From assembly GCA_023251915.1 (NCBI GenBank), contig JAHEXW010000008.1, forward strand, positions 1 through 61,641: a DNA stretch of 61,641 nt, read 5' to 3'. Below the pieces are notes generated by a model. The model had not been told where the DNA came from, did not search any database, and saw nothing but the letters and a program-made list of their open reading frames with translations. The stretch is from Actinomycetes bacterium (GTDB lineage: Bacteria; Actinomycetota; JAHEXW01). The translations under genes were made by a program, and so were the position numbers. Positions 1 through 61,641 of the stretch are shown here, one piece after another (position 1 is the stretch's first letter; each line of letters begins with the position of its first letter).

Positions 1-699
1 CTGATCGGCTATGGCTCGCGTGATGGCTTGGCGAATCCACCAAGTCGCGTAGGTTGAGAACTTGTAGCCGCGGCGATAGTCGAACTTCTCAACGGCGCGA
101 ATCAAACCCAGATTGCCCTCTTGGATAGGATCGAGGAATAGCATGCCTCGACCAACATATCTTTTGGCGATGGAAACGACCAACCGCAAGTTGGCTTCAA
201 CCAGCTTGGACTTGGCCCGCATGTCGCCCTGCTCGATACGTTTGGCCAGCTCAACCTCTTGTGCGGCGTTCAGCAAAGAAACCTTGCCGATTTCCTTTAG
301 ATACATTTTTACCGGGTCGCCGGCAGCGACTTTCATCGCGGCTTCATCGCTCTTCTCGCTGGCCGGAGTCTCAAAGCGGCTAGTCTTTGTCTCGGCTTCC
401 TCTAGGTCCGGGAGTCCCGCCGCAATCTCTTCCAACTCTTCCGCTTCGTCGGCGACATCGATGCCCATGTCGGCCAATCTGGCGTAGATATCTTCGCTTT
501 GCTCCGGCGTCAGCTGAACGTTTTTGAATGCGTCCTCGAATTCTTCGGTAGTTACGAAACCGCGCTCGCGGCCTTTGTCGGTCAATTCCTTGATCTTACC
601 GGCCGTTGGATCGTCTAACGGCGCCATTACCGGCGCTGCCTCAACGACAGCGGCTGTTTTTGAGGAGGTTGTCGTCTTCGTTTTCTTTTTCTCAGCCAT
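1..699 (-). CDS. rpoD: RNA polymerase primary sigma factor (partial, N-terminal part)
   Basis: This is the primary sigma factor, which directs RNA polymerase to housekeeping promoters. About 233 residues are visible, from the ATG at 699 to the window edge. A lysine-rich N-terminus is followed by an acidic stretch rich in Glu, Asp and Ala. Region 1.2 begins near [11 protein letters not shown], and region 2 follows with [26 protein letters not shown] and [13 protein letters not shown], where the window ends inside region 2.3-2.4. Regions 3 and 4 are outside. The start overlaps the end of dnaG by 8 nt, so translation is probably coupled. The dgt-dnaG-rpoD order is a variant of the classical macromolecular synthesis operon. 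The identification is secure; only the C-terminus is unseen. Confidence 0.96.
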
Positions 700-2533
700 T
701 GGTTGCTAGGATCTCCCTCCGCTCCGCTTCCAGTTCAAGTAGGCGCCCAAAAAGCTCGTCATGCCGCTCCGGTTCAACCGCGGGATCGACGTTCTGCATT
801 TGCGCCTTCACAATGTTAATTCGCCGCGCAATCTCTAATTCCTTTATTCGGCGCAACAAATCGGCAAGTAACCTGGCTTCGTCGCCAGCGGTCGCGGGCG
901 CGGCGGTAAGGGCTGTAACCAGGCGTTTCTCATCACTGTCGGTAAGCGTTTCCAGCAAAGCCGCCGGATCCAGGCGTCCTCGCCGGCCGTGGTCCGCTCG
1001 CAAATGTTCAAAAACAGCCCGCATATCCGGATGGCTGAAATACTCCGGCGTCAGAACCGTCAGTAACTCGACGCCGCGGCTACTTTGCAGAATGAACCTG
1101 ACGACAGCTGTTTCCGCGTTGCGCGACGCGTCTTTTTTGGCCGGTCCGGTAGCGGTTGTTTGGGTGCGCCCTGGCTCTCTGCGGGCGAGATACTTGGAAA
1201 ACTCGTCAAACAAAGCCTCGTAGGACGTATGCAAATGCTCCGCGACTGCCTTGAGATACTGCTCGCGGGCTACCGGACTGGGTAGAATCGCGATTATCTC
1301 GACCGCTCGCGACGCGATTTTTTCGCGACCGCCAACGGTTTTACGATCCCCGGCCGTAAAGGCAGTGTTTAAACAGAAGTCGACCAAAGGCTTCGCGCCT
1401 GCCAGAAGCTTTTTAAATGCCTCCCCGCCCTGACCGGCAGCAAAATCCGCGGGATCCATATTGGCCGGCAACGCGGCGACAAAGAGATCCAAGTGCCGCG
1501 TTTGCGCGAATTGGTCGAATTTGCGATACTCCGGGCCCAGATAGAACTCACGCATCAGGTCCAGGCCGCGGGCGGCTGCTTTCTGGCCGGCCTCGTCGGC
1601 GTCGAATACCAAAACTACTCTGTGCGTGAAACGCGACAGCAGCTTTAGGTGATCAGAACCCAACGCCGTTCCCAGGGTCGCGACGACGTTCGGCACACCG
1701 GCCTGCATAAGAGATATAACGTCGGTATAGCCTTCGACGATGACCGCCTCGCCGCTTGCCTTGATCGAGTCCGCCGCCCAATTTAGCGCGTAAAGCGCCC
1801 GGCCCTTGTGAAACACCGGTGTCTCCGGGCTGTTCAGGTACTTGGGCGTCGAATCATCCAAAACGCGTCCGCCGAACCCGATAGTTTTGTCTTGCAGATC
1901 GAATATAGGAAAAATAACCCGGCCGCGAAAACGGTCGTACGACCGGCTTGGATTCTTCTCGCTCTTTACTGCCAGCCCCGCCTCCAGCAGCTCCGCCGGT
2001 TTAAAACCCTGACCGCCGGCGTAAGCGGCCAGCGCCTCCCAGGCGTCCGGAGCGAAGCCCAGGCGGAAGCGCTTGATTATCTCTTCGTCGTAGCCGCGAG
2101 CGGTCAAGTAATCGCGACCCGCACGACCCTCTTCCGCTTTGGCCAGCGTTTCTTGGAAGAATCTCAGAGCCAAGTCGTTAGCGGCATATACCCGGGCTTG
2201 CCGCCCCGCCGGTTCTCGATTTACTTTCGTTCCCTGTTCGTAGTGAAGAGTAAAACCGACGCGGTCAGCCAGGGCCTGCACGGCCTCCGGAAAATCAAGA
2301 TTCTCCGTCTTCATCACGAAGCTGATGACATTGCCCCCCTCGCCGCAGCCGAAACAGTGATAGGTCTGGCGGTCCGGATTAACCGTAAACGAAGGCGTTT
2401 TCTCATCGTGAAAAGGACACAGGCCTTTGAACAGGCGGCCGGCCTGCTTTAGTGGGACTTGGGAGGAAATGACGTCGACGATGTCGGCTCTCTGCCTTAC
2501 CTCGTCAATATCTTCATCTTTGATTAACGGCAA
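692..2533 (-). CDS. dnaG: DNA primase
   Basis: DnaG makes the RNA primers for lagging-strand DNA synthesis and loads with the replicative helicase. The 613-residue protein has the family's usual length. A CHC2 zinc-binding domain lies at the N-terminus, with C39, H42, C60 and C63 in [11 protein letters not shown] and [10 protein letters not shown]. The RNA polymerase core carries a TOPRIM fold from about residue 261, with the conserved Glu at E267 in IVEGYTD and the DxD at 311-313 in VFDADEAG. The C-terminal part is the helicase-binding region. It lies 6 nt after dgt and overlaps rpoD by 8 nt, so the three genes are very likely cotranscribed. Confidence 0.97.
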
Positions 2534-2539
2534 CGGTTT

Positions 2540-3538
2540 CTATCCTTCCCAGGCGTTCGGCATGAACAACTGGACATATTCCCGCAGCGCGTAGCGATCC
2601 GTCATGCCGGCCAGGTAGTCGATAATCATTGTCTCTTGGTCGGGCTTGTCGCCATGCGGCTCTCGCGGCAACTCTCCGGGCCGCTCGGCATAGTAGGCAT
2701 AGAGCTGGCGCAGTACGTTAACCGCCTTGCTCTCTTCGACCTTGGCCGCGCTGCCCACATAAACGTTTTTGAACAGAAACTCTTTCATTGCTTCCATCGC
2801 GTCATACATTGGCTGACTCATTCTGATGTCTTCCCCGTCGATAGAGTTCTCAATCATGTCCATGACCAGGTTGTTGATTCGTTCCCGCCCGGTCTGCCCC
2901 AGTACCGCAATCAAGTCGGCCGGCAGCTCCGCCTCGGTCAGCACCCGGGCGCGCACCGCGTCGTCAATATCGTGGTTGATATAGGCGATACGATCGGCCA
3001 AACGGACGACTTTGCCTTCCAGAGTGGCAGGTACCAGTTCTTCGACGTGTGTCATTATGCCGTCCAGCACCTCTCGGGTAAGATTGAGACCGGCACCGTC
3101 CTTCTCGAGAACCCGGGCAACGCGCACGCTCTGCGCGTTATGCTCAAAAGGTCGCAAGGTATGCGGCGGTTGCCAGGCGTCCTCACCTGTGTGGCCGAAA
3201 GGACTGTGTCCCAAGTCGTGGCCGAGGGCGATCGCCTCGGTCAGATCCTCGTTCAAGGACAACGCCCTGGCAATCGTCCTGGCCACTTGATCGACCTCAA
3301 GCGTGTGCGTCAAGCGGGTCCTGTAGTGGTCGCCTTCGGGAGACAGAAATACCTGGGTCTTGTGTTTTAGGCGGCGGAAGGATTTGCAGTGAACTATGCG
3401 GTCGCGATCACGCTGGTAGCAGGTGCGAATACTGCTGTCTTCCTCTTGACGCTCCCGCCCGGCGCTTTTTACGCTTAACTGAGCTCGAGGAGAGAGAAAC
3501 TCGGCTTCCCTCTCCTCGATCATCTTTCTTATATTCAT
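2540..3538 (-). CDS. dgt: dGTP triphosphohydrolase (HD superfamily)
   Basis: This is a deoxyguanosinetriphosphate triphosphohydrolase-like HD phosphohydrolase, a family that splits dNTPs into deoxynucleoside and triphosphate. The 332-residue protein carries the metal-binding set H78 (in RLTHTLEVDQV), H107-D108 (ALGHDLGHSPFGHTGED) and a later Asp near DRIAYINHDIDDA. Its length and the short N-terminal segment RDRDRIVHCKSFRRLKHKTQVF are typical of the shorter bacterial form. It is the first gene of a dgt-dnaG-rpoD operon. A TATACT hexamer ends 8 nt before the ATG and no Shine-Dalgarno is visible, which suggests a leaderless transcript. True substrate preference among the dNTPs cannot be read from sequence. 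Confidence 0.93.
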   Translation of the reverse strand: MNIRKMIEEREAEFLSPRAQLSVKSAGRERQEEDSSIRTCYQRDRDRIVHCKSFRRLKHKTQVFLSPEGDHYRTRLTHTLEVDQVARTIARALSLNEDLTEAIALGHDLGHSPFGHTGEDAWQPPHTLRPFEHNAQSVRVARVLEKDGAGLNLTREVLDGIMTHVEELVPATLEGKVVRLADRIAYINHDIDDAVRARVLTEAELPADLIAVLGQTGRERINNLVMDMIENSIDGEDIRMSQPMYDAMEAMKEFLFKNVYVGSAAKVEESKAVNVLRQLYAYYAERPGELPREPHGDKPDQETMIIDYLAGMTDRYALREYVQLFMPNAWEG

Positions 3539-3651
3539 AGGTTTTGAGTATAACGCATTAGCGCAGAAGGCCTAAGGCGCAAGCGTGGCTGTAACATTTT
3601 ATGGCCTCTTTTCGACCTTCCTTCTGTTCTTCTGAGCTTCTACCTTCTGAG
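3539..3651. other. Intergenic region with purine-rich microrepeats
   Basis: This 113-bp gap separates ppsA (stop at 3652) from dgt. Read on the minus strand, the part next to ppsA is purine-rich and built from iterated AGAAG and CTCAGAAG units (about 3600-3651). The part next to dgt holds the -10 element. I see no clear hairpin with a T-run for ppsA termination and no RNA gene. Confidence 0.5.
3547..3552 (-). promoter_or_regulatory. -10 element of a probable leaderless promoter for dgt-dnaG-rpoD
   Basis: On the minus strand TATACT matches the sigma70 -10 consensus at five of six positions and ends 8 nt before the dgt ATG at 3538. A start site 6-7 nt downstream would leave a leader of about 0-2 nt. 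The sequence between has no Shine-Dalgarno. The -35 is weak (TTAGGC at a 17-nt spacing), so this rests mainly on the -10 geometry. Confidence 0.45.
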
Positions 3652-6042
3652 CTACCAAGTCAGATCGTCCTTGGGGGCGATTTCATTGCCAGTCAGCTTT
3701 TCCATCATTATCCGCTGTTCGGCCTGAGCAACCAGCTTTTTCGTCGCTTTGACCGCGTCCGGGTTAACTGAGATAGAATCGATGCCCGCTTTGACCAGAA
3801 AGACTGTGAAATCTTCGTAGACGCTAGGCGCCTGGCCGCAGATGGAAACGGTCTTGCCGTCGCGGTGCGCCACTTCGATCAGATGTTTGATGGCGCGGCG
3901 GACCGCCAGATTGCGCTCGTCGAAGATGTCGGCGACCGTGTCGTTGTCCCGATCGCAACCCAAGATCAGCATGGTCAGATCGTTTGAGCCGATCGAATAG
4001 CCGTCGACGTATTTATTGAACTGATCCGCGAGGATGATGTTGGATGGAATCTCGGCCATCAGCCAGACCTTGAAATCGGCTGAACGCTCCAGGCCTTCTT
4101 CGGCCATGATACCGACAATTGTCTTGGCTTCTTCGACGGTCCGGCAGAACGGGATCATTACATGCACGTTGGTCAAACCGAATTCATCGCGGACCTTGCG
4201 CACGGCTTGCAGCTCGAGACGGAAAGCCGGGTTATATTTCGGATCATAGTACCGTGACGCGCCTCTCCAGCCGAGCAACGCGCTAGGCTCGTTCGGCTCG
4301 AATTCGTCTCCGCCCTTAAGGTCCCTGTACTCACTGCTCTTGAAATCCGAGAAGCGAAGGACGATCGGGCGCGGCGCCATAGCCGACGCTACAACGCGGA
4401 AAGCCTCGGCCAGTTGATCGACAACCTTCTCCGGATGGCCCTCTTTGATGAGATAAAGCGGATGCTCGTGAATGGAAGTCGTCCAGATGAACTCCTCACG
4501 CATCAAACCGATACCGTCGCTTGGTAAGGCCGAATATTTCTCGGCCAGCTCCGGGTCACCCAGGTTCATATAGATCTTGGTCCCTGTGACCGGATATGTT
4601 TCGCTGGCTATCATCTGGCCGGACGCTGGAGCGGCCGCCTTCTTGACCGCCTCTTCCAGAATGCCCTCGTAAACGGTGCCGTTCTTCGCATCGACAGTTA
4701 CGTCCATGCCTGTTTTGATGGCTTGCGTTGCCGGAGTTCCTTTGCTCTTGGTTCCGACAATGCATGGGATGCCCATCTCGCGACTGACAATCGCTGCATG
4801 GCAGGTCATGCCGCCGGAATCGGTAACAATTGCGGACGCCTTACGCATGGCCGGAACCCAGTCGGGCGCAGTCATCTCGGTGACCAGCACTTCGCCTTCC
4901 TTGAATTCACCGATGCGGTCGGCCGACGGAATTACGTGCGCCTTGCCGGCCGCCAGACCGGGCGACGCCGGCAAACCTCTGACGACTACTTTTCGGTCGG
5001 TCGTTGTTACCATATCTGGTGCCTCCGCTTGTGCTGCGCCCATCTGAGACCAGACGGTCTCCGGCCGAGCCTGCAAAATGAACAACTTGTCGGTGCGTTC
5101 GTCGACGGCCCATTCGATGTCCATCGGTCTTTTATAATGCTTCTCGATATCGCGCGCGTACTTGGCGAGGCCAATAACCTGGCTTTCCGGCAATACAGGC
5201 GCATCGGCCAGCTTGGCCGGCACCTTCTTTTCTACTGTGCCTCCCTTAGGGTCGCGCACTAGCATGATGGGTTTGTTGACAATGTTCTGGCGGACGATCT
5301 TCATGTCGGTCTTGCTGACCGCGAATTCGTCGGGAACTACGTTGCCGCCTACGACGTATTCGCCCAGGCCGTAGCTGCCTTCGATCAGGATTATGTTCTG
5401 GTCGCCGGTCGATACGTCAAGCGTAAACATAACGCCCGCCGCTTTGGAGTAGACCATCATCTGGACCGTCGCGCTCAGGGCGACCGATAAATGGTCAAAA
5501 CCCTTCTGCACTCGGTAGTATATGACGCGGTCAGTGAACATCGAGCTGTAGCATTCCTTGACCTTCTCGACGACCTCGTCCTCGCCGTGCACGTTGAGAT
5601 AGGTTTCCTGCTGTCCGGCGAAGCTGGCGTCAGGCAAGTCCTCGGCAGTCGCGGAGCTCCGGACGGCAACGAACGGTTCCTTCTCTCCGGCTTTTTTGGC
5701 CAGCTCCCGGTACGATTTCTTAATGGTCTCGGCCAGGTCGGCCGGCATCGAAGCATCCATTATGAGCTTGCGGACGGCCTTGCCTACCTTCTGCAACGTC
5801 GCCGAATCCTCGGAATCGGTCAGCTCGCCCAGAATCTTGCCGATTTGATCCTGCAGGCCGGCTTCTTTAATGAAATGCCAGTAAGCCGCCGCCGTCGTAG
5901 CAAATCCGTACGGCACCGGCACCTTTGTTTTAGAGGTCATCTCTCCCAGTGAAGCCGACTTGCCTCCAACTAGGGGCACTTCGTCAATGCCGATGTCGTT
6001 GAACCACAGTACGTGTTCCTTCGTTTTGTCACGAACTACCAT
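3652..6042 (-). CDS. ppsA: Phosphoenolpyruvate synthase (pyruvate, water dikinase)
   Basis: PEP synthase makes phosphoenolpyruvate from pyruvate, ATP and water, the entry step of gluconeogenesis. The 796 residues match the family length. An N-terminal ATP-grasp domain begins with LVGGKSASLGEM. The swivelling phosphohistidine domain has the catalytic H415 in GGMTCHAAIVSREMG. The C-terminal PEP/pyruvate-binding TIM barrel includes GSNDLTMLILGCDRD and the catalytic Cys near VSICGQAPS. The start has a strong ribosome-binding site (GGAGG, about 6 nt from the ATG) and its own promoter overlapping the end of ppsR. The neighbouring ppsR encodes the kinase/phosphorylase family that regulates this enzyme, so the two form a functional pair. 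Confidence 0.96.
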   Translation of the reverse strand: MVVRDKTKEHVLWFNDIGIDEVPLVGGKSASLGEMTSKTKVPVPYGFATTAAAYWHFIKEAGLQDQIGKILGELTDSEDSATLQKVGKAVRKLIMDASMPADLAETIKKSYRELAKKAGEKEPFVAVRSSATAEDLPDASFAGQQETYLNVHGEDEVVEKVKECYSSMFTDRVIYYRVQKGFDHLSVALSATVQMMVYSKAAGVMFTLDVSTGDQNIILIEGSYGLGEYVVGGNVVPDEFAVSKTDMKIVRQNIVNKPIMLVRDPKGGTVEKKVPAKLADAPVLPESQVIGLAKYARDIEKHYKRPMDIEWAVDERTDKLFILQARPETVWSQMGAAQAEAPDMVTTTDRKVVVRGLPASPGLAAGKAHVIPSADRIGEFKEGEVLVTEMTAPDWVPAMRKASAIVTDSGGMTCHAAIVSREMGIPCIVGTKSKGTPATQAIKTGMDVTVDAKNGTVYEGILEEAVKKAAAPASGQMIASETYPVTGTKIYMNLGDPELAEKYSALPSDGIGLMREEFIWTTSIHEHPLYLIKEGHPEKVVDQLAEAFRVVASAMAPRPIVLRFSDFKSSEYRDLKGGDEFEPNEPSALLGWRGASRYYDPKYNPAFRLELQAVRKVRDEFGLTNVHVMIPFCRTVEEAKTIVGIMAEEGLERSADFKVWLMAEIPSNIILADQFNKYVDGYSIGSNDLTMLILGCDRDNDTVADIFDERNLAVRRAIKHLIEVAHRDGKTVSICGQAPSVYEDFTVFLVKAGIDSISVNPDAVKATKKLVAQAEQRIMMEKLTGNEIAPKDDLTW

Positions 6043-6090
6043 ATGACACCTCCGTCAAGAGCAAATAGAGAAGTTAGCGATTAGAGGGTA

Positions 6091-6120
6091 ATTGTATCTT
6101 AAGCGCGGGCGGCTAGACAA
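6091..6120 (-). promoter_or_regulatory. Sigma70-type promoter of ppsA
   Basis: On the minus strand TTGTCT (6120-6115) and TACAAT (6096-6091) are separated by 18 nt, four and five matches to consensus. The predicted start lies about 42 nt upstream of the ppsA ATG, leaving room for its Shine-Dalgarno. The -35 overlaps the last codons of ppsR. Confidence 0.6.
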
Positions 6121-6928
6121 GCGGTTCTTCCAAGTCAGCCAGGCCGGTGATAATCTCTTGTGCGGTCTCCTCGACCGCTTTCCCGGTAACGTCGATGACG
6201 CGGCATTTAAGTCGCCGCATCAGCTCCTGGCTGTAGCGAATCTCCTTGAGTATGTGCGTCGGGTCGGCGTATTGAGAATCCGAAAAACTGGCCATCATCG
6301 TCAGCCGCCTGGCCCTGATCTCGTGAAGTTTTCTAGGATTGATGCTCAGGCCAATGATGTGTTCCGATTTGACCTGGAACAGTTCTTTCGGATACGGCAA
6401 ACCGTAGACTATCGGGACGTTAGCGACCTTCCAACCGCGATACGCTAAATATATAGAGAGCGGCGTTTTGCCCGTCCGGGAAACGCCGACCAACACGATG
6501 TCCGCGTCGGCGATGTCTTCCGGCTCGGCTCCATCGTCGTGCTTGACGGTGAATTGTATGGCGTCTATCCAGTCGAAGTACTCCGTATCCATACGGGTAA
6601 TCGGGCCGGGCTGCATAACCGGCGCATTGCCTGTCATATGGTCCAGGGTGTCCAGCGCGGGTCCCAGCACGTCTAGCGCGTTCAAGCCGGCCATCCCGGT
6701 CTCGCGGCCGAAGAACTCCCTTAGTTCAGGACGAACCAGGGTGTAGAATATCACGGCCTCGTCCAGCTTGGCTCGTTCGATGACCTTTTCCAGACGGCTT
6801 TTGTTGGAGGCCGCGGGGACCATGATGATGTTAAAGTCGTTGTCTGGGAACTGGCCAGTCGCGGACCTCGCGACCCTCTCCGCCGTCTCTCCGGAGTAAT
6901 CAGAAACGGCGTAGATAGTAAAAGCCAT
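6113..6928 (-). CDS. ppsR: PEP synthase regulatory kinase/pyrophosphorylase
   Basis: This is a DUF299-family bifunctional ADP-dependent kinase and phosphate-dependent pyrophosphorylase. Members switch PEP synthase or pyruvate phosphate dikinase off and on by threonine phosphorylation. The 271-residue protein starts with the family's IYAVSDYSGETAERVA. A P-loop lies at residues 148-155 (GVSRTGKT), followed by PLSIYLAYRG and the conserved C-terminal block around GLSINPRKLHEIR. The target can be inferred from context: the adjacent ppsA is a PEP synthase, so PpsR is more likely than the dikinase regulator PDRP. Its start overlaps the stop of glyS by one base. Confidence 0.94.
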   Translation of the reverse strand: MAFTIYAVSDYSGETAERVARSATGQFPDNDFNIIMVPAASNKSRLEKVIERAKLDEAVIFYTLVRPELREFFGRETGMAGLNALDVLGPALDTLDHMTGNAPVMQPGPITRMDTEYFDWIDAIQFTVKHDDGAEPEDIADADIVLVGVSRTGKTPLSIYLAYRGWKVANVPIVYGLPYPKELFQVKSEHIIGLSINPRKLHEIRARRLTMMASFSDSQYADPTHILKEIRYSQELMRRLKCRVIDVTGKAVEETAQEIITGLADLEEPLV

Positions 6929-9018
6929 TAGTTGCCTTCCCGGACGATCTTTGAGAAATCAGCCACCGCCAAATACAGGCGGGCGCATTTTTTCAGCAGT
7001 GCCAAACGGTTGTTTTTAACTTTGGGGTCTTTATCCATAACCAGAACATCGTCGAAATACTTGTCGATGGACGGCCGCAACCGGGCCAGAGCGGTCACGT
7101 AGTCTTTAACGTTCCCGTCTTCCTCGTATTTCTCGAAGTCGGCCTCGGCTTGCTCGACTGCGCTTAACAATTGACCTTCCGCAGGATCCGTAAAGACCGT
7201 CGCATCCACGAACATCTCACCGGCGTTCTTAGAGAGGTTGAAACAGCGCTCAAACCCCGTCAACACGTCGTTCAAGGTATCGGAGCCCAGCATGCCGTTC
7301 AGCGCTCGCGCCGTTGCCTCCAGGGAGACCAGGTCATTCAGTTCCGTTTCCAGCACAGCGTCGGCGATGTCGTAACGGAATCCTTCGTAGGTGAAATGGA
7401 ACTTCAGGCGTCCTTTCAGAAAATCTTCAACATCGGCGAAGATGTCTCCCGCCGGCCGGATCTTAACGCCCTGCCGCTCGAAGCGGAAAACGGCCCCGGC
7501 GACCAGAGGTTCCAGTTCCAGCCCCAGCTTTTCGTCGAGAATTATCGAGACTATTCCTTGGGCTTGGCGCCGCAAAGCATAAGGGTCTTCTGAACCGGTC
7601 GGAATAAGACCGATCCCAAAACAGCCGGTCAGAGTGTCGATTTTGTCCGCTAGACTGACCGCAACGCCGCCTTTGGTGGCCGGCAGAGAATCGCCGAACG
7701 ACTTGGGGAGATAGTGTTCCCGAATGGCTGACGCCAGCACCGCCGGATGGCCGTCTCGTTTTGCGTACTCTTCGCCGACCGCGCCCTGCAGGTCCGGAAA
7801 TTCGCGCACCATGTTGGTGGTCAGGTCGGCCTTGGCTAACATAGCCGCCAGCTCGGCCCCGGCGGTCTCGTCGTCGGTATAGTTTAGCTGGTCAGAGATT
7901 TCAGCCGTCAGCTCTTTAACTCGTGTGGCTTTGTCGTAGACCGTACCCAGTTTTTCCTGGAAGACAATCTCTTTAAGATCGTTAACCCGCGCCGTCAAAG
8001 TCGTCTTGCCGTCCTCTTCGTAAAAGAACAGCGCATCGGCCAGACGGGCCCGCAAAACGCGCTCGTGGCCGGTACGGATCATGGCCGCGGACGCCTTCGC
8101 ACCGTTATGTACGACAACAAAAGCGGGCAGCAGCCGTCCGTCTTTGTCCTCGACCGGAAAATATCTTTGGTGGCTCTCCATCGCAGTCACAACGACAGAG
8201 CGCGGCAGGTCGACAAATTCTTCGTCAAATGTCCCGGCCACAGCGTTCGGCGCCTCAATTAGGAAGACAACCTCGTCCAGCACCTTAGGATTGATCGCCG
8301 CCACACCCTTGGCGAGTTTCGCCGCCGCGTTGATTTCTGCCTCGATCAACCCGCGCCGCTCCGCGTGGTCGACGACAATGCCGGCTTTATCGATTTGTTT
8401 AAAGTAGTCGGCCGTGTTCTTGATGTTTATTGTCTGGCTGCCGGTAGCGCGGGGCCCGCGGGTAATGTTGCCTGATGACAACATCTCGAGCTCAACGGCG
8501 ACTTCGTCATCGCCATATAGTGCCAGCAACCAGCGGATCGGCCGGGAGAAGCGCATGTTGTAGTCGCCCCACCGCATTGACTTGCCAAATTCCAAGCCGT
8601 TAACGAGCGCGGCCAGCAATTCAGGTAGAACGTCCATGGCTCGGGGGGCAGGCTTGGCGTTTAAGGCAAAGACGTACTCGCCTTTGCCTTCGGTCTTCTT
8701 GATAAGATCGGCCGGCGTGACACCCTGTGATTTCGCGAAGCCTTCGGCCGCCCGGGTAAAGGCGCCCGCAGCGTCAAACGCGGCCGCGACACTTGGCCCT
8801 TTGACCTCATTAATCGTCGCTTCGCCCTGAGCCGCCAAACCTTCCACATGTAAAACAAACCGGCGCGGCGTTGCTAGGACGCGAACGCTTCCGTGAGTTA
8901 GCCCGATTGCTGCGAAAACCAGCGGCGCGGCACATTCCAGCTGTTCGATCGCCGCAGCACAAGCATCGGCCGGCAGCTCCTCCGTGCCTATCTCAAAGAG
9001 CAGGTCGCGCTCAGTCAT
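6928..9018 (-). CDS. glyS: Glycyl-tRNA synthetase beta subunit
   Basis: GlyS is the beta subunit of the alpha2-beta2 type glycyl-tRNA synthetase. The beta subunit mainly recognises tRNA, while the alpha subunit carries the aminoacylation site. The 696 residues are the family's usual size, and the N-terminus ([15 protein letters not shown]) is diagnostic. The central HD-like region and the C-terminal anticodon-binding helices ([21 protein letters not shown]) are present. Its start overlaps the glyQ stop by 8 nt, consistent with coupled, stoichiometric translation. This tetrameric enzyme is found in many Gram-negative and some Gram-positive lineages, whereas most actinobacteria use the dimeric enzyme, which bears on the lineage inference. 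Confidence 0.97.
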
Positions 9019-9865
9019 TGTTTTCTTCCATTTGCGCCAGATAACCCGCGGCGCAGGCCTTGGCCATACCTCTTACCCGGCCTATGTAGGCGGCGCGCTC
9101 CGTGACGCTGATGGCGCCGCGCGCGTCTAGAAGGTTGAAAGTATGCGAACATTTCAGGCAGTAATCGTAGGCGGGCAAGACCAGACCGGCCGCCATCGCC
9201 GCGCGTGATTCCGCTTCGTACTTACCGAACAGATCGACCAGCATGTCCACGTTGGCGACCTCGAAGTTGTAGGTTGACCATTCTACCTCGCTTTTATGGT
9301 GAATATCGCCGTATTTTACGCCCGGCTTCCATTCCAGGTCATAGACGTTGTCGACGCCTTGAATATACATCGCGAGACGCTCTAGGCCATAGGTCAGCTC
9401 AACGCTTACCGGCTTTACCTCTACCCCACCTACCTGCTGAAAATAGGTGAACTGGGTCGATTCCATACCGTCGATCCAGACCTCCCATCCCAAACCGGAG
9501 GCGCCGAGCGTCGGCGATTCCCAATCGTCCTCGACAAACCGGATATCGTGTTCGGTGACCTTGATGCCGAGCTTCTCCAAGCTGGCCAGATACAAGTCCT
9601 GAATATCGTCGGGGCTGGGTTTAACAATCACTTGAAACTGGTAATAGAACTGGAGACGGTTTGGATTGTTGCCGTACCGTCCGTCTGTCGGGCGGCGGCT
9701 GGGTTCAACGTAGCACACGCTCCACGGAGCGGGACCGAGTGCACGCAAGAACGTCGCCGGATTAAAGGTGCCGGCTCCGACCTCGACATCGTATGGCTGG
9801 ACTAGCAAACATCCTTGGTCCGTCCAGAATTTTTGCAGCGTTTGAATGATTTCCTGAAAGTTCAA
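9011..9865 (-). CDS. glyQ: Glycyl-tRNA synthetase alpha subunit
   Basis: GlyQ is the catalytic alpha subunit that activates glycine and charges tRNA-Gly together with GlyS. Family motifs [28 protein letters not shown] and [19 protein letters not shown] begin right after the start. I place the start at the TTG at 9865 (284 residues) because homologues begin at LNFQEII and an AAGGAG Shine-Dalgarno lies 11 nt upstream of it. The frame stays open to another TTG at 9907, which would add 14 residues not typical of the family. The gene is followed by glyS. No T-box leader was found upstream despite the enzyme type; instead the upstream gap contains two copies of a palindrome. Confidence 0.95.
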
Positions 9866-9960
9866 GAGCGTGATTTCTCCTTTGGGTGCCAGCGTCAATA
9901 GTAGCAAACCAGCGACGGGTCAGGCAAATAAATAAAGGTGAGAGCCCCGCCGCCTTTTTT

Positions 9961-9986
9961 GCTTTAGTGCGGTAAAGCACTAAAGC
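9961..9986. repeat. 26-bp palindromic repeat, copy 1
   Basis: Perfect 10-bp arms GCTTTAGTGC and GCACTAAAGC flank a 6-nt loop GGTAAA. Copy 2 is identical over all 26 bases. On the plus-strand side a T-run precedes the hairpin. On the minus strand, the direction of the genes, six A residues follow it rather than T residues, so it is not a standard intrinsic terminator. Confidence 0.85.
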
Positions 9987-10014
9987 ATTTAAACCAGATA
10001 ACCGGACATTTTAC

Positions 10015-10040
10015 GCTTTAGTGCGGTAAAGCACTAAAGC
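10015..10040. repeat. 26-bp palindromic repeat, copy 2
   Basis: This copy is identical to the one at 9961-9986 (arms GCTTTAGTGC and GCACTAAAGC, loop GGTAAA), with a start-to-start spacing of 54 bp. It lies only 5 bp past the stop codon of recO on the minus strand. Flanking bases of the two copies differ, so the unit is the 26 bp itself. No T-run follows on the minus strand. Confidence 0.85.
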
Positions 10041-10045
10041 GTTCG

Positions 10046-10792
10046 TTACATATCAAGAAACCGGGGGCTCTTTAGCTTTCGGTCCAGGTGATAGGCGACG
10101 AACAGCTCGGTCAGCCGCGCGATGCCTCTGACGTTCTCTACCTTGAAATCGAGTTCCTTCCAGCGGGCTAGAGGCGTTTCCAGCGCTTGTTCTATCTGGG
10201 CGCGCGTCGCGGCCGACACGTCCACGGCGTCGGCGTCCTTGTCCCGGCAAGAGTCGCAGATCAAGCCGCCGAAACGGAAACTGAACAGCGCCTGCTCGTT
10301 GGCGGCCGGTACCTCGCCGCCGCAAGCGGGACAACGGGCCAGATGGGGGCGGTAGCCCAGTTCAGCCATCAACTTTAGCTGAAAGACGGTTAACAACGTC
10401 TGATAGTCGGCGTCGGCTTCCTTTAAGCACTGCAGCGCCGCCAGTACCAGCGAGAATACCTCGTACGATTCCTCGCGCTCCTGCGCTACTTTGTCAATTA
10501 GCTCCAGCATCACCGAACCGTATTTATATTTCTCAAGATCGGCGCGGATTTCCTTGAAAGACATGATAATCTCAGCTTGTTGGATTATGTCCAGAGATTT
10601 GCCCTCATAGAGCAGAAGATCGACCACTGAAAACGGTTCCAGCGTCCCCCCGAATTTGCTTTTGGTCTTACGAATGCCCTTGGCGACGGCGCGAATCTTG
10701 CCTTTCGACCCGGAAAACATGACAACGATCTTGTCGGCTTCCCCCAGCTTGAAGGTGTTTAGAACAATAGCTTTGGCTTTGTAGGTAGGCAT
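10046..10792 (-). CDS. recO: DNA repair protein RecO
   Basis: RecO acts in recombinational gap repair, annealing strands and loading RecA with RecR and RecF. The 248-residue protein has the N-terminal OB fold (KAIVLNTFKLGEADKIVVMFS, GKIRAVAKGIRK), a central helical domain, and a zinc motif formed by CPACGG and CDSC, as in Gram-positive and Deinococcus-type RecO. It lies between deoC and glyQ and close to era; a recO-era association is widespread in bacteria. A gap of about 90 nt with a hairpin separates it from deoC, so it may be expressed partly on its own. Confidence 0.94.
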   Translation of the reverse strand: MPTYKAKAIVLNTFKLGEADKIVVMFSGSKGKIRAVAKGIRKTKSKFGGTLEPFSVVDLLLYEGKSLDIIQQAEIIMSFKEIRADLEKYKYGSVMLELIDKVAQEREESYEVFSLVLAALQCLKEADADYQTLLTVFQLKLMAELGYRPHLARCPACGGEVPAANEQALFSFRFGGLICDSCRDKDADAVDVSAATRAQIEQALETPLARWKELDFKVENVRGIARLTELFVAYHLDRKLKSPRFLDM

Positions 10793-10830
10793 AAGTTAAG
10801 AATACAAGGTTTACGGGGACGTTGCTTCGT

Positions 10831-10858
10831 CGCTAGCTCCTTGCAAGGACGCTTAGCG
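10831..10858. repeat. Imperfect inverted repeat between deoC and recO
   Basis: A perfect 12-bp palindrome TCCTTGCAAGGA (10838-10849) sits inside a larger imperfect hairpin closed by CGCTA (10831-10835) and TAGCG (10854-10858). GACGT and ACGTC further out may extend it. No T-run follows on the minus strand, so it may be an RNA processing site or a REP-like element rather than a terminator. Confidence 0.55.
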
Positions 10859-10882
10859 TTTACGTCTCGGTACGGGATCGCT

Positions 10883-11572
10883 CTATTCGGCGCATTCCTC
10901 GAGGATCGCCACGGCGTGTGAGGTGCCTATCCGAGTAGCCCCGGCCTCGACCATAGCCAACGCCTGGTCGCAGTTCTTGATGCCGCCGCTGGCTTTGACG
11001 CCGAGGTCAAAGCCAACCGTCTGTCGAATGAGTTTTACGTCGTCAGTGGTCGCGCCGCCGGTGCCGAAGCCCGTCGAGGTCTTAACGAAATCGGCGCCCG
11101 ACTTCTGAATAATCTCGCTCGCCAGACGTTTTTCTTGGTCTGTTAGATAACAGGCCTCAATAATCACCTTGATGGTAATGGTCTGTCCGATTTCCGGTTC
11201 TTTGGCCCGCGCCAGCTTAACGACCGCCTCGATGCCTCGTTTGACAAGGTCGGGGTGACCGGATTTCAGAGCGCCGATATTCATGACCATATCGATCTCC
11301 TGGGCGCCGCGCGTAATGCAGTCGAGCGCTTCGAAGCTCTTGCTCTTAACAGTCGATTGGCCCAGCGGAAAATCAACGACCCCGCCGATCTTAACGTCTG
11401 TCCCTTTGAGCAAGCCGGCTGCCAGTCCGACGAAAGCCGGATTGACGCAAACGCAGGCAACATGAAATTTCAGAGCCTCGGCACACACCCGTTGGATGTC
11501 TTTGTCGGTCGTGTCAGCTTTGAGAATCGCGTAGTCAATCATTTTGGCCAATTGAGCTCGATTTACCGGCAT
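10883..11572 (-). CDS. deoC: Deoxyribose-phosphate aldolase
   Basis: DeoC cleaves 2-deoxyribose 5-phosphate to glyceraldehyde 3-phosphate and acetaldehyde in deoxynucleoside catabolism. The 229 residues match the short bacterial form. A TIM barrel is evident, with the Schiff-base lysine in FVKTSTGFGTGGATTDDV and the second conserved lysine in VKASGGIKNCDQA. The start has an AGAGGAG ribosome-binding site. The nearby cdd (cytidine deaminase) is consistent with nucleoside salvage. The gene lies 14 nt downstream of era on the same strand. Confidence 0.95.
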   Translation of the reverse strand: MPVNRAQLAKMIDYAILKADTTDKDIQRVCAEALKFHVACVCVNPAFVGLAAGLLKGTDVKIGGVVDFPLGQSTVKSKSFEALDCITRGAQEIDMVMNIGALKSGHPDLVKRGIEAVVKLARAKEPEIGQTITIKVIIEACYLTDQEKRLASEIIQKSGADFVKTSTGFGTGGATTDDVKLIRQTVGFDLGVKASGGIKNCDQALAMVEAGATRIGTSHAVAILEECAE

Positions 11573-11586
11573 GTCACTCCTCTAAT

Positions 11587-12489
11587 CTATTCTTCTGCGG
11601 TCAGACGGTGAATGGCGCTTTCTCGGGTTCGCCAATCCTTTTCGACGCCGACCCATAATCTCAGGTTCACTTTGACGCCTAGCATGGCTTCGATATCGTG
11701 GCGGGCCCGGGTGCCGATCTCTTTGAGCATTGCACCGCCCTTGCCGATGATGATGCCCTTCTGGGTGTCGCGTTCGACGTAGATGGCCGCCTCGATGTCG
11801 ATCAAATCCTTACCCGGCCGCTCAGCCATCTCTTCGACCACTATTGCTACACTATGCGGAACTTCTTTCCTTGTCAACTCCAGTATTTTCTCTCTAATAT
11901 ACTCGCCGACGATGAATTTTTCCGGCTGATCGGTCAACATATCCTCAGGATATAACTGCGGCCCCTCGGGTAGGAGCGCCGCCAAACGGTCCAGCAACTG
12001 ATCCACGTTTCGGCCCGTCCGCGCGCTGATTGGCACCACGTCGTTGAATTCGCCCAGTTCGCGCACGGCGGTCAAACGCTCTTCGACCTCACGGTTGGCT
12101 AGCTTGTCCATTTTGTTCAGAGCAACGACTACCGGTGTCTTAACACTGCGGACATGCTCCATAACGTACTGTTCTCCCAGCCCAAGATCGTGCGTGCCAT
12201 CAACCAAGAATAGCACCGCGTCAACGTCGGCCAATGTCGCGACAATCATTTTGTTCAGCTGTTTTCCCAAAAGATTATGCGGCTTGTGGAAACCGGGCGT
12301 ATCGACGAAAACGGCCTGATATTCGGGCTCGGTGATGATGCACCTGATCGTGTTACGGGTCGTTTGGGGTTTGCGGCTGGTAATCGCCACCTTGGCGTGC
12401 GCGAAGGTGTTGATGAGCGTCGACTTGCCGACATTGGTGCGGCCGACGACGCCGATAAACCCGGAACGATACTTTTCTTTGGTGGTCAA
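11587..12489 (-). CDS. era: GTPase Era
   Basis: Era binds 16S rRNA near its 3' end and helps mature the 30S subunit. The 300-residue protein has an N-terminal GTPase domain with G1 GRTNVGKST, G3 DTPGFHKP and G4 NKMD, followed by a C-terminal KH domain (GKGGAMLKEIGTRARHDIEAM). The start is a TTG at 12489 with a GAGGAG Shine-Dalgarno 8 nt upstream, and TTGA overlaps the stop of the acetyltransferase gene. The overlap suggests translational coupling. The identification is secure. Confidence 0.97.
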   Translation of the reverse strand: MTTKEKYRSGFIGVVGRTNVGKSTLINTFAHAKVAITSRKPQTTRNTIRCIITEPEYQAVFVDTPGFHKPHNLLGKQLNKMIVATLADVDAVLFLVDGTHDLGLGEQYVMEHVRSVKTPVVVALNKMDKLANREVEERLTAVRELGEFNDVVPISARTGRNVDQLLDRLAALLPEGPQLYPEDMLTDQPEKFIVGEYIREKILELTRKEVPHSVAIVVEEMAERPGKDLIDIEAAIYVERDTQKGIIIGKGGAMLKEIGTRARHDIEAMLGVKVNLRLWVGVEKDWRTRESAIHRLTAEE

Positions 12490-12962
12490 GATGTTGTCTC
12501 CTCTAGATTCAAACGCATTATCAAGCGATCCTCGCCCGGTCCGTATTTCGCATCGTGCCTATCCGTAACACGAAAACCGGCGTCACGGTATATCTTAACC
12601 GCTGCAGCGTTATCCGGCGCCGCCGTCAGTTCGATCGCGGCAAATCCCTGTTCCTTCATTTGCTCTACTAGTAACGCTAGGCAGCGCGCTCCGAGTCCTT
12701 GTTTCTGACGCGCCGGCAACAGGCCGAAGCCTGCCAGATAAGCAACCGTAGGATGGTCCCAAGAGCGGACGAGCTGGGCGGAACCGGCCAATTCTCCGTC
12801 AATCTCGAAGACGACATTGCGGCCGTACTCGGCGAATATCGGCAATTCCCAGCGTCGCCAGCCGCAATCGTTATGGATGGCGCATTCAGCCGCGACGAGC
12901 TGCTCCAATGCGTCCACGCCCAAGCGGCCGGTGTGCCTTAATATTATCTCCACGACCGTCAT
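12486..12962 (-). CDS. GNAT-family N-acetyltransferase
   Basis: This 158-residue protein has a GNAT acetyl-CoA-binding motif A (LPARQKQGLGARCLALL) and motif B (IELTAAPDNAAAVKIYRDAGF). GNAT enzymes transfer an acetyl group from acetyl-CoA to an amine on a protein or small molecule; the substrate here is unknown. I use the ATG at 12962 because it forms an ATGA overlap with the cdd stop. A longer open frame to 13088 lies wholly inside cdd and has no family similarity. The gene is packed between cdd and era by overlaps at both ends. It resembles RimI in length, but nothing in the context supports that name. Confidence 0.85.
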   Translation of the reverse strand: MTVVEIILRHTGRLGVDALEQLVAAECAIHNDCGWRRWELPIFAEYGRNVVFEIDGELAGSAQLVRSWDHPTVAYLAGFGLLPARQKQGLGARCLALLVEQMKEQGFAAIELTAAPDNAAAVKIYRDAGFRVTDRHDAKYGPGEDRLIMRLNLEETTS

Positions 12963-13351
12963 CGTCCATTCGTGAACGGCCGGGGAAGCAGCTCGGAGAG
13001 CGTCGTTACGATTGTAGCCGTCTCGTTGGCCGCGATAATCTCGAGGTCTGGTCCAAACTCCGCCAACACCTGCAGGCACGCCCCGCACGGCAGAGGCGGC
13101 TCAGCGCTAGCCGCAAAGATAGCCAGCTTAGCAAAATCCCGTTGGCCTTCGGAAACAGCCTTAACCACGGCGGCGCGCTCGGCGCATAGCGAAAGCCCGA
13201 AAGACGCGTTCTCGACATTGGCGCCGGTGTAGACCAAGCCGTTCGCCGTCAACAGGGCCGCCCCGACTGCGAAATCAGAATACGGCGCGTAGGCTTCTTG
13301 CGCGGCCTCACACGCCGCTGCCACTAATTGCTCATTGATAGCAGTCATCAA
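12959..13351 (-). CDS. cdd: Cytidine deaminase
   Basis: Cdd deaminates cytidine and deoxycytidine to uridine and deoxyuridine in pyrimidine salvage. The 130-residue protein has the small tetrameric-type length. The zinc site is formed by CAE in SLCAERAAVVKAV (Cys and the catalytic Glu) and PCGAC, and N-terminal AYAPYSDFAVGAAL is diagnostic. It overlaps both neighbours by 4 nt. The position upstream of era and near deoC is common in Gram-positive bacteria. Confidence 0.96.
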   Translation of the reverse strand: MMTAINEQLVAAACEAAQEAYAPYSDFAVGAALLTANGLVYTGANVENASFGLSLCAERAAVVKAVSEGQRDFAKLAIFAASAEPPLPCGACLQVLAEFGPDLEIIAANETATIVTTLSELLPRPFTNGR

Positions 13352-13920
13352 CAGCCGCCCCGCGTCATAAACGGATTCATCATTTTCTCGCGGCCAATGG
13401 TTGTATCCGGCCCGTGCCCTGGAAAAACGATGGTGTCGTCAGGCAACTCTTTTAGGCGTTCCAAAGACGCCAGCAACTCGGGCATAGAGCCGCCCTCGAA
13501 ATCGGTTCGTCCGACGGAATCACGAAACAGAAGATCGCCGCAGAACACCGCGCCCTCGCCGACCAGGGAGCAACTGCCTTGGCTATGGCCGGGCGTTGTG
13601 ATGACGCGGAACTCCTCGCCACCCACCGTAAGCTTCAAACCATCCGTTAGGGGTTTATCAGTCCCTGGAACATGATCAGCGGGCTGGGCATAAACGTCGG
13701 CGCCTGTTGCCTTTTTGACGGCTCCAGCGGCTTGGATGTGGTCGAAGTGCCCATGCGTTAGCACGATTGCCTTGACCTTCAGTTTGTTTTCTTCCAGCGC
13801 GTCAATGATGTCCAAAGGGTCTTCGCCCGGATCAATTACCATCGCGGTCCCGCCCGCGTCGCCGCTGACAATGTAGCAATTGGTGCCAAGCGGTCCGACG
13901 ACAACTGTCTTTACTTTCAT
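13348..13920 (-). CDS. Metallo-beta-lactamase-fold hydrolase (glyoxalase II-like)
   Basis: This 190-residue single-domain protein carries the MBL-fold metal motif THGHFDH, followed by the later ligand histidines in TTPGHSQGS, the bridging Asp in FCGDLLF and the His in VFPGHGPDT. It resembles the short glyoxalase II-like family, which hydrolyses thioesters; members without the C-terminal domain also act on other substrates. No C-terminal glyoxalase extension is present. It overlaps cdd by 4 nt and follows the RSH gene by about 8 nt. The specific substrate is not known. Confidence 0.85.
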   Translation of the reverse strand: MKVKTVVVGPLGTNCYIVSGDAGGTAMVIDPGEDPLDIIDALEENKLKVKAIVLTHGHFDHIQAAGAVKKATGADVYAQPADHVPGTDKPLTDGLKLTVGGEEFRVITTPGHSQGSCSLVGEGAVFCGDLLFRDSVGRTDFEGGSMPELLASLERLKELPDDTIVFPGHGPDTTIGREKMMNPFMTRGGC

Positions 13921-13928
13921 GTATTCTC

Positions 13929-16103
13929 CTAACTCGGCAAAACCCGATACGCGTCGAAGACGCCGTCGATCTTGCGCAGGTTGACCAGGACGTCGTTGAG
14001 CAAGCCAAGGTTGCCGATCTCGAAGATCAATTTGGTCGTCGTCTGGTTTGACCGGTTGACGGCCACGGACGCGCTCATAATATTGATGTTGTACTCAGCC
14101 AAGACGTTGGTGATATCCCTCAGAAGTTTTGTTCTGTCTAACGCTTCGACCTTTACCTCGACCGGGAACGCCGTTGCCGTCCGGCTCGCCCAGCGCACTT
14201 TCATGAAGCGGTCCGGTTCGTTGCGCAGATCAGTCACGTTGGGGCAATCGGCCCGGTGGACGGAGACTCCCCGGCCGCGGGTGATAAAACCGACGATCTC
14301 GTCGGGCGGCACCGGATTGCAGCAACGGCTAAGGCGAATCAAGACGTCGTCCAGGCCTTCGACAATAATGCCGCTGTTGCCGGCCCGGGCGCGCTTCTCG
14401 CGCGCTTTGGCGGCGGCTTCGACGGCCTCCGGCGTTTCCTTGGCCGTATCAGCCTCCGGGCTCTCGCCGGATATCTTGTGCATCAAGCGATTAACGATTT
14501 GTTGCGCCGATGCCGCGCCGTTGCCGATGTTTAGCATCAGGTCGTCTACGTCATCGAAATTGGCGTCGTGCGCGACCTCGCTCAACAGTTCCTGCGTCAC
14601 AGACTTGCCGGCCAGACCCTGCTTACGAACCGCCTTCTGAAATGCCTCTCGCCCGACCTCTAAATTCTCCTGTTTTTCGACGCGGGCGAAGAATTGTTTG
14701 ATTTTATTCTTGGCCCGGCTGGTCTTAACCAGATTGAACCAATCGCGGCTGGGCCCGGTGCTCGACTTGGACGTAATAATGTCAATCGTGTCGCCGCTTT
14801 CCATCTCGTATGACAGCGGCACGATGCGACCGTTAACGCGTGCGCCGACACACGTGTTGCCAACGTCGGTGTGCACGGTGTAGGCGAAATCAAGCGGCGT
14901 GGATCCCTTGGGGAAGCTTAAAACCTGGCCCTTTGGTGTGAATACGTAGACCTCGTTCTCCAAGAGATCGATGCGCAGCGTCTCCATGAATTCCTTGGGG
15001 TCCTTGACGTCGCTCTGCCACTCCAGCATCTGGCGCAGCCAAGCCAGTCTCTCTTCGAATTCGTCCCGGCCTTTCTCGCCCTCTTTGTAACGCCAGTGAG
15101 CAGCAATGCCGTATTCGGCCGTACGGTGCATCGCATCGGTCCTGATCTGAACCTCCAAATGCTTGCCCCCTGGCCCGACGACAACCGTGTGCAAAGATTG
15201 GTACATATTGAACTTGGGCATAGCGATGTAATCTTTGAACCGGCCCGGTATCGGTTTGTAGACGGAGTGAATGATGCCCAGGACCGAATAACAGTCTTTG
15301 ATCGAACTGACGATGATCCGCACGGCAATCAGATCGTAGATCTTGTCGAATTCGAGGTGATCGCGTGCCATCTTACGGTAGATGCTGTAGTAGTGCTTGG
15401 CACGTCCGCCGATCTCGGCCTTAACGCGAGCCTTCTTGAGGTGTCCTTTTAGGTCGTCCATGACGCCCTGCAAATAGACCTGGCGTTCTTCGGCTCGCTG
15501 AGCGACCAGATGCACCATCTCGGCGTACTGCTTCGGATGGATGGTCAAGAAAGCCAGGTCTTCCAGTTCGTCTTTAACTTGGTACATGCCCAGCCGGTGT
15601 GCCAGCGGCGCGTAAACGTCAAGCGTTTCCTGCGCTTTTATCAGCTGCTTCTCCGTCGACAAATGCGACAGTGTGCGCATGTTATGCAGCCGGTCGGCGA
15701 GCTTGATGAGGATGACCCTGATGTCCTTGGCCATCGCGACCAGCATCTTGCGGATGCTTTTTACCTGGTCTTCTTCCGTCTTCTTGTATTTTAGGCGGGA
15801 TATTTTCGTTACGCCGTCGACCAACGCGGCGACCTCATCGCCGAATTCCTTGGCTATTTCGGCCGTCGTTGTCGCGCTGTCTTCGACGACATCGTGTAAC
15901 AAACCGGCGATAATCGTCGGCGTATCCAGCTCCAGGCCAGCCAAAATCTCAGCGACGCCCAATGGATGCAAAATGTACTGTTCACCGGACAACCGGAACT
16001 GGTCTGTGTGGCAGCGATAGGCAAAATCATAGGCGCTCTTAATCAGCTCGACGTCGGCGCCCGGGTTGTATTTAAGAACTTTTGTGATGAGGCTATCTAC
16101 CAT
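13929..16103 (-). CDS. rel: Bifunctional (p)ppGpp synthetase/hydrolase
   Basis: This RelA/SpoT homologue makes and degrades the alarmone (p)ppGpp. In 724 residues it has an N-terminal HD hydrolase domain (LLHDVVEDSATT and HNMRTLSHL), a synthetase domain (IPGRFKDYIAMPKFN, MYQSLHTVVVGP, EVQIRTDAMH, AAHWRYKEG), a TGS domain (VYVFTPKGQVLSFPKGSTPLD) and a C-terminal ACT domain. RFKD in the synthetase is the RxKD charge pattern of bifunctional enzymes rather than the ExDD of RelA-type synthetases, and the hydrolase histidine-aspartate is intact, so both activities are expected. It is the upstream gene of the MBL-cdd-GNAT-era group. Confidence 0.95.
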   Translation of the reverse strand: MVDSLITKVLKYNPGADVELIKSAYDFAYRCHTDQFRLSGEQYILHPLGVAEILAGLELDTPTIIAGLLHDVVEDSATTTAEIAKEFGDEVAALVDGVTKISRLKYKKTEEDQVKSIRKMLVAMAKDIRVILIKLADRLHNMRTLSHLSTEKQLIKAQETLDVYAPLAHRLGMYQVKDELEDLAFLTIHPKQYAEMVHLVAQRAEERQVYLQGVMDDLKGHLKKARVKAEIGGRAKHYYSIYRKMARDHLEFDKIYDLIAVRIIVSSIKDCYSVLGIIHSVYKPIPGRFKDYIAMPKFNMYQSLHTVVVGPGGKHLEVQIRTDAMHRTAEYGIAAHWRYKEGEKGRDEFEERLAWLRQMLEWQSDVKDPKEFMETLRIDLLENEVYVFTPKGQVLSFPKGSTPLDFAYTVHTDVGNTCVGARVNGRIVPLSYEMESGDTIDIITSKSSTGPSRDWFNLVKTSRAKNKIKQFFARVEKQENLEVGREAFQKAVRKQGLAGKSVTQELLSEVAHDANFDDVDDLMLNIGNGAASAQQIVNRLMHKISGESPEADTAKETPEAVEAAAKAREKRARAGNSGIIVEGLDDVLIRLSRCCNPVPPDEIVGFITRGRGVSVHRADCPNVTDLRNEPDRFMKVRWASRTATAFPVEVKVEALDRTKLLRDITNVLAEYNINIMSASVAVNRSNQTTTKLIFEIGNLGLLNDVLVNLRKIDGVFDAYRVLPS

Positions 16104-16345
16104 ATAGAGAGTTTAGCACAGGGGCAGGTGGGAAGACTGCGAGCCTGGGAGGCTGAGAGGCTGCTTAAAGCGAGCGCTTAAATGCGATTAACAATCTCTT
16201 GCACTCATTAATGCGATCGCACATATTTCTTGCTCTATCGACACAGAGCATCCATCGGCTAATTGACACAGTTCGCGGCGTATACCTATAATTTAGATGC
16301 TTGGACGTGCGCGAGCGTTTAAGCACCAGGAGGGTACTGCCGATA
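16104..16345. other. Divergent intergenic region, rel and lipoprotein gene
   Basis: The 242-bp region separates two divergently read genes. About 16125-16165 is a low-complexity stretch of iterated GAGGCTG-like units. The plus-strand promoter at 16263-16292 and an AGGAGGG ribosome-binding site at 16328-16334 serve the lipoprotein gene. I see no convincing minus-strand promoter for rel and no RNA gene. Confidence 0.6.
16263..16292 (+). promoter_or_regulatory. Consensus sigma70 promoter of the 16346 lipoprotein gene
   Basis: TTGACA (16263-16268) and TATAAT (16287-16292) are both perfect consensus hexamers with an 18-nt spacer. The predicted start is near 16299, giving a leader of about 47 nt that includes AGGAGGG. 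It is the strongest promoter match I found in the window. Confidence 0.85.
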
Positions 16346-17914
16346 ATGAGCTCATACGAAGTAAAGCGAAAGGACGGGCACTCCATCGACAGTCTCATAA
16401 AACGCAAGACAGTTTTTCTAACACTGATCGCTATTATCCTTGTCGTTCCCACATTGCTTTTGACGGGCTGCACGACCGGCCAAGTTGTTGCCCCCTTTAA
16501 CCCTAAGCCAGTGAGACCCGCACCATATAATCCTGAACCGACTTGGAACGACAAGTCAGATACAACGCTGGCTTCGATTCAATCGTTCAAGGCCCAAACG
16601 GGTCAAACGGTAGCGCCCAGCGGCACAAACACCGCCGGCGCCAACGGAACCAGCGGCGGTGTGACGCCGGGCGGCGCGCCGGGCGGCGCGCCGATACCAG
16701 GCACCGGCCCGGCCCCTGCTCCGGCACCATCAGGCCGGACGCCTTTATCTTCCGATCCCATTTACGGCTTCGTTGTCGATCGTGTTGAAGGCGGGGTTAT
16801 ACCAAATGCAACTGTACTCCTGCTCAACAGGCGCGGGGTGCAGATTGACTCATTCAAGACCGGCGCTGACGGAGCGTTCTCGTTCACCGGCCTGACTCCC
16901 GGCTTAAGCTATGCCGTCACCGCGGCGGCTGTGGGATACATAAACACCCCTCTATCCAGATACGATTTTACCTATATGGGCGCTACTGTAAGCGCTTATC
17001 TGCAGCTTGCGTATCTAGCGCCTACCCAAACCATTGAGGGCGGCAACTACTATATCGCCGGCGGGCGTTTAGGCATGGCGGCCAAGCCAAGCGGTCAGAA
17101 TCCGCCAACCGCATTCAACTTCTGGGTCGGATCACCGCCGCCGGACATCGCGGACGTCATGCCGACCTATTTCTTCTTTGCGGGCACTCAGCAAACATAT
17201 AACGCGCTTCTTTTTGACGACAAAGCTTTGGCCGACGGTTTTGAAGGCGCTGCCGAGTTTGTTTTCCAGCTGCCTCCGCCTGGCCCCAATGGCTACTCTG
17301 TCGACGCGATGTGGCTGCGCTTCCCCGATTCTATCGTTGGCGCCGGCGGCATCTGGACAAAGGGAGGATTCGGTTCGGTCGCGTATTGGGATTGGACCGG
17401 ACGGCAAACAAACGCGGGCAATTCGGATTTCGTTGAAGTTGGCGCGCCGGGCTGGCGATATGACGGCTCGACTCAGGCCAACGGTTTTGTCCAGCCGCCC
17501 TGGTGGGCCGTAGACGCAACTTACGGCCTGATTCACATGGCCGTTGTCGCGGATCAACAGCCTTGGGTCTTGACCTACGCGGGAATGCAGTACGATTACC
17601 ACAAGGACAAGACGACCCCGACCCTTGCGCCATATCCCGGCCACGCACCGGCCTTCGTTTCGACCGGCTGGCACGCGACGCTCAGCGGTGTCGACGTCGT
17701 TGTAGTAAAACCACAAGCGCAAGAGGATTGTTACGCGACGATTACCGTTACGGGCACGAATTCCGGCACCGTTGTAATTCCCCTTGACGCCAACACCATC
17801 AGCCAGGTCAACACAAAAGTTGCGTATGCGGCGGGTCAGAAATACACCGTTCAGCTGTCTGACGTCGCCGGACACGTGAGCCAAACATACGGACCATTTC
17901 CGGTTAACCCCTAG
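16346..17914 (+). CDS. Secreted lipoprotein with carboxypeptidase-regulatory-like domain
   Basis: This is a predicted surface lipoprotein of 522 residues. The start is the ATG at 16346, 11 nt after AGGAGGG; a frame-extending ATG at 16301 lies at the predicted transcription start and lacks a ribosome-binding site. A signal peptide with a hydrophobic core at about residues 22-40 ends in a lipobox, LTGC, with C42 as the lipidated residue. A Pro/Gly/Thr-rich linker follows to about residue 130. Next comes a carboxypeptidase-regulatory-like beta domain (YGFVVDRVEGGVIPNATVLL, FKTGADGAFSFTGL). The remaining 330 residues are rich in aromatic residues and Gly and I do not recognise them. It stands alone, with its own strong promoter and terminator. 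The function is unknown; a substrate-binding or cell-surface structural role is only a guess. Confidence 0.85.
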   Translation: MSSYEVKRKDGHSIDSLIKRKTVFLTLIAIILVVPTLLLTGCTTGQVVAPFNPKPVRPAPYNPEPTWNDKSDTTLASIQSFKAQTGQTVAPSGTNTAGANGTSGGVTPGGAPGGAPIPGTGPAPAPAPSGRTPLSSDPIYGFVVDRVEGGVIPNATVLLLNRRGVQIDSFKTGADGAFSFTGLTPGLSYAVTAAAVGYINTPLSRYDFTYMGATVSAYLQLAYLAPTQTIEGGNYYIAGGRLGMAAKPSGQNPPTAFNFWVGSPPPDIADVMPTYFFFAGTQQTYNALLFDDKALADGFEGAAEFVFQLPPPGPNGYSVDAMWLRFPDSIVGAGGIWTKGGFGSVAYWDWTGRQTNAGNSDFVEVGAPGWRYDGSTQANGFVQPPWWAVDATYGLIHMAVVADQQPWVLTYAGMQYDYHKDKTTPTLAPYPGHAPAFVSTGWHATLSGVDVVVVKPQAQEDCYATITVTGTNSGTVVIPLDANTISQVNTKVAYAAGQKYTVQLSDVAGHVSQTYGPFPVNP

Positions 17915-17930
17915 TTCCTAAGAGCATGTA

Positions 17931-17963
17931 AAAAAAGGCCGGCTCACATGAGCCGGCCTTTTT
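17931..17963. terminator. Bidirectional intrinsic terminator
   Basis: A 10-bp GC-rich stem pairs GGCCGGCTCA (17937-17946) with TGAGCCGGCC (17949-17958). An A-run precedes it and TTTTT follows it, so it should work on both strands. It lies between the convergent lipoprotein gene and secF. Confidence 0.9.
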
Positions 17964-18007
17964 ATTTGTATGTGATCGGGTGTCGCGAGCGGCACCCCCA
18001 CCTCAAT

Positions 18008-18028
18008 CCTCCCCCCTCAAGGGGGAGG
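18008..18028. repeat. C-rich/G-rich REP-like hairpin
   Basis: CCTCCCCC (18008-18015) pairs with GGGGGAGG (18021-18028) around a CTCAA loop. C-rich sequence precedes it from 17993. This composition is like REP-type palindromes seen in many genomes. No T-run follows on the secF strand, so it is not a classical terminator. No second copy was noticed in the window. Confidence 0.55.
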
Positions 18029-18037
18029 GTAATCTTG

Positions 18038-19186
18038 TTATCGTCTTTTCTTCTTCTTGGCTTTCTTTTTAGCCTTTTGGGCCGCCGTTTTCTGCTTCGG
18101 GGTCGGAGTCATCGCTTCGTCCGGCAACCCGGCTTCCGCGGAAGTTACGCCGGTAATGACGTTTTCCGCCCGTGGCGACTCGGATGTAAAACTTTTCGCA
18201 GGCGAGGAGCTCGTCGCAGCGGCCTCCGCTTGCGCTGCTTTCTTCTTAGAGGGCTGCGCTTGGGCCAGTTTCTCCCGAATCATCATGTAGCGCGGTTCGG
18301 TCTCCTTCCATAGCGCCAAAATCGGACTAGCTATGAATATCGATGAATAGGCGCCGGAAATCAGACCGACGAACATGGCGAACGCGAAGTCCTTTAGCGT
18401 CTGGCCGCCGAATATCAGCAGCACGAAAACCGGAATAAGCGCCGTCAAGGAGGTATTGATGCTGCGCATCAAAACCTGGTTCATCGAATCGTTAACCATG
18501 ATCGAGTAGGTTCGCTTGCCGATGATCTCTGCGTTTTCCTTGATGCGGTGGAATACGACAATCGTGTCGTACAATGAAAAACCGAGAATCGTCAGCAAGG
18601 CCGCCACCGTATTCGGCGTTATCTCCGATGGTATCCAGGTCAGACCGGTCTTGGCCTCGAATAAGCCAACAATCGCATATATACCGACAACCACAAAGCC
18701 GTCATGAAACAAGGCGAGCATCGCCGCGACCGCCATCTTGAATTCAAACCTTATGCTTATATAGAGCAATAGAACAACGAACGACGCGATGAGAGCCTTC
18801 CAGGCGCCGTCGGTAACCTGCTGGCCCCAGCCGGGCCCGATGTCGCGGGTGCTGACGTCTGTGACCGGGAATGCCTTCCTCAGCGCGGCTTGAACCTGGA
18901 CCCGTGTGTCCGTACCCAGACGCTTGGTCCGAATCAGGTATTCGTTGCCGGCGCCGACAGGCTGAATGGTACTCTCCCCCAGCTTTAACGCGTCCAATGT
19001 CTTTCTGATTGACTCAACGGAAGGCGCTTTCTTAAACCTAACGTCAAACTGATTGCCGCCCTGGAACTCGACGCCCCATTTCAGGCCGCCCAGCATCATT
19101 GCGATAATCCCGAAAACGATTATCGCGCCCGATATCCCAAACCAAAGTTTCTTGCGGCCGATGAACTCGAAGTGGAAATGCTGCAT
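18038..19186 (-). CDS. secF: Protein translocase subunit SecF
   Basis: SecF partners SecD in the membrane to drive late steps of Sec-dependent protein export using the proton-motive force. The 382-residue protein has the N-terminal FWFGISG-type first helix (KKLWFGISGAIIVFGIIAMM), a periplasmic-type P4 region, and the conserved transmembrane core RFEFKMAVAAMLAL, FSLYDTIVVFHRIKEN and TSLTALIPVFVLL. An unusual C-terminal tail of about 75 residues is Ala, Ser and Lys-rich and ends in a KKAKKKKRR cluster. It directly follows secD. Confidence 0.95.
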   Translation of the reverse strand: MQHFHFEFIGRKKLWFGISGAIIVFGIIAMMLGGLKWGVEFQGGNQFDVRFKKAPSVESIRKTLDALKLGESTIQPVGAGNEYLIRTKRLGTDTRVQVQAALRKAFPVTDVSTRDIGPGWGQQVTDGAWKALIASFVVLLLYISIRFEFKMAVAAMLALFHDGFVVVGIYAIVGLFEAKTGLTWIPSEITPNTVAALLTILGFSLYDTIVVFHRIKENAEIIGKRTYSIMVNDSMNQVLMRSINTSLTALIPVFVLLIFGGQTLKDFAFAMFVGLISGAYSSIFIASPILALWKETEPRYMMIREKLAQAQPSKKKAAQAEAAATSSSPAKSFTSESPRAENVITGVTSAEAGLPDEAMTPTPKQKTAAQKAKKKAKKKKRR

Positions 19187-20539
19187 CTAGACCACCCCTT
19201 TCATACCGGTGATCGTGCTTTTTTGCATCGGTTTCCAATTCAGCGTCAAGCCGAGCATCGATTGCAGGAAGAAATAGGTTACGAAGAGGTCGATGGCCAC
19301 GCCCAGCATCAGCGTAAACGCAAAGCCGCGCACCGGTCCGACCGCCAGGAAATACAGGATGAACGCGGTGATGAAGGTGACGAAGTTCGCGTCGACCATG
19401 GTCAGGAAGCCATGGCGGAAGCCCTGCTCCATCGCCAGGCGATAGGTCTTCCCCGCGCCAATTTCTTCTTTGATGCGCTCAAAGATAACAATACTAGAAT
19501 CCGCCGCGACACCGATGCTCAGAATGATACCGGCCAGCCCCGGCAGGGTCATGTTCCAATAAAGCCCTATCGATTTTCCATAGGTCCCGAAAAACGCCGC
19601 GAACCCGAACAGGATAGTCGCGAAAGCAGCCAGCGCTAAGGTAGCGATAACGCCCAGGCCGCGATAGTAAACAAGCAGATAGATGATTACCAGGATAAAA
19701 CCGATCACTAAAGCTAGAACGCCGGCGCGCAGCGAATCAAGGCCGAGCGTCGGTCCCACGGTCTGAATATCGCTCATCTCCAGTTTTACCGGCAAGGCGC
19801 CGGTTTGCAGAACAAGCGCCAGCGTTTTAACCTCGTCCAACGTAAAACTGCCGTTGATGACCGCGCGGCCGTTATAGCTCTGGCTGTCGATCCGCGGTGC
19901 CGATTCAACGGTGTTATCCAAAACGATTGCCAGCTCTTTCTTGTAGGTTTTAACCGCGACCTCGTCAAACAGCTTGCCGCCTTCGGCGCTGAACGTCATG
20001 TCCACCTGGGGCTTATTGTTTTCGTCATATCCCGCGGTGGCGCTGGAGATGACGCTGCCCGTCATTAAAGTCGGTCCGACTTTGTACTTCATCTTCTTGT
20101 CTTTGTCGATCAAGACCGCGTCTTTGTCCGATGTCGGATTCTTCGTCACCTTAAGCTTCTTGCCCCCGATGACCTCGGAATCCAACACCTCTCGGAACTC
20201 CAGCAAGGCGGTCTTGCCGATAACGTCCAGTGCCTTATTCGGGTCCTTGATACCCGGCAGTTGGACTTGGATGTAGTTGTTGCCCTCGCGGATGATGCCC
20301 GGCTCGGCGACGCCCAGCTTGTCGACCCGCTGGCGGATGATGTTCTCGGCCTGGTCCATGCTCTCCGTGGTGACCGGTGCCTTGGCCGTGCCTTTAGCTT
20401 GCAGCAACACACTGGCGCCGCCCTGCAAGTCAAGGCCGAGCTTGATGGATTTGCCGATTGGATAGATCAAATAAGCACTAACGGCCACGATGACCAAGGC
20501 AAACAAGCCATAGCCAATGAACTTCTGCTTGTCCAGCAT
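19187..20539 (-). CDS. secD: Protein translocase subunit SecD
   Basis: SecD acts with SecF and YajC beside SecYEG to pull exported proteins across the membrane. The 450-residue protein starts with a single transmembrane helix and then GLDLQGGASVLLQ, the hallmark D1 motif. A periplasmic-type P1 region follows, then five transmembrane helices with LPGLAGIILSIGVAADSSIVIFERI. An AAGGGG ribosome-binding site precedes the ATG. The order tgt-yajC-HD-secD-secF is compact, with only about 49 bp between the HD gene and secD. Confidence 0.96.
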   Translation of the reverse strand: MLDKQKFIGYGLFALVIVAVSAYLIYPIGKSIKLGLDLQGGASVLLQAKGTAKAPVTTESMDQAENIIRQRVDKLGVAEPGIIREGNNYIQVQLPGIKDPNKALDVIGKTALLEFREVLDSEVIGGKKLKVTKNPTSDKDAVLIDKDKKMKYKVGPTLMTGSVISSATAGYDENNKPQVDMTFSAEGGKLFDEVAVKTYKKELAIVLDNTVESAPRIDSQSYNGRAVINGSFTLDEVKTLALVLQTGALPVKLEMSDIQTVGPTLGLDSLRAGVLALVIGFILVIIYLLVYYRGLGVIATLALAAFATILFGFAAFFGTYGKSIGLYWNMTLPGLAGIILSIGVAADSSIVIFERIKEEIGAGKTYRLAMEQGFRHGFLTMVDANFVTFITAFILYFLAVGPVRGFAFTLMLGVAIDLFVTYFFLQSMLGLTLNWKPMQKSTITGMKGVV

Positions 20540-20588
20540 GTGATTCCCCTTCTATGTCGAAAAGTGCCCTCGTTAGGGTAAGTAACAA

Positions 20589-21258
20589 CTATAAGAGTTT
20601 AACATCATTGATGACCAAACTGAAACGCGCCTTGAGGAACTTGGCCGCTTGCTGGCACATTTCCATCCGCGACAGAAATATCTCAAAGTATTCCATTACC
20701 TCGCTGGTGGCGGTGTCTATCTCGATTGCCAATGTTATCAGGCGTTCGGCGCCGTCGACGCGCAATGTTGAGTTCTTGGAGGCGAAGTTGACACGATCGT
20801 GAATGTCGAAAGCACGGTGCTCAATGTCGCGGACACGGCTCTCATGAACGTCGGCCTTATCGGCGATGATAACGGCCGCTCCGATATCGCTGGCGGTCCA
20901 ACCGGTGCCCTCTTCGTGGTTTCCAATAGCGTTCAGAACGACCGCTACGTCGTGCAACGGCATGTTTGCTTCAGTAAGAATCCGTTCCGCCAAGAGAGCG
21001 CCGATCTGTTCATGGCCTTCGCGGCAAACCACGTTGCCGATGTCGTGCAAATAGCCGGCGATCCGCGCCAGTTCCACCTTTTCGGCCGGAAAGCCGAGAC
21101 TCTCGAGTACGGTCCCACTCATCTTGGCGACCAATCCCGCGTGGCGAAATCCGTGCTCGGTATAACCGTAGTTCTTCATCACCTCGTCCGCGTGAGTGAT
21201 ATAGACCTGGACGCGTTCGATGTCACGAATATCGGCTAGAGTGAGCGCGGCTGCCGGC

Positions 21259-21266
<8 letters not shown>
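20589..21266 (-). CDS. HD-domain phosphohydrolase, unknown substrate
   Basis: This 225-residue protein is an HD-superfamily phosphohydrolase. Metal-binding residues appear in TEHGFRHAGLVAK, GYLHDIGN, GHEQIGALLAERIL, NHEEGTG and IIADKADVHESRVR, the pattern of the stand-alone HDIG-type family. I place the start at the ATG at 21266, which overlaps the yajC stop by 8 nt; the upstream open frame to 21386 lies within yajC. It sits between yajC and secD. Similar HD proteins occur in this position in other Gram-positive and anaerobic lineages, but a role in secretion is unproven and the substrate is unknown. Confidence 0.8.
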
Positions 21267-22649
<1,383 letters not shown>

Positions 22650-23192
22650 TTAAGGCACCATGATCAGACGGTCGCCAGCGGTGAAATTACGCCCACTTAA
22701 GTGCAGCAGAGGCATGGCCTCTTGGAAGGCAAACCCGTCCTCGCTCCAGTATTCATCACGAACGACGGCATTCAGAATCCGGCCGACGACGATCTGATGA
22801 TCGCCGGCGTCTTTGACCCATTCCAGCGCGCACTCGAAATACGCAACGGCGTCTTGAATAAAGGGCGCGTCAATAGTCTCGCTGCGCCCGGGAGCCAGGC
22901 CTGAGGCGATAATCTCGCTCTCACCCTTCGGCAACGGCTCAGCGCACTTCTCTACCGCGGCCACCAGCATCTCACCCGGAATGTTAACAACGAACTGGCC
23001 GGTCTCTTTGATATTGGCCAGCGTATGCCGCTTGTGGGCGGACGCGATCGCTAAGAGCGGTGGATCGATACTAACAGGCATACAGAACGAAAACGGGGCC
23101 GCGTTGTGGTTGCCGTCTTTATCGGCGGTGGAGACCAAAACGGTCAAGCGCGGGGACATGACCCGGTAGAAATCCTTAAGTTCGAGTTTCAT
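22650..23192 (-). CDS. Flavin reductase-like FMN-binding protein
   Basis: This 180-residue protein belongs to the flavin reductase-like domain family (FMN-binding split barrel). Members reduce flavins for partner enzymes or bind FMN as electron carriers. Diagnostic stretches are YRVMSPRLTVLVST, NAAPFSFCMPVSIDPPLLA, RHTLANIKETGQFVVNIP and VVVGRI-type residues near the C-terminus. A GGGAGG ribosome-binding site sits 7 nt before the ATG. It lies 9 nt upstream of tgt and about 25 nt after the histone-deacetylase-family gene. The substrate and partner are unknown. Confidence 0.88.
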   Translation of the reverse strand: MKLELKDFYRVMSPRLTVLVSTADKDGNHNAAPFSFCMPVSIDPPLLAIASAHKRHTLANIKETGQFVVNIPGEMLVAAVEKCAEPLPKGESEIIASGLAPGRSETIDAPFIQDAVAYFECALEWVKDAGDHQIVVGRILNAVVRDEYWSEDGFAFQEAMPLLHLSGRNFTAGDRLIMVP

Positions 23193-23217
23193 AAAAAAGC
23201 CTCCCGTTGTTTTCTTA

Positions 23218-24114
23218 CTACCCTAGCATATCTTTCATGACAATCGCGGTATTGGCGTGGATGGTGGCGACGTCATCGACCCGCGAGGCGTAGCCCCCGG
23301 CGAGGACCGCGGCCACAGGTATTCCGTTGTGCCTGGCGGCGTGGCAAACCACTTGATCACGTTGCTTCATGCCATCAATTGTCAGATTCAAGCCGCCGAG
23401 CTGATCACTCTCGAACGTGTCAGCGCCAGCGACGTAGAACATCAACTCCGGACGCCAGCCGTCCAAGGCCTTGATAAGATTGGCTTCCAGCCGCGCCAAG
23501 TAGACTTCGTCCCCGGTTTCGTCCGCTAGCCCGACATCTAGGTCGGACGGCGGCTTGACGTCCGGATAAATGCTCTCCTGGTGAATCGAGAAGGTCATGA
23601 CGTTGGGGTCATGGGCGAAAATGGCCGCGGTGCCGTTGGCCTGATGAACATCGCAATCAACTATGATTGCCGAGCCGATAACTCCGTCGGCAATCAACTT
23701 ACGGACGGCCACGGCGTGATCGTTGATGACGCAGAACCCTTCGCCATGATCAGGAAACGCGTGATGCCAACCGCCGCCGTCGTGAAAACAAGCCCCTTCG
23801 TGTACAGCCAGCCGGCCGGCCAGGATGCTGCCGCCGGCCCAGAGCCAGGCGGCGCGGGCCAGCGCCGGCGAGAAACCGATCTCAAGTTGGGCCAGCTCGT
23901 CCGGTGACAAAGTCGCTGTCTTTAGTTTGGCGACGTACTCGGCGGTATGCACAAGCCTGATATCGTCGTCCGAAGCCGGTTCGGGATCCAAAATGTCACT
24001 TTCGGCAAAGGCGCCGCTGGCTCGCAAGCGCTCGATGACGAGTCGATACTTAGACGTGTTAAAGACATGGCGGCCGACGTCTACTTCATACTGCGGCGAG
24101 TAAACCAGTTTCAC
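23218..24114 (-). CDS. Histone deacetylase-family amidohydrolase (AcuC-like)
   Basis: This is a zinc-dependent deacetylase of the arginase/HDAC fold. Bacterial members remove acyl groups from lysines or acetylpolyamines; the AcuC subgroup acts on acetylated proteins including acetyl-CoA synthetase. The 298-residue protein has the family's paired His (WHHAFPDHGEGFCVIND), the zinc ligands D-x-H in IVDCDVHQANGTA and the third ligand Asp in VAGADTFESDQLGGL. The start is a GTG at 24114 with GGGAG 5 nt upstream, and it overlaps the glycosylase gene by 29 nt. The physiological substrate is not known. Confidence 0.9.
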   Translation of the reverse strand: MKLVYSPQYEVDVGRHVFNTSKYRLVIERLRASGAFAESDILDPEPASDDDIRLVHTAEYVAKLKTATLSPDELAQLEIGFSPALARAAWLWAGGSILAGRLAVHEGACFHDGGGWHHAFPDHGEGFCVINDHAVAVRKLIADGVIGSAIIVDCDVHQANGTAAIFAHDPNVMTFSIHQESIYPDVKPPSDLDVGLADETGDEVYLARLEANLIKALDGWRPELMFYVAGADTFESDQLGGLNLTIDGMKQRDQVVCHAARHNGIPVAAVLAGGYASRVDDVATIHANTAIVMKDMLG

Positions 24115-24814
24115 AGCGACTCCCTACGGGACAGGCGCAACAATTCGATTTCTCCGGCCGCCGCCGGCAGAAATCCTTACCCAGCAAAACCAGCAAGGCG
24201 TGATACTCACGGTAGATATCGATATCAAGTGGGAGATTGCGCTCGAACAGGCGCTGCAGGCATCCGTAGTCGGTATGCTCGGTGAGGCCAACCCGCCCCA
24301 GAATGCGGACGGTATATGCGTCGATGACAAATACCGGTTTACCCGCCGCGTACAGCAGAATGGAATCGGCTGTCTCCGGCCCGATGCCGTTGATGGCTAG
24401 CAGCTTGGTGCGCAAACGCAGAGTCGGTTCTTGGAACGTCAACCTTAGATCGCCGCCCCACTCACTTAGCAACCAGGCGGACAGCTCGCGTAAGCGACCT
24501 GCCTTCTGCCGATAATAACCGGACGAGCGAATCGCCGTCTCAATTTCCGCCAGCGGAGCGCCGGCTAGGGCGCGAGGCGTTAGCAAGCCCTTCTCTTTTA
24601 GCGCGGCCACGGCCGGCTCGACGTTCGTCCAGGCGGTGTTTTGCGTCAGAATGGCGCCCACCATGACCTCGAAGGGGCCATCCGCCGGCCACCATTCCTG
24701 CGGTCCGAAAGCGCCCAGCAATGCATTATATAGGTCGACGACGAGAAAGGGACCCGCGCCCCTGGGTCTAATGCGGCAGCGTTTATCAGACATAATGAAT
24801 CCTCGGGGGCTCAC
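24086..24814 (-). CDS. Endonuclease III-related DNA glycosylase (MagIII-like) with Fe-S cluster
   Basis: This HhH-GPD base-excision glycosylase has 242 residues. The helix-hairpin-helix is NGIGPETADSILLYAAGK and the catalytic Asp is in FVIDAYTVRI. Endonuclease III (Nth) has a catalytic Lys in the hairpin (GVGRKTA-like), but here that position is Glu (GPETAD), as in the 3-methyladenine glycosylase MagIII. This points to monofunctional removal of alkylated bases rather than lyase activity. A C-terminal cysteine set (C-x6-C-x2-C-x5-C in FCRRRPEKSNCCACPVGSRC) indicates a 4Fe-4S cluster, which H. pylori MagIII lacks. An internal ATG at 24793 (MSDKRCRIRPRG) is a possible alternative start. Confidence 0.85.
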   Translation of the reverse strand: MSPRGFIMSDKRCRIRPRGAGPFLVVDLYNALLGAFGPQEWWPADGPFEVMVGAILTQNTAWTNVEPAVAALKEKGLLTPRALAGAPLAEIETAIRSSGYYRQKAGRLRELSAWLLSEWGGDLRLTFQEPTLRLRTKLLAINGIGPETADSILLYAAGKPVFVIDAYTVRILGRVGLTEHTDYGCLQRLFERNLPLDIDIYREYHALLVLLGKDFCRRRPEKSNCCACPVGSRCETGLLAAV

Positions 24815-24922
24815 AGACTAGAAGACTACAGACAACATCTATCTGGTGTGACACTTTGGGGGTATTTTGTCCTGAGTCGTTCATCAGTCCTCTGTGGTCT
24901 GTTGTCTTGATGGTCCTCTGTC
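24815..24922. other. Intergenic low-complexity region between queA and the glycosylase gene
   Basis: The 108-bp gap consists largely of iterated short words such as AGACTACAGACAAC and CTCTGTGGTCTGTTGTCTT, giving imperfect inverted repeats across it. No terminator with a T-run and no promoter is clear. The function is unknown. Confidence 0.5.
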
Positions 24923-25945
24923 TTACAAAATCAGCATCGCGTCACCAAAGCTAAAGAAACGATAACGCTGTTGAACTGCTTCTTCGTATGCTTTAATTAT
25001 AAGCTCGCGCCCGGCTAGGGCACAAACCAACATCAGGAGCGTCGACCTGGGCAGGTGAAAATTAGTGATTAGCGCGTCGACGGCTTTGAACTTGTAACCG
25101 GGGTAGATAAAGATATCGGTGGTCCCCGGACCAGGCCGGACAACGCCTTTCTCGTCGGCCATCGTCTCCAAGACCCGCGCCGATGTCGTTCCGACCGCAA
25201 TAATCCGGCCGCCGGCCGCGCGCGCCTCGTTTATTGCAGCTACCGCCTCGGCCGGCGCCTCAAAACGTTCGCTATGCATGACGTGGTCTTCGATATTATC
25301 TACCCTGACGGGCTGGAACGTTCCGGGACCGACCGTAAGATCGACTCGGGCCAGCGAGGCGCCAGCCGCTTCGATGTCCGCCAGCAAAGCCGGCGTAAAA
25401 TGCAGACCGGCCGTCGGCGCGGCTGCTGAACCCTCGCGAGTAGCATAGACAGTTTGATATCGTGTTTGGTCGCGCAGAGGTTCGTGGATGTAAGGGGGCA
25501 AGGGCAACATACCTATCCTGTCTAGGGCTTGGCGGAAATCACCGTCGCTCTCGAATGTGACGCGGCGGCGCCCCTCGCTCAATCTTTCTCCGATCGTGGC
25601 CGTCAATATCGGGAGATCAAATTGGACCTTAGTTCCGGCCGGCAAACGCGCGCCCGGCTTGACCATTGCTTCCCAGCCCTCTGCCAGCGGCGCGACCAAC
25701 AGTATTTCAACGGCGCCGCCTGTTCCCGCCTTGCGCCCGCGCAACCGCGCCGGAATAACTTTAGTCTCGTTTATTACTAGGCAATCGCCCGGCCGCACAT
25801 ATTCAATAACATCGGAAAAGGCGCGATGACTTTTGCTTCCGTCGGAGCGATCCAAGACCAGCAGGCGTGACGCGTCACGCGCGTCCAAAGGTTGTTGAGC
25901 AATAAGCTCAGGTGGCAAATAATAGTCGAAATCGGAGGTCTTCAT
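24923..25945 (-). CDS. queA: S-adenosylmethionine:tRNA ribosyltransferase-isomerase
   Basis: QueA transfers and isomerises the ribosyl part of SAM onto preQ1-tRNA to give epoxyqueuosine. The 340-residue protein starts at the ATG at 25945 (KTSDFDYYLPPELIAQQPL), which overlaps the queH stop by ATGA; a longer open frame to 26056 lies inside queH. Motifs include SRLLVLDRSDGS, VINETKVIPARLRGRK, PTAGLHFTPALL, NFHLPRSTLLMLVCALAGRE and the C-terminal YRFFSFGDAMLIL. With QueH upstream and Tgt encoded nearby, it forms the tRNA-level queuosine pathway. Confidence 0.97.
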   Translation of the reverse strand: MKTSDFDYYLPPELIAQQPLDARDASRLLVLDRSDGSKSHRAFSDVIEYVRPGDCLVINETKVIPARLRGRKAGTGGAVEILLVAPLAEGWEAMVKPGARLPAGTKVQFDLPILTATIGERLSEGRRRVTFESDGDFRQALDRIGMLPLPPYIHEPLRDQTRYQTVYATREGSAAAPTAGLHFTPALLADIEAAGASLARVDLTVGPGTFQPVRVDNIEDHVMHSERFEAPAEAVAAINEARAAGGRIIAVGTTSARVLETMADEKGVVRPGPGTTDIFIYPGYKFKAVDALITNFHLPRSTLLMLVCALAGRELIIKAYEEAVQQRYRFFSFGDAMLIL

Positions 25946-26472
25946 CTCTTGGGGTCGCGACTTTCCTCTTTGGAATAGACGCAGCCGCAGTATTTCTGAC
26001 GATATATCCCTAGCTCGCGGGCGCGGGCCTGGCCGGCGCGATAACCGGTGCGCCAATCTTCATACAGAAAAGCAACCCCGGCCGCCGCTGCCGCTTCCTC
26101 GCCCGCCTGACGCAATTCGTCATGTTTCTGATACGGACTGACCAACAGGGTTGTCGAGAAAGCGTCATAACCGTCGGCCGCGGCCCGGCGAGCGGTTTCC
26201 TGCAGACGGAGTTTATAGCACAGCCGGCACCGGTCTTGATCCGGAGACCCGACGGCGCGGAAGTACTCGTCAATATCGTAATCGCCGGAAACAACCTTTA
26301 ATCCCACCCTCTGACAGTACTCCATGAGAGTCGACAGGCGTTTCTCGTATTCCGCCAGGGGATGGATGTTTGGGTTGAAATAATACACCGTCACGTCAAG
26401 ACCCTGGCGGCGCAACTGGTCTGCGGGATAGATTAGGCAAGGCCCGCAGCAGGCGTGCAGCAGGACGCGCAT
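25942..26472 (-). CDS. queH: Epoxyqueuosine reductase QueH
   Basis: QueH (formerly DUF208) reduces epoxyqueuosine to queuosine and is the non-cobalamin alternative to QueG. The 176-residue protein has the conserved cysteines HACCGPC near the N-terminus, DRCRLCYKLRLQETA in the middle and KYCGCVYSKEES near the end, the set that binds an Fe-S cluster and mononuclear iron in characterised members. It starts one base after ruvB ends and overlaps queA by ATGA. The genetic link with queA supports the role. Confidence 0.92.
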   Translation of the reverse strand: MRVLLHACCGPCLIYPADQLRRQGLDVTVYYFNPNIHPLAEYEKRLSTLMEYCQRVGLKVVSGDYDIDEYFRAVGSPDQDRCRLCYKLRLQETARRAAADGYDAFSTTLLVSPYQKHDELRQAGEEAAAAAGVAFLYEDWRTGYRAGQARARELGIYRQKYCGCVYSKEESRDPKR

Positions 26473-27507
26473 CTAAAACAGGCGAGCGGCGTCGCTCATC
26501 GGCATACCGAAATGGCTATAAGCTCGCTCTGTCGCGACACGGCCCCGCGGCGTCCGCTTGATCATGCCCAGCTGCAGAAGATACGGTTCGTAGACTTCCT
26601 CAATGGTTTGTGGCTCTTCTCCCACGGCGTCGGCCAGCGTGTTCAAACCCACAGGACTGCCTTGAAACCTCTCGATCAGCGTCTTGAGCAATCTGATGTC
26701 CAGTTTGTCCAGACCGAGCGCGTCAACCTCGAAGAACGACAAAGCCTTCGCGGCCGTGTCGTGAGATATCGTGCCGTCGCCCTTTACCTCGGCATAGTCT
26801 CGTACGCGTTTGAGCAGGCGATTAGCGATTCGAGGGGTGCCGCGGCTGCGAGACGCAATCTCCGCGGCGCCGCCGTCCTCCAGACGAACATTCAGGATGT
26901 CAGCGGCCCTTAGCACAATCGCTTTCAGGTCTTCGGGACCATAGTAATCAAGACGAGCTGTCATGCCGAACCGGTCGCGTAACGGACTGGTGATCAATCC
27001 GGTGCGGGTTGTCGCGCCGACAAGCGTAAAGCGAGGCACATCCAAGCGCAGCGAACGGGCACTTGGGCCTTTGCCGACAACGATATCGATCTTGAAGTCC
27101 TCCATCGCCGGGTACAGCACCTCTTCAATCTGGCGGTTCAACCGGTGAATCTCGTCGATGAAGAGCACGTCACCAGGCTCGAGGTTACTAAGAATGGCGG
27201 CCACGTCCCCGGCACGCTCCATGGCCGGGCCCGACGTGCTGCGGAGATTAACGTCCAGTTCGGCCGCGATAATGCAAGCCAACGTGGTCTTGCCCAGCCC
27301 CGGCGGTCCGCACAACAACACGTGATCAAGCGCTTCACCCCGGTTGCGCGCCGCGTCGATCAAAACCCGGAGATGGTCCTTGGTGGCGCCCTGGCCGACA
27401 AACTCGTCCATCCGGCGCGGACGCAGGGTCACGTCAAGATCGACCTCTTCCGGCAACGTCTCGGCCGGATTCAGTATCCAATCTTCAGTTGGTTCTACGT
27501 CGGCCAT
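26473..27507 (-). CDS. ruvB: Holliday junction branch migration ATPase RuvB
   Basis: RuvB is the AAA+ hexameric motor that drives branch migration with RuvA. The 344-residue protein has Walker A GPPGLGKT (67-74), Walker [13 protein letters not shown], the arginine finger region [16 protein letters not shown] and the C-terminal winged helix ending near [15 protein letters not shown]. It follows ruvA by 27 nt in a ruvC-ruvA-ruvB-queH-queA run that begins with a LexA box, so SOS induction is likely. Confidence 0.97.
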
Positions 27508-27534
27508 ATTTCTACACCTACATTTTTTAGGCTA

Positions 27535-28131
27535 TTAAACACTTGCAAGATTCCGGAGAGCATACTTAATGATATCTTCAACTTTGGCGGTCGCTTCGCC
27601 CGAAAAGCCCTCGAGTGCCCGGTTGGCCTCGGCCGGGGAATAACCCAGTCCGACCAGCGCCTCTCGCGCTTCGGCGAATGCCGGCTTGGCCTCCGGCAGA
27701 ATACCGTCCGGCAGTCCCACCTGCTCAGACGGAACCAACTTCTCCTGCAGCTCCAGAACAAGGCGCTTGGCGCCCTTCTGTCCTACGCCGGGAATTGTTG
27801 TCAGCGCCTTGACGTCTCCATTTATAAGCACACGCTGGAACTCGGCCGGTGAAAAAACGCTCAATATCGACAGCGCCAGCTTCGGACCCACGCCCGTGAG
27901 GCCGATCAACCGCAGGAAGAGATCCTTTTCCGCCTGGCCGGTAAACCCAAACAGCTGGAGCGTGTCTTCGCGGACGTGCTGATAAGTATGAAGACTGACG
28001 TCCTGGCCGACGTCCGGCAGAGCCGCCAAAGAGAATAGAGACACATATGCCTCGTAGCCTACGCCGTTGACGTCAATAATAACCCGGTCGGTGTCTTTGA
28101 CGATTATCGCACCGGACAAATAAGCGATCAT
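27535..28131 (-). CDS. ruvA: Holliday junction-binding protein RuvA
   Basis: RuvA binds four-way DNA junctions and targets RuvB to them. The 198-residue protein has the N-terminal OB fold (MIAYLSGAIIVKDTDRVIID, GYEAYVSLFSL), two helix-hairpin-helix motifs (LTGVGPKLALSIL, IPGVGQKGAKRLVLEL) and the C-terminal RuvB-binding domain (EALVGLGYSPAEANRALEGF). Its start overlaps the ruvC stop by 4 nt. Confidence 0.97.
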   Translation of the reverse strand: MIAYLSGAIIVKDTDRVIIDVNGVGYEAYVSLFSLAALPDVGQDVSLHTYQHVREDTLQLFGFTGQAEKDLFLRLIGLTGVGPKLALSILSVFSPAEFQRVLINGDVKALTTIPGVGQKGAKRLVLELQEKLVPSEQVGLPDGILPEAKPAFAEAREALVGLGYSPAEANRALEGFSGEATAKVEDIIKYALRNLASV

Positions 28132-28628
28132 GACAAAGCGCTCCCGATTCGGGCCGTCAACCGGCAGCTAAAAGCATGGCACAAAGCGACTGCGACCGCG
28201 TCGGAGACATCGTCAGGGCCGCCCAGCTCCTTTAGGTTCAAGACTGTTTTGACCATAGATCTAACTTGCCCTTTGTCGGCTTTACCGTAACCAGTCACAG
28301 CCAGCTTGATCTGGGGCGGCGTATATTCGGCGGTTTCGACCCCGTTGTGTGCGGCGGCCAACAGAATCACACCGCGGGCCTGGCCGACCGCGATCGCGGT
28401 CTTGGCATTGTTGCCGTAAAACAGCTCTTCGACAGCGACAGCCACAGGTTTGTGGGTAACAATAAGTTCGTTTAGGCGTGAATAAATCGCGGTGAGGCGG
28501 TGACTGGTGGGTGTTCCGGCGGGCGTGTCAATCAAGCCGCACTCCAATAACGTCAGAGCGCCACCATCTTGTTCGATAACGCCAAAACCGCAGCGGGCGG
28601 TGCCGGGGTCTATGCCCAGAATGATCAT
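28128..28628 (-). CDS. ruvC: Holliday junction resolvase RuvC
   Basis: RuvC is the endonuclease that resolves Holliday junctions. The 166-residue protein has the RNase H-fold motif IILGIDPGTARCGFGV, with the first catalytic Asp, VAVEELFYGNNAKTAIAVGQARG with the second (Glu), and the C-terminal PDDVSDAVAVALCHAF with the Asp pair. It is the first gene of the ruvCAB run. A perfect 12-bp LexA-type palindrome and a TATAGT hexamer lie in its upstream region, consistent with DNA-damage control. Confidence 0.97.
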   Translation of the reverse strand: MIILGIDPGTARCGFGVIEQDGGALTLLECGLIDTPAGTPTSHRLTAIYSRLNELIVTHKPVAVAVEELFYGNNAKTAIAVGQARGVILLAAAHNGVETAEYTPPQIKLAVTGYGKADKGQVRSMVKTVLNLKELGGPDDVSDAVAVALCHAFSCRLTARIGSALS

Positions 28629-28670
28629 GCGCTACCCATTTCTCGTGCATCGTGTGCGTTCATGACAGGC

Positions 28671-28682
28671 GAACATATGTTC
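28671..28682 (-). promoter_or_regulatory. LexA (SOS, Cheo-type) box upstream of ruvCAB
   Basis: GAACATATGTTC is a perfect 12-bp palindrome matching the Gram-positive and actinobacterial LexA operator GAAC-N4-GTTC. It lies 43 bp upstream of the ruvC ATG. A TATAGT -10 hexamer on the minus strand (28688-28683) abuts it, so LexA binding would cover the transcription start. The -35 is weak. RuvAB/RuvABC genes are known SOS targets. Confidence 0.75.
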
Positions 28683-28695
28683 ACTATAGCACACG

Positions 28696-29454
28696 CTAAA
28701 GACTCTTAGCGACGGCCTCAAGAATGTCATCGGGAATATCGAAATTGGCGAAAGCTTCCTGGACATCGTCGTGATCGTTTAGCGCATCCAGCAGCCTCAG
28801 AACTTTACGGGCGCCCGCCTCGTCCAACTTCACCGTCGTCGTCGGTATCATTGTCAGATCAGCTTCGTCGAACGGAATGTCATGTTCAGTCAGGTAGCCG
28901 CGCACCGCCCCAAACGCAGCCGGCTCTGTCACGATCTCATAATGATCCTCGGATATCTCGACGTCGTCGGCGCCCGCCTCGATCGCCGCTTCCATTATTT
29001 CTTCTTCCGTTTTGCCGGCGGTCTTGGGCACCAGGATGACGCCTTTCTTATTAAACATCCATCCAACGCTGCCAATCTCGCCCAGGCTGCCGCCGGAACG
29101 AGAGAAGATGTTGCGCACGTCGGACGCGGTGCGATTGCGATTATCGGTCAAGACGTCGACCATTACGGCGACGCCGCTCGGTCCGTAGCCCTCATACATG
29201 ATCTCTTCGTAATTTACGCCCTCGAGCAGACCGGCGCCGCGTTTGATCGCCCGCTCGATGTTTTCCGCCGGCATGCTGGCCGCCTTGGCTTTCTCAATGG
29301 CGGTTGTCAGAGCCGCGTTGTTCTTGGGATCTCCGCCCCCCTCGCGAGCCGCTACGGTAATCGCCCGGACCAGCTTGCTGAACACGGCGCCGCGCTTCTG
29401 GTCAGTTGCTCCCTTTTTGTGCTTGATCGAGGCCCACTTGGAATGGCCGCTCAT
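28696..29454 (-). CDS. yebC: YebC/PmpR family protein
   Basis: This is a YebC-family protein. Members have been described as transcriptional regulators, and some help ribosomes through proline stretches; which role applies here is not known. The 252-residue protein has the diagnostic N-terminus MSGHSKWASIKHKKGATDQKRG, the EGYGPSGVAVMVDVLTDNRNRTASDVR stretch interior to the protein, and a C-terminal acidic region. It has a one-base TAATG overlap with pdxT and precedes the ruvC promoter. A yebC-ruvC neighbourhood is common in bacteria. Confidence 0.95.
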   Translation of the reverse strand: MSGHSKWASIKHKKGATDQKRGAVFSKLVRAITVAAREGGGDPKNNAALTTAIEKAKAASMPAENIERAIKRGAGLLEGVNYEEIMYEGYGPSGVAVMVDVLTDNRNRTASDVRNIFSRSGGSLGEIGSVGWMFNKKGVILVPKTAGKTEEEIMEAAIEAGADDVEISEDHYEIVTEPAAFGAVRGYLTEHDIPFDEADLTMIPTTTVKLDEAGARKVLRLLDALNDHDDVQEAFANFDIPDDILEAVAKSL

Positions 29455-30038
29455 TATGCCTCCCTAACCATATCGATAAAGTACTCGTGAACTCTTGTGT
29501 CCGTCGTCAGCTCGGGATGAAAGGCGGTAACAAGAATATTGTTCTCGCGAGCCATGATCTTGCGTCCGTCATACTCGGCCAGGATATCGACCCCGGACCC
29601 GGCAGTCTCTATCCAAGGCGCACGGATGAAAACGCCCGTGAACGGAGCTCCCAAAACGGGAATGGCAATCTCGGCTTCGAAACTTTCCTGCTGCCTCCCG
29701 AACGCGTTGCGTGTGGCTTCAATGTCCATCAGCGAAAGCCAGGGATCCGTGCCTTCGGTGATACGCTTGGCAACCGCAATCAAGCCGGCGCAGGAGCCGT
29801 AAACAGGCCGTCCGGACGCGGCTAAATCCCGGATTGCTTGGATAAAACCGTACTTAACCATCAGCTTTCCGATGGTAGTGCTCTCCCCGCCCGGTATTAT
29901 CAGCCCCGCAATCCCCGCCAGCTGGTCAGGCCATTTAATCGCCTCCGTCTCGGCTCCCGCTGCACGCAGCGCCGCTGCGTGCTCGCGGACCGCGCCCTGT
30001 AGGGCGAGAACCCCGATTACCGGGGATTCCTTAGACAT
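29454..30038 (-). CDS. pdxT: Pyridoxal 5'-phosphate synthase glutaminase subunit
   Basis: PdxT hydrolyses glutamine and passes ammonia to PdxS in the DXP-independent PLP pathway. The 194-residue protein is a class I glutaminase: GVLALQGAVREHAAAL at the N-terminus, the oxyanion region IIPGGESTTIGKL, the nucleophile Cys in YGSCAGLIAVA and the His-x-Glu dyad in VTAFHPELTTD. It lies 8 nt after pdxS and overlaps yebC by one base. Confidence 0.96.
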   Translation of the reverse strand: MSKESPVIGVLALQGAVREHAAALRAAGAETEAIKWPDQLAGIAGLIIPGGESTTIGKLMVKYGFIQAIRDLAASGRPVYGSCAGLIAVAKRITEGTDPWLSLMDIEATRNAFGRQQESFEAEIAIPVLGAPFTGVFIRAPWIETAGSGVDILAEYDGRKIMARENNILVTAFHPELTTDTRVHEYFIDMVREA

Positions 30039-30046
30039 TGGGTTAT

Positions 30047-30931
30047 CTACCAGCCGCGTGTCTGAAGCAGATCTTTCTCGTCGATCTCGGAGATTTCCAG
30101 GCCGCGCATCGGATCACCGATTCCCTTAGAAACCTTGGCGACCAGCGCGGCGTCATTGAAGTGGGTGGTGGCTTCGACGATTGCTTTGGCCATCGAAGAC
30201 GGGTCTGTCGACTTAAAGATACCGGATCCCACGAAAACACCATCGACGCCTAGCATCATCATGAGCGCGGCATCCGCGGGTGTCGCAATTCCGCCGGCCG
30301 CGAAGTTCACAACCGGTAATTTTCCAGTCTTGGCGACCGCGCGAACTAGCTCAAACGGGGCGCCCATATTCTTGGCCGCAGTCATTAGCTCTTCCTCGCC
30401 CACTACTGCCAAAACCTTCATCTCGTTGGTAATCGTGCGCATATGGCGGACGGCCTCGACAACATTGCCGGTACCGGCCTCGCCCTTGGTCCTTATCATT
30501 GCCGCGCCTTCACCAATCCGGCGCAGAGCTTCGCCCAGATTGCGCGCCCCGCAGACGAACGGCACTTTATAGTCCCATTTGTTAATGTGGTTGTCCTCGT
30601 CGGCGGGGGTTAAGACTTCACTTTCGTCGATATAATCGACCCCTAAGCTTTCCAGGACCCTCGCCTCCGCGAAATGGCCGATCCTCGCCTTTGCCATTAC
30701 CGGGATACTGACTGTCTTCATGATGTTCTCGACTATTGCCGGGTCCGCCATTCTGGCGACGCCGCCGGCGGCACGGATGTCCGAGGGGACTCGCTCCAAC
30801 GCCATAACCGCAACCGCGCCCGCATCCTCGGCGATCTTGGCCTGCTCAGCATTGGTAACGTCCATGATGACGCCGCCTTTGAGCATTTCCGCCAGACCGG
30901 TCTTAACCCTAAGTGTTCCTTCCTCCGCCAT
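30047..30931 (-). CDS. pdxS: Pyridoxal 5'-phosphate synthase lyase subunit
   Basis: PdxS builds PLP from ribose 5-phosphate, glyceraldehyde 3-phosphate and ammonia supplied by PdxT, as a dodecamer. The 294-residue protein is a TIM barrel with the family's [52 protein letters not shown] and [19 protein letters not shown] stretches. The start has a GGAGG ribosome-binding site. A TATAAT promoter lies upstream, so pdxS-pdxT-yebC likely form one transcript. Confidence 0.97.
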
Positions 30932-30987
30932 CTGCTAAACAACCTCCAAAATTCATAATAGACCCGCTACGTCCGTGCATGAGCAAG

Positions 30988-31016
30988 ATTATATCACACG
31001 AGAAACACGGTTTTAA
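30988..31016 (-). promoter_or_regulatory. Sigma70-type promoter of pdxS-pdxT-yebC
   Basis: On the minus strand TATAAT (30993-30988) lies 17 nt downstream of TTAAAA (31016-31011), a perfect -10 with a four-of-six -35. The predicted start is about 50 nt upstream of the pdxS ATG, which has its own GGAGG. The promoter sits in the gap after the DUF3048 gene. Confidence 0.6.
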
Positions 31017-31018
31017 CC

Positions 31019-32140
31019 TTAGCCTAGCGTGATATCCCAGCTCGAGGGGATGATTTCTATCCAAGTCTGACCCCGGTTGAACGAGATTGGCTGCCCGTTG
31101 TCATCGACAAACATTGTCCGGGACGACTCATCCGCTTTCGTCCAGCGACCCGTAACCGCTTGACCGTCCCGCAGCACGACCGCCTTTCCGTCGCCGATCA
31201 ACTGCATCACATCCCGGCCACCCAGTCCGTATTCTTCGCCAAAGTCTGAGGAATCATAACTGACAAACATGACCACTACGTTCTTAGGCGCGATCTGGGC
31301 ACCCGTAGGTTTGTCCAGGAACGGTTCATCCTCAACGAAGCGCAGATAAGTATTTGTCGCCTTATCATACGTATAGCTGCAAGCGCAGTCGGCGCCGTAC
31401 GGTATCTTGACTGACGTAACTTTACCGGCTCCCGGGTGGCCGACCTTGAATGTCCACGAATCCAGCGAGACCTTTTTCTCAAGGTCTTCCGCTGCCGCTG
31501 TCTTGTGCAGGCGCACAGTCGTCGTATAGACATTATGCGGAGCGTCGCGGTCGTCGCTTCTCCAATAGGTGTCGCCGTACGCGAACTGGTCCAGATCAGC
31601 CAGTGCCGATGTTTTGGCGGCGGCCCAGGCGTCCGACCCGCCAACGTGGGCGAACAAGGCGTCGTATTCGGCGGCAAATGTCAGGTCCTGAAGGCGCCCG
31701 CTGCGCACGGGCCCGATTTCTTCAGCGTCTCGGCACCAGAAAACGGCCGCGAAACGAGTAATACCGCCCTCCGCCATAGCCTCGATAACGATATCCGCTT
31801 TGTCGAGTCCTGATTGGGGACGCGCGTCGGGATGGTTTTCTACTTTGATAAGTATCGGCCTGCGGTTTAGCAGCGAAGCATCGCTGACGATACGTCCGTC
31901 CAGGGGACAGACGGCAACAGACTTGGGTGAGCTGATTTGCGCGGGCAGTGCTAGTTGCAGCCAACCCGCCAGGACGCGGCCGTCAAAGAAGTAATAGTAG
32001 ACGGCGGTTCCGCTGACCAAGGCCAGCACTAGAAGAACGCCTAGGCTGATTAAGAGCGGCTTCCTGTTCCTTTTTCGGCGACTACCGCCATCCGCGGCGA
32101 CCTTAGCCGGCCGTCGCGCGGCGCTGTGTTTACCTGCCAT
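31019..32140 (-). CDS. DUF3048 domain-containing membrane-anchored protein
   Basis: This 373-residue protein has a basic, positively charged N-terminus, one transmembrane helix at about residues 29-50 (LLISLGVLLVLALVSGTAVYY), and an extracytoplasmic DUF3048 domain. Recognisable family stretches are NRRPILIKVENHPDARPQSGL, DIVIEAMAEGGITRFAAVF, IGPVRSGRLQDL and, near the C-terminus, GQAVTGRWTKADE. DUF3048 proteins (YerB-like) are found on the surface of Gram-positive bacteria and remain functionally uncharacterised. It follows the glycosyltransferase gene by 17 nt, so the two may share a transcript. Its presence supports a Gram-positive-type envelope. Confidence 0.88.
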   Translation of the reverse strand: MAGKHSAARRPAKVAADGGSRRKRNRKPLLISLGVLLVLALVSGTAVYYYFFDGRVLAGWLQLALPAQISSPKSVAVCPLDGRIVSDASLLNRRPILIKVENHPDARPQSGLDKADIVIEAMAEGGITRFAAVFWCRDAEEIGPVRSGRLQDLTFAAEYDALFAHVGGSDAWAAAKTSALADLDQFAYGDTYWRSDDRDAPHNVYTTTVRLHKTAAAEDLEKKVSLDSWTFKVGHPGAGKVTSVKIPYGADCACSYTYDKATNTYLRFVEDEPFLDKPTGAQIAPKNVVVMFVSYDSSDFGEEYGLGGRDVMQLIGDGKAVVLRDGQAVTGRWTKADESSRTMFVDDNGQPISFNRGQTWIEIIPSSWDITLG

Positions 32141-32157
32141 AAGTTAGCCTGCGCGCC

Positions 32158-33180
32158 TCAAGCCCGGCGCAGCACTTCGGCGTATGCTTCCCAGTAGCCT
32201 TCGGCCATCCTTTTCGGGCTGAATACGTCTTCGACCCTGGCGCGGCACGCGGCGGGCGCGATGGTTCCGACCTTCCCGACGGCTTCGGCCATCTCGGCCG
32301 CGGTATCGACAATGAACCCGGTCTCACCGTCAACAATCACTTCGGGAACCGAGCCGTGACGAAACGCGATAACAGGTGTGCCGCAGGCCATCGCCTCGGC
32401 CATGACCAAGCCGAAAGGCTCTTCCCATCTGATCGGAAACAAGAACGCCCTCGCCTTGCTAAAAAGTTCCATCTTTCGCTCTTGCGTGATCTGGCCTTCA
32501 AATATTATCTGTTCTCCGTCAATCTCGGGTTCGACTTTGGTGCGGAAGAACTCTTCGCCTTTGGGATCGAGCTTGCCGGCGATGATCAGCTTCATTCCCA
32601 ACTGCTTGGCGACAGCAATCGCCGTGTCGTGGCCTTTGACTTCCCAAAGATTACCCAAGGACAGAAGGAAATCTTCTTTTTCTTCTTGAAAGGGATACTT
32701 GGAGACATCGATGGCATTGTACACGGTACGGGTGAAATTCAAGCCGGGAACCTCGCGCTTTTGCGCGTCGCTGATTGGAACGAAGAACTGGTTGGCCTTG
32801 TTTTGTTCAAAGAATACCGGATTTTCGGGAACGAAGTAATTGTTGTGCAGGGTCGTGACGACGGGCTTGTTGATGAGGCGAGCCATGGCGATACCGGCCA
32901 CGCCAGCGTGATTGTGCAACACATCGAACTCGCCGGCCTGGCTAAATGCCCAGGCGACGTGCGTTTCGGGAAAACTTTGGTGGCCGGAGGCAAAACCCAC
33001 GGCTTGAGGATAGATGTAGCGCAGTTTGGCCCCCGTGATGGCGTCACCGGTTGCGAAAAGCGTAATGTCTTTCCCTTGCCGAACGAGTTCCTCGACTGTC
33101 AGATTTACGACGACTTCGATGCCGCCGTATTGTTCCGGCGGTACCCTGACCCAAACCGGCGCGATGACCGCTATCTTCAT
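32158..33180 (-). CDS. Glycosyltransferase, GT4 family
   Basis: This 340-residue protein is a GT-B glycosyltransferase of family 4. The N-terminal domain begins IAVIAPVWVRVPPEQYGGIE, a motif seen in a GT4 subgroup with a glycine-rich loop near the N-terminus. A DVLHNHAGVAG stretch follows. In the C-terminal domain the E-x7-E motif occurs in EEPFGLVMAEAMACGTPVIAF, with VPEVIVDGETGFIVD after it. Enzymes of this type use nucleotide sugars to make glycans or sugar conjugates; donor and acceptor are unknown. It starts a gene pair with the DUF3048 protein. A terminator of the previous gene lies just upstream. Confidence 0.88.
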   Translation of the reverse strand: MKIAVIAPVWVRVPPEQYGGIEVVVNLTVEELVRQGKDITLFATGDAITGAKLRYIYPQAVGFASGHQSFPETHVAWAFSQAGEFDVLHNHAGVAGIAMARLINKPVVTTLHNNYFVPENPVFFEQNKANQFFVPISDAQKREVPGLNFTRTVYNAIDVSKYPFQEEKEDFLLSLGNLWEVKGHDTAIAVAKQLGMKLIIAGKLDPKGEEFFRTKVEPEIDGEQIIFEGQITQERKMELFSKARAFLFPIRWEEPFGLVMAEAMACGTPVIAFRHGSVPEVIVDGETGFIVDTAAEMAEAVGKVGTIAPAACRARVEDVFSPKRMAEGYWEAYAEVLRRA

Positions 33181-33410
33181 ATGCTTTGTCCCCTTCGTGT
33201 AGTTTGAAGCCCCCGCAGGTTGGACAAAAAGAGAGCGAGAGCTGCCTTATTATAGCAACTCCCGCTCTCTCTTTCTATATCCCCGAAGGCGTGTTATACG
33301 GGGAGAATGGCGACCTTCGACCTATATGGCTTGTTGCTTGGCTTTACACCTACTACGCGCCATGCTGGGGGCAGTCGCGAAGGCGTCCAGCCGCCATGCG
33401 TTCAATTTCT
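33181..33410. other. Intergenic region between glycosyltransferase and small membrane protein genes
   Basis: The 230-bp gap contains the intrinsic terminator at 33230-33270 (described separately), a smaller hairpin with CCCCG and CGGGG arms near 33282-33304, and a GAAGGGG ribosome-binding site before the glycosyltransferase. A TATAAT occurs within the terminator loop on the minus strand, but I see no matching -35. No RNA gene is apparent. Open frames here are weakly coding-like and I do not call them. Confidence 0.5.
33230..33270 (-). terminator. Intrinsic terminator of the 33411 gene
   Basis: A 16-bp stem with two mismatches pairs 33230-33245 with 33255-33270 around a 9-nt loop. On the minus strand a T-run (33230-33226) follows it, as expected for an intrinsic terminator. 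It lies between the small Met/His-rich protein and the glycosyltransferase. Confidence 0.75.
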
Positions 33411-33857
33411 TTACTGCGCCGGTGTTGTCGGTGCCGGCGCCGCCGGGGCCGTAGTCGTGCTGGTGTCCGGTACGGCGCTGTCCGGTACGTCAGTCGTTCC
33501 GTTCTGGTACCCGTAGCCGTGGTAGCCGCGCATCATTCCCTGGCCGTAATCGCCGCGATTGCGCGTAATTCCTTGTTCGTAACCGCTGCCGCCGCGATCG
33601 CAGTAGCTTTGACCGTAGCCGCCCATCATTCCGGCGCGGCCGTGGCCGCCGAATCTGTCAGAAATCTTGCCGGCTATAACGCCGCTGACAAAAGCCGACG
33701 CCAGCAGAAATAATCCAATCAAGAGTCCGGCGATCATCCTGTGGCTGCCGTGTGTGCCGCACGTGCAGTAGGGATGATGTGCCGACTCCGCCGGAACCGT
33801 CATTGCAGGTTCCGTAGCCGCCGCTGCGGCCGTGGTGTCGTTCGTCTTTCCTGGCAT
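33411..33857 (-). CDS. Small membrane protein with Cys/His and Gly/Met/Tyr-rich regions
   Basis: I do not recognise a family for this 148-residue protein. The start is the ATG at 33857, preceded by GGGAGG 4 nt upstream; a longer frame to 33995 has no ribosome-binding site. An Ala/Thr-rich N-terminus leads to a Cys/His cluster, HHPYCTCGTHGSH, just before a transmembrane helix (MIAGLLIGLFLLASAFVSGVIAG). After the helix comes a Gly, Tyr, Met and Arg-rich segment (MMGGYGQSYCDRGG, QGMMRGYHGYGYQNG) and a Pro/Thr/Ala-rich tail. Met, His and Cys at this density could bind metal such as copper, but this is only inference. It has its own terminator and is divergent from fusA2. Confidence 0.6.
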   Translation of the reverse strand: MPGKTNDTTAAAAATEPAMTVPAESAHHPYCTCGTHGSHRMIAGLLIGLFLLASAFVSGVIAGKISDRFGGHGRAGMMGGYGQSYCDRGGSGYEQGITRNRGDYGQGMMRGYHGYGYQNGTTDVPDSAVPDTSTTTAPAAPAPTTPAQ

Positions 33858-34038
33858 GTTGCCTCCCTTCAAAGTTGCTGGGTAAAACTTAGGTGGAACC
33901 GGGTGGAACAATTGTAAAACTAGCGTAAGTACATTGTCGTCGGGCAATGTTAAGAAGTTATGAATTAGGCGTTGGCTTTTGATGACGGTTTTCATACAAT
34001 AGGTTCATCAACGCGCAAAGTAAGTCTAGGAGGTCCTT
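33858..34038. other. Divergent intergenic region with the fusA2 promoter
   Basis: The 181-bp gap separates the small membrane protein gene from the EF-G2-like gene. The plus-strand promoter at 33972-34000 and the AGGAGGT at 34028-34034 lie near the right end. A CATTGTCGTCGGGCAATG inverted repeat (CATTG/CAATG arms) occurs near 33932-33949. No RNA gene is seen. Confidence 0.5.
33972..34000 (+). promoter_or_regulatory. Sigma70-type promoter of the EF-G2-like gene
   Basis: TTGGCT (33972-33977) and TACAAT (33995-34000) are separated by 17 nt, four and five matches to the consensus. The predicted start near 34007 leaves a leader of about 32 nt carrying the AGGAGGT ribosome-binding site. Confidence 0.6.
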
Positions 34039-36096
34039 TTGAAGGATTACGCCACCAACGCCATCCGCAATGTTGCCCTCGTCGGACACGGCGCCGCAGG
34101 TAAGACAACCCTCATGGAAGCAATGCTGTTCGACTCCAAAGCAACGACACGAATGGGCACAGTGGAATCGGGGACGACCGTTTCCGATTTCGAGCCCGAG
34201 GAAATCAAACGGCAATTCTCTCTAGGTTCGGCGTTGGCGCCGGCAGAACACGGCGGCGCGAAAATCAACTTGATCGACACCCCCGGATACGCCGACTTCA
34301 TCGGTGAGGTGATCGGGGCGTTGCGCGCCGTGGATAATGCCTGCTATCTGGTTGAAGCGGTACACGGGCTGGGCGTCCAAACGGAGCGGATCGCCGAGCT
34401 CGTCAAGGCGGCAAGCATGCCGGCCATGGTTGTCATCAATGGCATGGATAGAGAGAACGCCGATTTTTTTGCCCGACTGACAGAAGTCCAGGACAGTCTC
34501 TACCGGCACGCTACCCCGCTGAGCCTGCCCATCGGGAGTCAGGATGGTTTCCGGGGCGTAATAGATCTGGTCAAGATGAAAGCGATAATCGGCACGGACG
34601 GCGCTGAAGCCGACATCCCGGCCGACATGCAAGCCTTGGCTGACGAGTACCATGAAAAAATGGTTGAGCTCACGGTCGAGGTAGACGATACCCTGCTTGA
34701 AACGTATCTGGAAAAAGGCGAGGTTGACGAGGCGACGCTGCGCAACACTCTCCACACTAGCATTAGCTTGGGCCACCTGGTTCCGGTGCTGGCGACGAGC
34801 GCGGCCCATAATATCGGAGTGCGCACGGTCCTGGACGTCATCGCCACAGCTCTGCCGTCACCCGAACATTGCCCGGACGTAGCTGCAACCGATGCCAAGA
34901 CCGGGGATGAGGTCATGATCAAGAATAGCTCGGCCGATCCGGTTGCGGCGTTCGTTTTTAAAACGGTCAGCGATCCCTATGTCGGCAAGCTCGCCTACGC
35001 GCGGGTCATCGCGGGTGTCTTGAAAACCAATTCGACCGTGCTTAACTCGACCAAGAACAAAAAGGAGCATATCGGCCACCTATTGAGTGTCAAGGGTAAG
35101 ACACAAGAAGACGCTAAACAGGCAATAGCCGGCGATATCATCGCACTGCCTAAACTTGAGTCCACCTTCACAGGCGATAGCCTATGTGACGAGAGCCGGC
35201 CGGTCAAGTTCGCGGCGTTGAATTTCCCGGAGCCTGTCTTCCCGATGGCAATCTATCCTAAAACGCGCGGCGAGGACGACAAGCTTGCCGTCGCCCTTCA
35301 CAAAATCACCGACGAAGAGCCCACGTTGCGGATCTCACGCGACCCCGGAACCGGTCAAACGGTCGCGACCGCCTTAGGCGACATGCAGTTGGAGATAATG
35401 GCCGAGAAGATTAAGCGCAAGTTCGGTGTGGAAGCGGTTCTCGAGTTGCCGAAGGTGCCATACCGGGAAACCATCGCGGCCGCCGCTAAAGCTCAAGGCA
35501 AGTACAAGAAGCAAACCGGCGGACACGGCCAGTATGGAGATGTCTGGCTGGAGGTCGAACCGCTGGCGCGCGGCACCGGATTCGAATTCGTTGACAAGAT
35601 ATTTGGCGGCTCTATTCCGAAAAACTATATCCCCGCGGTAGAAAAAGGCGTGCGGGAGACAATGGCCGAAGGCATCATCGGCGGCTTTCCTGTAGTTGAC
35701 GTCAAGGTCACCGTGGTTGACGGCTCTTTCCACCCGGTAGATTCATCCGACATGTCTTTTAAGATTGCTGCCGGTATGGCCTTCCGCAAGTGCTTGGAAT
35801 CGGCGCAACCGACACTGCTGGAGCCGGTTGCGAGCGTCGAGGTCATGGTACCTGATTCGTATACCGGGGACGTCATCGGCGACCTCAACACTAAGCGCGG
35901 GCGCATCTTGGGAATGGAACCGTCTGACCACCGTCAGGTTGTAAAGGCCAACGTACCATTGGCCGAAATGCGCACATACGCGTCCGACCTCAGGTCCATT
36001 ACACACGGACAGGGCGCTTATCATCTGGACGTGGCTACTTATGAGCAGGTTCCGCCGAATGTGGCGGACAAAGTCATTAAGGCTAGTCAGGCTTAG
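34039..36096 (+). CDS. fusA2: EF-G-like translational GTPase (EF-G2 type)
   Basis: This 685-residue protein is a translation factor GTPase of the EF-G2 subgroup rather than the canonical FusA. It has P-loop GHGAAGKTTL, G3 DTPGYADF and a G4 motif that reads NGMD instead of NKMD. EF-G domains II to V follow, with the C-terminal IPAVEKGVRETMAEG and LNTKRGRILGMEPS. It lacks the rps12-rps7-tuf context of fusA. The start is TTG at 34039, 4 nt after AGGAGGT. EF-G2 proteins in actinobacteria are reported to bind GTP but to be dispensable, and their role is unclear. The stop overlaps the convergent gene by 4 bp. Confidence 0.88.
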   Translation: MKDYATNAIRNVALVGHGAAGKTTLMEAMLFDSKATTRMGTVESGTTVSDFEPEEIKRQFSLGSALAPAEHGGAKINLIDTPGYADFIGEVIGALRAVDNACYLVEAVHGLGVQTERIAELVKAASMPAMVVINGMDRENADFFARLTEVQDSLYRHATPLSLPIGSQDGFRGVIDLVKMKAIIGTDGAEADIPADMQALADEYHEKMVELTVEVDDTLLETYLEKGEVDEATLRNTLHTSISLGHLVPVLATSAAHNIGVRTVLDVIATALPSPEHCPDVAATDAKTGDEVMIKNSSADPVAAFVFKTVSDPYVGKLAYARVIAGVLKTNSTVLNSTKNKKEHIGHLLSVKGKTQEDAKQAIAGDIIALPKLESTFTGDSLCDESRPVKFAALNFPEPVFPMAIYPKTRGEDDKLAVALHKITDEEPTLRISRDPGTGQTVATALGDMQLEIMAEKIKRKFGVEAVLELPKVPYRETIAAAAKAQGKYKKQTGGHGQYGDVWLEVEPLARGTGFEFVDKIFGGSIPKNYIPAVEKGVRETMAEGIIGGFPVVDVKVTVVDGSFHPVDSSDMSFKIAAGMAFRKCLESAQPTLLEPVASVEVMVPDSYTGDVIGDLNTKRGRILGMEPSDHRQVVKANVPLAEMRTYASDLRSITHGQGAYHLDVATYEQVPPNVADKVIKASQA

Positions 36097-37046
36097 CGGG
36101 AAAGCCTGCGCCGCGCCTGAGCGTCAAACCAGACAATATACCCTTTGCCTATAGCCTGATCAGTCGCTACTTTCCGCAAAGCGTTTAGCTGGCCGTCGGC
36201 ATTCTTGGAAAGCCTGGCTAGAGTGTCCGCTTCCTGCCTTAGTCCGGCCGAGCTTGCCTGATCCAACATCTCCGCGGCGTCTCGGCTGCGGCTAATAAAC
36301 GCAAGCAAACCGTTCGCGTCCTGCGAATAAACCCCGATGTTAGTCAGCTCTTGGTTGCCTTGGGTCAGCCAGGTGGCGCTGACATTTACGGATTCTTTGG
36401 CCGCTAGAGCCTGTGCCCTCGAGCCGGCATAATCGCCAGCGGCCAGCGCCGCTTGGGACGAATCCAGCTGGCCCAGCACCTGCGCGTCGGCCTGCAGTGC
36501 GAGTGCGAAGAAGCCCCAGACGTCGTTATCATGCGTCAATTCGGTCAGGCTTTTTTGGCGGGCGGCGACACGCCGCGCCATCGCCCGGCTGGCTTTGATC
36601 GCCGTGTTCAAGCTAGCGAGAGTCTCGCTCGACACCCCTCCCTTTTTGAATTCATTTAGATCAGATAGCGCCGCCTTAAGCGATTTGCCTTCCTTGATCA
36701 TTGACGACGTCGAGTCAACCAGATCCTTGGCGACGGCGACGGCCGCGGAATCGCGCCTCTTGTCAATGCTGTAGCCGCGTTGGGCGCCCAGATCTTGCTG
36801 AATTATGCCGGTTTCGGTCGCTTCATCAAAAACGAGCGTTTGCCATTTGGCGGGCAGCCGGTCAGACGCGGCAATTGCCTTACCGGCCTGGGCGGTTACT
36901 TTGGTCGAGACGGCCACAGCGCTGATTGCCCGGTCGTTACGCTGGCGCAAACCCGGCCCGTACCATTGATACCAGCCGTAGGCCAGCAGGCCCACAACCA
37001 CGATTGCCACCAGCACGCCGGCGATGGCCAGCCCTAACTTCTTCAT
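36093..37046 (-). CDS. Membrane-anchored helical protein of unknown function
   Basis: I do not recognise this family. The 317-residue protein has one N-terminal transmembrane helix (LGLAIAGVLVAIVVVGLLAY) followed by a YGWYQWYGPGLRQRN segment. The rest is rich in Ala, Lys, Ser, Asp and Leu and looks largely helical, with no cysteine and no obvious enzymatic motif. It is probably anchored with the bulk outside the membrane. It overlaps yvcK by 4 nt, and its stop codon overlaps the stop of the convergent fusA2 by the tetranucleotide TTAG/CTAA. In many Gram-positive bacteria whiA follows rapZ-yvcK; this gene occupies that place, but it has no whiA-like sequence. Confidence 0.65.
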   Translation of the reverse strand: MKKLGLAIAGVLVAIVVVGLLAYGWYQWYGPGLRQRNDRAISAVAVSTKVTAQAGKAIAASDRLPAKWQTLVFDEATETGIIQQDLGAQRGYSIDKRRDSAAVAVAKDLVDSTSSMIKEGKSLKAALSDLNEFKKGGVSSETLASLNTAIKASRAMARRVAARQKSLTELTHDNDVWGFFALALQADAQVLGQLDSSQAALAAGDYAGSRAQALAAKESVNVSATWLTQGNQELTNIGVYSQDANGLLAFISRSRDAAEMLDQASSAGLRQEADTLARLSKNADGQLNALRKVATDQAIGKGYIVWFDAQARRRLSR

Positions 37047-38002
37047 TTCGTCCCCTCTCTGATGATGTGGCGGAATATCGCCGCCAACTTGGCGGCATCG
37101 TGCAAAAGCGGTTGCTCGAGCGACGCTATGTCAGCTTCCCAAACCTTAAGCCCTGTCGCCGCCAAACCAGCTCTGTCATAGACGACCTTGTGGGCCAAAT
37201 CGCCGGCAGGCGCGGGGGCAGTGTCCGGTAACGGACCATCGTGTACCAAAACAGAGTCGATGATTCCCCCCGGCGCGTGGGCCAGCAGAGCTTCAACGTA
37301 GTCTGTTCCGGTCATTCCGGTTGTCTCCGCACGCATATTCATTGTATTCAAGACAAACACCTTCGGACAATCGGCCGCTGCCATCGCCTCGGCCACACCC
37401 TTGACCAGAAGGTTCGGAATGATGCTTGTAAACAGGCTGCCCGGACTTACGATAACAAGATCGGCGTCACTGATCGCCGCCGCGGCCGGCGGATAGACAG
37501 GCGCGTCGCGCGGTTCCAGATGCACACGCCTGATTCGCTCGGACCTGGCAATTCTCGCTTGTCCCGCGAGATACGAATCGCTGCCGACGTCCGCATACAG
37601 ATTCACGTCCGCCAGGGTCGAGGGCAAAACCGTGCCCTGACAATCCAACAGGCGGGCGAGTGTTTGCAGGGCAGGCACAAAACCGCCCTTATAATCGGTC
37701 ATCCCGGCAATAACTAGATTTCCTAGGCTGTGCTCAGCCAGTGTTCGCCCGGTGGGAAACCGGTACTGCAACAATCTAACGAGGTCAGAGTCTGGATCGG
37801 CGGCCAGCGCGGTCAAGCAGTTCCTCACGTCCCCCGGCGGCAGGATACCCAACTCTTCCCGCAGTTTGCCGGAGCTGCCACCGTCATCAGCCATCGTGAC
37901 TATCGCCGTCGGCCTTAGCGAAGAGGTTTTTAGGGCGCGCAGGACGATGGGCAGTCCGGTTCCGCCGCCGATGGCGACAACCCGAAGAGGGGCCGGCCCC
38001 AT
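37043..38002 (-). CDS. yvcK: YvcK/GlmR family metabolic regulator
   Basis: YvcK (GlmR, CofD-like fold) proteins bind UDP-sugars and are needed for cell-wall precursor supply and gluconeogenic growth in Gram-positive bacteria. The 319-residue protein has the diagnostic VVAIGGGTGLPIVLRAL, ADDGGSSGKLREELG and PPGDVRNCLTALA stretches at the N-terminus. Further conserved parts are EHSLGNLVIAGMTD and DLVIVSPGSLFTSIIPNLLV. Its start overlaps the last base of rapZ. It lies downstream of uvrC-MGMT-rapZ, a conserved Gram-positive arrangement. Confidence 0.94.
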   Translation of the reverse strand: MGPAPLRVVAIGGGTGLPIVLRALKTSSLRPTAIVTMADDGGSSGKLREELGILPPGDVRNCLTALAADPDSDLVRLLQYRFPTGRTLAEHSLGNLVIAGMTDYKGGFVPALQTLARLLDCQGTVLPSTLADVNLYADVGSDSYLAGQARIARSERIRRVHLEPRDAPVYPPAAAAISDADLVIVSPGSLFTSIIPNLLVKGVAEAMAAADCPKVFVLNTMNMRAETTGMTGTDYVEALLAHAPGGIIDSVLVHDGPLPDTAPAPAGDLAHKVVYDRAGLAATGLKVWEADIASLEQPLLHDAAKLAAIFRHIIREGTK

Positions 38003-38907
38003 TACTTGTTGCCCTCGTAGGCCTGGTTGTCCCGATCGACATCACGGTGTCTCAGGATGACGTTGTAGTTTCTTTTTTGCAGGAACTCAAAGACCACTTC
38101 GGCTAACGCGACTGAGCGATGACGGCCCCCGGTGCAACCTAAGGCGAGCGCGAAGTGCGTTTTGCCTTCTTGCGCATATTTGGGCAGGAGAAATGTCAGC
38201 AGACTCTCGGTCTTCTTAAGAAACGTTGCCGTCGCCGGCCTTTCCAGAACGTAGTTTTTTACCTTCTTGTCTTGCCCGGTCAATGGTCGCAGCCTGTCGA
38301 CGTAATACGGGTTCGGTAAGAATCTGACATCGAGGATGATGTCAGCGTCCATCGGTAAACCGTATTTATAGCCGAACGACATGACCGTGATGGCCAGCGA
38401 AGTAGTGAAAACACCGGGGCGGAAACCCGCCGCAACCTTTTGCTTTAGATTCTGACCGGTAAGATCGGTCGTGTCGATGACAATGTCCGCCGCTTCCTTG
38501 ATTTCGCTGAGGAGCGCACGCTCGCGCTCTACGCCCTCCATGATATCCCCGCCCTTGGCCAGCGGGTGGCGGCGCCTCGTTTCCTTGAACCGCTTAACGA
38601 TTGTCGGCGTGTCCGCGTCCAGGAAGACTATCCTGTACTCGACCTGACTGGTCTTGAGTTCGCGGAGAGACTCCCAGAGAGCGTCGAAGAAGTGGCCGCC
38701 CCTGACATCTGTTGCCAGCGCCACTTTGTTCTTGGGACTCCCCGGCGTGGCAACCAACTCGGCCACCTTTGGGATAAGAGCCGGCGGAAGATTATCGATG
38801 CAAAAATAGCCCAGGTCTTCGAAGGCATGCAGGGCTTCCGTGCGGCCCGCGCCTGATAGACCGGTGATTATGACGAATTCAACCTTCCCTGCTTTTGCTG
38901 TTGTCAT
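38002..38907 (-). CDS. rapZ: RNase adapter RapZ family nucleotide-binding protein
   Basis: RapZ (YvcJ) is a P-loop protein. In enterobacteria it guides RNase E to the small RNA that controls glucosamine-6-phosphate synthase; in Gram-positive bacteria it binds nucleotides and affects competence. The 301-residue protein has Walker A-like ITGLSGAGRTEALHAFEDLGYF (GLSGAGRT) and CIDNLPPALIPK. C-terminal conserved blocks include MSFGYKYGLPMDADIILDVRFLPN and GCTGGRHRSVALAE. It overlaps MGMT by ATGA and yvcK by one base. Confidence 0.94.
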   Translation of the reverse strand: MTTAKAGKVEFVIITGLSGAGRTEALHAFEDLGYFCIDNLPPALIPKVAELVATPGSPKNKVALATDVRGGHFFDALWESLRELKTSQVEYRIVFLDADTPTIVKRFKETRRRHPLAKGGDIMEGVERERALLSEIKEAADIVIDTTDLTGQNLKQKVAAGFRPGVFTTSLAITVMSFGYKYGLPMDADIILDVRFLPNPYYVDRLRPLTGQDKKVKNYVLERPATATFLKKTESLLTFLLPKYAQEGKTHFALALGCTGGRHRSVALAEVVFEFLQKRNYNVILRHRDVDRDNQAYEGNK

Positions 38908-39179
38908 ACCGGCGTCCTTGTTTTTGCCTCGTCGGCCAGCATCTGGCGCTTCCGTGCTGTCCCGCCGGCGAAACCGCCGACGCTGCCGTCGGACCGGATA
39001 ACACGATGGCAGGGCACTTCGGGCGCGAAGGGATTCCTGTGTAGGGCGTTGCCGACAGCCCGGGCCGCGTGCGGCCGGCCGATGGCATTGGCGACCCAGG
39101 CGTAAGAGCGTGTCTTGCCGGGCGGTATTGTGCGAACCACGTTATAGACTGCCATCTCGAACTCTGTCGGTTGCCTCAT
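38904..39179 (-). CDS. MGMT-family cysteine methyltransferase, compact
   Basis: This 91-residue protein is the DNA-binding domain of the O6-alkylguanine-DNA alkyltransferase family without the usual N-terminal domain. The active-site motif PCHRVI includes the catalytic Cys, so it is not an ATL protein in which Trp replaces Cys. Other conserved parts are VRTIPPGKTRSYAWVA, the helix-turn-helix ARAVGNALHRNP and GGFAGGTARKR. Methyl transfer to the Cys is therefore plausible. It overlaps rapZ by ATGA and lies 37 nt after the end of uvrC. Function as a repair enzyme is inferred from the intact motif. Confidence 0.88.
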   Translation of the reverse strand: MRQPTEFEMAVYNVVRTIPPGKTRSYAWVANAIGRPHAARAVGNALHRNPFAPEVPCHRVIRSDGSVGGFAGGTARKRQMLADEAKTRTPV

Positions 39180-39216
39180 ATGACAATGATAGCAGAGATG
39201 GAAAGTAGCTGACCTT

Positions 39217-41037
39217 CTAGTGAAGGGCGGTGTAGATTGTTTCGGCCAGCGGCCGAGACACGCCCGGCACCTCTGTCAGCTCCTCGGCCGATGCCGCGTA
39301 TACACCGGCCGGGCTGCCGAATTTCTTCAAGAGAGCTTTCTTTTTTACCGCGCCGACACCGGGTATCGCGTCAAACGCCGAAACCAACATGGCGCGCCCG
39401 CGTAACCCCCGGTGATAGGTTATCGCGAAGCGGTGCGCCTCGTCACGGATATGGCGAATGACGTTTAGCGACGCGGCGTTACGCGGCAGGCGCAGCGGTT
39501 CCTCGCGACCAGCAACGAAAAGCTCTTCTTCTCGCTTAGCGAGAGCGAACGTCGGAATATCAAGCAACTTCAAGGCCGTCTCGGCCGCCAAGGCCGCCGA
39601 TAGTTGCGGCTTTCCGCCGTCGACGATTATCAAGTCGGGCCGGATAGCGAACTTGTTCCCCGGTTCATCTACTCCGACGTGCCGCAAGCGTCTCTCTAGT
39701 ACCTCCACCATCGACGCGAAATCGTCCTGGCCGCCGACCCACTTGATGCGGAAACGGCGGTACTCGCTCTTGCGCGGCTTACCGTTCTCAAAAACAACCA
39801 TGCTGGCAACGGTTTCCGTCCCCTGCAGGGTGGAGATATCAAAACATTCGACGCGCCGCGGAATCTCGGCCAGTCCCAGATCTTTCTTCAGTTCTCCCAT
39901 AAGCCAGGTCGCACGCTCTTCCCCGCCGCGTCCCCGGATCCGGTACTGTTCAAAAGCGTACTTCGCGTTGGCGTTGGCCAGACGGACCAGCTCTTTCTTC
40001 TCGCCCCGCTGCGGCACCAGCAGAGATACCTTGCGCCCACGGCGTGCGCTCAGCCAGTCGGTAATCAAACCGGACTCCCCGACCGGCGCCGGCAAGAGTA
40101 TCTCGGCCGGCAGGCGCGTCGTCTCGGAATAGTATCGCTCTAGCACCGCGCCCAATACATCCTCTTCAACCTGCTCAGCCGCCAGCGCGTAGCCGCGGCT
40201 GCCGACCATCTTCCCTCCTCGGACAAACAGTATCCGGGCGTAGATAGTCCCGTCCCCCTCGGCAATACCGATGACATCCCGATTAGTCTTGTCCCGGCTG
40301 ACGACTTTCTGCCCATCTATTAGATACTCGACGGCTTCGATCTTGTCGCGCAGCCGGGCGGCCTGCTCAAACGCCAAATCTGTGCTGGCCTGCTTCATTC
40401 TGCTTCTAAGATCTTTGATTATCGAGGCGTCCCGCCCCTCCAGAAAGGCAATTACCTTCTTAATGACCTCACCATATTCCGCCGCGTCAGTCGGAGTGCT
40501 GCCGGGATTCAGAGCCCATTTGACGTGGTAATCCAGAAATGGCCGGGATCGTCCGGTGGCCCGCTGACGCGCGTATGTTCGAATCGGATAAACGCTCCGC
40601 AGCAGGTCCAAGGTCATCCGCAAGGCTGTCACGTTTGTATAGGGACCGAAATAGAGAGTGCCGCGGCGGTGCAATTCGCGCGTCACAAAGACCCGAGGAA
40701 ACTCCTCCTCGGTGGTGATCGCCAGGTAGGGGTAGCTTTTATCATCTCGTAGGTCGGTATTGAACGGCGGGTCGTACTTCTTGATTAAGACCTTTTCTAA
40801 GACCAGTGCGTCAACCTCGGATCCCGTAACGATGAAGTCGAAGGCGCCGATCTTGTCCATCATGAGTTCGATTTTTGGCCGATCGGGATGCCGCTGCCGA
40901 AAGTACGACGAAACCCGGCGGCGCAGCTCCCGCGCCTTGCCGACGTAAAGGACGCGCCCGGTCTTGTCCTTGAAGAGATAACAACCCGGCAGGAGAGGTA
41001 GGTTCTTTAGCTCTTCGCGGAACCTCTTGTCTGTCAT
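39217..41037 (-). CDS. uvrC: UvrABC excinuclease subunit C
   Basis: UvrC makes the 3' and then the 5' incision in nucleotide excision repair. The 606-residue protein has the N-terminal GIY-YIG domain (LPGCYLFKDKTGRVLYVGKA), a UVR domain near residue 205 (IKDLRSRMKQASTDLAFEQAARLRDKI), the RNase H-like nuclease domain (DLIIVDGGKPQLSA, FALAKREEELF), and a C-terminal double helix-hairpin-helix (IPGVGAVKKKALLKKFGS, VPGVSRPLAETIYTAL). It overlaps the DUF167 gene by ATGA. UvrA and UvrB are encoded about 7 kb away, so the full nucleotide excision repair set is present. Confidence 0.97.
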   Translation of the reverse strand: MTDKRFREELKNLPLLPGCYLFKDKTGRVLYVGKARELRRRVSSYFRQRHPDRPKIELMMDKIGAFDFIVTGSEVDALVLEKVLIKKYDPPFNTDLRDDKSYPYLAITTEEEFPRVFVTRELHRRGTLYFGPYTNVTALRMTLDLLRSVYPIRTYARQRATGRSRPFLDYHVKWALNPGSTPTDAAEYGEVIKKVIAFLEGRDASIIKDLRSRMKQASTDLAFEQAARLRDKIEAVEYLIDGQKVVSRDKTNRDVIGIAEGDGTIYARILFVRGGKMVGSRGYALAAEQVEEDVLGAVLERYYSETTRLPAEILLPAPVGESGLITDWLSARRGRKVSLLVPQRGEKKELVRLANANAKYAFEQYRIRGRGGEERATWLMGELKKDLGLAEIPRRVECFDISTLQGTETVASMVVFENGKPRKSEYRRFRIKWVGGQDDFASMVEVLERRLRHVGVDEPGNKFAIRPDLIIVDGGKPQLSAALAAETALKLLDIPTFALAKREEELFVAGREEPLRLPRNAASLNVIRHIRDEAHRFAITYHRGLRGRAMLVSAFDAIPGVGAVKKKALLKKFGSPAGVYAASAEELTEVPGVSRPLAETIYTALH

Positions 41038-41264
41038 GCCTCGTCCTTCAGCCTGACGTCGAACGTCTTCAGCCGTCCTGATTGCCCCCGAACGAGAATA
41101 ATGTCAGCTTGCGCGACTCCGAAATGTTTGGCTAGCATCTTGATGACCGCCCTATTTGCCTGACCGTCCGCCGGCGCGGCAGTAACATAAATACGCCAGC
41201 CGCCACCGTTCTCAACTATGCGATTTTGCGCCGCCCTAGGGGTGACCTTGGCTTCAATAAGCAT
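41034..41264 (-). CDS. DUF167 (YggU) family protein
   Basis: This 76-residue protein has the complete DUF167 domain (IEAKVTPRAAQNRI, VYVTAAPADGQANRAVIKML, VRGQSGRLKTFDV). The family is widespread and its function is not known. A perfect -10 TATAAT on the minus strand ends 6 nt before the ATG, and no ribosome-binding site is visible, which points to a leaderless start. It is the first gene of a run that continues into uvrC by an ATGA overlap. Confidence 0.9.
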   Translation of the reverse strand: MLIEAKVTPRAAQNRIVENGGGWRIYVTAAPADGQANRAVIKMLAKHFGVAQADIILVRGQSGRLKTFDVRLKDEA

Positions 41265-41280
41265 GCTATCATTATATAAT
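41265..41280. promoter_or_regulatory. Short divergent promoter region with palindrome ATTATATAAT
   Basis: ATTATATAAT at 41271-41280 is a perfect palindrome and gives a TATAAT on both strands. On the minus strand (41276-41271) the geometry fits a leaderless DUF167-uvrC transcript. On the plus strand the hexamer overlaps the ATG of the MFS gene at 41279, so the same element cannot easily drive the full MFS reading frame. No clear -35 is seen on either side. Confidence 0.45.
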
Positions 41281-42610
41281 GGTCAAGCCCGAAAGCGACA
41301 ACGGCAACAATACCAACAACCTAAACGCTGATGTTATCGAAGCGGATGTCACCAGTCCGGCCGCTTCTTTGGTTAAACGCGGTTTTCAGCCCCGCGGCGT
41401 TTTCGCTTCTTTGGCCCACAAAAACTTCGTCTTCTTCCTGAGCGGCGCCGTCTTGTCGAATATCGGCACCTGGATCCAAATGGTGGCGCTCGGCTGGTTG
41501 GTCCTTGAGATGACCAAGTCCGCTTTCTATGTCGGCCTGGTCAACTTCGCCGGCAGCGTCCCGGTAACGGTGCTCGTGCTCTTCGCCGGCGTCGCGGCTG
41601 ATCGTCTCGACCGAAAGAAGCTGATAATCGGTACCCAGATAGTCATGCTGGTCCTGGCCTTGATTCTCGCGTACCTGACCCAGGTTAACGCGGTAAATAT
41701 CCCAATAATTATCGTACTTAACCTGGGCTTCGGCTTAATGACCGCAATCATGTTTCCGACCTGGCAAGCCTACCTGTCCGATATCGTGCCGAGAAAAGAC
41801 TTGATGAACGCCATTGCTTTGAACAGCGCCCAATTCCATATGGCGCGCCTGGTTGGCCCGGCGCTCGCCGGCTTGATTCTGGCGGCTTACGGCGCCGCGG
41901 CAAACTTCTACGTAAACGCTGTCAGTTTCCTATTCGTAATATTGGCGCTAGCCGCCGTCAAGACGGCGCCCCGAGAGAAGGCCCCAGAGTTCCGCGTTAT
42001 GGCTCACCTCAAGGAAGGTTTTGCCTACGTCAATGATAAGCCGGTGCTCAAGGTGCTGCTGATCTCGACCGGGTTGATCACCTTGTTCGGCATGCCTTAC
42101 GCAACGTTGATGCCTGTCCTGGCCAAGAACGTCTTGCATCTTGGCGCCAGCGGCTTCGGCTTCATGATGGCCTTCAATGGCATGGGGGCTTTGGTCGGAG
42201 CGCTTTTGGTAGGCGGGATGGCCAATACCGTTAAACGGGAAACACTGATCAGAGCGGGCGCCATTGCATTCGGTGCCGGCCTGGTCGCGCTGGGGTTCGT
42301 TCACACCGTCTGGCTGGCGGCGCCAGTCCTCGTCGTCTGCGGCGGGGCTTTCCTTGTCACCAGCTCGGCTATCAATACGTCACTTCAAGCCCTCACCCCA
42401 GGGCGTTTACGGGGCCGGATCATGAGTATGTACGTGCTGATGTTTATGGGCATCATGCCTTTCTCAGGTTTGATTTTCGGAGCTGTCGCGGAGTTCACGG
42501 GCGTTGACATCGCTATCGCCATCGGCGGCGCCATCACCGTCATCACCGGCTTGGTCTTAATCCTGCGGCGCTCGCTGATCGACCAGTCCGAATCAACCCT
42601 CGCCGCTTAG
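41279..42610 (+). CDS. MFS transporter (MFS_3/EntS-like)
   Basis: This 443-residue protein is a 12-helix major facilitator transporter of the MFS_3 group, which includes the enterobactin exporter EntS and drug efflux proteins. A cytosolic N-terminal tail of about 40 residues precedes helix 1 (FVFFLSGAVLSNIGTWIQMVALGW). The A-motif-like loop is GVAADRLDRKKL, and PTWQAYLSDIVPRKDLMNAIALN is also diagnostic. The substrate is unknown. The ATG at 41279 lacks a ribosome-binding site; a later start inside the long tail is possible. Its stop overlaps the convergent Nramp gene by TTAG. Confidence 0.85.
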   Translation: MVKPESDNGNNTNNLNADVIEADVTSPAASLVKRGFQPRGVFASLAHKNFVFFLSGAVLSNIGTWIQMVALGWLVLEMTKSAFYVGLVNFAGSVPVTVLVLFAGVAADRLDRKKLIIGTQIVMLVLALILAYLTQVNAVNIPIIIVLNLGFGLMTAIMFPTWQAYLSDIVPRKDLMNAIALNSAQFHMARLVGPALAGLILAAYGAAANFYVNAVSFLFVILALAAVKTAPREKAPEFRVMAHLKEGFAYVNDKPVLKVLLISTGLITLFGMPYATLMPVLAKNVLHLGASGFGFMMAFNGMGALVGALLVGGMANTVKRETLIRAGAIAFGAGLVALGFVHTVWLAAPVLVVCGGAFLVTSSAINTSLQALTPGRLRGRIMSMYVLMFMGIMPFSGLIFGAVAEFTGVDIAIAIGGAITVITGLVLILRRSLIDQSESTLAA

Positions 42611-43866
42611 CCGCCGGCCGGTGCTAGCAGCTGCCAGAACATGGCGACCGACAGGCCAACCATCGCGGCCACCGTCGCCCAGCCGATGATATTGGCCCAA
42701 ACTCCGTTGGTATGCCGGCCCATGATGGTCTTATTGTTGCTAGTCAAAATGAGGAATATCAGGAGAACCGGGGTCAGCACGCCCTGCAGAACCTGAGAGT
42801 AGAACAGCATCGCCATCGGCCTTATGCCCACCAGGCTAAGAAGCGCTCCTAGCGCCAGCGAGAGCCCGATTACCAGGTAGAACCCTCTCGCCTTCGAAAG
42901 TTTGTCACTCATATCCTCTTTCCATTTGAGCGTGTCCCGGACAACATACGCGGTTGTCAGCGCCAGAACCGGGACGGCGACAATGCCGGATCCGAGGATT
43001 CCGATACTAAACAAAACATAGCTGAGTTTACCGGCCAGAGGCCGCAGCGCCGTCGCGATGTCCGCAGCCGACCAGGTATTGACGTTGAGGCCGACGTGAC
43101 CGTATAGCACAATGCCGCCGGCCAAAATGATGAAATAGAAGACGACGGAGGCGAAAATCATGCCGAACCGCACACCCCAGGCTTCGTCTTTTAGGTCGTC
43201 AATTGTTTTGTTCTCCTCAATCTCCTCGTTCGTCTGCCAAAACAGCAGGTAAGCCGAGATGGTCGTGCCGAACAAAGCGACCGCGGCGCTCAAAAACGTC
43301 GCGTTCAGTTTGATAGACGGGATAACGGTCGCGCCCGCGATGGCTATCCAATCGGGTTTGGTCAGCAAGACGTTCACGATATAGACGAGCAGAATCGGGG
43401 AGATAATGAACAGAACGCGGGAGACAAGGGCGTAGCCCTCACGAATCAGAATAAGCAAGATGATTAGAGCTATCGGCACCAGCCACCAGAGAAAGTCTAT
43501 GCCGGTAAAGAGTTCAATGACCGCGGCCATGCCCGCCATGTCGGCGCCAAGCGTCGTGGTGTTACAAATGACGACCAGGATCATCGCCAGCCAGGCCCAA
43601 CCCCGGCCAAAATGGTCCTCGATAACCAAGTTCAGACCCTTCTTGGTGACAACGCCGACGCGAGCCGACATCTCTTCGACGACGATTAACATCGGAAGAG
43701 TCAAGAATATCAGCCATAACTGGCTAAAACGGGTCAGAGCACCGACTTGGATATAGGTAACAATTCCGGATGGATCGTCGTCCGCGGCGCCGGTAATGAC
43801 CCCATCCTTCGTCAGGACAAAATAGTCCCTTATGTGCCGCCGTTTCTTATGTTGATGTCTCGGCAC
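42607..43866 (-). CDS. Nramp-family divalent metal transporter
   Basis: This 419-residue protein belongs to the Nramp family of proton-coupled Mn2+/Fe2+ transporters. About 11 transmembrane helices are visible. Near the N-terminus, GVITGAADDDPSGIVTYIQVGA carries the DPSG-type metal-binding motif in helix 1. The helix 6 region reads LFGTTISAYLLFWQTNEE, in which the Met of the classical MPH motif is not present, so metal selectivity may differ. It is encoded next to rubrerythrin and an unknown membrane protein, and this could link it to iron or manganese homeostasis. The stop overlaps the convergent MFS gene. Confidence 0.85.
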   Translation of the reverse strand: MPRHQHKKRRHIRDYFVLTKDGVITGAADDDPSGIVTYIQVGALTRFSQLWLIFLTLPMLIVVEEMSARVGVVTKKGLNLVIEDHFGRGWAWLAMILVVICNTTTLGADMAGMAAVIELFTGIDFLWWLVPIALIILLILIREGYALVSRVLFIISPILLVYIVNVLLTKPDWIAIAGATVIPSIKLNATFLSAAVALFGTTISAYLLFWQTNEEIEENKTIDDLKDEAWGVRFGMIFASVVFYFIILAGGIVLYGHVGLNVNTWSAADIATALRPLAGKLSYVLFSIGILGSGIVAVPVLALTTAYVVRDTLKWKEDMSDKLSKARGFYLVIGLSLALGALLSLVGIRPMAMLFYSQVLQGVLTPVLLIFLILTSNNKTIMGRHTNGVWANIIGWATVAAMVGLSVAMFWQLLAPAGG

Positions 43867-44569
43867 GGGCCCTCGCGGCGGCGGCTCCCTGTTTTAAGGA
43901 GCCGGCCTTCATGAAACCCCACAGCAGCAGCGCTGCTCCCGCCATTTCCGCAGGATACAGGCCAACCGCTTCACCCCGTCTGGCCAGTGCCCCGGCCGTC
44001 GCGATAGCAATCGTACCGGCCGCGATCAAAACGTTCGCCCACATCCGGTACGCGTACTCTCTCTTGGCTGCGAACCTGATCACCGAGTATATGGCTCCGC
44101 CAAGTAAGGCGAGGGTGCCCGGTATCGTACAGGCGAAAGAAAACAGTCGCACGGTCGTCGCCATGGCGTTGCCACCCACGGTTATCCCGGGAACAAGCTT
44201 CGCCGTGACCAGTTGGGCGTTAAGCGAGGCGTACAGAAATACGGCCGTCAAAGCAAGCGTGTAAGCGAGGTATATGTGTCCCCAGATCTTGTGCTTGAAT
44301 ATCAAGTAAACGGTGCCCAAACCCAAGTAAAGAACAAGCGTGGCCGCCATAACATAGTAGAAACGATAAACAAGCGGGTCCCAACTTTGGGTATACTCAG
44401 ATACCGTTTCAATCACGGCCGCGGCCGCGTAGAGAAACATGCCTACTGCCCAGGCCAGCTGGTGCGGCTGGCGCCGCGCGAGGTACTGTTTGAGCAAAAG
44501 ATACGTAAAGACAAACCCTGTGACCGCTGTCAACAACGGCCAGATCCAATGTGACCAAAAGGTATTCAT
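43847..44569 (-). CDS. Seven-helix membrane protein of unknown function
   Basis: I do not recognise the family. The 240-residue protein is very hydrophobic, with about seven predicted transmembrane helices, for example HWIWPLLTAVTGFVFTYLLL, LAWAVGMFLYAAAAVI and FYYVMAATLVLYLGLGTVYLIF. I use the ATG at 44569 (MNTFWSHW), 7 nt after the rubrerythrin stop; the longer frame to 44659 lies inside rubrerythrin. It overlaps the Nramp gene by 20 nt. No obvious metal or cofactor motif is visible. Confidence 0.65.
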   Translation of the reverse strand: MNTFWSHWIWPLLTAVTGFVFTYLLLKQYLARRQPHQLAWAVGMFLYAAAAVIETVSEYTQSWDPLVYRFYYVMAATLVLYLGLGTVYLIFKHKIWGHIYLAYTLALTAVFLYASLNAQLVTAKLVPGITVGGNAMATTVRLFSFACTIPGTLALLGGAIYSVIRFAAKREYAYRMWANVLIAAGTIAIATAGALARRGEAVGLYPAEMAGAALLLWGFMKAGSLKQGAAAARARAETST

Positions 44570-44576
44570 CCGCTGG

Positions 44577-45080
44577 CTACAGGATTTCCGAAAAAGCCGA
44601 CTTCGGCGCGCCGCAGACGGGACATTTCTCCGGCGCCGCGCCTGTGTGCACGTGCCCACAGTAGGAACAGACGTAATAGGTGACGTCTTCGGCGTTGCCC
44701 AGCGTTTCCATCATGTCTTTGTATAGAACGGCATGCTCTTCTTCGACTTTAGCGACATACTTTAGATACGCAGCGACGTTATCGTCACCGGCGGCCGCGG
44801 CGTCTGTCATAAAGGTCGGATACATCTCTGTGTACTCGTAAGTTTCGCCCTCGATGGCTGTTGTCAGGTTGGCAGTCGTCTCTCCGACGCCGCCGACAAA
44901 CCCCAGATGGCGGTGTGCGTGGATCGTTTCTGATTCGGCCGCCGCTCGGAATAACTTGGCCGCTTGATAATAGCCTTCCGCTTCGGCTTTTTTGGCGAAC
45001 GCCAAATATCTGCGGTTGGCTTGCGATTCGCCCGCAAACGCGTTCATTAGATCCTGTTCGGTTTTTGCTCCGATACTCAT
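44577..45080 (-). CDS. Rubrerythrin
   Basis: Rubrerythrin is a di-iron peroxidase that protects anaerobes from hydrogen peroxide. The 167-residue protein has the ferritin-like diiron ligands (FAGESQANRRY, ESETIHAHRH, AKVEEEHAVLY) and a C-terminal rubredoxin domain with CSYCGH and CPVCGAP binding one iron. This is the classical two-domain form. It precedes the seven-helix membrane protein by 7 nt and the Nramp gene beyond it, so iron supply and peroxide defence may be linked. Confidence 0.94.
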   Translation of the reverse strand: MSIGAKTEQDLMNAFAGESQANRRYLAFAKKAEAEGYYQAAKLFRAAAESETIHAHRHLGFVGGVGETTANLTTAIEGETYEYTEMYPTFMTDAAAAGDDNVAAYLKYVAKVEEEHAVLYKDMMETLGNAEDVTYYVCSYCGHVHTGAAPEKCPVCGAPKSAFSEIL

Positions 45081-45152
45081 GGTCTGAGCGCCCCCTTATC
45101 TAGCAACCTGGCATAAAAATAACCACTGTCAAATATAATACGCTTGCGTGTC

Positions 45153-45830
45153 CTACTCGGTAAAGAAGCCTTTGTTCAGGTCGCCGGAATTGCTATAACC
45201 ACGGCTTTCCCAATAGCCACGGAAGGATGTGTCGTCGCTCAGGGTAATGCTCTCGATCCATTTGATCCATTTGTAACCCCATTTCTCCTCCGCGACCAGC
45301 ATAAATGGGAATCCGCGTTCCGGCGGCAGATCGACTCCGTTCATTTTATAGGCCATCATGATCTTGTTGGCTTTGAAGTACTCGACCGGGAATGATGTTG
45401 AGTAACCGTCGTGGGCGCGCAGAATGACAACGCGGGCGCGGCTCTTCGGATCGGCTTGACGCAAAAGATCCTCAACCAACACACCTTCCCAGAGAATCGT
45501 CACGCTCCAACCCTCCACACAATCCAGTTTGACCACCTTGCTAACTGCCGTATGTTTCTTGACGATATTGTCATAGGTCAGTGACTGCGGTTTGTTGACC
45601 AGACCGTTAATTACCAGCCGGTATGTGTCTTTGGGGACGTCTTGCGGACCCTTGATGGAGTTTTCTTGAAAATCCGCGATCGACGACAGGTTCTTACCCT
45701 TGTATTGTCTAACCTCGACCGATTTTAGGCGCGTGATGTTGTCCGATGAGGTTCCCGCGGTGCAGCCGCATAAAGAAAAGACGGTTGCTCCGGCCGCGAG
45801 CAACCACAAACTGATTCGTAGACGAGACAC
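45153..45830 (-). CDS. Molybdopterin-dependent oxidoreductase (sulfite oxidase-like), lipoprotein
   Basis: This 225-residue protein carries the oxidoreductase molybdopterin-binding domain of the sulfite oxidase/YedY superfamily. It is a predicted lipoprotein: signal peptide then lipobox SLCGC with the lipidated Cys at residue 23. The Mo-ligating Cys is in VVKLDCVEGWSV, and RGFPFMLVAEEKWGYKWIKWIESI and GYWESRGYS are typical of the family. The start is GTG at 45830 with AAGGAGG upstream. The substrate and redox partner are unknown. No cytochrome or heme-binding partner is encoded nearby. Confidence 0.88.
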   Translation of the reverse strand: MSRLRISLWLLAAGATVFSLCGCTAGTSSDNITRLKSVEVRQYKGKNLSSIADFQENSIKGPQDVPKDTYRLVINGLVNKPQSLTYDNIVKKHTAVSKVVKLDCVEGWSVTILWEGVLVEDLLRQADPKSRARVVILRAHDGYSTSFPVEYFKANKIMMAYKMNGVDLPPERGFPFMLVAEEKWGYKWIKWIESITLSDDTSFRGYWESRGYSNSGDLNKGFFTE

Positions 45831-45942
45831 GCTTCCTCCTTCGCACTAGTCCCTCATATCACAAGCATACTCTAGTTTACGTTAGTTTAAGCCGATTATC
45901 ATGATAGACTAATAGTTAAAGAAAAGCGTGTTAGGAGTTGGA
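45831..45942. other. Divergent intergenic region with small repeats
   Basis: The gap between two divergently read lipoprotein genes holds a TAGTTTA direct repeat with 10-bp spacing (45873-45879 and 45883-45889) and a 10-bp palindrome TATCATGATA (45897-45906). Either could be an operator. I find no convincing -35/-10 pair. The TTAGGAG ribosome-binding site of the plus-strand gene is at 45931-45937. Confidence 0.45.
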
Positions 45943-46632
45943 ATGCGCCCTAAATCTTGGCTTCCGGTAGCTTCGGCCATATTGTTGATTTTGGCCGCCG
46001 GTTGCGCCATTGGATCAATAAATGCCGCGACCAAGCCGGCCGGGGCGCGTCATCCCTACATTAACTCCTTCTTCCCCAACAAACCGATGGCGCCGACCAT
46101 GTTTCATGCCGAAACAGACGACCGCCGCGTCGTGTTAACCTGGCAAATGCCCGCCTGGGAAGACCAATACCCCTTTGACATCTATCGCTGGACAAGCGGG
46201 TTGGCCCCGAAATTATTGGATTCCGTGCCGGCGGGGGTTCACTTCTACACTGACTATAGCGCCGCGCCCGGAACCAACTATTTTTATCTTGTGACCACGC
46301 GCAAAGACGATATCATCTCGAGCGATTGCACGGCGCAACTTGTGGGCGTGAGGTTGGAACCGAGTGACTCGACGAAACCGCCGATCTGGGCCAGAGGCGG
46401 CATAACCCCGCCTCGCTATCCAAGCGATCCGGCTGCCTACGTCAATTGGGCGAGCGAGCAGGCGGCGAAGATTAGGGAGCAACTGCCGTATACATTTGTT
46501 GAGGAAATCTGCCCGGCCTGCGGCGGCAGCGGTATCATCACGCTGCCATCATCGACAAACGGCCTGCCGGACTTGACGTATTGCATGGCTTGTTTCGGCA
46601 GCGGTCATATAGTGACTGTCGTCCGGAAGTAG
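45943..46632 (+). CDS. Lipoprotein with two DnaJ-type CxxCxGxG motifs
   Basis: I do not recognise the whole protein. The 229-residue product starts at the ATG at 45943, with TTAGGAG 5 nt upstream. A signal peptide ends in lipobox LAAGC, with Cys21 the lipidated residue. A region of about residues 50-130 looks like a fibronectin-type domain (RVVLTWQMPAWEDQYPFDIYRW, TNYFYLVTTRKDD). Near the C-terminus are two DnaJ-like zinc-knuckle repeats: CPACGGSG and CMACFGSG, about 23 residues apart. In DnaJ such motifs bind zinc in the cytosol; here they would sit outside the membrane. The neighbour is a molybdopterin lipoprotein on the other strand. Confidence 0.75.
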   Translation: MRPKSWLPVASAILLILAAGCAIGSINAATKPAGARHPYINSFFPNKPMAPTMFHAETDDRRVVLTWQMPAWEDQYPFDIYRWTSGLAPKLLDSVPAGVHFYTDYSAAPGTNYFYLVTTRKDDIISSDCTAQLVGVRLEPSDSTKPPIWARGGITPPRYPSDPAAYVNWASEQAAKIREQLPYTFVEEICPACGGSGIITLPSSTNGLPDLTYCMACFGSGHIVTVVRK

Positions 46633-46679
46633 CGGAGTGCATGGAGTACAGATCGTAATCGTCGGACTCTTCGTACCCT

Positions 46680-47552
46680 TTATTTGACGATCTTAGATAT
46701 CGGCATCTCCAGAATGTCTTCCGCGCCCGCGCTCTTGAGCTGCGGCAGCAGGATGTTTACGCCCCGTTTGTCGACAACCGTAGTGACTCCGACATAATCG
46801 TCGCCCGCAAGCGGTGAAATCGTCGGCCGTTTCATGGCCGGCAGCGTTTGCAAAACGGCGTCGAGGTTGGCTTTGCTCACGTTCATAGACAGCAGTACGC
46901 GGCCGCGCGCTTCGATGACCCCGAGCAACAATGTCTTAATTTCTTCGATGGCTTGCCGCTTGGCGGGGTCGGCCCAGGCTGCTTTGTTCGCGATTAGCAG
47001 CGTCGGGAATTCACCGATGACGCCGATAATCTTCAGCTGATTTTTTACCAGAGTCGCCCCGGTCTCGGTCAGATCAACCACAACGTCCATGAGCTCCGGT
47101 ATCTTGGCCTCGCTGGCGCCGTAGGAATAGAATATCTTGACCGGAATTCCCAAGTCCTTGAAATACTGTGTGGTAACGTTGGGAAATTCTGTGGTCACCC
47201 GGCTGTTCGGCCGGATATCTTCCGGCTTATCGATTGCTTCGTTATTGGAAACGGCCACGACCATCTTGATCGTCCCCGCTCCCGTCTTGGCGTAAGGCAG
47301 TTCGGCGACCGTAACCACGTCGGCGCCCGACTCGCGCACACAATCCGCTCCCGAGATTCCCAGGTCAAAATAGTCTTCCATGACATATGTCGGGATCTCT
47401 TGCGGCCGCAGAATCTTGACCTTACCGATTCGCGGATCGTCGATGGTCGAGTTATATTCGCGGTCGCCTTTCTTGACCGCCAGGTCGGCTTGGGCAAACA
47501 ACTCCAGCGTCTGTTCCCCCAAACTTCCCTTTGGTATGGCAAGTCGCAACAT
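46680..47552 (-). CDS. hisG: ATP phosphoribosyltransferase, long form (HisG_L)
   Basis: HisG catalyses the first step of histidine synthesis, joining ATP and PRPP. The 290-residue length and the extra C-terminal domain place it in the long form, which carries its own regulatory ACT-like domain and does not need HisZ. The N-terminus (MLRLAIPKGSLGEQTLELF), ISGADCVRESGADV and DLTETGATLVKNQLKII are diagnostic. I use the ATG at 47552, where homologues begin; the frame extends to 47600. No other his genes are in the window. A promoter and a hairpin lie upstream. Confidence 0.94.
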   Translation of the reverse strand: MLRLAIPKGSLGEQTLELFAQADLAVKKGDREYNSTIDDPRIGKVKILRPQEIPTYVMEDYFDLGISGADCVRESGADVVTVAELPYAKTGAGTIKMVVAVSNNEAIDKPEDIRPNSRVTTEFPNVTTQYFKDLGIPVKIFYSYGASEAKIPELMDVVVDLTETGATLVKNQLKIIGVIGEFPTLLIANKAAWADPAKRQAIEEIKTLLLGVIEARGRVLLSMNVSKANLDAVLQTLPAMKRPTISPLAGDDYVGVTTVVDKRGVNILLPQLKSAGAEDILEMPISKIVK

Positions 47553-47597
47553 AAAAATAAAACCCCCTGATGAATAGTCATTCCTGTCAACCCACTG

Positions 47598-47623
47598 CAT
47601 TACTTCAATTAAGTGAAGTAATG
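47598..47623 (-). promoter_or_regulatory. Perfect inverted repeat in the hisG leader
   Basis: CATTACTTCA (47598-47607) and TGAAGTAATG (47614-47623) are perfect 10-bp arms around a 6-nt centre. It lies about 46 nt upstream of the hisG ATG and within the predicted 5' leader. It could be a protein-binding site or an RNA hairpin. No T-run follows, so a simple terminator is not supported. Confidence 0.6.
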
Positions 47624-47655
47624 GTATTTTGGCAAGTCAGCAATTTGATTAGGTA

Positions 47656-47664
47656 ATTGTAGCA
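47656..47664 (-). promoter_or_regulatory. Extended -10 promoter upstream of hisG
   Basis: On the minus strand TGCTACAAT combines a TGn extension with TACAAT (five of six). The predicted start near 47649 gives a leader of about 97 nt that contains the inverted repeat at 47598-47623. No good -35 is visible, as is usual for extended -10 promoters. Confidence 0.5.
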
Positions 47665-47687
47665 TATGCGAGAATATCGCTTCGAGA

Positions 47688-50438
47688 CTACTTCAACACG
47701 TCTTTGAGGAATTGGCCGGTGTAAGAGCCTTTGGTCGCGGCGACAGTCTCCGGGGTTCCGGCCACGACCAGTCGGCCGCCGCCAGCGCCGCCTTCGGGGC
47801 CGAGGTCGATGAGCCAGTCGGCGACCTTGATGACGTCCAGGTTGTGCTCAATAACGATTATCGTGTTGCCCTGGTCGACCAGGCGATTAAGGACTTCCAG
47901 CAGTTTGGCGATATCGGCAAAATGCAGCCCGGTCGTCGGTTCGTCCAGGATATAAAGAGTGCGGCCGGTGGCGCGTTTGGCCAGTTCGGCTGAGAGCTTT
48001 ACCCTTTGCGCTTCCCCACCCGACAGGGTCGGCGCCGGCTGGCCTAGCTTAACGTACCCCAGGCCGACATCGAAGATTGTCTCCAGCTTTCGTTTAATAA
48101 CCGGAATCTTATCAAAGAAAGCCAGGCCCTCCTCGATGCTCATGTCCAGAACCTGGGCGATATTCTTACCCTTGAATTTGATGTCAAGGGTTTCGGTATT
48201 GTACCTGGTGCCCTTGCAGACTTCGCAGGTTACATAGACATCCGGCAGGAAATGCATCTCGATCTTAATTTGGCCGTCGCCGTGGCAATTCTCACACCGG
48301 CCGCCGGCTACGTTGAAGCTGAAGCGGCCCGGCTTGTAGCCGCGCAGTTTCGCCTCGGGCGTCATGGAGTAGACCTTTCTGATCTCGTCAAACGCTTTAA
48401 TGTACGTTGACGGATTGCTGCGCGGGGTCCGGCCTATCGGAGACTGATCGATCTCAATGGCCTTGTCAATGTGCTCCAATCCCAAGATCGCCTCGTGCGC
48501 TCCGGGAATCACCCGGCTCTTGTAGAGTTTCCTAGAAACGGACTTCCAGAGAATGTCATCGACGAGCGTGCTCTTGCCCGACCCGGAGACTCCAGTGACG
48601 CAGGTCAGCACGCCCAAAGGAAACTCGATGTCCATGCCGGCAAGATTGTGCTCACGCGGGCCCTTGACCACTATGGCCGCGCCGTTGGACTGCCGCCGCT
48701 CGGCCGGTACGGCAATCGTCCGTTCGCCGCGTAGGTACTTGCCTGTCAGCGAGTCCTTGGACGCCATGATATCCGCGACAGTGCCCTGGGCGACGATCTG
48801 GCCGCCGTGTTCTCCCGCGGCTGGTCCGATATCAACGATGTGGTCCGCGGCTAAGATAGTCGCCTCGTCATGCTCGACAACGACTAGCGTATTGCCGATA
48901 TCGCGCAGGTGTTTCAGGGTCACGATCAGCCGCTCATTGTCACGCTGATGCAACCCGATACTAGGTTCGTCCAAAACGTACAGCACGCCGACCAGTCCGG
49001 AGCCGATCTGCGTCGCCAAACGGATTCTCTGCGCCTCGCCGCCCGCCAGCGTCGCCGCCGCCCGGTTGACCGTCAGGTAATCCAAACCGACGTCTACCAG
49101 AAACTTTACCCGGCGCTTTATTTCTTTCAATAGCCGTTCAGCAATCTGCGCTTCCCGGTCGTTTAGTTGAAGATTGTCAAAGAACGACATCAGATCGCGA
49201 GCGGATAGCTCGCCCATCTGATAGATATTGATCCCGCCCACGGTCACGGCCAATATTTCTTGTTTTAGACGGGCGCCTTGGCAAGTCGGACAGGGAACCA
49301 GGCTCATGTATTCTTCCAGCTTATCCCGGGCATAATCGGAATCTGTTTCCTTGTAGCGCCGGGTAATGTTGTTCAGCACGCCTTCGAATTTCGCGTGGTG
49401 CGCGTGGGTATAACCACTGACGCTGCGGAACCTGACGTAAACCCGTGTCTCGCCTGTCCCGTTAAGAATGACGTCCTTCTGCGCGTCTGTCAGATCGTGC
49501 CAAGGCATGTCGATGTCGATGCCGTATTCCTCGGCGACCGCCCGGATCATCTGCGGATAAAAGTTGACGGACGGCCCGGAAAAAGGCGCGACGGCGCCTT
49601 CCGCCAAGGACCGGCTGGGTTCGGGAATTATAAGGTCAAGATCGGGTTGAACGCGGGACCCCAGACCGTCGCAGGCAGGGCAGGCGCCATACGGCGTGTT
49701 GAACGAAAAGGCCCGCGGCGACAGTTCACCGAAGCTGAAGCCGTCGTTTAGACAGGCATAGTGGGTCGAGTAGGACTCGCGCTCTCCCCCGGCTTCAACG
49801 GCGATAATCCCGTCGGCTAGCTTTAACGCCGTCTCTACGGAATCAGCCAGCCGCCTCTTGACGCCTTCTTTAATGACCACGCGGTCAACGACGACGTCGA
49901 TATTGTGCCGCAGCTTTTTATCCAGCGCGATCTTTTCGTCGAGACCGTAGACCTGACCGTCGATCTGCACCCGGGCATAGCCCTCCTGGCGCAAGCGATC
50001 GATCAGCTCGCGGTATTCGCCTTTCCTGTCCCGCACAACTGGCGCCAGAATGGCCAGTTTCGTGCCAGTGGCACGACCGGCGATCTGCTCGATAATCTGA
50101 GTGGCGCTTTGCTGGGTTATGGCGGCGCCGCACACGGGACAATGGGGGGTGCCGACTCTGGCGTATAATACGCGCAAATAATCGTAGATTTCGGTTATGG
50201 TGCCGACCGTTGAGCGAGGATTCTTAGTCGTACCCTTCTGGTCAATGCAAACCGCCGGGCTCAAACCTTCAATAGAATCGACGTCGGGCTTGTTCATCTG
50301 CCCAAGGAACTGGCGGGCATACGCCGACAGCGATTCCACATAGCGGCGTTCACCTTCGGCGTAGAGAGTATCGATGGCCAGCGAAGACTTGCCGGATCCG
50401 CTCATCCCGGTCATCACGATCAACTTGTTGCGCGGCAA
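47688..50438 (-). CDS. uvrA: UvrABC excinuclease ATPase subunit A
   Basis: UvrA recognises DNA damage and loads UvrB. The 916 residues from the TTG at 50438 contain Walker [10 protein letters not shown] and a second ATP site [10 protein letters not shown], zinc motifs CPVCG and [21 protein letters not shown] (the C-terminal CxxC set), and both [16 protein letters not shown] signature motifs. Homologous sequence begins earlier: in the same frame codons for [18 protein letters not shown] lie directly upstream (50439-50494), but no ATG, GTG or TTG occurs there. The true start is therefore uncertain (see the uvrB-uvrA junction). The C-terminus is complete. It follows uvrB, whose stop overlaps the extension. 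Confidence 0.93.
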
Positions 50439-50494
50439 TTCGATGGAGACGTTCTTGAGGTTATGTTCGCGGGCGCCGCGAATGACTATTTTTT
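50439..50494 (-). other. Conserved UvrA N-terminal codons without a normal start; -1 frame relative to uvrB
   Basis: These in-frame codons encode [11 protein letters not shown] and the next residues, the standard UvrA N-terminus up to the strand before Walker A. The first conserved codons follow the uvrB stop (TAG at 50488-50486) in the -1 frame, right after the run of six A. Available starts are only ATA (50489) or ATT (50483), both rare. Three readings are open: a rare start coupled to uvrB termination, a -1 frameshift at A6 giving a UvrB-UvrA fusion, or a base error in the A-run. Confidence 0.6.
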
Positions 50495-52474
50495 CTTCCG
50501 TTTTCCTAACCCTTCCTCTAACAGATTTATTTCGTCGCGGACGCGGGCTGCGTCCTCAAACCTTTCGGCGGCGGCCGCCTCCATCATCTCGTCCTTGAGC
50601 AGGCGCAGCAGCATCTCGATCTCGTCTTTGGGCGCCTTCCGGACGGCCTTGATAGCGTCTCGCGCTTCCGAGGTATCGTCCATCTGGGTAGCAACCAGGA
50701 TGTCGTTAACTGCTTTGCGGATGGTGGCGGGTTTAATGCCGTTCTTCTTATTATATTCCATCTGCAGCTTGCGCCGCCGGTTCGTCTCCGAGATGGCTCG
50801 TCCCATACTACCGGTAATGTGGTCCGCATACATGATGACCTGGCCGCCTACGTTTCGAGCGGCCCGCCCGATAGTTTGAATCAGCGACGTCTCACTGCGC
50901 AGGAATCCTTCCTTATCCGCGTCCAGAATCAAAACCAGACTTACCTCTGGCAGATCTAGGCCCTCGCGCAGCAGGTTGATGCCAACCAGGCAATCATATT
51001 CTCCTCGGCGCAAAGCGGATAGTATCTTGACGCGCTCCAGCGTCGCCACATCGCTATGCAGATACTGGACACGCAAACCCAGGTCAGACAGATAATCGGT
51101 TAAGTCCTCGGCCATTTTTTTGGTCAGGGTCGTTACCAGGACACGCTCGTGCCTGTCGACTCTCTGCTTGACCTCGTTCATTAGATCGTCCACTTGGCCT
51201 TTAGTCGGACGCACAATGACCTCGGGGTCGATCAAGCCTGTCGGTCTGATGATTTGCTCGACGATCCGCGAGCTAACCTTCTTCTCAAAGTCCGCGGGCG
51301 TCGCGCTGGTAAAGACGATCGATTGCGTTCGCTCGACAAACTCCTCGAAGCGCAGCGGCCGGTTGTCGTAAGCCGACGGCAGCCGGAACCCATAGTCAAC
51401 AAGCGTTTTCTTACGCGCAACGTCGCCCCGGTACATACCTGTTATCTGCGGTACCGTAATATGGCTTTCATCGATTATGGTCAGGAAGTCCTTTGGGAAA
51501 TACGACAACAATGTGTCCGGCGGCTCACCCGGCCCCCGCCCGGAAAAATGGCGGCTGTAGTTTTCGATGCCGTTGCAGTAACCGACCTCCTGCATCATTT
51601 CCAAATCAAACTCCGTCCGCATCGCCAGACGCTGCGCTTCCAGCAACTGGCCGTTGTCCCTTAGGACCCTTAGCCGCTCCGCCAGCTCTTGCTTGATGGA
51701 CACAAGCGCCCTCTCCATTTTCTCGGGAGCCGTGACGAAGTGTGAAGCCGGGTAGATGACGGTGTCGTTTAAGGTGCGCTTTGTGCGCCCGGTTAGGGGA
51801 TCGATCAGCTCGATTTTCTCGGCCGTATCTCCATAAAAACCGATCCGCAGCGCAATCTCCTCGTAGGCGGGAAAAACCTCCAGCACATCGCCTTTCATGC
51901 GGAATGTACCGCGCTCAAGCACGTAATCATTCCGGTTATACCTGATTTTGACCAGTTTGCGCAGAATCTCGTCGACATCATATTCGCTGCCAGTATTGAG
52001 CATAACCGTCTGCGCCAGATAGTCCTCCGGAGAGCCCAAACCGTAAATGCAGGAGACGCTCGCGACAATCACAATATCGCGGCGAGAGAACAGCGCCGAG
52101 GTCGCGGCGTGCCGCAGGCGGTCGATCTCCTCATTAATGGAGGAGTCTTTCTCAATATAGGTGTCTGTTTGCGGTACGTAAGCTTCCGGTTGATAGTAGT
52201 CGTAGTAACTGACGAAATAGGCGACGGCGTTGGTTGGAAACACTTCCTGAAACTCGCTGGCCAACTGGGCAGCCAGCGTTTTGTTCGGCGCGATTACCAG
52301 GGTCGGCTTGCCCGCCGCGGCAATAACGTTGGCCATCGTAAAAGTCTTCCCCGAACCGGTAACGCCGAGGAGCGTCTGATACTTCTCGCGCGCCTCCAGC
52401 CCCTCCAGTATCCCTCTTACTGCGTTTGGCTGATCACCGGCCGGTTCGAACGGCGAGACAATCTTAAAACTCAT
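50486..52474 (-). CDS. uvrB: UvrABC excinuclease subunit B
   Basis: UvrB verifies damage and positions UvrC. The 662-residue protein has Walker A GVTGSGKT (37-44), the beta-hairpin region [13 protein letters not shown], helicase motifs ([40 protein letters not shown]) and a C-terminal UVR domain that binds UvrC ([19 protein letters not shown]). The start is the ATG at 52474, which overlaps the previous stop by ATGA; the frame to 52654 is an upstream shadow. The last codons AAG AAA AAA TAG lie next to the UvrA-coding frame. It shares an operon with uvrA. Confidence 0.97.
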
Positions 52475-53292
52475 CGCTCGGCCCTTTCGGCTGCCGCGAT
52501 TGCGAACCAGAGAACTGCCCCTGAGGCGAATCCGGCCGCCGAGACGATCAAGGTAAACTTGAGCGCGAACGCCCAGACCGCTAGTGCGCCGGTGGGTACT
52601 GCCTGGCCGAACAAGGGGCCGGTCGCGTAGGCCAACCAGGCTGTCGCGCCACAAACAAGCCCGGCCGCAAATCCACCCAAGCCGCCATAGCCGGCGAGCT
52701 TCACATCAAGCTCAGTGCCGAACATCTCGCTTAAACCAAGAAAAAGAGCCGCCAGGGGGAAAGCCGCCAACGATGTAACGGTTCCGGCGGCAGTTGATGT
52801 CAGCCAGATGATAATATCCGTTTCAGCGGGTTTGACAGTGAACATCAAGCCTATCCAGATGGCGAGACCGATCAGTACCGCCAACATTCGTACTGCCGGC
52901 ACGGCGTCGCGCTTGCCCGCCAGATTGCCGCCAACGCCTCCGCTGATAAAGGCAAACAGGCAGGACAAAAGGATAAAGAAAGACAGGTTCGCTTGATTGA
53001 CGCCGATGTCCGTAAAGACGAAACTAAACACGCCGACGCCCACAGCCTGCAGTATGCCCAAGCTCACAAGAAACGCAAAGCCGCCCATGACCGCCGCGAT
53101 ACCACCGTGCCAGGCTAGTGTTCTAGGGTCAGTGATGGCCGCCGCGGCCGGGCTTATGATTCCGGCGGGCGCGCTGGCCTCCGTTGCGGGCGGGACGGGC
53201 GGTTCTTTAGGTCGTTCAACGAAACTTTGATAACAGAGATTGCAGTGCTCCGCTCCGCTGGGATTTACGGCTCCGCACTTGGGACACTCCAT
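52471..53292 (-). CDS. Zinc-ribbon multi-pass membrane protein of unknown function
   Basis: This 273-residue protein begins with a zinc ribbon ([24 protein letters not shown], four cysteines) and continues with a Pro/Ala-rich linker and about six hydrophobic helices. The start is the ATG at 53292 with GGAGG 5-6 nt upstream, immediately after the HAD stop. Zinc-ribbon plus membrane-domain proteins of this sort are common but uncharacterised. It is coupled to uvrB by ATGA and to the HAD gene at its other end, so it is part of a coaE-HAD-membrane-uvrB-uvrA run. A link to excision repair is possible but not shown. Confidence 0.75.
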
Positions 53293-53293
53293 A

Positions 53294-53920
53294 CTACCCT
53301 CCATCGGCCGGCAGTCTGTCAATGAGGTCGTCCAGACGTTTAATGACAAAGTCGGCCGCGCCGGCGTTAGTTTTCCTGGCTCCGGCGACCAGAATTGTCA
53401 GGCAGCCGGCGCCTAGCCCCGCCGCGACGTCAATGTCGGTGTCTCCGACATACCAGGCATCGGCTGGCGCCACCTTTAGACGGCTGCATGCTTCGATAAT
53501 TACGGCCGGATCGGGCTTTAACGGTAGACCGTCGCCCTCGCCGACTATTTCGTCAAAGTACTCAAACAGGCCAACGCCGCGCAGGATATCCGCCGCGAGA
53601 CCTCGATTTCTGTTGGTCACAATGGCCGCCGGGATATGCTTCCGGCACAGCTCACCGAGCAATTCCGGAACTCCGGGTAGTATTTTGGTTCGCGACGCGA
53701 ACCCCGTCAGATAAAGTCGGCGGTATTCGGCTACATGGGCCTCGGGGTCCGGCAAGAACCTGGCCAGCAAAGGGGTCAAGCCGACCCCGATAAGCTCGAC
53801 TATTTTGTTACGCGGCGCCGGCGGTCTGCCTAATTCGGCAAGCAAGGCGTTGACACACCAGACAATCGCTTCGTCCGAATCGATAAGCGTGCCGTCCAGG
53901 TCAAATAGGGCGGCCTTCAA
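53294..53920 (-). CDS. HAD-family hydrolase (phosphoglycolate phosphatase-like)
   Basis: This 208-residue HAD hydrolase has motif I ALFDLDGTLIDSDEAIVW, motif II VTNRN, and motif III/IV LKPDPAVI with YVGDTDIDVAAG. The cap size fits the Gph/pyrophosphatase-like subgroup, which acts on small phosphorylated metabolites such as phosphoglycolate or inorganic pyrophosphate. Substrate cannot be told from sequence. It overlaps coaE by 4 nt and is followed directly by the membrane protein. Confidence 0.88.
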   Translation of the reverse strand: MKAALFDLDGTLIDSDEAIVWCVNALLAELGRPPAPRNKIVELIGVGLTPLLARFLPDPEAHVAEYRRLYLTGFASRTKILPGVPELLGELCRKHIPAAIVTNRNRGLAADILRGVGLFEYFDEIVGEGDGLPLKPDPAVIIEACSRLKVAPADAWYVGDTDIDVAAGLGAGCLTILVAGARKTNAGAADFVIKRLDDLIDRLPADGG

Positions 53921-54537
53921 ATTGCGCGCTCCGGTCCGGAACGGCGAGCTGAGGCCACTATTTTTTCCGCCGCGTCCGCCAGCGCGGAGCGATCGGCAGT
54001 ATTTTCGATTATCATGTCAGCGTACTTGGCGCGCTCCTCGTCCCGCATCTGGGCAGCCATTCGCCGCCGCGCCTCTTCAGGCGTACCGCCGCGAAAGTTA
54101 ACAATCCTGTTGAGGCGCACGTCTTCCGGCGCCGTTACAACAACATTCAAGTCACCCGCGTCAGCCAGACCCGCTTCCAGCAAAAGCGGTGCGCGTAAAA
54201 TAACTATCGCGGCCAGGGGCAAAGTTCGCCGCAGCTCGGTCAAGCGCTCGTTGATGGTCGCGGCGATGATCGGGTGGGTGATGCCATTTAGGTCCCTCAG
54301 GGCGCCTGGGTCATTAAACACTATGTCTGCCAGCGCATGTCTGTTTATCACACGGCCGCCCGTCAGTATGCCCGGCCCAAAACGTTCGACAACAGGCTGA
54401 TAAGCTGGGCCCCCTGGCGCCATAACCTCGTGGGCGATCGCGTCTGCGTCGACAATGGCCGCCGCCTCCGGCCGCAGGTACTCGGTCAAAGCGCTCTTAC
54501 CGGAGGCGATGCCGCCGGTTATGCTGATGACGAACAT
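53917..54537 (-). CDS. coaE: Dephospho-CoA kinase
   Basis: CoaE phosphorylates the ribose 3'-hydroxyl of dephospho-CoA, the last step of coenzyme A synthesis. The 206-residue protein has a P-loop near the N-terminus (SITGGIASGKSAL), the conserved IVDADAIAHEV, GITHPIIA and ILRAPLLLEAG. It is the first gene of a run with a HAD hydrolase, a membrane protein, uvrB and uvrA. An upstream terminator for rpsA and its own leader lie before it. Confidence 0.95.
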   Translation of the reverse strand: MFVISITGGIASGKSALTEYLRPEAAAIVDADAIAHEVMAPGGPAYQPVVERFGPGILTGGRVINRHALADIVFNDPGALRDLNGITHPIIAATINERLTELRRTLPLAAIVILRAPLLLEAGLADAGDLNVVVTAPEDVRLNRIVNFRGGTPEEARRRMAAQMRDEERAKYADMIIENTADRSALADAAEKIVASARRSGPERAI

Positions 54538-54577
54538 AGTCGCTCCTTTGTTGCTTAAGTTTCCCGAAACAAATAAA

Positions 54578-54614
54578 GCGACCGGCTTACGTACAAAAGC
54601 AGTAAGCCGGCCGC
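54578..54614 (-). terminator. Intrinsic terminator of rpsA
   Basis: A 13-bp stem with one mismatch pairs 54578-54590 with 54602-54614 around an 11-nt loop. On the minus strand a T-rich stretch (TTTATTTGTTT) follows it, as expected for termination after rpsA and before coaE. Confidence 0.75.
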
Positions 54615-54647
54615 TATAGGATGCTGTTTGTAAGACGCGCTTTTGGC

Positions 54648-56225
54648 TTAGCCCTTGGTTTCCTTCTTCATTTCTTCCAAGATGGCTTCCAGTGTTCCCG
54701 GCTCAGCCGGCGGCTCCTGCTTCTTCGGTTCCGCGGGCTCTTCCGCCTCTTCCGCCGGAGCCTCGGGCTCCGCGGTTTCCGCGACTGGCTCTTCCGCCTT
54801 CTGCTCTTCTGCCGCTTCTTCCTTCTGCGCTATTGGAGCCATCAGGTCGGGGCTGGTTAGTTCGGCCGCGTCAATCGGCTCGACCTCTCGGCCCACCGAC
54901 TCAACGTCACGAAGTGTTTTCTCAATGGCCGATTCTTCCTCGGGCTCTGAAACCGGCGCTTCAGGCTCTTTCGCTGCGGCAGCTTCCTCAATCGGTTCCG
55001 TCGCGGCCGGCTCTTCAGCTGCTGGCATTTCGTCGGCGGGTTCCGCCGCAGCCGTCTCGCCCGGCGCCTCTTCGGCCGCTGCAGGTTCGGCAACCTCATC
55101 ATCGGTCTTGTTGGCGGCCGCAGCCTGTTTCAAGCTGAGCGACAAGCGGTGTCGTTCCAACTCGATATCGACGACCTTAACCTGAACAACCTGTCCGACA
55201 TCAACGACATCGCCAGGAAACTCTACCCGCGAATCAGCGAGTTCGGAGATGTGAATCAGACCCTCGACGCCGTCGGCAACCGAGACAAACGCTCCAAACG
55301 GAACAATCTTAGTGACGGTTCCGGTGACGATCTCACCGGCTACCAATTTCTTAACGGTCTCTTTCCATGGGTCGGGCTGGCATTGCTTCAGCCCCAGCGA
55401 GACGCGATTACGATCTTTTTCGACGTTCAGAATCTGCACGGTCACTTCGTCGCCGACCGCGAGAACTTCCGACGGATGGTCTACGTGGCCCCAGGACAAT
55501 TCTGAGATGTGAACCAGTCCGTCAATGCCGCCGATATCGACGAAAGCACCGAACGAGACAATTGATGAGACTGTGCCTTTGACCGTCTGACCCGGTTCCA
55601 GCTGCTCGAGAAGTTGTTTCTTCTCCTCTTTGCGCAGCGTATCCAGGAAGGCGCGGCGAGACAGAACCACGTTGTTGCGGCTCCTGTTCAACTCAACGAT
55701 CTTACATTCGAATTCTGTTCCGATGTAGGTCTTGAGGTCCTTGACGCGCTGCGTGTCCACAAGGGATGCCGGCACGAAACCGCGCAACCCGATGTCGACG
55801 ATCAAGCCGCCCTTGACGACCTCGATAACCTGGCCCTTAACGGTTCCGTCGATTTCCTTGATGGCGTCCAAGCGCTGCCAAACGCGCTCATATTCGGCGC
55901 GCTTCTTGCTGAGGATCAAACGGCCGTCTTTGTCTTCTTTCTGCAAGACGAGCGCGTCGATGGTATCGCCCAGCTTGACGACCTCTTCAGGCGAGACGCC
56001 ATAGCGGATGGATAGTTCCCGAGCGGGAATTACGCCTTCAGATTTGTAGCCGATATCGACCAATACCTCGTCGCGGTCGACGCGCACTATCTGGCCGGTG
56101 ACGATGTCTCCATCGCTGAAGTTTCTGATGGTTCCATCGTAATCCGGTTCAATCTTCCCTGTTTCCGCGTTTCTTAAAAACCCTTCTTCCAGTACTTCGT
56201 TTTCTATTTTCTCTTCCATAGGCAA
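54648..56225 (-). CDS. rpsA: Ribosomal protein S1 family, with long acidic tail
   Basis: S1 binds mRNA and helps recruit it to the 30S subunit. The 525-residue protein has four S1 domains from about residue 34 to 350 (for example GLIVDIGLRGFVPASLV, SFGAFVDIGGIDGLVHISELSW, PFGAFVSVADGVEGLIHISELAD). The remaining 170 residues are an unusual Glu/Ala/Pro-rich tail (AAEEAPGETAAAEP, EEAEEPAEPKKQEPP). The start is uncertain: TTG at 56225 has AGGAGGT 10 nt upstream, while an ATG two codons later at 56219 has poorer spacing. S1 tails vary and may bind other proteins. Confidence 0.9.
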   Translation of the reverse strand: MPMEEKIENEVLEEGFLRNAETGKIEPDYDGTIRNFSDGDIVTGQIVRVDRDEVLVDIGYKSEGVIPARELSIRYGVSPEEVVKLGDTIDALVLQKEDKDGRLILSKKRAEYERVWQRLDAIKEIDGTVKGQVIEVVKGGLIVDIGLRGFVPASLVDTQRVKDLKTYIGTEFECKIVELNRSRNNVVLSRRAFLDTLRKEEKKQLLEQLEPGQTVKGTVSSIVSFGAFVDIGGIDGLVHISELSWGHVDHPSEVLAVGDEVTVQILNVEKDRNRVSLGLKQCQPDPWKETVKKLVAGEIVTGTVTKIVPFGAFVSVADGVEGLIHISELADSRVEFPGDVVDVGQVVQVKVVDIELERHRLSLSLKQAAAANKTDDEVAEPAAAEEAPGETAAAEPADEMPAAEEPAATEPIEEAAAAKEPEAPVSEPEEESAIEKTLRDVESVGREVEPIDAAELTSPDLMAPIAQKEEAAEEQKAEEPVAETAEPEAPAEEAEEPAEPKKQEPPAEPGTLEAILEEMKKETKG

Positions 56226-56298
56226 AACTTGTGTTACCTCCTCGTATAAGATTATTTTACTTTACCACAAATTTAGCGGTTAGCCATAACCGTGACGT
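56226..56298. other. Short gap between polA and rpsA
   Basis: The 73-bp gap carries AGGAGGT and AT-rich sequence upstream of rpsA. A TATACG hexamer 16 nt after TTGTGG (minus strand) is a weak promoter candidate. I see no terminator for polA. Confidence 0.4.
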
Positions 56299-58923
56299 CT
56301 ATTTCTCTAATTCTCCCCAGTTCCGGCCGGTTGCGATATTAACTTTTAACTTAGCGCGCAGCATATAGGCGTTTTCCATACCCATTCTGACCAGCCCAAT
56401 CGCGCTCTCCTTTTCGGATTCGGGCAGTTCCAGGAGCAGTTCATCGTGCACCTGGAGGAACATCCGCGCCTCCAGCCCGGCTTGGCTAAGTCCTCTGTCG
56501 ATGTTTACCATCGCGATCTTAATGATGTCCGCGGCGCTGCCTTGGACGACCGCATTGACCGCGAAACGCTCGCCTTGCCGCCTGACGTTGAAGTCAGACG
56601 AGGCTAATTCTCTGATATAGCGACGTCTGCCCAGAACCGTTTCTACGTACCCTTCAGTCTTGGCGCGCGCAATGATGTCGTCCAGGTAGCCTCGGATCGC
56701 GGGATAACGAGCGAAATATGCAGTGATGTACGCATCCGCATCGGCAGCCGTGATGCCTAGCCGTTCCGCCAATCCGTAGCCGCTCATGCCATAAATCAGC
56801 CCGAAATTAACTTCCTTGGCCATCCGGCGCTGGGCAGCGGTCACGTCACAGGTCGCCGTGCCGGTAACCTCAGCGGCCGTGGCTGTGTGGATGTCCAGGC
56901 CCGCCTCGAAGGCCGCCAGCATCGCCGCATCGCCGGCCAGACTGGCTAGGATCCTCAGCTCGATCTGGGAATAGTCAGCTGCCAGCAGAAGCCAATCTGG
57001 CTCTCCCGGCACAAAGGCCGACCGTATCTTCAAGCCCCATTCGCCTTTTACCGGAATGTTTTGGAGATTAGGCTTCTCGCTGGCCAGGCGCCCGGTGGCT
57101 GTCCCGACCTGATTTAGATAGGTGTGCACCCGGCCGGTGTCTGGGTCAGTCAAACGCGGCAGGGCGTCCAAATATGTTGATTTCAACTTGGCAAGCTCTC
57201 GCCAGGCCAAAACCTTGTTCACGATCGGGTGCTGGTCCGCCAGCTTAGCCAGCACGGAGGCGTCCGTCGAAAACCCGGTCTTCCCTTTTTTGGTTGGCGT
57301 CAGGCCGAGCCGCTCGAATAGGACCCCCGCCAGTTGCTGAGGCGAACTGAGATTAAAATCCAGACCAGCCGATTCATATATCTCACCCTCCAGCTGCAGC
57401 AAACTGGCCCCCATTTCCCGGCTGTAACGCTGCAGCAGGGGAATGTCCAGTGCGGCTCCGCGCGCTTCCATGCGTGCCAAGACCAAGCTCAGCGGCATCT
57501 CTACGTCGAGCAGGAGCTTCTCAAGATTCCTGCTCCGCAACTGTTCCGTTTGGGCGTCGCGCAAACGCAGCAGGACGGCTACGGCAGAGACGGTGGCTGC
57601 CACGCCTTCGGTGTCCGGAAGGCTGTCTGACAGATAGTGCCGCCCCTCCTCTTCGACGGTGTAAGAACGGCGGCCGGGATCAAGCAGGTAAGACGCCAGC
57701 ATAGTGTCAAACACAACGTTACTTAGAGATATGCCCAGGGCGGTCAGGAGGCGCTGCTTGTCCTTTAAGTTATGGCATACCTTGCGGCAGTTAGGTCCGT
57801 CGAGATACTCAAGAACAGCCATATCTGCCAAATCACCCCAAAAAAGGTAGCCTTTGGCGCACGCTATCGCAATCCGCAGCCCGGCGTCGTTGTCGTTCAG
57901 CTCGAACGCGGAGATGTCCGTCGTCACGCATTCCTGAAAATAGGCGGGGTTGTCCCGAATCGCAATCATCTCTGGTTGCGGGGCGGCGGCGGGAGATTCC
58001 TGGAGGGACGGGGCTGTCGCAAATAAAGTGTCCGCCGGGAAGATGTCAGGATCATCCAACCGTTTGATAAGCGTACTAAACTCCAGCCGGTTGAACAGGC
58101 TTCTAAGTTGCCCCATGTCCGCGGTATGTTGCTCAAGAGCTCCGAAGTCCACATCCAAAGGCACGTCGGGCTGCAAGACCGCCAGCTCCCGGCTCAAGCG
58201 CGCCTGTTCTTCGTTGTTGATCAGCGATTCTTTTAGTTTGGGTTTGGATATCTTGTCAATGTTGGCGTAGATGTTGTCCACGCTGCCGTAAGTTTTAAGC
58301 AGCGCGGTTGCTGTCTTATCGCCGACTCCGGGAACCCCGGGAATGTTGTCGGACGTGTCTCCTTTCAAGCCCAGCCAGTCGGGTACCCCGTCGGGACCGA
58401 CTCCGAACCGCTCCCGTACGGCGACGGCGTCGTAGACGACTGTGTCGGTGATTCCCTTGCGTGTCGTCATGACCTTGACGTCATCGTTGACCAGCTGGAG
58501 CGCGTCTTTGTCGCCGGTGACAATCAGCACATCATACCCGCCCGCCGGCGCTTCCCGGGCCATCTTGGCCAGGATGTCATCGGCCTCGTAGCCATCCAGC
58601 TCGAACCCGCGAATACCCATCGCCGCCAACATCTCCTTGGCCAACGGGAATTGAGCCGGAAGTTCGGGCGGCATCTCGGAACGATTCGCCTTGTAGGCCT
58701 CGAATGCTTTGTGCCTAAACGTTGGAGCGGCACGATCCCAAGCCACCGCGACGGCGTCCGGCCGCTCTTCCTTCAGCAGCTTTAAAAGCATCGTGGCAAA
58801 ACCGTATACGGCGTTTGTCGGCTGGCCGTCTCGCGTGGCTATTGAAACCGGCAAAGCAAAGAATGCCCTGTATAACAGGCTGTTACCGTCTATGGCAATG
58901 AGTTTCTTTCTTTTGGAGTTCAC
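56299..58923 (-). CDS. polA: DNA polymerase I
   Basis: PolA fills gaps and removes primers. The 874-residue protein has an N-terminal 5'-3' nuclease domain (GYEADDILAKMAREAP, VPGVGDKTATALLKTYG), a central proofreading-like domain and a C-terminal polymerase with motif A LLLAADYSQIELRIL, motif B MAKEVNFGLIYGMSGYGLA and motif C LQVHDELLLELPE. In the proofreading domain the DxE of motif Exo I is missing (TTDISAFELND) and Exo II reads NLKDK, so 3'-5' exonuclease activity is probably lost, as in many Gram-positive PolA. The start is GTG at 58923 with TACACT 7 nt upstream and no clear Shine-Dalgarno. Confidence 0.96.
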   Translation of the reverse strand: MNSKRKKLIAIDGNSLLYRAFFALPVSIATRDGQPTNAVYGFATMLLKLLKEERPDAVAVAWDRAAPTFRHKAFEAYKANRSEMPPELPAQFPLAKEMLAAMGIRGFELDGYEADDILAKMAREAPAGGYDVLIVTGDKDALQLVNDDVKVMTTRKGITDTVVYDAVAVRERFGVGPDGVPDWLGLKGDTSDNIPGVPGVGDKTATALLKTYGSVDNIYANIDKISKPKLKESLINNEEQARLSRELAVLQPDVPLDVDFGALEQHTADMGQLRSLFNRLEFSTLIKRLDDPDIFPADTLFATAPSLQESPAAAPQPEMIAIRDNPAYFQECVTTDISAFELNDNDAGLRIAIACAKGYLFWGDLADMAVLEYLDGPNCRKVCHNLKDKQRLLTALGISLSNVVFDTMLASYLLDPGRRSYTVEEEGRHYLSDSLPDTEGVAATVSAVAVLLRLRDAQTEQLRSRNLEKLLLDVEMPLSLVLARMEARGAALDIPLLQRYSREMGASLLQLEGEIYESAGLDFNLSSPQQLAGVLFERLGLTPTKKGKTGFSTDASVLAKLADQHPIVNKVLAWRELAKLKSTYLDALPRLTDPDTGRVHTYLNQVGTATGRLASEKPNLQNIPVKGEWGLKIRSAFVPGEPDWLLLAADYSQIELRILASLAGDAAMLAAFEAGLDIHTATAAEVTGTATCDVTAAQRRMAKEVNFGLIYGMSGYGLAERLGITAADADAYITAYFARYPAIRGYLDDIIARAKTEGYVETVLGRRRYIRELASSDFNVRRQGERFAVNAVVQGSAADIIKIAMVNIDRGLSQAGLEARMFLQVHDELLLELPESEKESAIGLVRMGMENAYMLRAKLKVNIATGRNWGELEK

Positions 58924-58953
58924 GTCAAGAAGTGTAGCAGAACAAGAGGTGGT

Positions 58954-61119
58954 TTACTTGAACTCGAAGTGCTTTTGCCGAAACAGCTTGAGGCAAATCG
59001 CAGCGTACGTGGGGTCGTATAGGTTTCCGCTGTTCTTCTCGATCTCTTCCAAGGCCGCTTCTATCCCAAGCGCCGGGCGATACGGGCGGTGCGAACTCAT
59101 CGCTTCGACAACGTCAGCAATCGCGACGATTCTCGCGCGGGCGTGAATCTTGTCACCTTTTAGTCCGTCCGGGTAGCCGGAGCCGTCCATTCGCTCATGG
59201 TGTTGATGAATGATCTCAGCGATCGGTTGATCGAACTTAACGTCTTTTATGATGTTGTAGCCGGCAGCCGCATGCGTCTTGATCAGCTCGAATTCGACGT
59301 CGCTCACCTTGCCCGGTTTGTTAAGTGTCTCGGCCGGTACGAATATCTTGCCAACGTCATGAATGGTCGCCGCCATTTGCAGACTGGCGATATCGCGGTC
59401 TGAGAATTTGGCCTCATTGGCAATAGCCACCGCCAGCTCCGTCACCCGGCGCTGGTGTTCGGCGGTGTAAGGATCCCTGGTCTCAACGGTCATCGCCAAC
59501 GTCGACACCAGACCCAGCAACGACTCCTCAAGATTGCGGTGACTTTTGCGCAACTTGTCCTCCGCCGCCTTGCGTTGCGCTATATCGACTACCAAACCGT
59601 CAAGAAACTTCTCGCCGGTCTGGGGGTCTGTCGTTGTAGAAATGTTGACCGAGACCCAAATCGCTGAACCGTCGCGTTGCTTTAGCTGCAACTCATGGTC
59701 GGTAATTGCACCGAGCTCGCGCAGATCCTTAAGCAGCGCGCCCCTATCACCTAAGTCCAGGTATAAGCTCTTGAAGTTTTCGATCTCGTTAGTCAGCTGC
59801 TCGGGAGACGTGTAACCCATAATCTCGGCAAAGCGTCTGTTGAGAGTGATCAACTTCCCCTTAAAATTTGTGCGGACGATGCCCTCGTTGGCGTGGTCGA
59901 AGATGCCGCGATATCTCTCTTCTGATTCCTTTAGCGCATTTTCGGCTCGCTGTGCCTCTGTGACGTCCCGAAAAAATGCAACCATTTGGTTCGGAGCTGT
60001 CTGCACGGCATGAACTTCGAAGATCCCGCTAATGCCGCTGGCGTCGTAGTTAGTCTGAAAAGTGGAATAAGGCTCTCCGGTCCGAGCGGCTCGCTTATAC
60101 ATATCAGGCAACTCGGTACCGACATTGCCGGGAAACGCTTCTTCCAACGTCATGCCGATGAACTGGTCGCAGTCTATTCCGAGGATACGGTCCGCCGATT
60201 CGTTACCCGCAACATATATCAATCTGTCGTCTGCTTCCAGGTGGTAGAGATGCGCCCCGAACGGCGCGGCGTCTATGATCGCCTGCAGGCGCTTTTCGCT
60301 GGCCAGCAGGGCTTCTTCGCCGCGTTTCCGTTCTGTTATATCCTCGAAAACCGCAACAAAATGGTTCTTTGCCGGACCGAAGACAGAAACGTGAAACCAC
60401 TTTTCCAGCGCCGGGAGCCACGTTTCGAATTCCTCCGCTTTCCCCGTAATTGCCACGGAACCGTAAATCCCAAACAGGTCGGGATTTTCTTTTCTCAGAC
60501 CGGGCAGGACTTTTGAGACTTTTCGACCAACGACGCCGGTCAAACCGGTCAAGCGCTCAAATGACATATTAACGTCAAGATAGGTCCAATCGACAAGGTC
60601 GCCGCCAAGCCCGTAGATCGCTTCGCAATAAGCAAAACCCTCCAGCATGTTCTCAAACAGGCCGCGGAAACGTTGTTCGCTGGCCGCCAGGGCGGTTTCG
60701 GCGTTTTTACGGTCGGTAATTTCAACCACGACGAGCGCGAGACCGTCGATGGCGCCGCTGTCGTCGCGCGTCGGGTAGTAGCTAGCAAGCCAGACATGTT
60801 TCTCGCCTGGCGCCTGCGGAACTTCCCCGGATATCTCGATGCTCTCCACCGGCTGGCCCGTCGCCAACACATCTTCCAGGAAAAACTTAACGTTCGGCCA
60901 GAGCTCGGGTAAAACCTCTTCGACCGTGCGGCCAAGATGTTTTCTGCGGGACACACCATTCATGTGCGCCAGTTTTTTGTTGATTTCGACAAAGCGGAAT
61001 TTGCCGTCCAGAAGCGCGATACCGATCGAGGCACTTTCCAGCACGGGCCAAAGATGCGACACGGCGTCAAGGGACGTTTGGGAAAGCGCCGCGCCTTGTT
61101 CTCTCTCCTTAGCTGTCAT
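58954..61119 (-). CDS. PAS-domain sensor with C-terminal HD-GYP phosphodiesterase
   Basis: This 721-residue protein has four PAS domains (first around MDGKFRFVEINKKLAHMNGV-like sequence, then ERFRGLFENMLEGFAYCEAI-like, LQAIIDAAPFGAHLYHLE, and YRGIFDHANEGIVRTNFKG) separated by linkers. It ends with an HD-GYP domain (ATIHDVGKIFVP, HHERMDGSGYPDGLKGDKI). HD-GYP enzymes hydrolyse cyclic di-GMP, so the protein probably senses signals through its PAS domains and lowers this messenger. No transmembrane segment is visible. The start is ATG at 61119 with GGAG nearby. It lies next to polA but is probably independent; there is no GGDEF domain. Confidence 0.92.
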   Translation of the reverse strand: MTAKEREQGAALSQTSLDAVSHLWPVLESASIGIALLDGKFRFVEINKKLAHMNGVSRRKHLGRTVEEVLPELWPNVKFFLEDVLATGQPVESIEISGEVPQAPGEKHVWLASYYPTRDDSGAIDGLALVVVEITDRKNAETALAASEQRFRGLFENMLEGFAYCEAIYGLGGDLVDWTYLDVNMSFERLTGLTGVVGRKVSKVLPGLRKENPDLFGIYGSVAITGKAEEFETWLPALEKWFHVSVFGPAKNHFVAVFEDITERKRGEEALLASEKRLQAIIDAAPFGAHLYHLEADDRLIYVAGNESADRILGIDCDQFIGMTLEEAFPGNVGTELPDMYKRAARTGEPYSTFQTNYDASGISGIFEVHAVQTAPNQMVAFFRDVTEAQRAENALKESEERYRGIFDHANEGIVRTNFKGKLITLNRRFAEIMGYTSPEQLTNEIENFKSLYLDLGDRGALLKDLRELGAITDHELQLKQRDGSAIWVSVNISTTTDPQTGEKFLDGLVVDIAQRKAAEDKLRKSHRNLEESLLGLVSTLAMTVETRDPYTAEHQRRVTELAVAIANEAKFSDRDIASLQMAATIHDVGKIFVPAETLNKPGKVSDVEFELIKTHAAAGYNIIKDVKFDQPIAEIIHQHHERMDGSGYPDGLKGDKIHARARIVAIADVVEAMSSHRPYRPALGIEAALEEIEKNSGNLYDPTYAAICLKLFRQKHFEFK

Positions 61120-61235
61120 TTTGTTACTCCGTCTAGTAGGTAGTTTCCTGAGAGGTTCGTTCCTTAAACCTATTTAACCACAATGAGCAGGGCGAAGAAA
61201 TAGGCAAGGCGGCCGGCAAGCCATCTTGGGAAATG
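61120..61235. other. Gap between HD-GYP sensor and glutamate synthase-domain gene
   Basis: The 116-bp gap contains the GGAG-type ribosome-binding site of the HD-GYP sensor. I looked for a cyclic di-GMP riboswitch-like motif and saw none. I see no clear terminator for the upstream gene. Confidence 0.4.
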
Positions 61236-61641
61236 CTAGTAGGCGTAGTAGCCGCCGTACGGGCGGGCTGAAGGAGGAGCCAACTTTGTAAAGTCACGCT
61301 CCATGATCTTCTCGAGATCAAGATCGAAGTCTTTGCAGTAGCTCTTGAGATGTTTCCTAATCAGCTTATAATCCGCGTCTTCCATCGGCGTTATGGCCGC
61401 CTCCTTGGCTAATGTATGCTCTTCGAAACCGCCGCGCAGATATATGACACCGCCATGCATGCCCGTCCCGGTAAAATGTCCCGCGATGTTCTCACCTTTT
61501 TTTGAGTTTAGCCCCAGTAGTATCTGCACGCCGCCAGCCATATACTCACCGTAGAAATCATGCGCCTGACCACCGACGATGATAACCGGAATCTGGCTTT
61601 CAAATTCTTTCATATGAAGACCGATGCGATAGCCGACGTTG
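61236..61641 (-). CDS. Glutamate synthase GXGXG-domain protein (partial, C-terminal)
   Basis: The end of a protein is seen; it continues beyond the window with no start codon needed inside. From 61641 the frame reads NVGYRIGLHMKEFES and continues into IPVIIVGGQAHDFYGEYMAGG and HFTGTGMHGGVIYLRGG. These are GXGXG-type beta-helix repeats of the glutamate synthase alpha-subunit C-terminal domain (GltB domain 3), or the stand-alone version found in archaea and some bacteria. The C-terminus is an acidic and aromatic stretch, ending RPYGGYYAY. Whether the rest of GltB is fused cannot be seen. Confidence 0.8.
   Translation of the reverse strand, partial: NVGYRIGLHMKEFESQIPVIIVGGQAHDFYGEYMAGGVQILLGLNSKKGENIAGHFTGTGMHGGVIYLRGGFEEHTLAKEAAITPMEDADYKLIRKHLKSYCKDFDLDLEKIMERDFTKLAPPSARPYGGYYAY

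Follow-up and report, generated by a model that had tools for sequence, protein, structure and literature searches.

The type I DnaJ proteins carry four CxxCxGxG motifs that form two zinc sites, and motifs 2 and 3 jointly bind one zinc. Anti-TRAP is another, small DnaJ-like knuckle protein. In plants, DnaJ-type fingers also stand alone at the C-terminus of proteins without a J domain, such as PSA2, LQY1 and BSD2/ZnJ2, and this family is described as having a C-terminal fourfold CxxCx(G)x(G) repeat (PMC4806229). PSA2, whose DnaJ-like zinc finger comes without a J domain, is located in the thylakoid lumen (PMC4806229); the premise that domains of this type are confined to the cytosol is therefore too strong. 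ZnJ2 has four CxxCxGxG motifs and no J domain, and it binds zinc (PMC5818400). It holds unfolded protein in a thiol-independent manner and is not an oxidoreductase, while reductase activity is reported for the DnaJ cysteine-rich domain and isomerase activity for LQY1 (PMC5818400).

Here, we describe an actinobacterial gene for a predicted lipoprotein that ends in two CxxCxGxG motifs (hereafter, the knuckle lipoprotein). It lies in a window of 61,641 nucleotides, that is, the whole stretch of DNA that was analysed. The features discussed below are the following:

45943..46632, + strand: knuckle lipoprotein gene (open reading frame listing; dN/dS 0.085 against the genus homologue)
45943..46005, + strand: predicted signal peptide and lipobox, residues 1-21, LAAG followed by Cys21 (regular expression and hydropathy in both homologues; LspA in the genome)
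46081..46362, + strand: fibronectin type III (FN3)-like segment, residues 47-140 (local matches elsewhere, three of five of which match Pfam fn3)
46420..46506, + strand: predicted helical linker leading to the knuckle, residues 160-188 (AlphaFold2 of residues 160-229)
46510..46605, + strand: CxxCxGxG pair, residues 190-221, one presumed Zn(Cys4) site (motif census; DnaJ motif 2-3 profile)
from 46510, + strand: CPACGGSG, residues 190-197 (exact CxxCxGxG)
from 46582, + strand: CMACFGSG, residues 214-221 (exact CxxCxGxG)
45860..45910, no strand: putative control region between the divergent genes (50 of 51 bases shared with the genus homologue; contains a direct repeat and a palindrome)
45153..45830, - strand: divergent lipoprotein with a molybdopterin oxidoreductase domain (PF00174, E 2.2e-33; MsrP below cut-off; lipobox)
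44577-45080, - strand: rubrerythrin, adjoining the molybdopterin lipoprotein gene
42607-43866, - strand: Nramp-type transporter, near the molybdopterin lipoprotein gene

The open reading frame at 45943-46632 (+) starts with ATG at 45943 and encodes 229 residues; an in-frame GTG at 45928 would add five. A lipoprotein signal, an FN3-like region and a C-terminal CxxCxGxG pair are all present, as first annotated, and the protein has six cysteines in total (residues 21, 129, 190, 193, 214 and 217). The N-terminus reads M-R-P-K and continues through a hydrophobic core to LAAGC, ending at Cys21; the most hydrophobic 12-mer of the protein lies in this region. Lipobox calls here and in the neighbouring lipoprotein were made with a lipoprotein regular expression. 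This pattern and hydropathy agree on a signal peptide with a lipobox cysteine, as originally claimed, and the homologue from the same genus retains both. The genome also encodes the signal peptidase II LspA (PF01252, E 6e-40). On these features, the knuckle lipoprotein would be lipidated and tethered at the cell surface.

For the FN3-like region, the evidence is indirect. The Pfam fn3 model (PF00041) gave no direct match to the protein. Parts of residues 25-151, however, match segments in five other genomes when 60 relatives are searched (E 3.4e-6 to 9.2e-4), and three of these five segments fit Pfam fn3, two of them above its cut-off.

Both C-terminal motifs are exact, and in 200,000 shuffles of residues 31-229 no trial contained two of them (86 contained at least one). 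Their starts are 24 residues apart. In 15 DnaJs, motif starts are spaced by 17 residues for motifs 1-2, 22 or 26 for motifs 2-3 and 14 for motifs 3-4; the spacing found here resembles that of the inner pair, which suggests that the module is one Cys4 site, or half of the DnaJ zinc domain. Because DnaJ motifs 2 and 3 bind one zinc, the pair is most naturally taken as one Zn(Cys4) hairpin. Two DnaJ-type motifs had been annotated as two zinc knuckles, and while the motifs stand, the separate knuckles give way to one presumed zinc site, half of the four-motif domain.

Profile searches are consistent with half a domain. The model PF00684 (DnaJ_CXXCXGXG) scores residues 188-225 at 16.2 bits (E 0.013) and the genus homologue at 14.7 bits, with a curated cut-off of 32.7 bits, and the gene is absent from the matches of a six-frame genome search with this model at E ≤ 1. 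Both the low score and the six-frame miss are expected when only half of the domain is present. A profile of DnaJ motifs 2-3 recognized the protein at 23.8 bits, compared to a maximum of 10.1 for 2000 shuffled tails, although 14 of its 15 DnaJ segments had been fetched with the knuckle as query and the profile is biased towards it. The profile search suggested by the first-pass annotation therefore falls below the PF00684 cut-off but recovers the motif 2-3 half well above shuffled sequence.

Compared to DnaJ itself, whose motifs 2-3 it resembles, the knuckle lipoprotein has two of the four motifs, scores under the Pfam cut-off, lacks a J domain (no Pfam match at E ≤ 10) and is predicted to be exported as a lipoprotein. 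The plant proteins share the stand-alone C-terminal finger, yet as excerpted they have four motifs where two are found here, and the lipobox and FN3-like domain set our protein apart; the likeness is one of description. Anti-TRAP, described as a regulator binding TRAP, matches weakly (14.7 bits for PF15777 and 14.6 bits for NF058604), far from the respective cut-offs of 32 (Pfam) and 65 (NCBIfam). In a census of stop-free frames of at least 60 codons across the window, CxxCxGxG occurs outside the lipoprotein only in the uvrA frame (2 motifs). UvrA (47688-50438, -) bears these at 48296 and 49682 and scores 22.2 bits against PF00684, more than the knuckle lipoprotein, so single motifs are not DnaJ-specific.

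Structure prediction was less informative. AlphaFold2 with a two-sequence input gave, for residues 160-229, helices at 163-180 and 183-192 and three strands (mean pLDDT 67), and a Foldseek search of the PDB with this 70-residue C-terminal model returned nothing significant (best E 0.99). The model of the whole protein, from the same input, was poor (pLDDT 33). The AlphaFold2 models are too poor to back any claim.

The sole full-length relative found belongs to the same genus (L008/G001) and is 87% identical. It retains the lipobox, all six cysteines and the gene order; signal peptide and cysteines were the two features on which the first-pass annotation had made an exported knuckle depend, and that reading therefore withstands the check. 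Between the two genes dS is 0.91 and dN/dS 0.085. Segment by segment, dN amounts to 0.237 (residues 1-30), 0.195 (residues 31-46), 0.045 (FN3-like segment), 0.068 (residues 141-180) and 0.032 (residues 181-229). As estimated from this one sequence pair, purifying selection acts on the gene and is strongest at the knuckle.

Searches at several depths place the family in one genus. Full-length matches occur in 2 of 60 relatives (own genome counted), with five others matching in the FN3-like part only, and a two-row profile run on 396 genomes of the phylum gave 2 full-length matches and three more in the FN3-like part only. A scan of genome contigs with exact peptide patterns, which reach close relatives only, found one locus, taken as the genus homologue. 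Plasmids gave no full-length match (two records matched in the FN3-like part only, at E 0.1, and the knuckle alone had one hit at E 4), phages gave no match, and PDB sequences gave four hits at E ≤ 10, the best of them at E 0.21. With the knuckle alone as query, matches at E ≤ 0.1 were obtained in 110 of the 396 genomes. Thirty of these loci were read: two are this gene, 14 are DnaJ, three are frames of 57-58 residues, one is a 132-residue frame and ten lack CxxCxGxG; no second exported knuckle protein was seen among them. Within the collections searched, which for the profile are sampled genomes of one phylum, the family is limited to one genus. In the paper library searched, no title dealt with a bacterial lipoprotein carrying CxxCxGxG, and no paper brought fibronectin type III and DnaJ together with a zinc finger and a lipoprotein in Actinobacteria.

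Some of the loci read deserve a separate description. The 132-residue frame (L012, in G243) has a CxxCxGxG pair at its end and no obvious signal peptide, and is possibly a cytosolic stand-alone knuckle protein. The frames of 57-58 residues (L021, L029 and L034, from three genomes of one genus) have two CxxC knuckles, one an exact CxxCxGxG, and no signal peptide was seen in them; they look like small single-zinc proteins.

The divergent neighbour had been annotated as a molybdopterin oxidoreductase lipoprotein, and both parts of this description are borne out by a domain match (PF00174 Oxidored_molyb, E 2.2e-33) and a lipobox (by regular expression). Its best NCBIfam equivalog is MsrP, at 74.6 bits with a cut-off of 207; a score so far below the cut-off assigns the protein to the wider fold family. 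Beyond it lie genes for rubrerythrin, a membrane protein (sub-cut-off Pfam matches only), the Nramp-type transporter and an MFS protein, and hisG and uvrA lie on the other flank of the knuckle gene. The genus homologue shares this gene order from the MFS gene through uvrB. The rubrerythrin and Nramp genes, kept beside the molybdopterin lipoprotein gene in both, possibly mark an oxidative-stress or metal neighbourhood.

Between the two divergent genes, positions 45860-45910 share 50 of 51 bases with the genus homologue, compared to 46-55% identity at fourfold sites in seven genes of the locus. This stretch contains the direct repeat TAGTTTA-N3-TAGTTTA and the palindrome TATCATGATA, and a genome-wide search for TAGTTTANNNTAGTTT, allowing one mismatch at most, finds it at this site alone. 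The divergent spacer shows no match to a sigma-70 consensus promoter. The conservation suggests a control region, perhaps a shared one, since a common operator-promoter would have such an appearance, and fits co-regulation of the knuckle lipoprotein with the molybdopterin lipoprotein. The hisG/uvrA spacer also holds conserved blocks, however, and the divergent region may thus serve one gene only. In that spacer (47553-47687) there is a central inverted-repeat-like stretch, CATTACTTCAATTAAGTGAAGTAATG, whose arms appear to change together in the genus pair.

The pairing of the two genes does not hold in G002, the one further genome of this order that was compared. There the molybdopterin protein is 59% identical (the match runs through one stop codon), and its gene adjoins a SufBD-type gene and lies near a multihaem cytochrome. 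No knuckle gene was found in the 15 kb read around it. In the whole of G002, there was no knuckle match at E ≤ 0.1 and no whole-protein match at E ≤ 1e-4; the lone match at E ≤ 0.001 is a short FN3-like segment of another protein. Among the 60 relatives, 42 match the molybdopterin protein and 2 the full-length knuckle protein. Co-occurrence of the two lipoproteins, a check proposed earlier, is therefore seen in the genus pair, whereas G002 has the molybdopterin protein alone.

From an architecture, a conservation and a conserved control region that are computed, we infer zinc binding, membrane attachment, client binding, co-expression and a link to the molybdenum enzyme in the following way. 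The product would be a genus-specific lipoprotein anchored at the outer face of the cytoplasmic membrane. Its FN3-like domain would act as a spacer or docking domain, and a short helical linker would join it to one Zn(Cys4) hairpin like that of DnaJ motifs 2 and 3. This hairpin would most likely bind a protein partner or an unfolded client, in the style of a holdase or assembly factor, rather than act as an enzyme. The gene would be expressed along with that of the divergent molybdopterin lipoprotein, and its product might aid the maturation or protection of that enzyme. We tentatively favour this reading, in which a tethered Zn(Cys4) module binds protein and is co-regulated with the molybdopterin lipoprotein. 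ZnJ2, with its zinc binding and thiol-independent holding of unfolded protein, offers an analogy (PMC5818400). The 92.6% complete genome has no match to VKOR (PF07884) at E ≤ 0.01 or to Thioredoxin_4 (PF13462) at E ≤ 0.001. Oxidative folding systems of these two kinds, which would oxidise the cysteines, are thus not in evidence, and a reduced, metal-bound Cys4 outside the cell is plausible.

It is possible, if on the unlikely side, that the Zn(Cys4) hairpin only stabilises the C-terminus and that function (ligand or cell-wall binding) resides in the FN3-like part. Small zinc knuckles are often structural, and the FN3-like segment and the knuckle differ little in conservation, with 92.6% versus 93.9% identity to the genus homologue and dN of 0.045 versus 0.032. 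Two points tell against this reading: the knuckle sits at the extreme C-terminus, past a linker, like a module of its own, and it retains the glycines of the DnaJ motif.

A thiol-disulfide role, with the CxxC pairs forming an exported reductase or isomerase, or a redox switch with the molybdopterin lipoprotein, is unlikely. It would suit a partner with an MsrP/sulfite-oxidase type domain and adjoining rubrerythrin and Nramp genes, and the reductase and isomerase activities reported for the DnaJ cysteine-rich domain and LQY1 offer a precedent (PMC5818400). Yet ZnJ2, with the same motif, was no oxidoreductase (PMC5818400), the gene pairing is not kept in G002, and the genome searches gave no VKOR or Thioredoxin_4 match that could serve as a redox partner. 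The suggestion of an exported zinc knuckle with a shared redox role is therefore divided: sequence supports the exported knuckle and co-regulation fits, but the specific redox role lacks direct support.

An iron or other metal site of rubredoxin-like type, serving as an electron carrier for neighbouring enzymes, is very unlikely. Four cysteines in CxxC knuckles, a glycine after the first and an adjacent rubrerythrin would agree with it, but no rubredoxin-type model matches the knuckle lipoprotein, a phenylalanine follows the last cysteine of the second knuckle and the GxG pattern is that of DnaJ. It is hardly credible that the motifs arose by chance in a lineage-specific protein, since, despite the sub-cut-off Pfam score and the single homologue, no shuffle yielded both motifs, the knuckle has the lowest dN of all segments and every cysteine is retained with dS near 1.

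The protein-binding reading can be carried further, though we consider this extension decidedly improbable: the knuckle lipoprotein might be a minimal, exported module that descends from the DnaJ zinc domain or is analogous to it. Tethered to the membrane and needing neither DnaK nor ATP, it would serve an envelope molybdoenzyme as holdase or assembly factor, in an actinobacterium with a small genome. General interest is modest, because this is a lineage-specific variant of known modules with one homologue. Should it bind zinc outside the cell, the knuckle would give bacteria a counterpart to the DnaJ-like zinc-finger proteins of the chloroplast lumen, and would show that one half of the DnaJ zinc domain can exist by itself at a cell surface.
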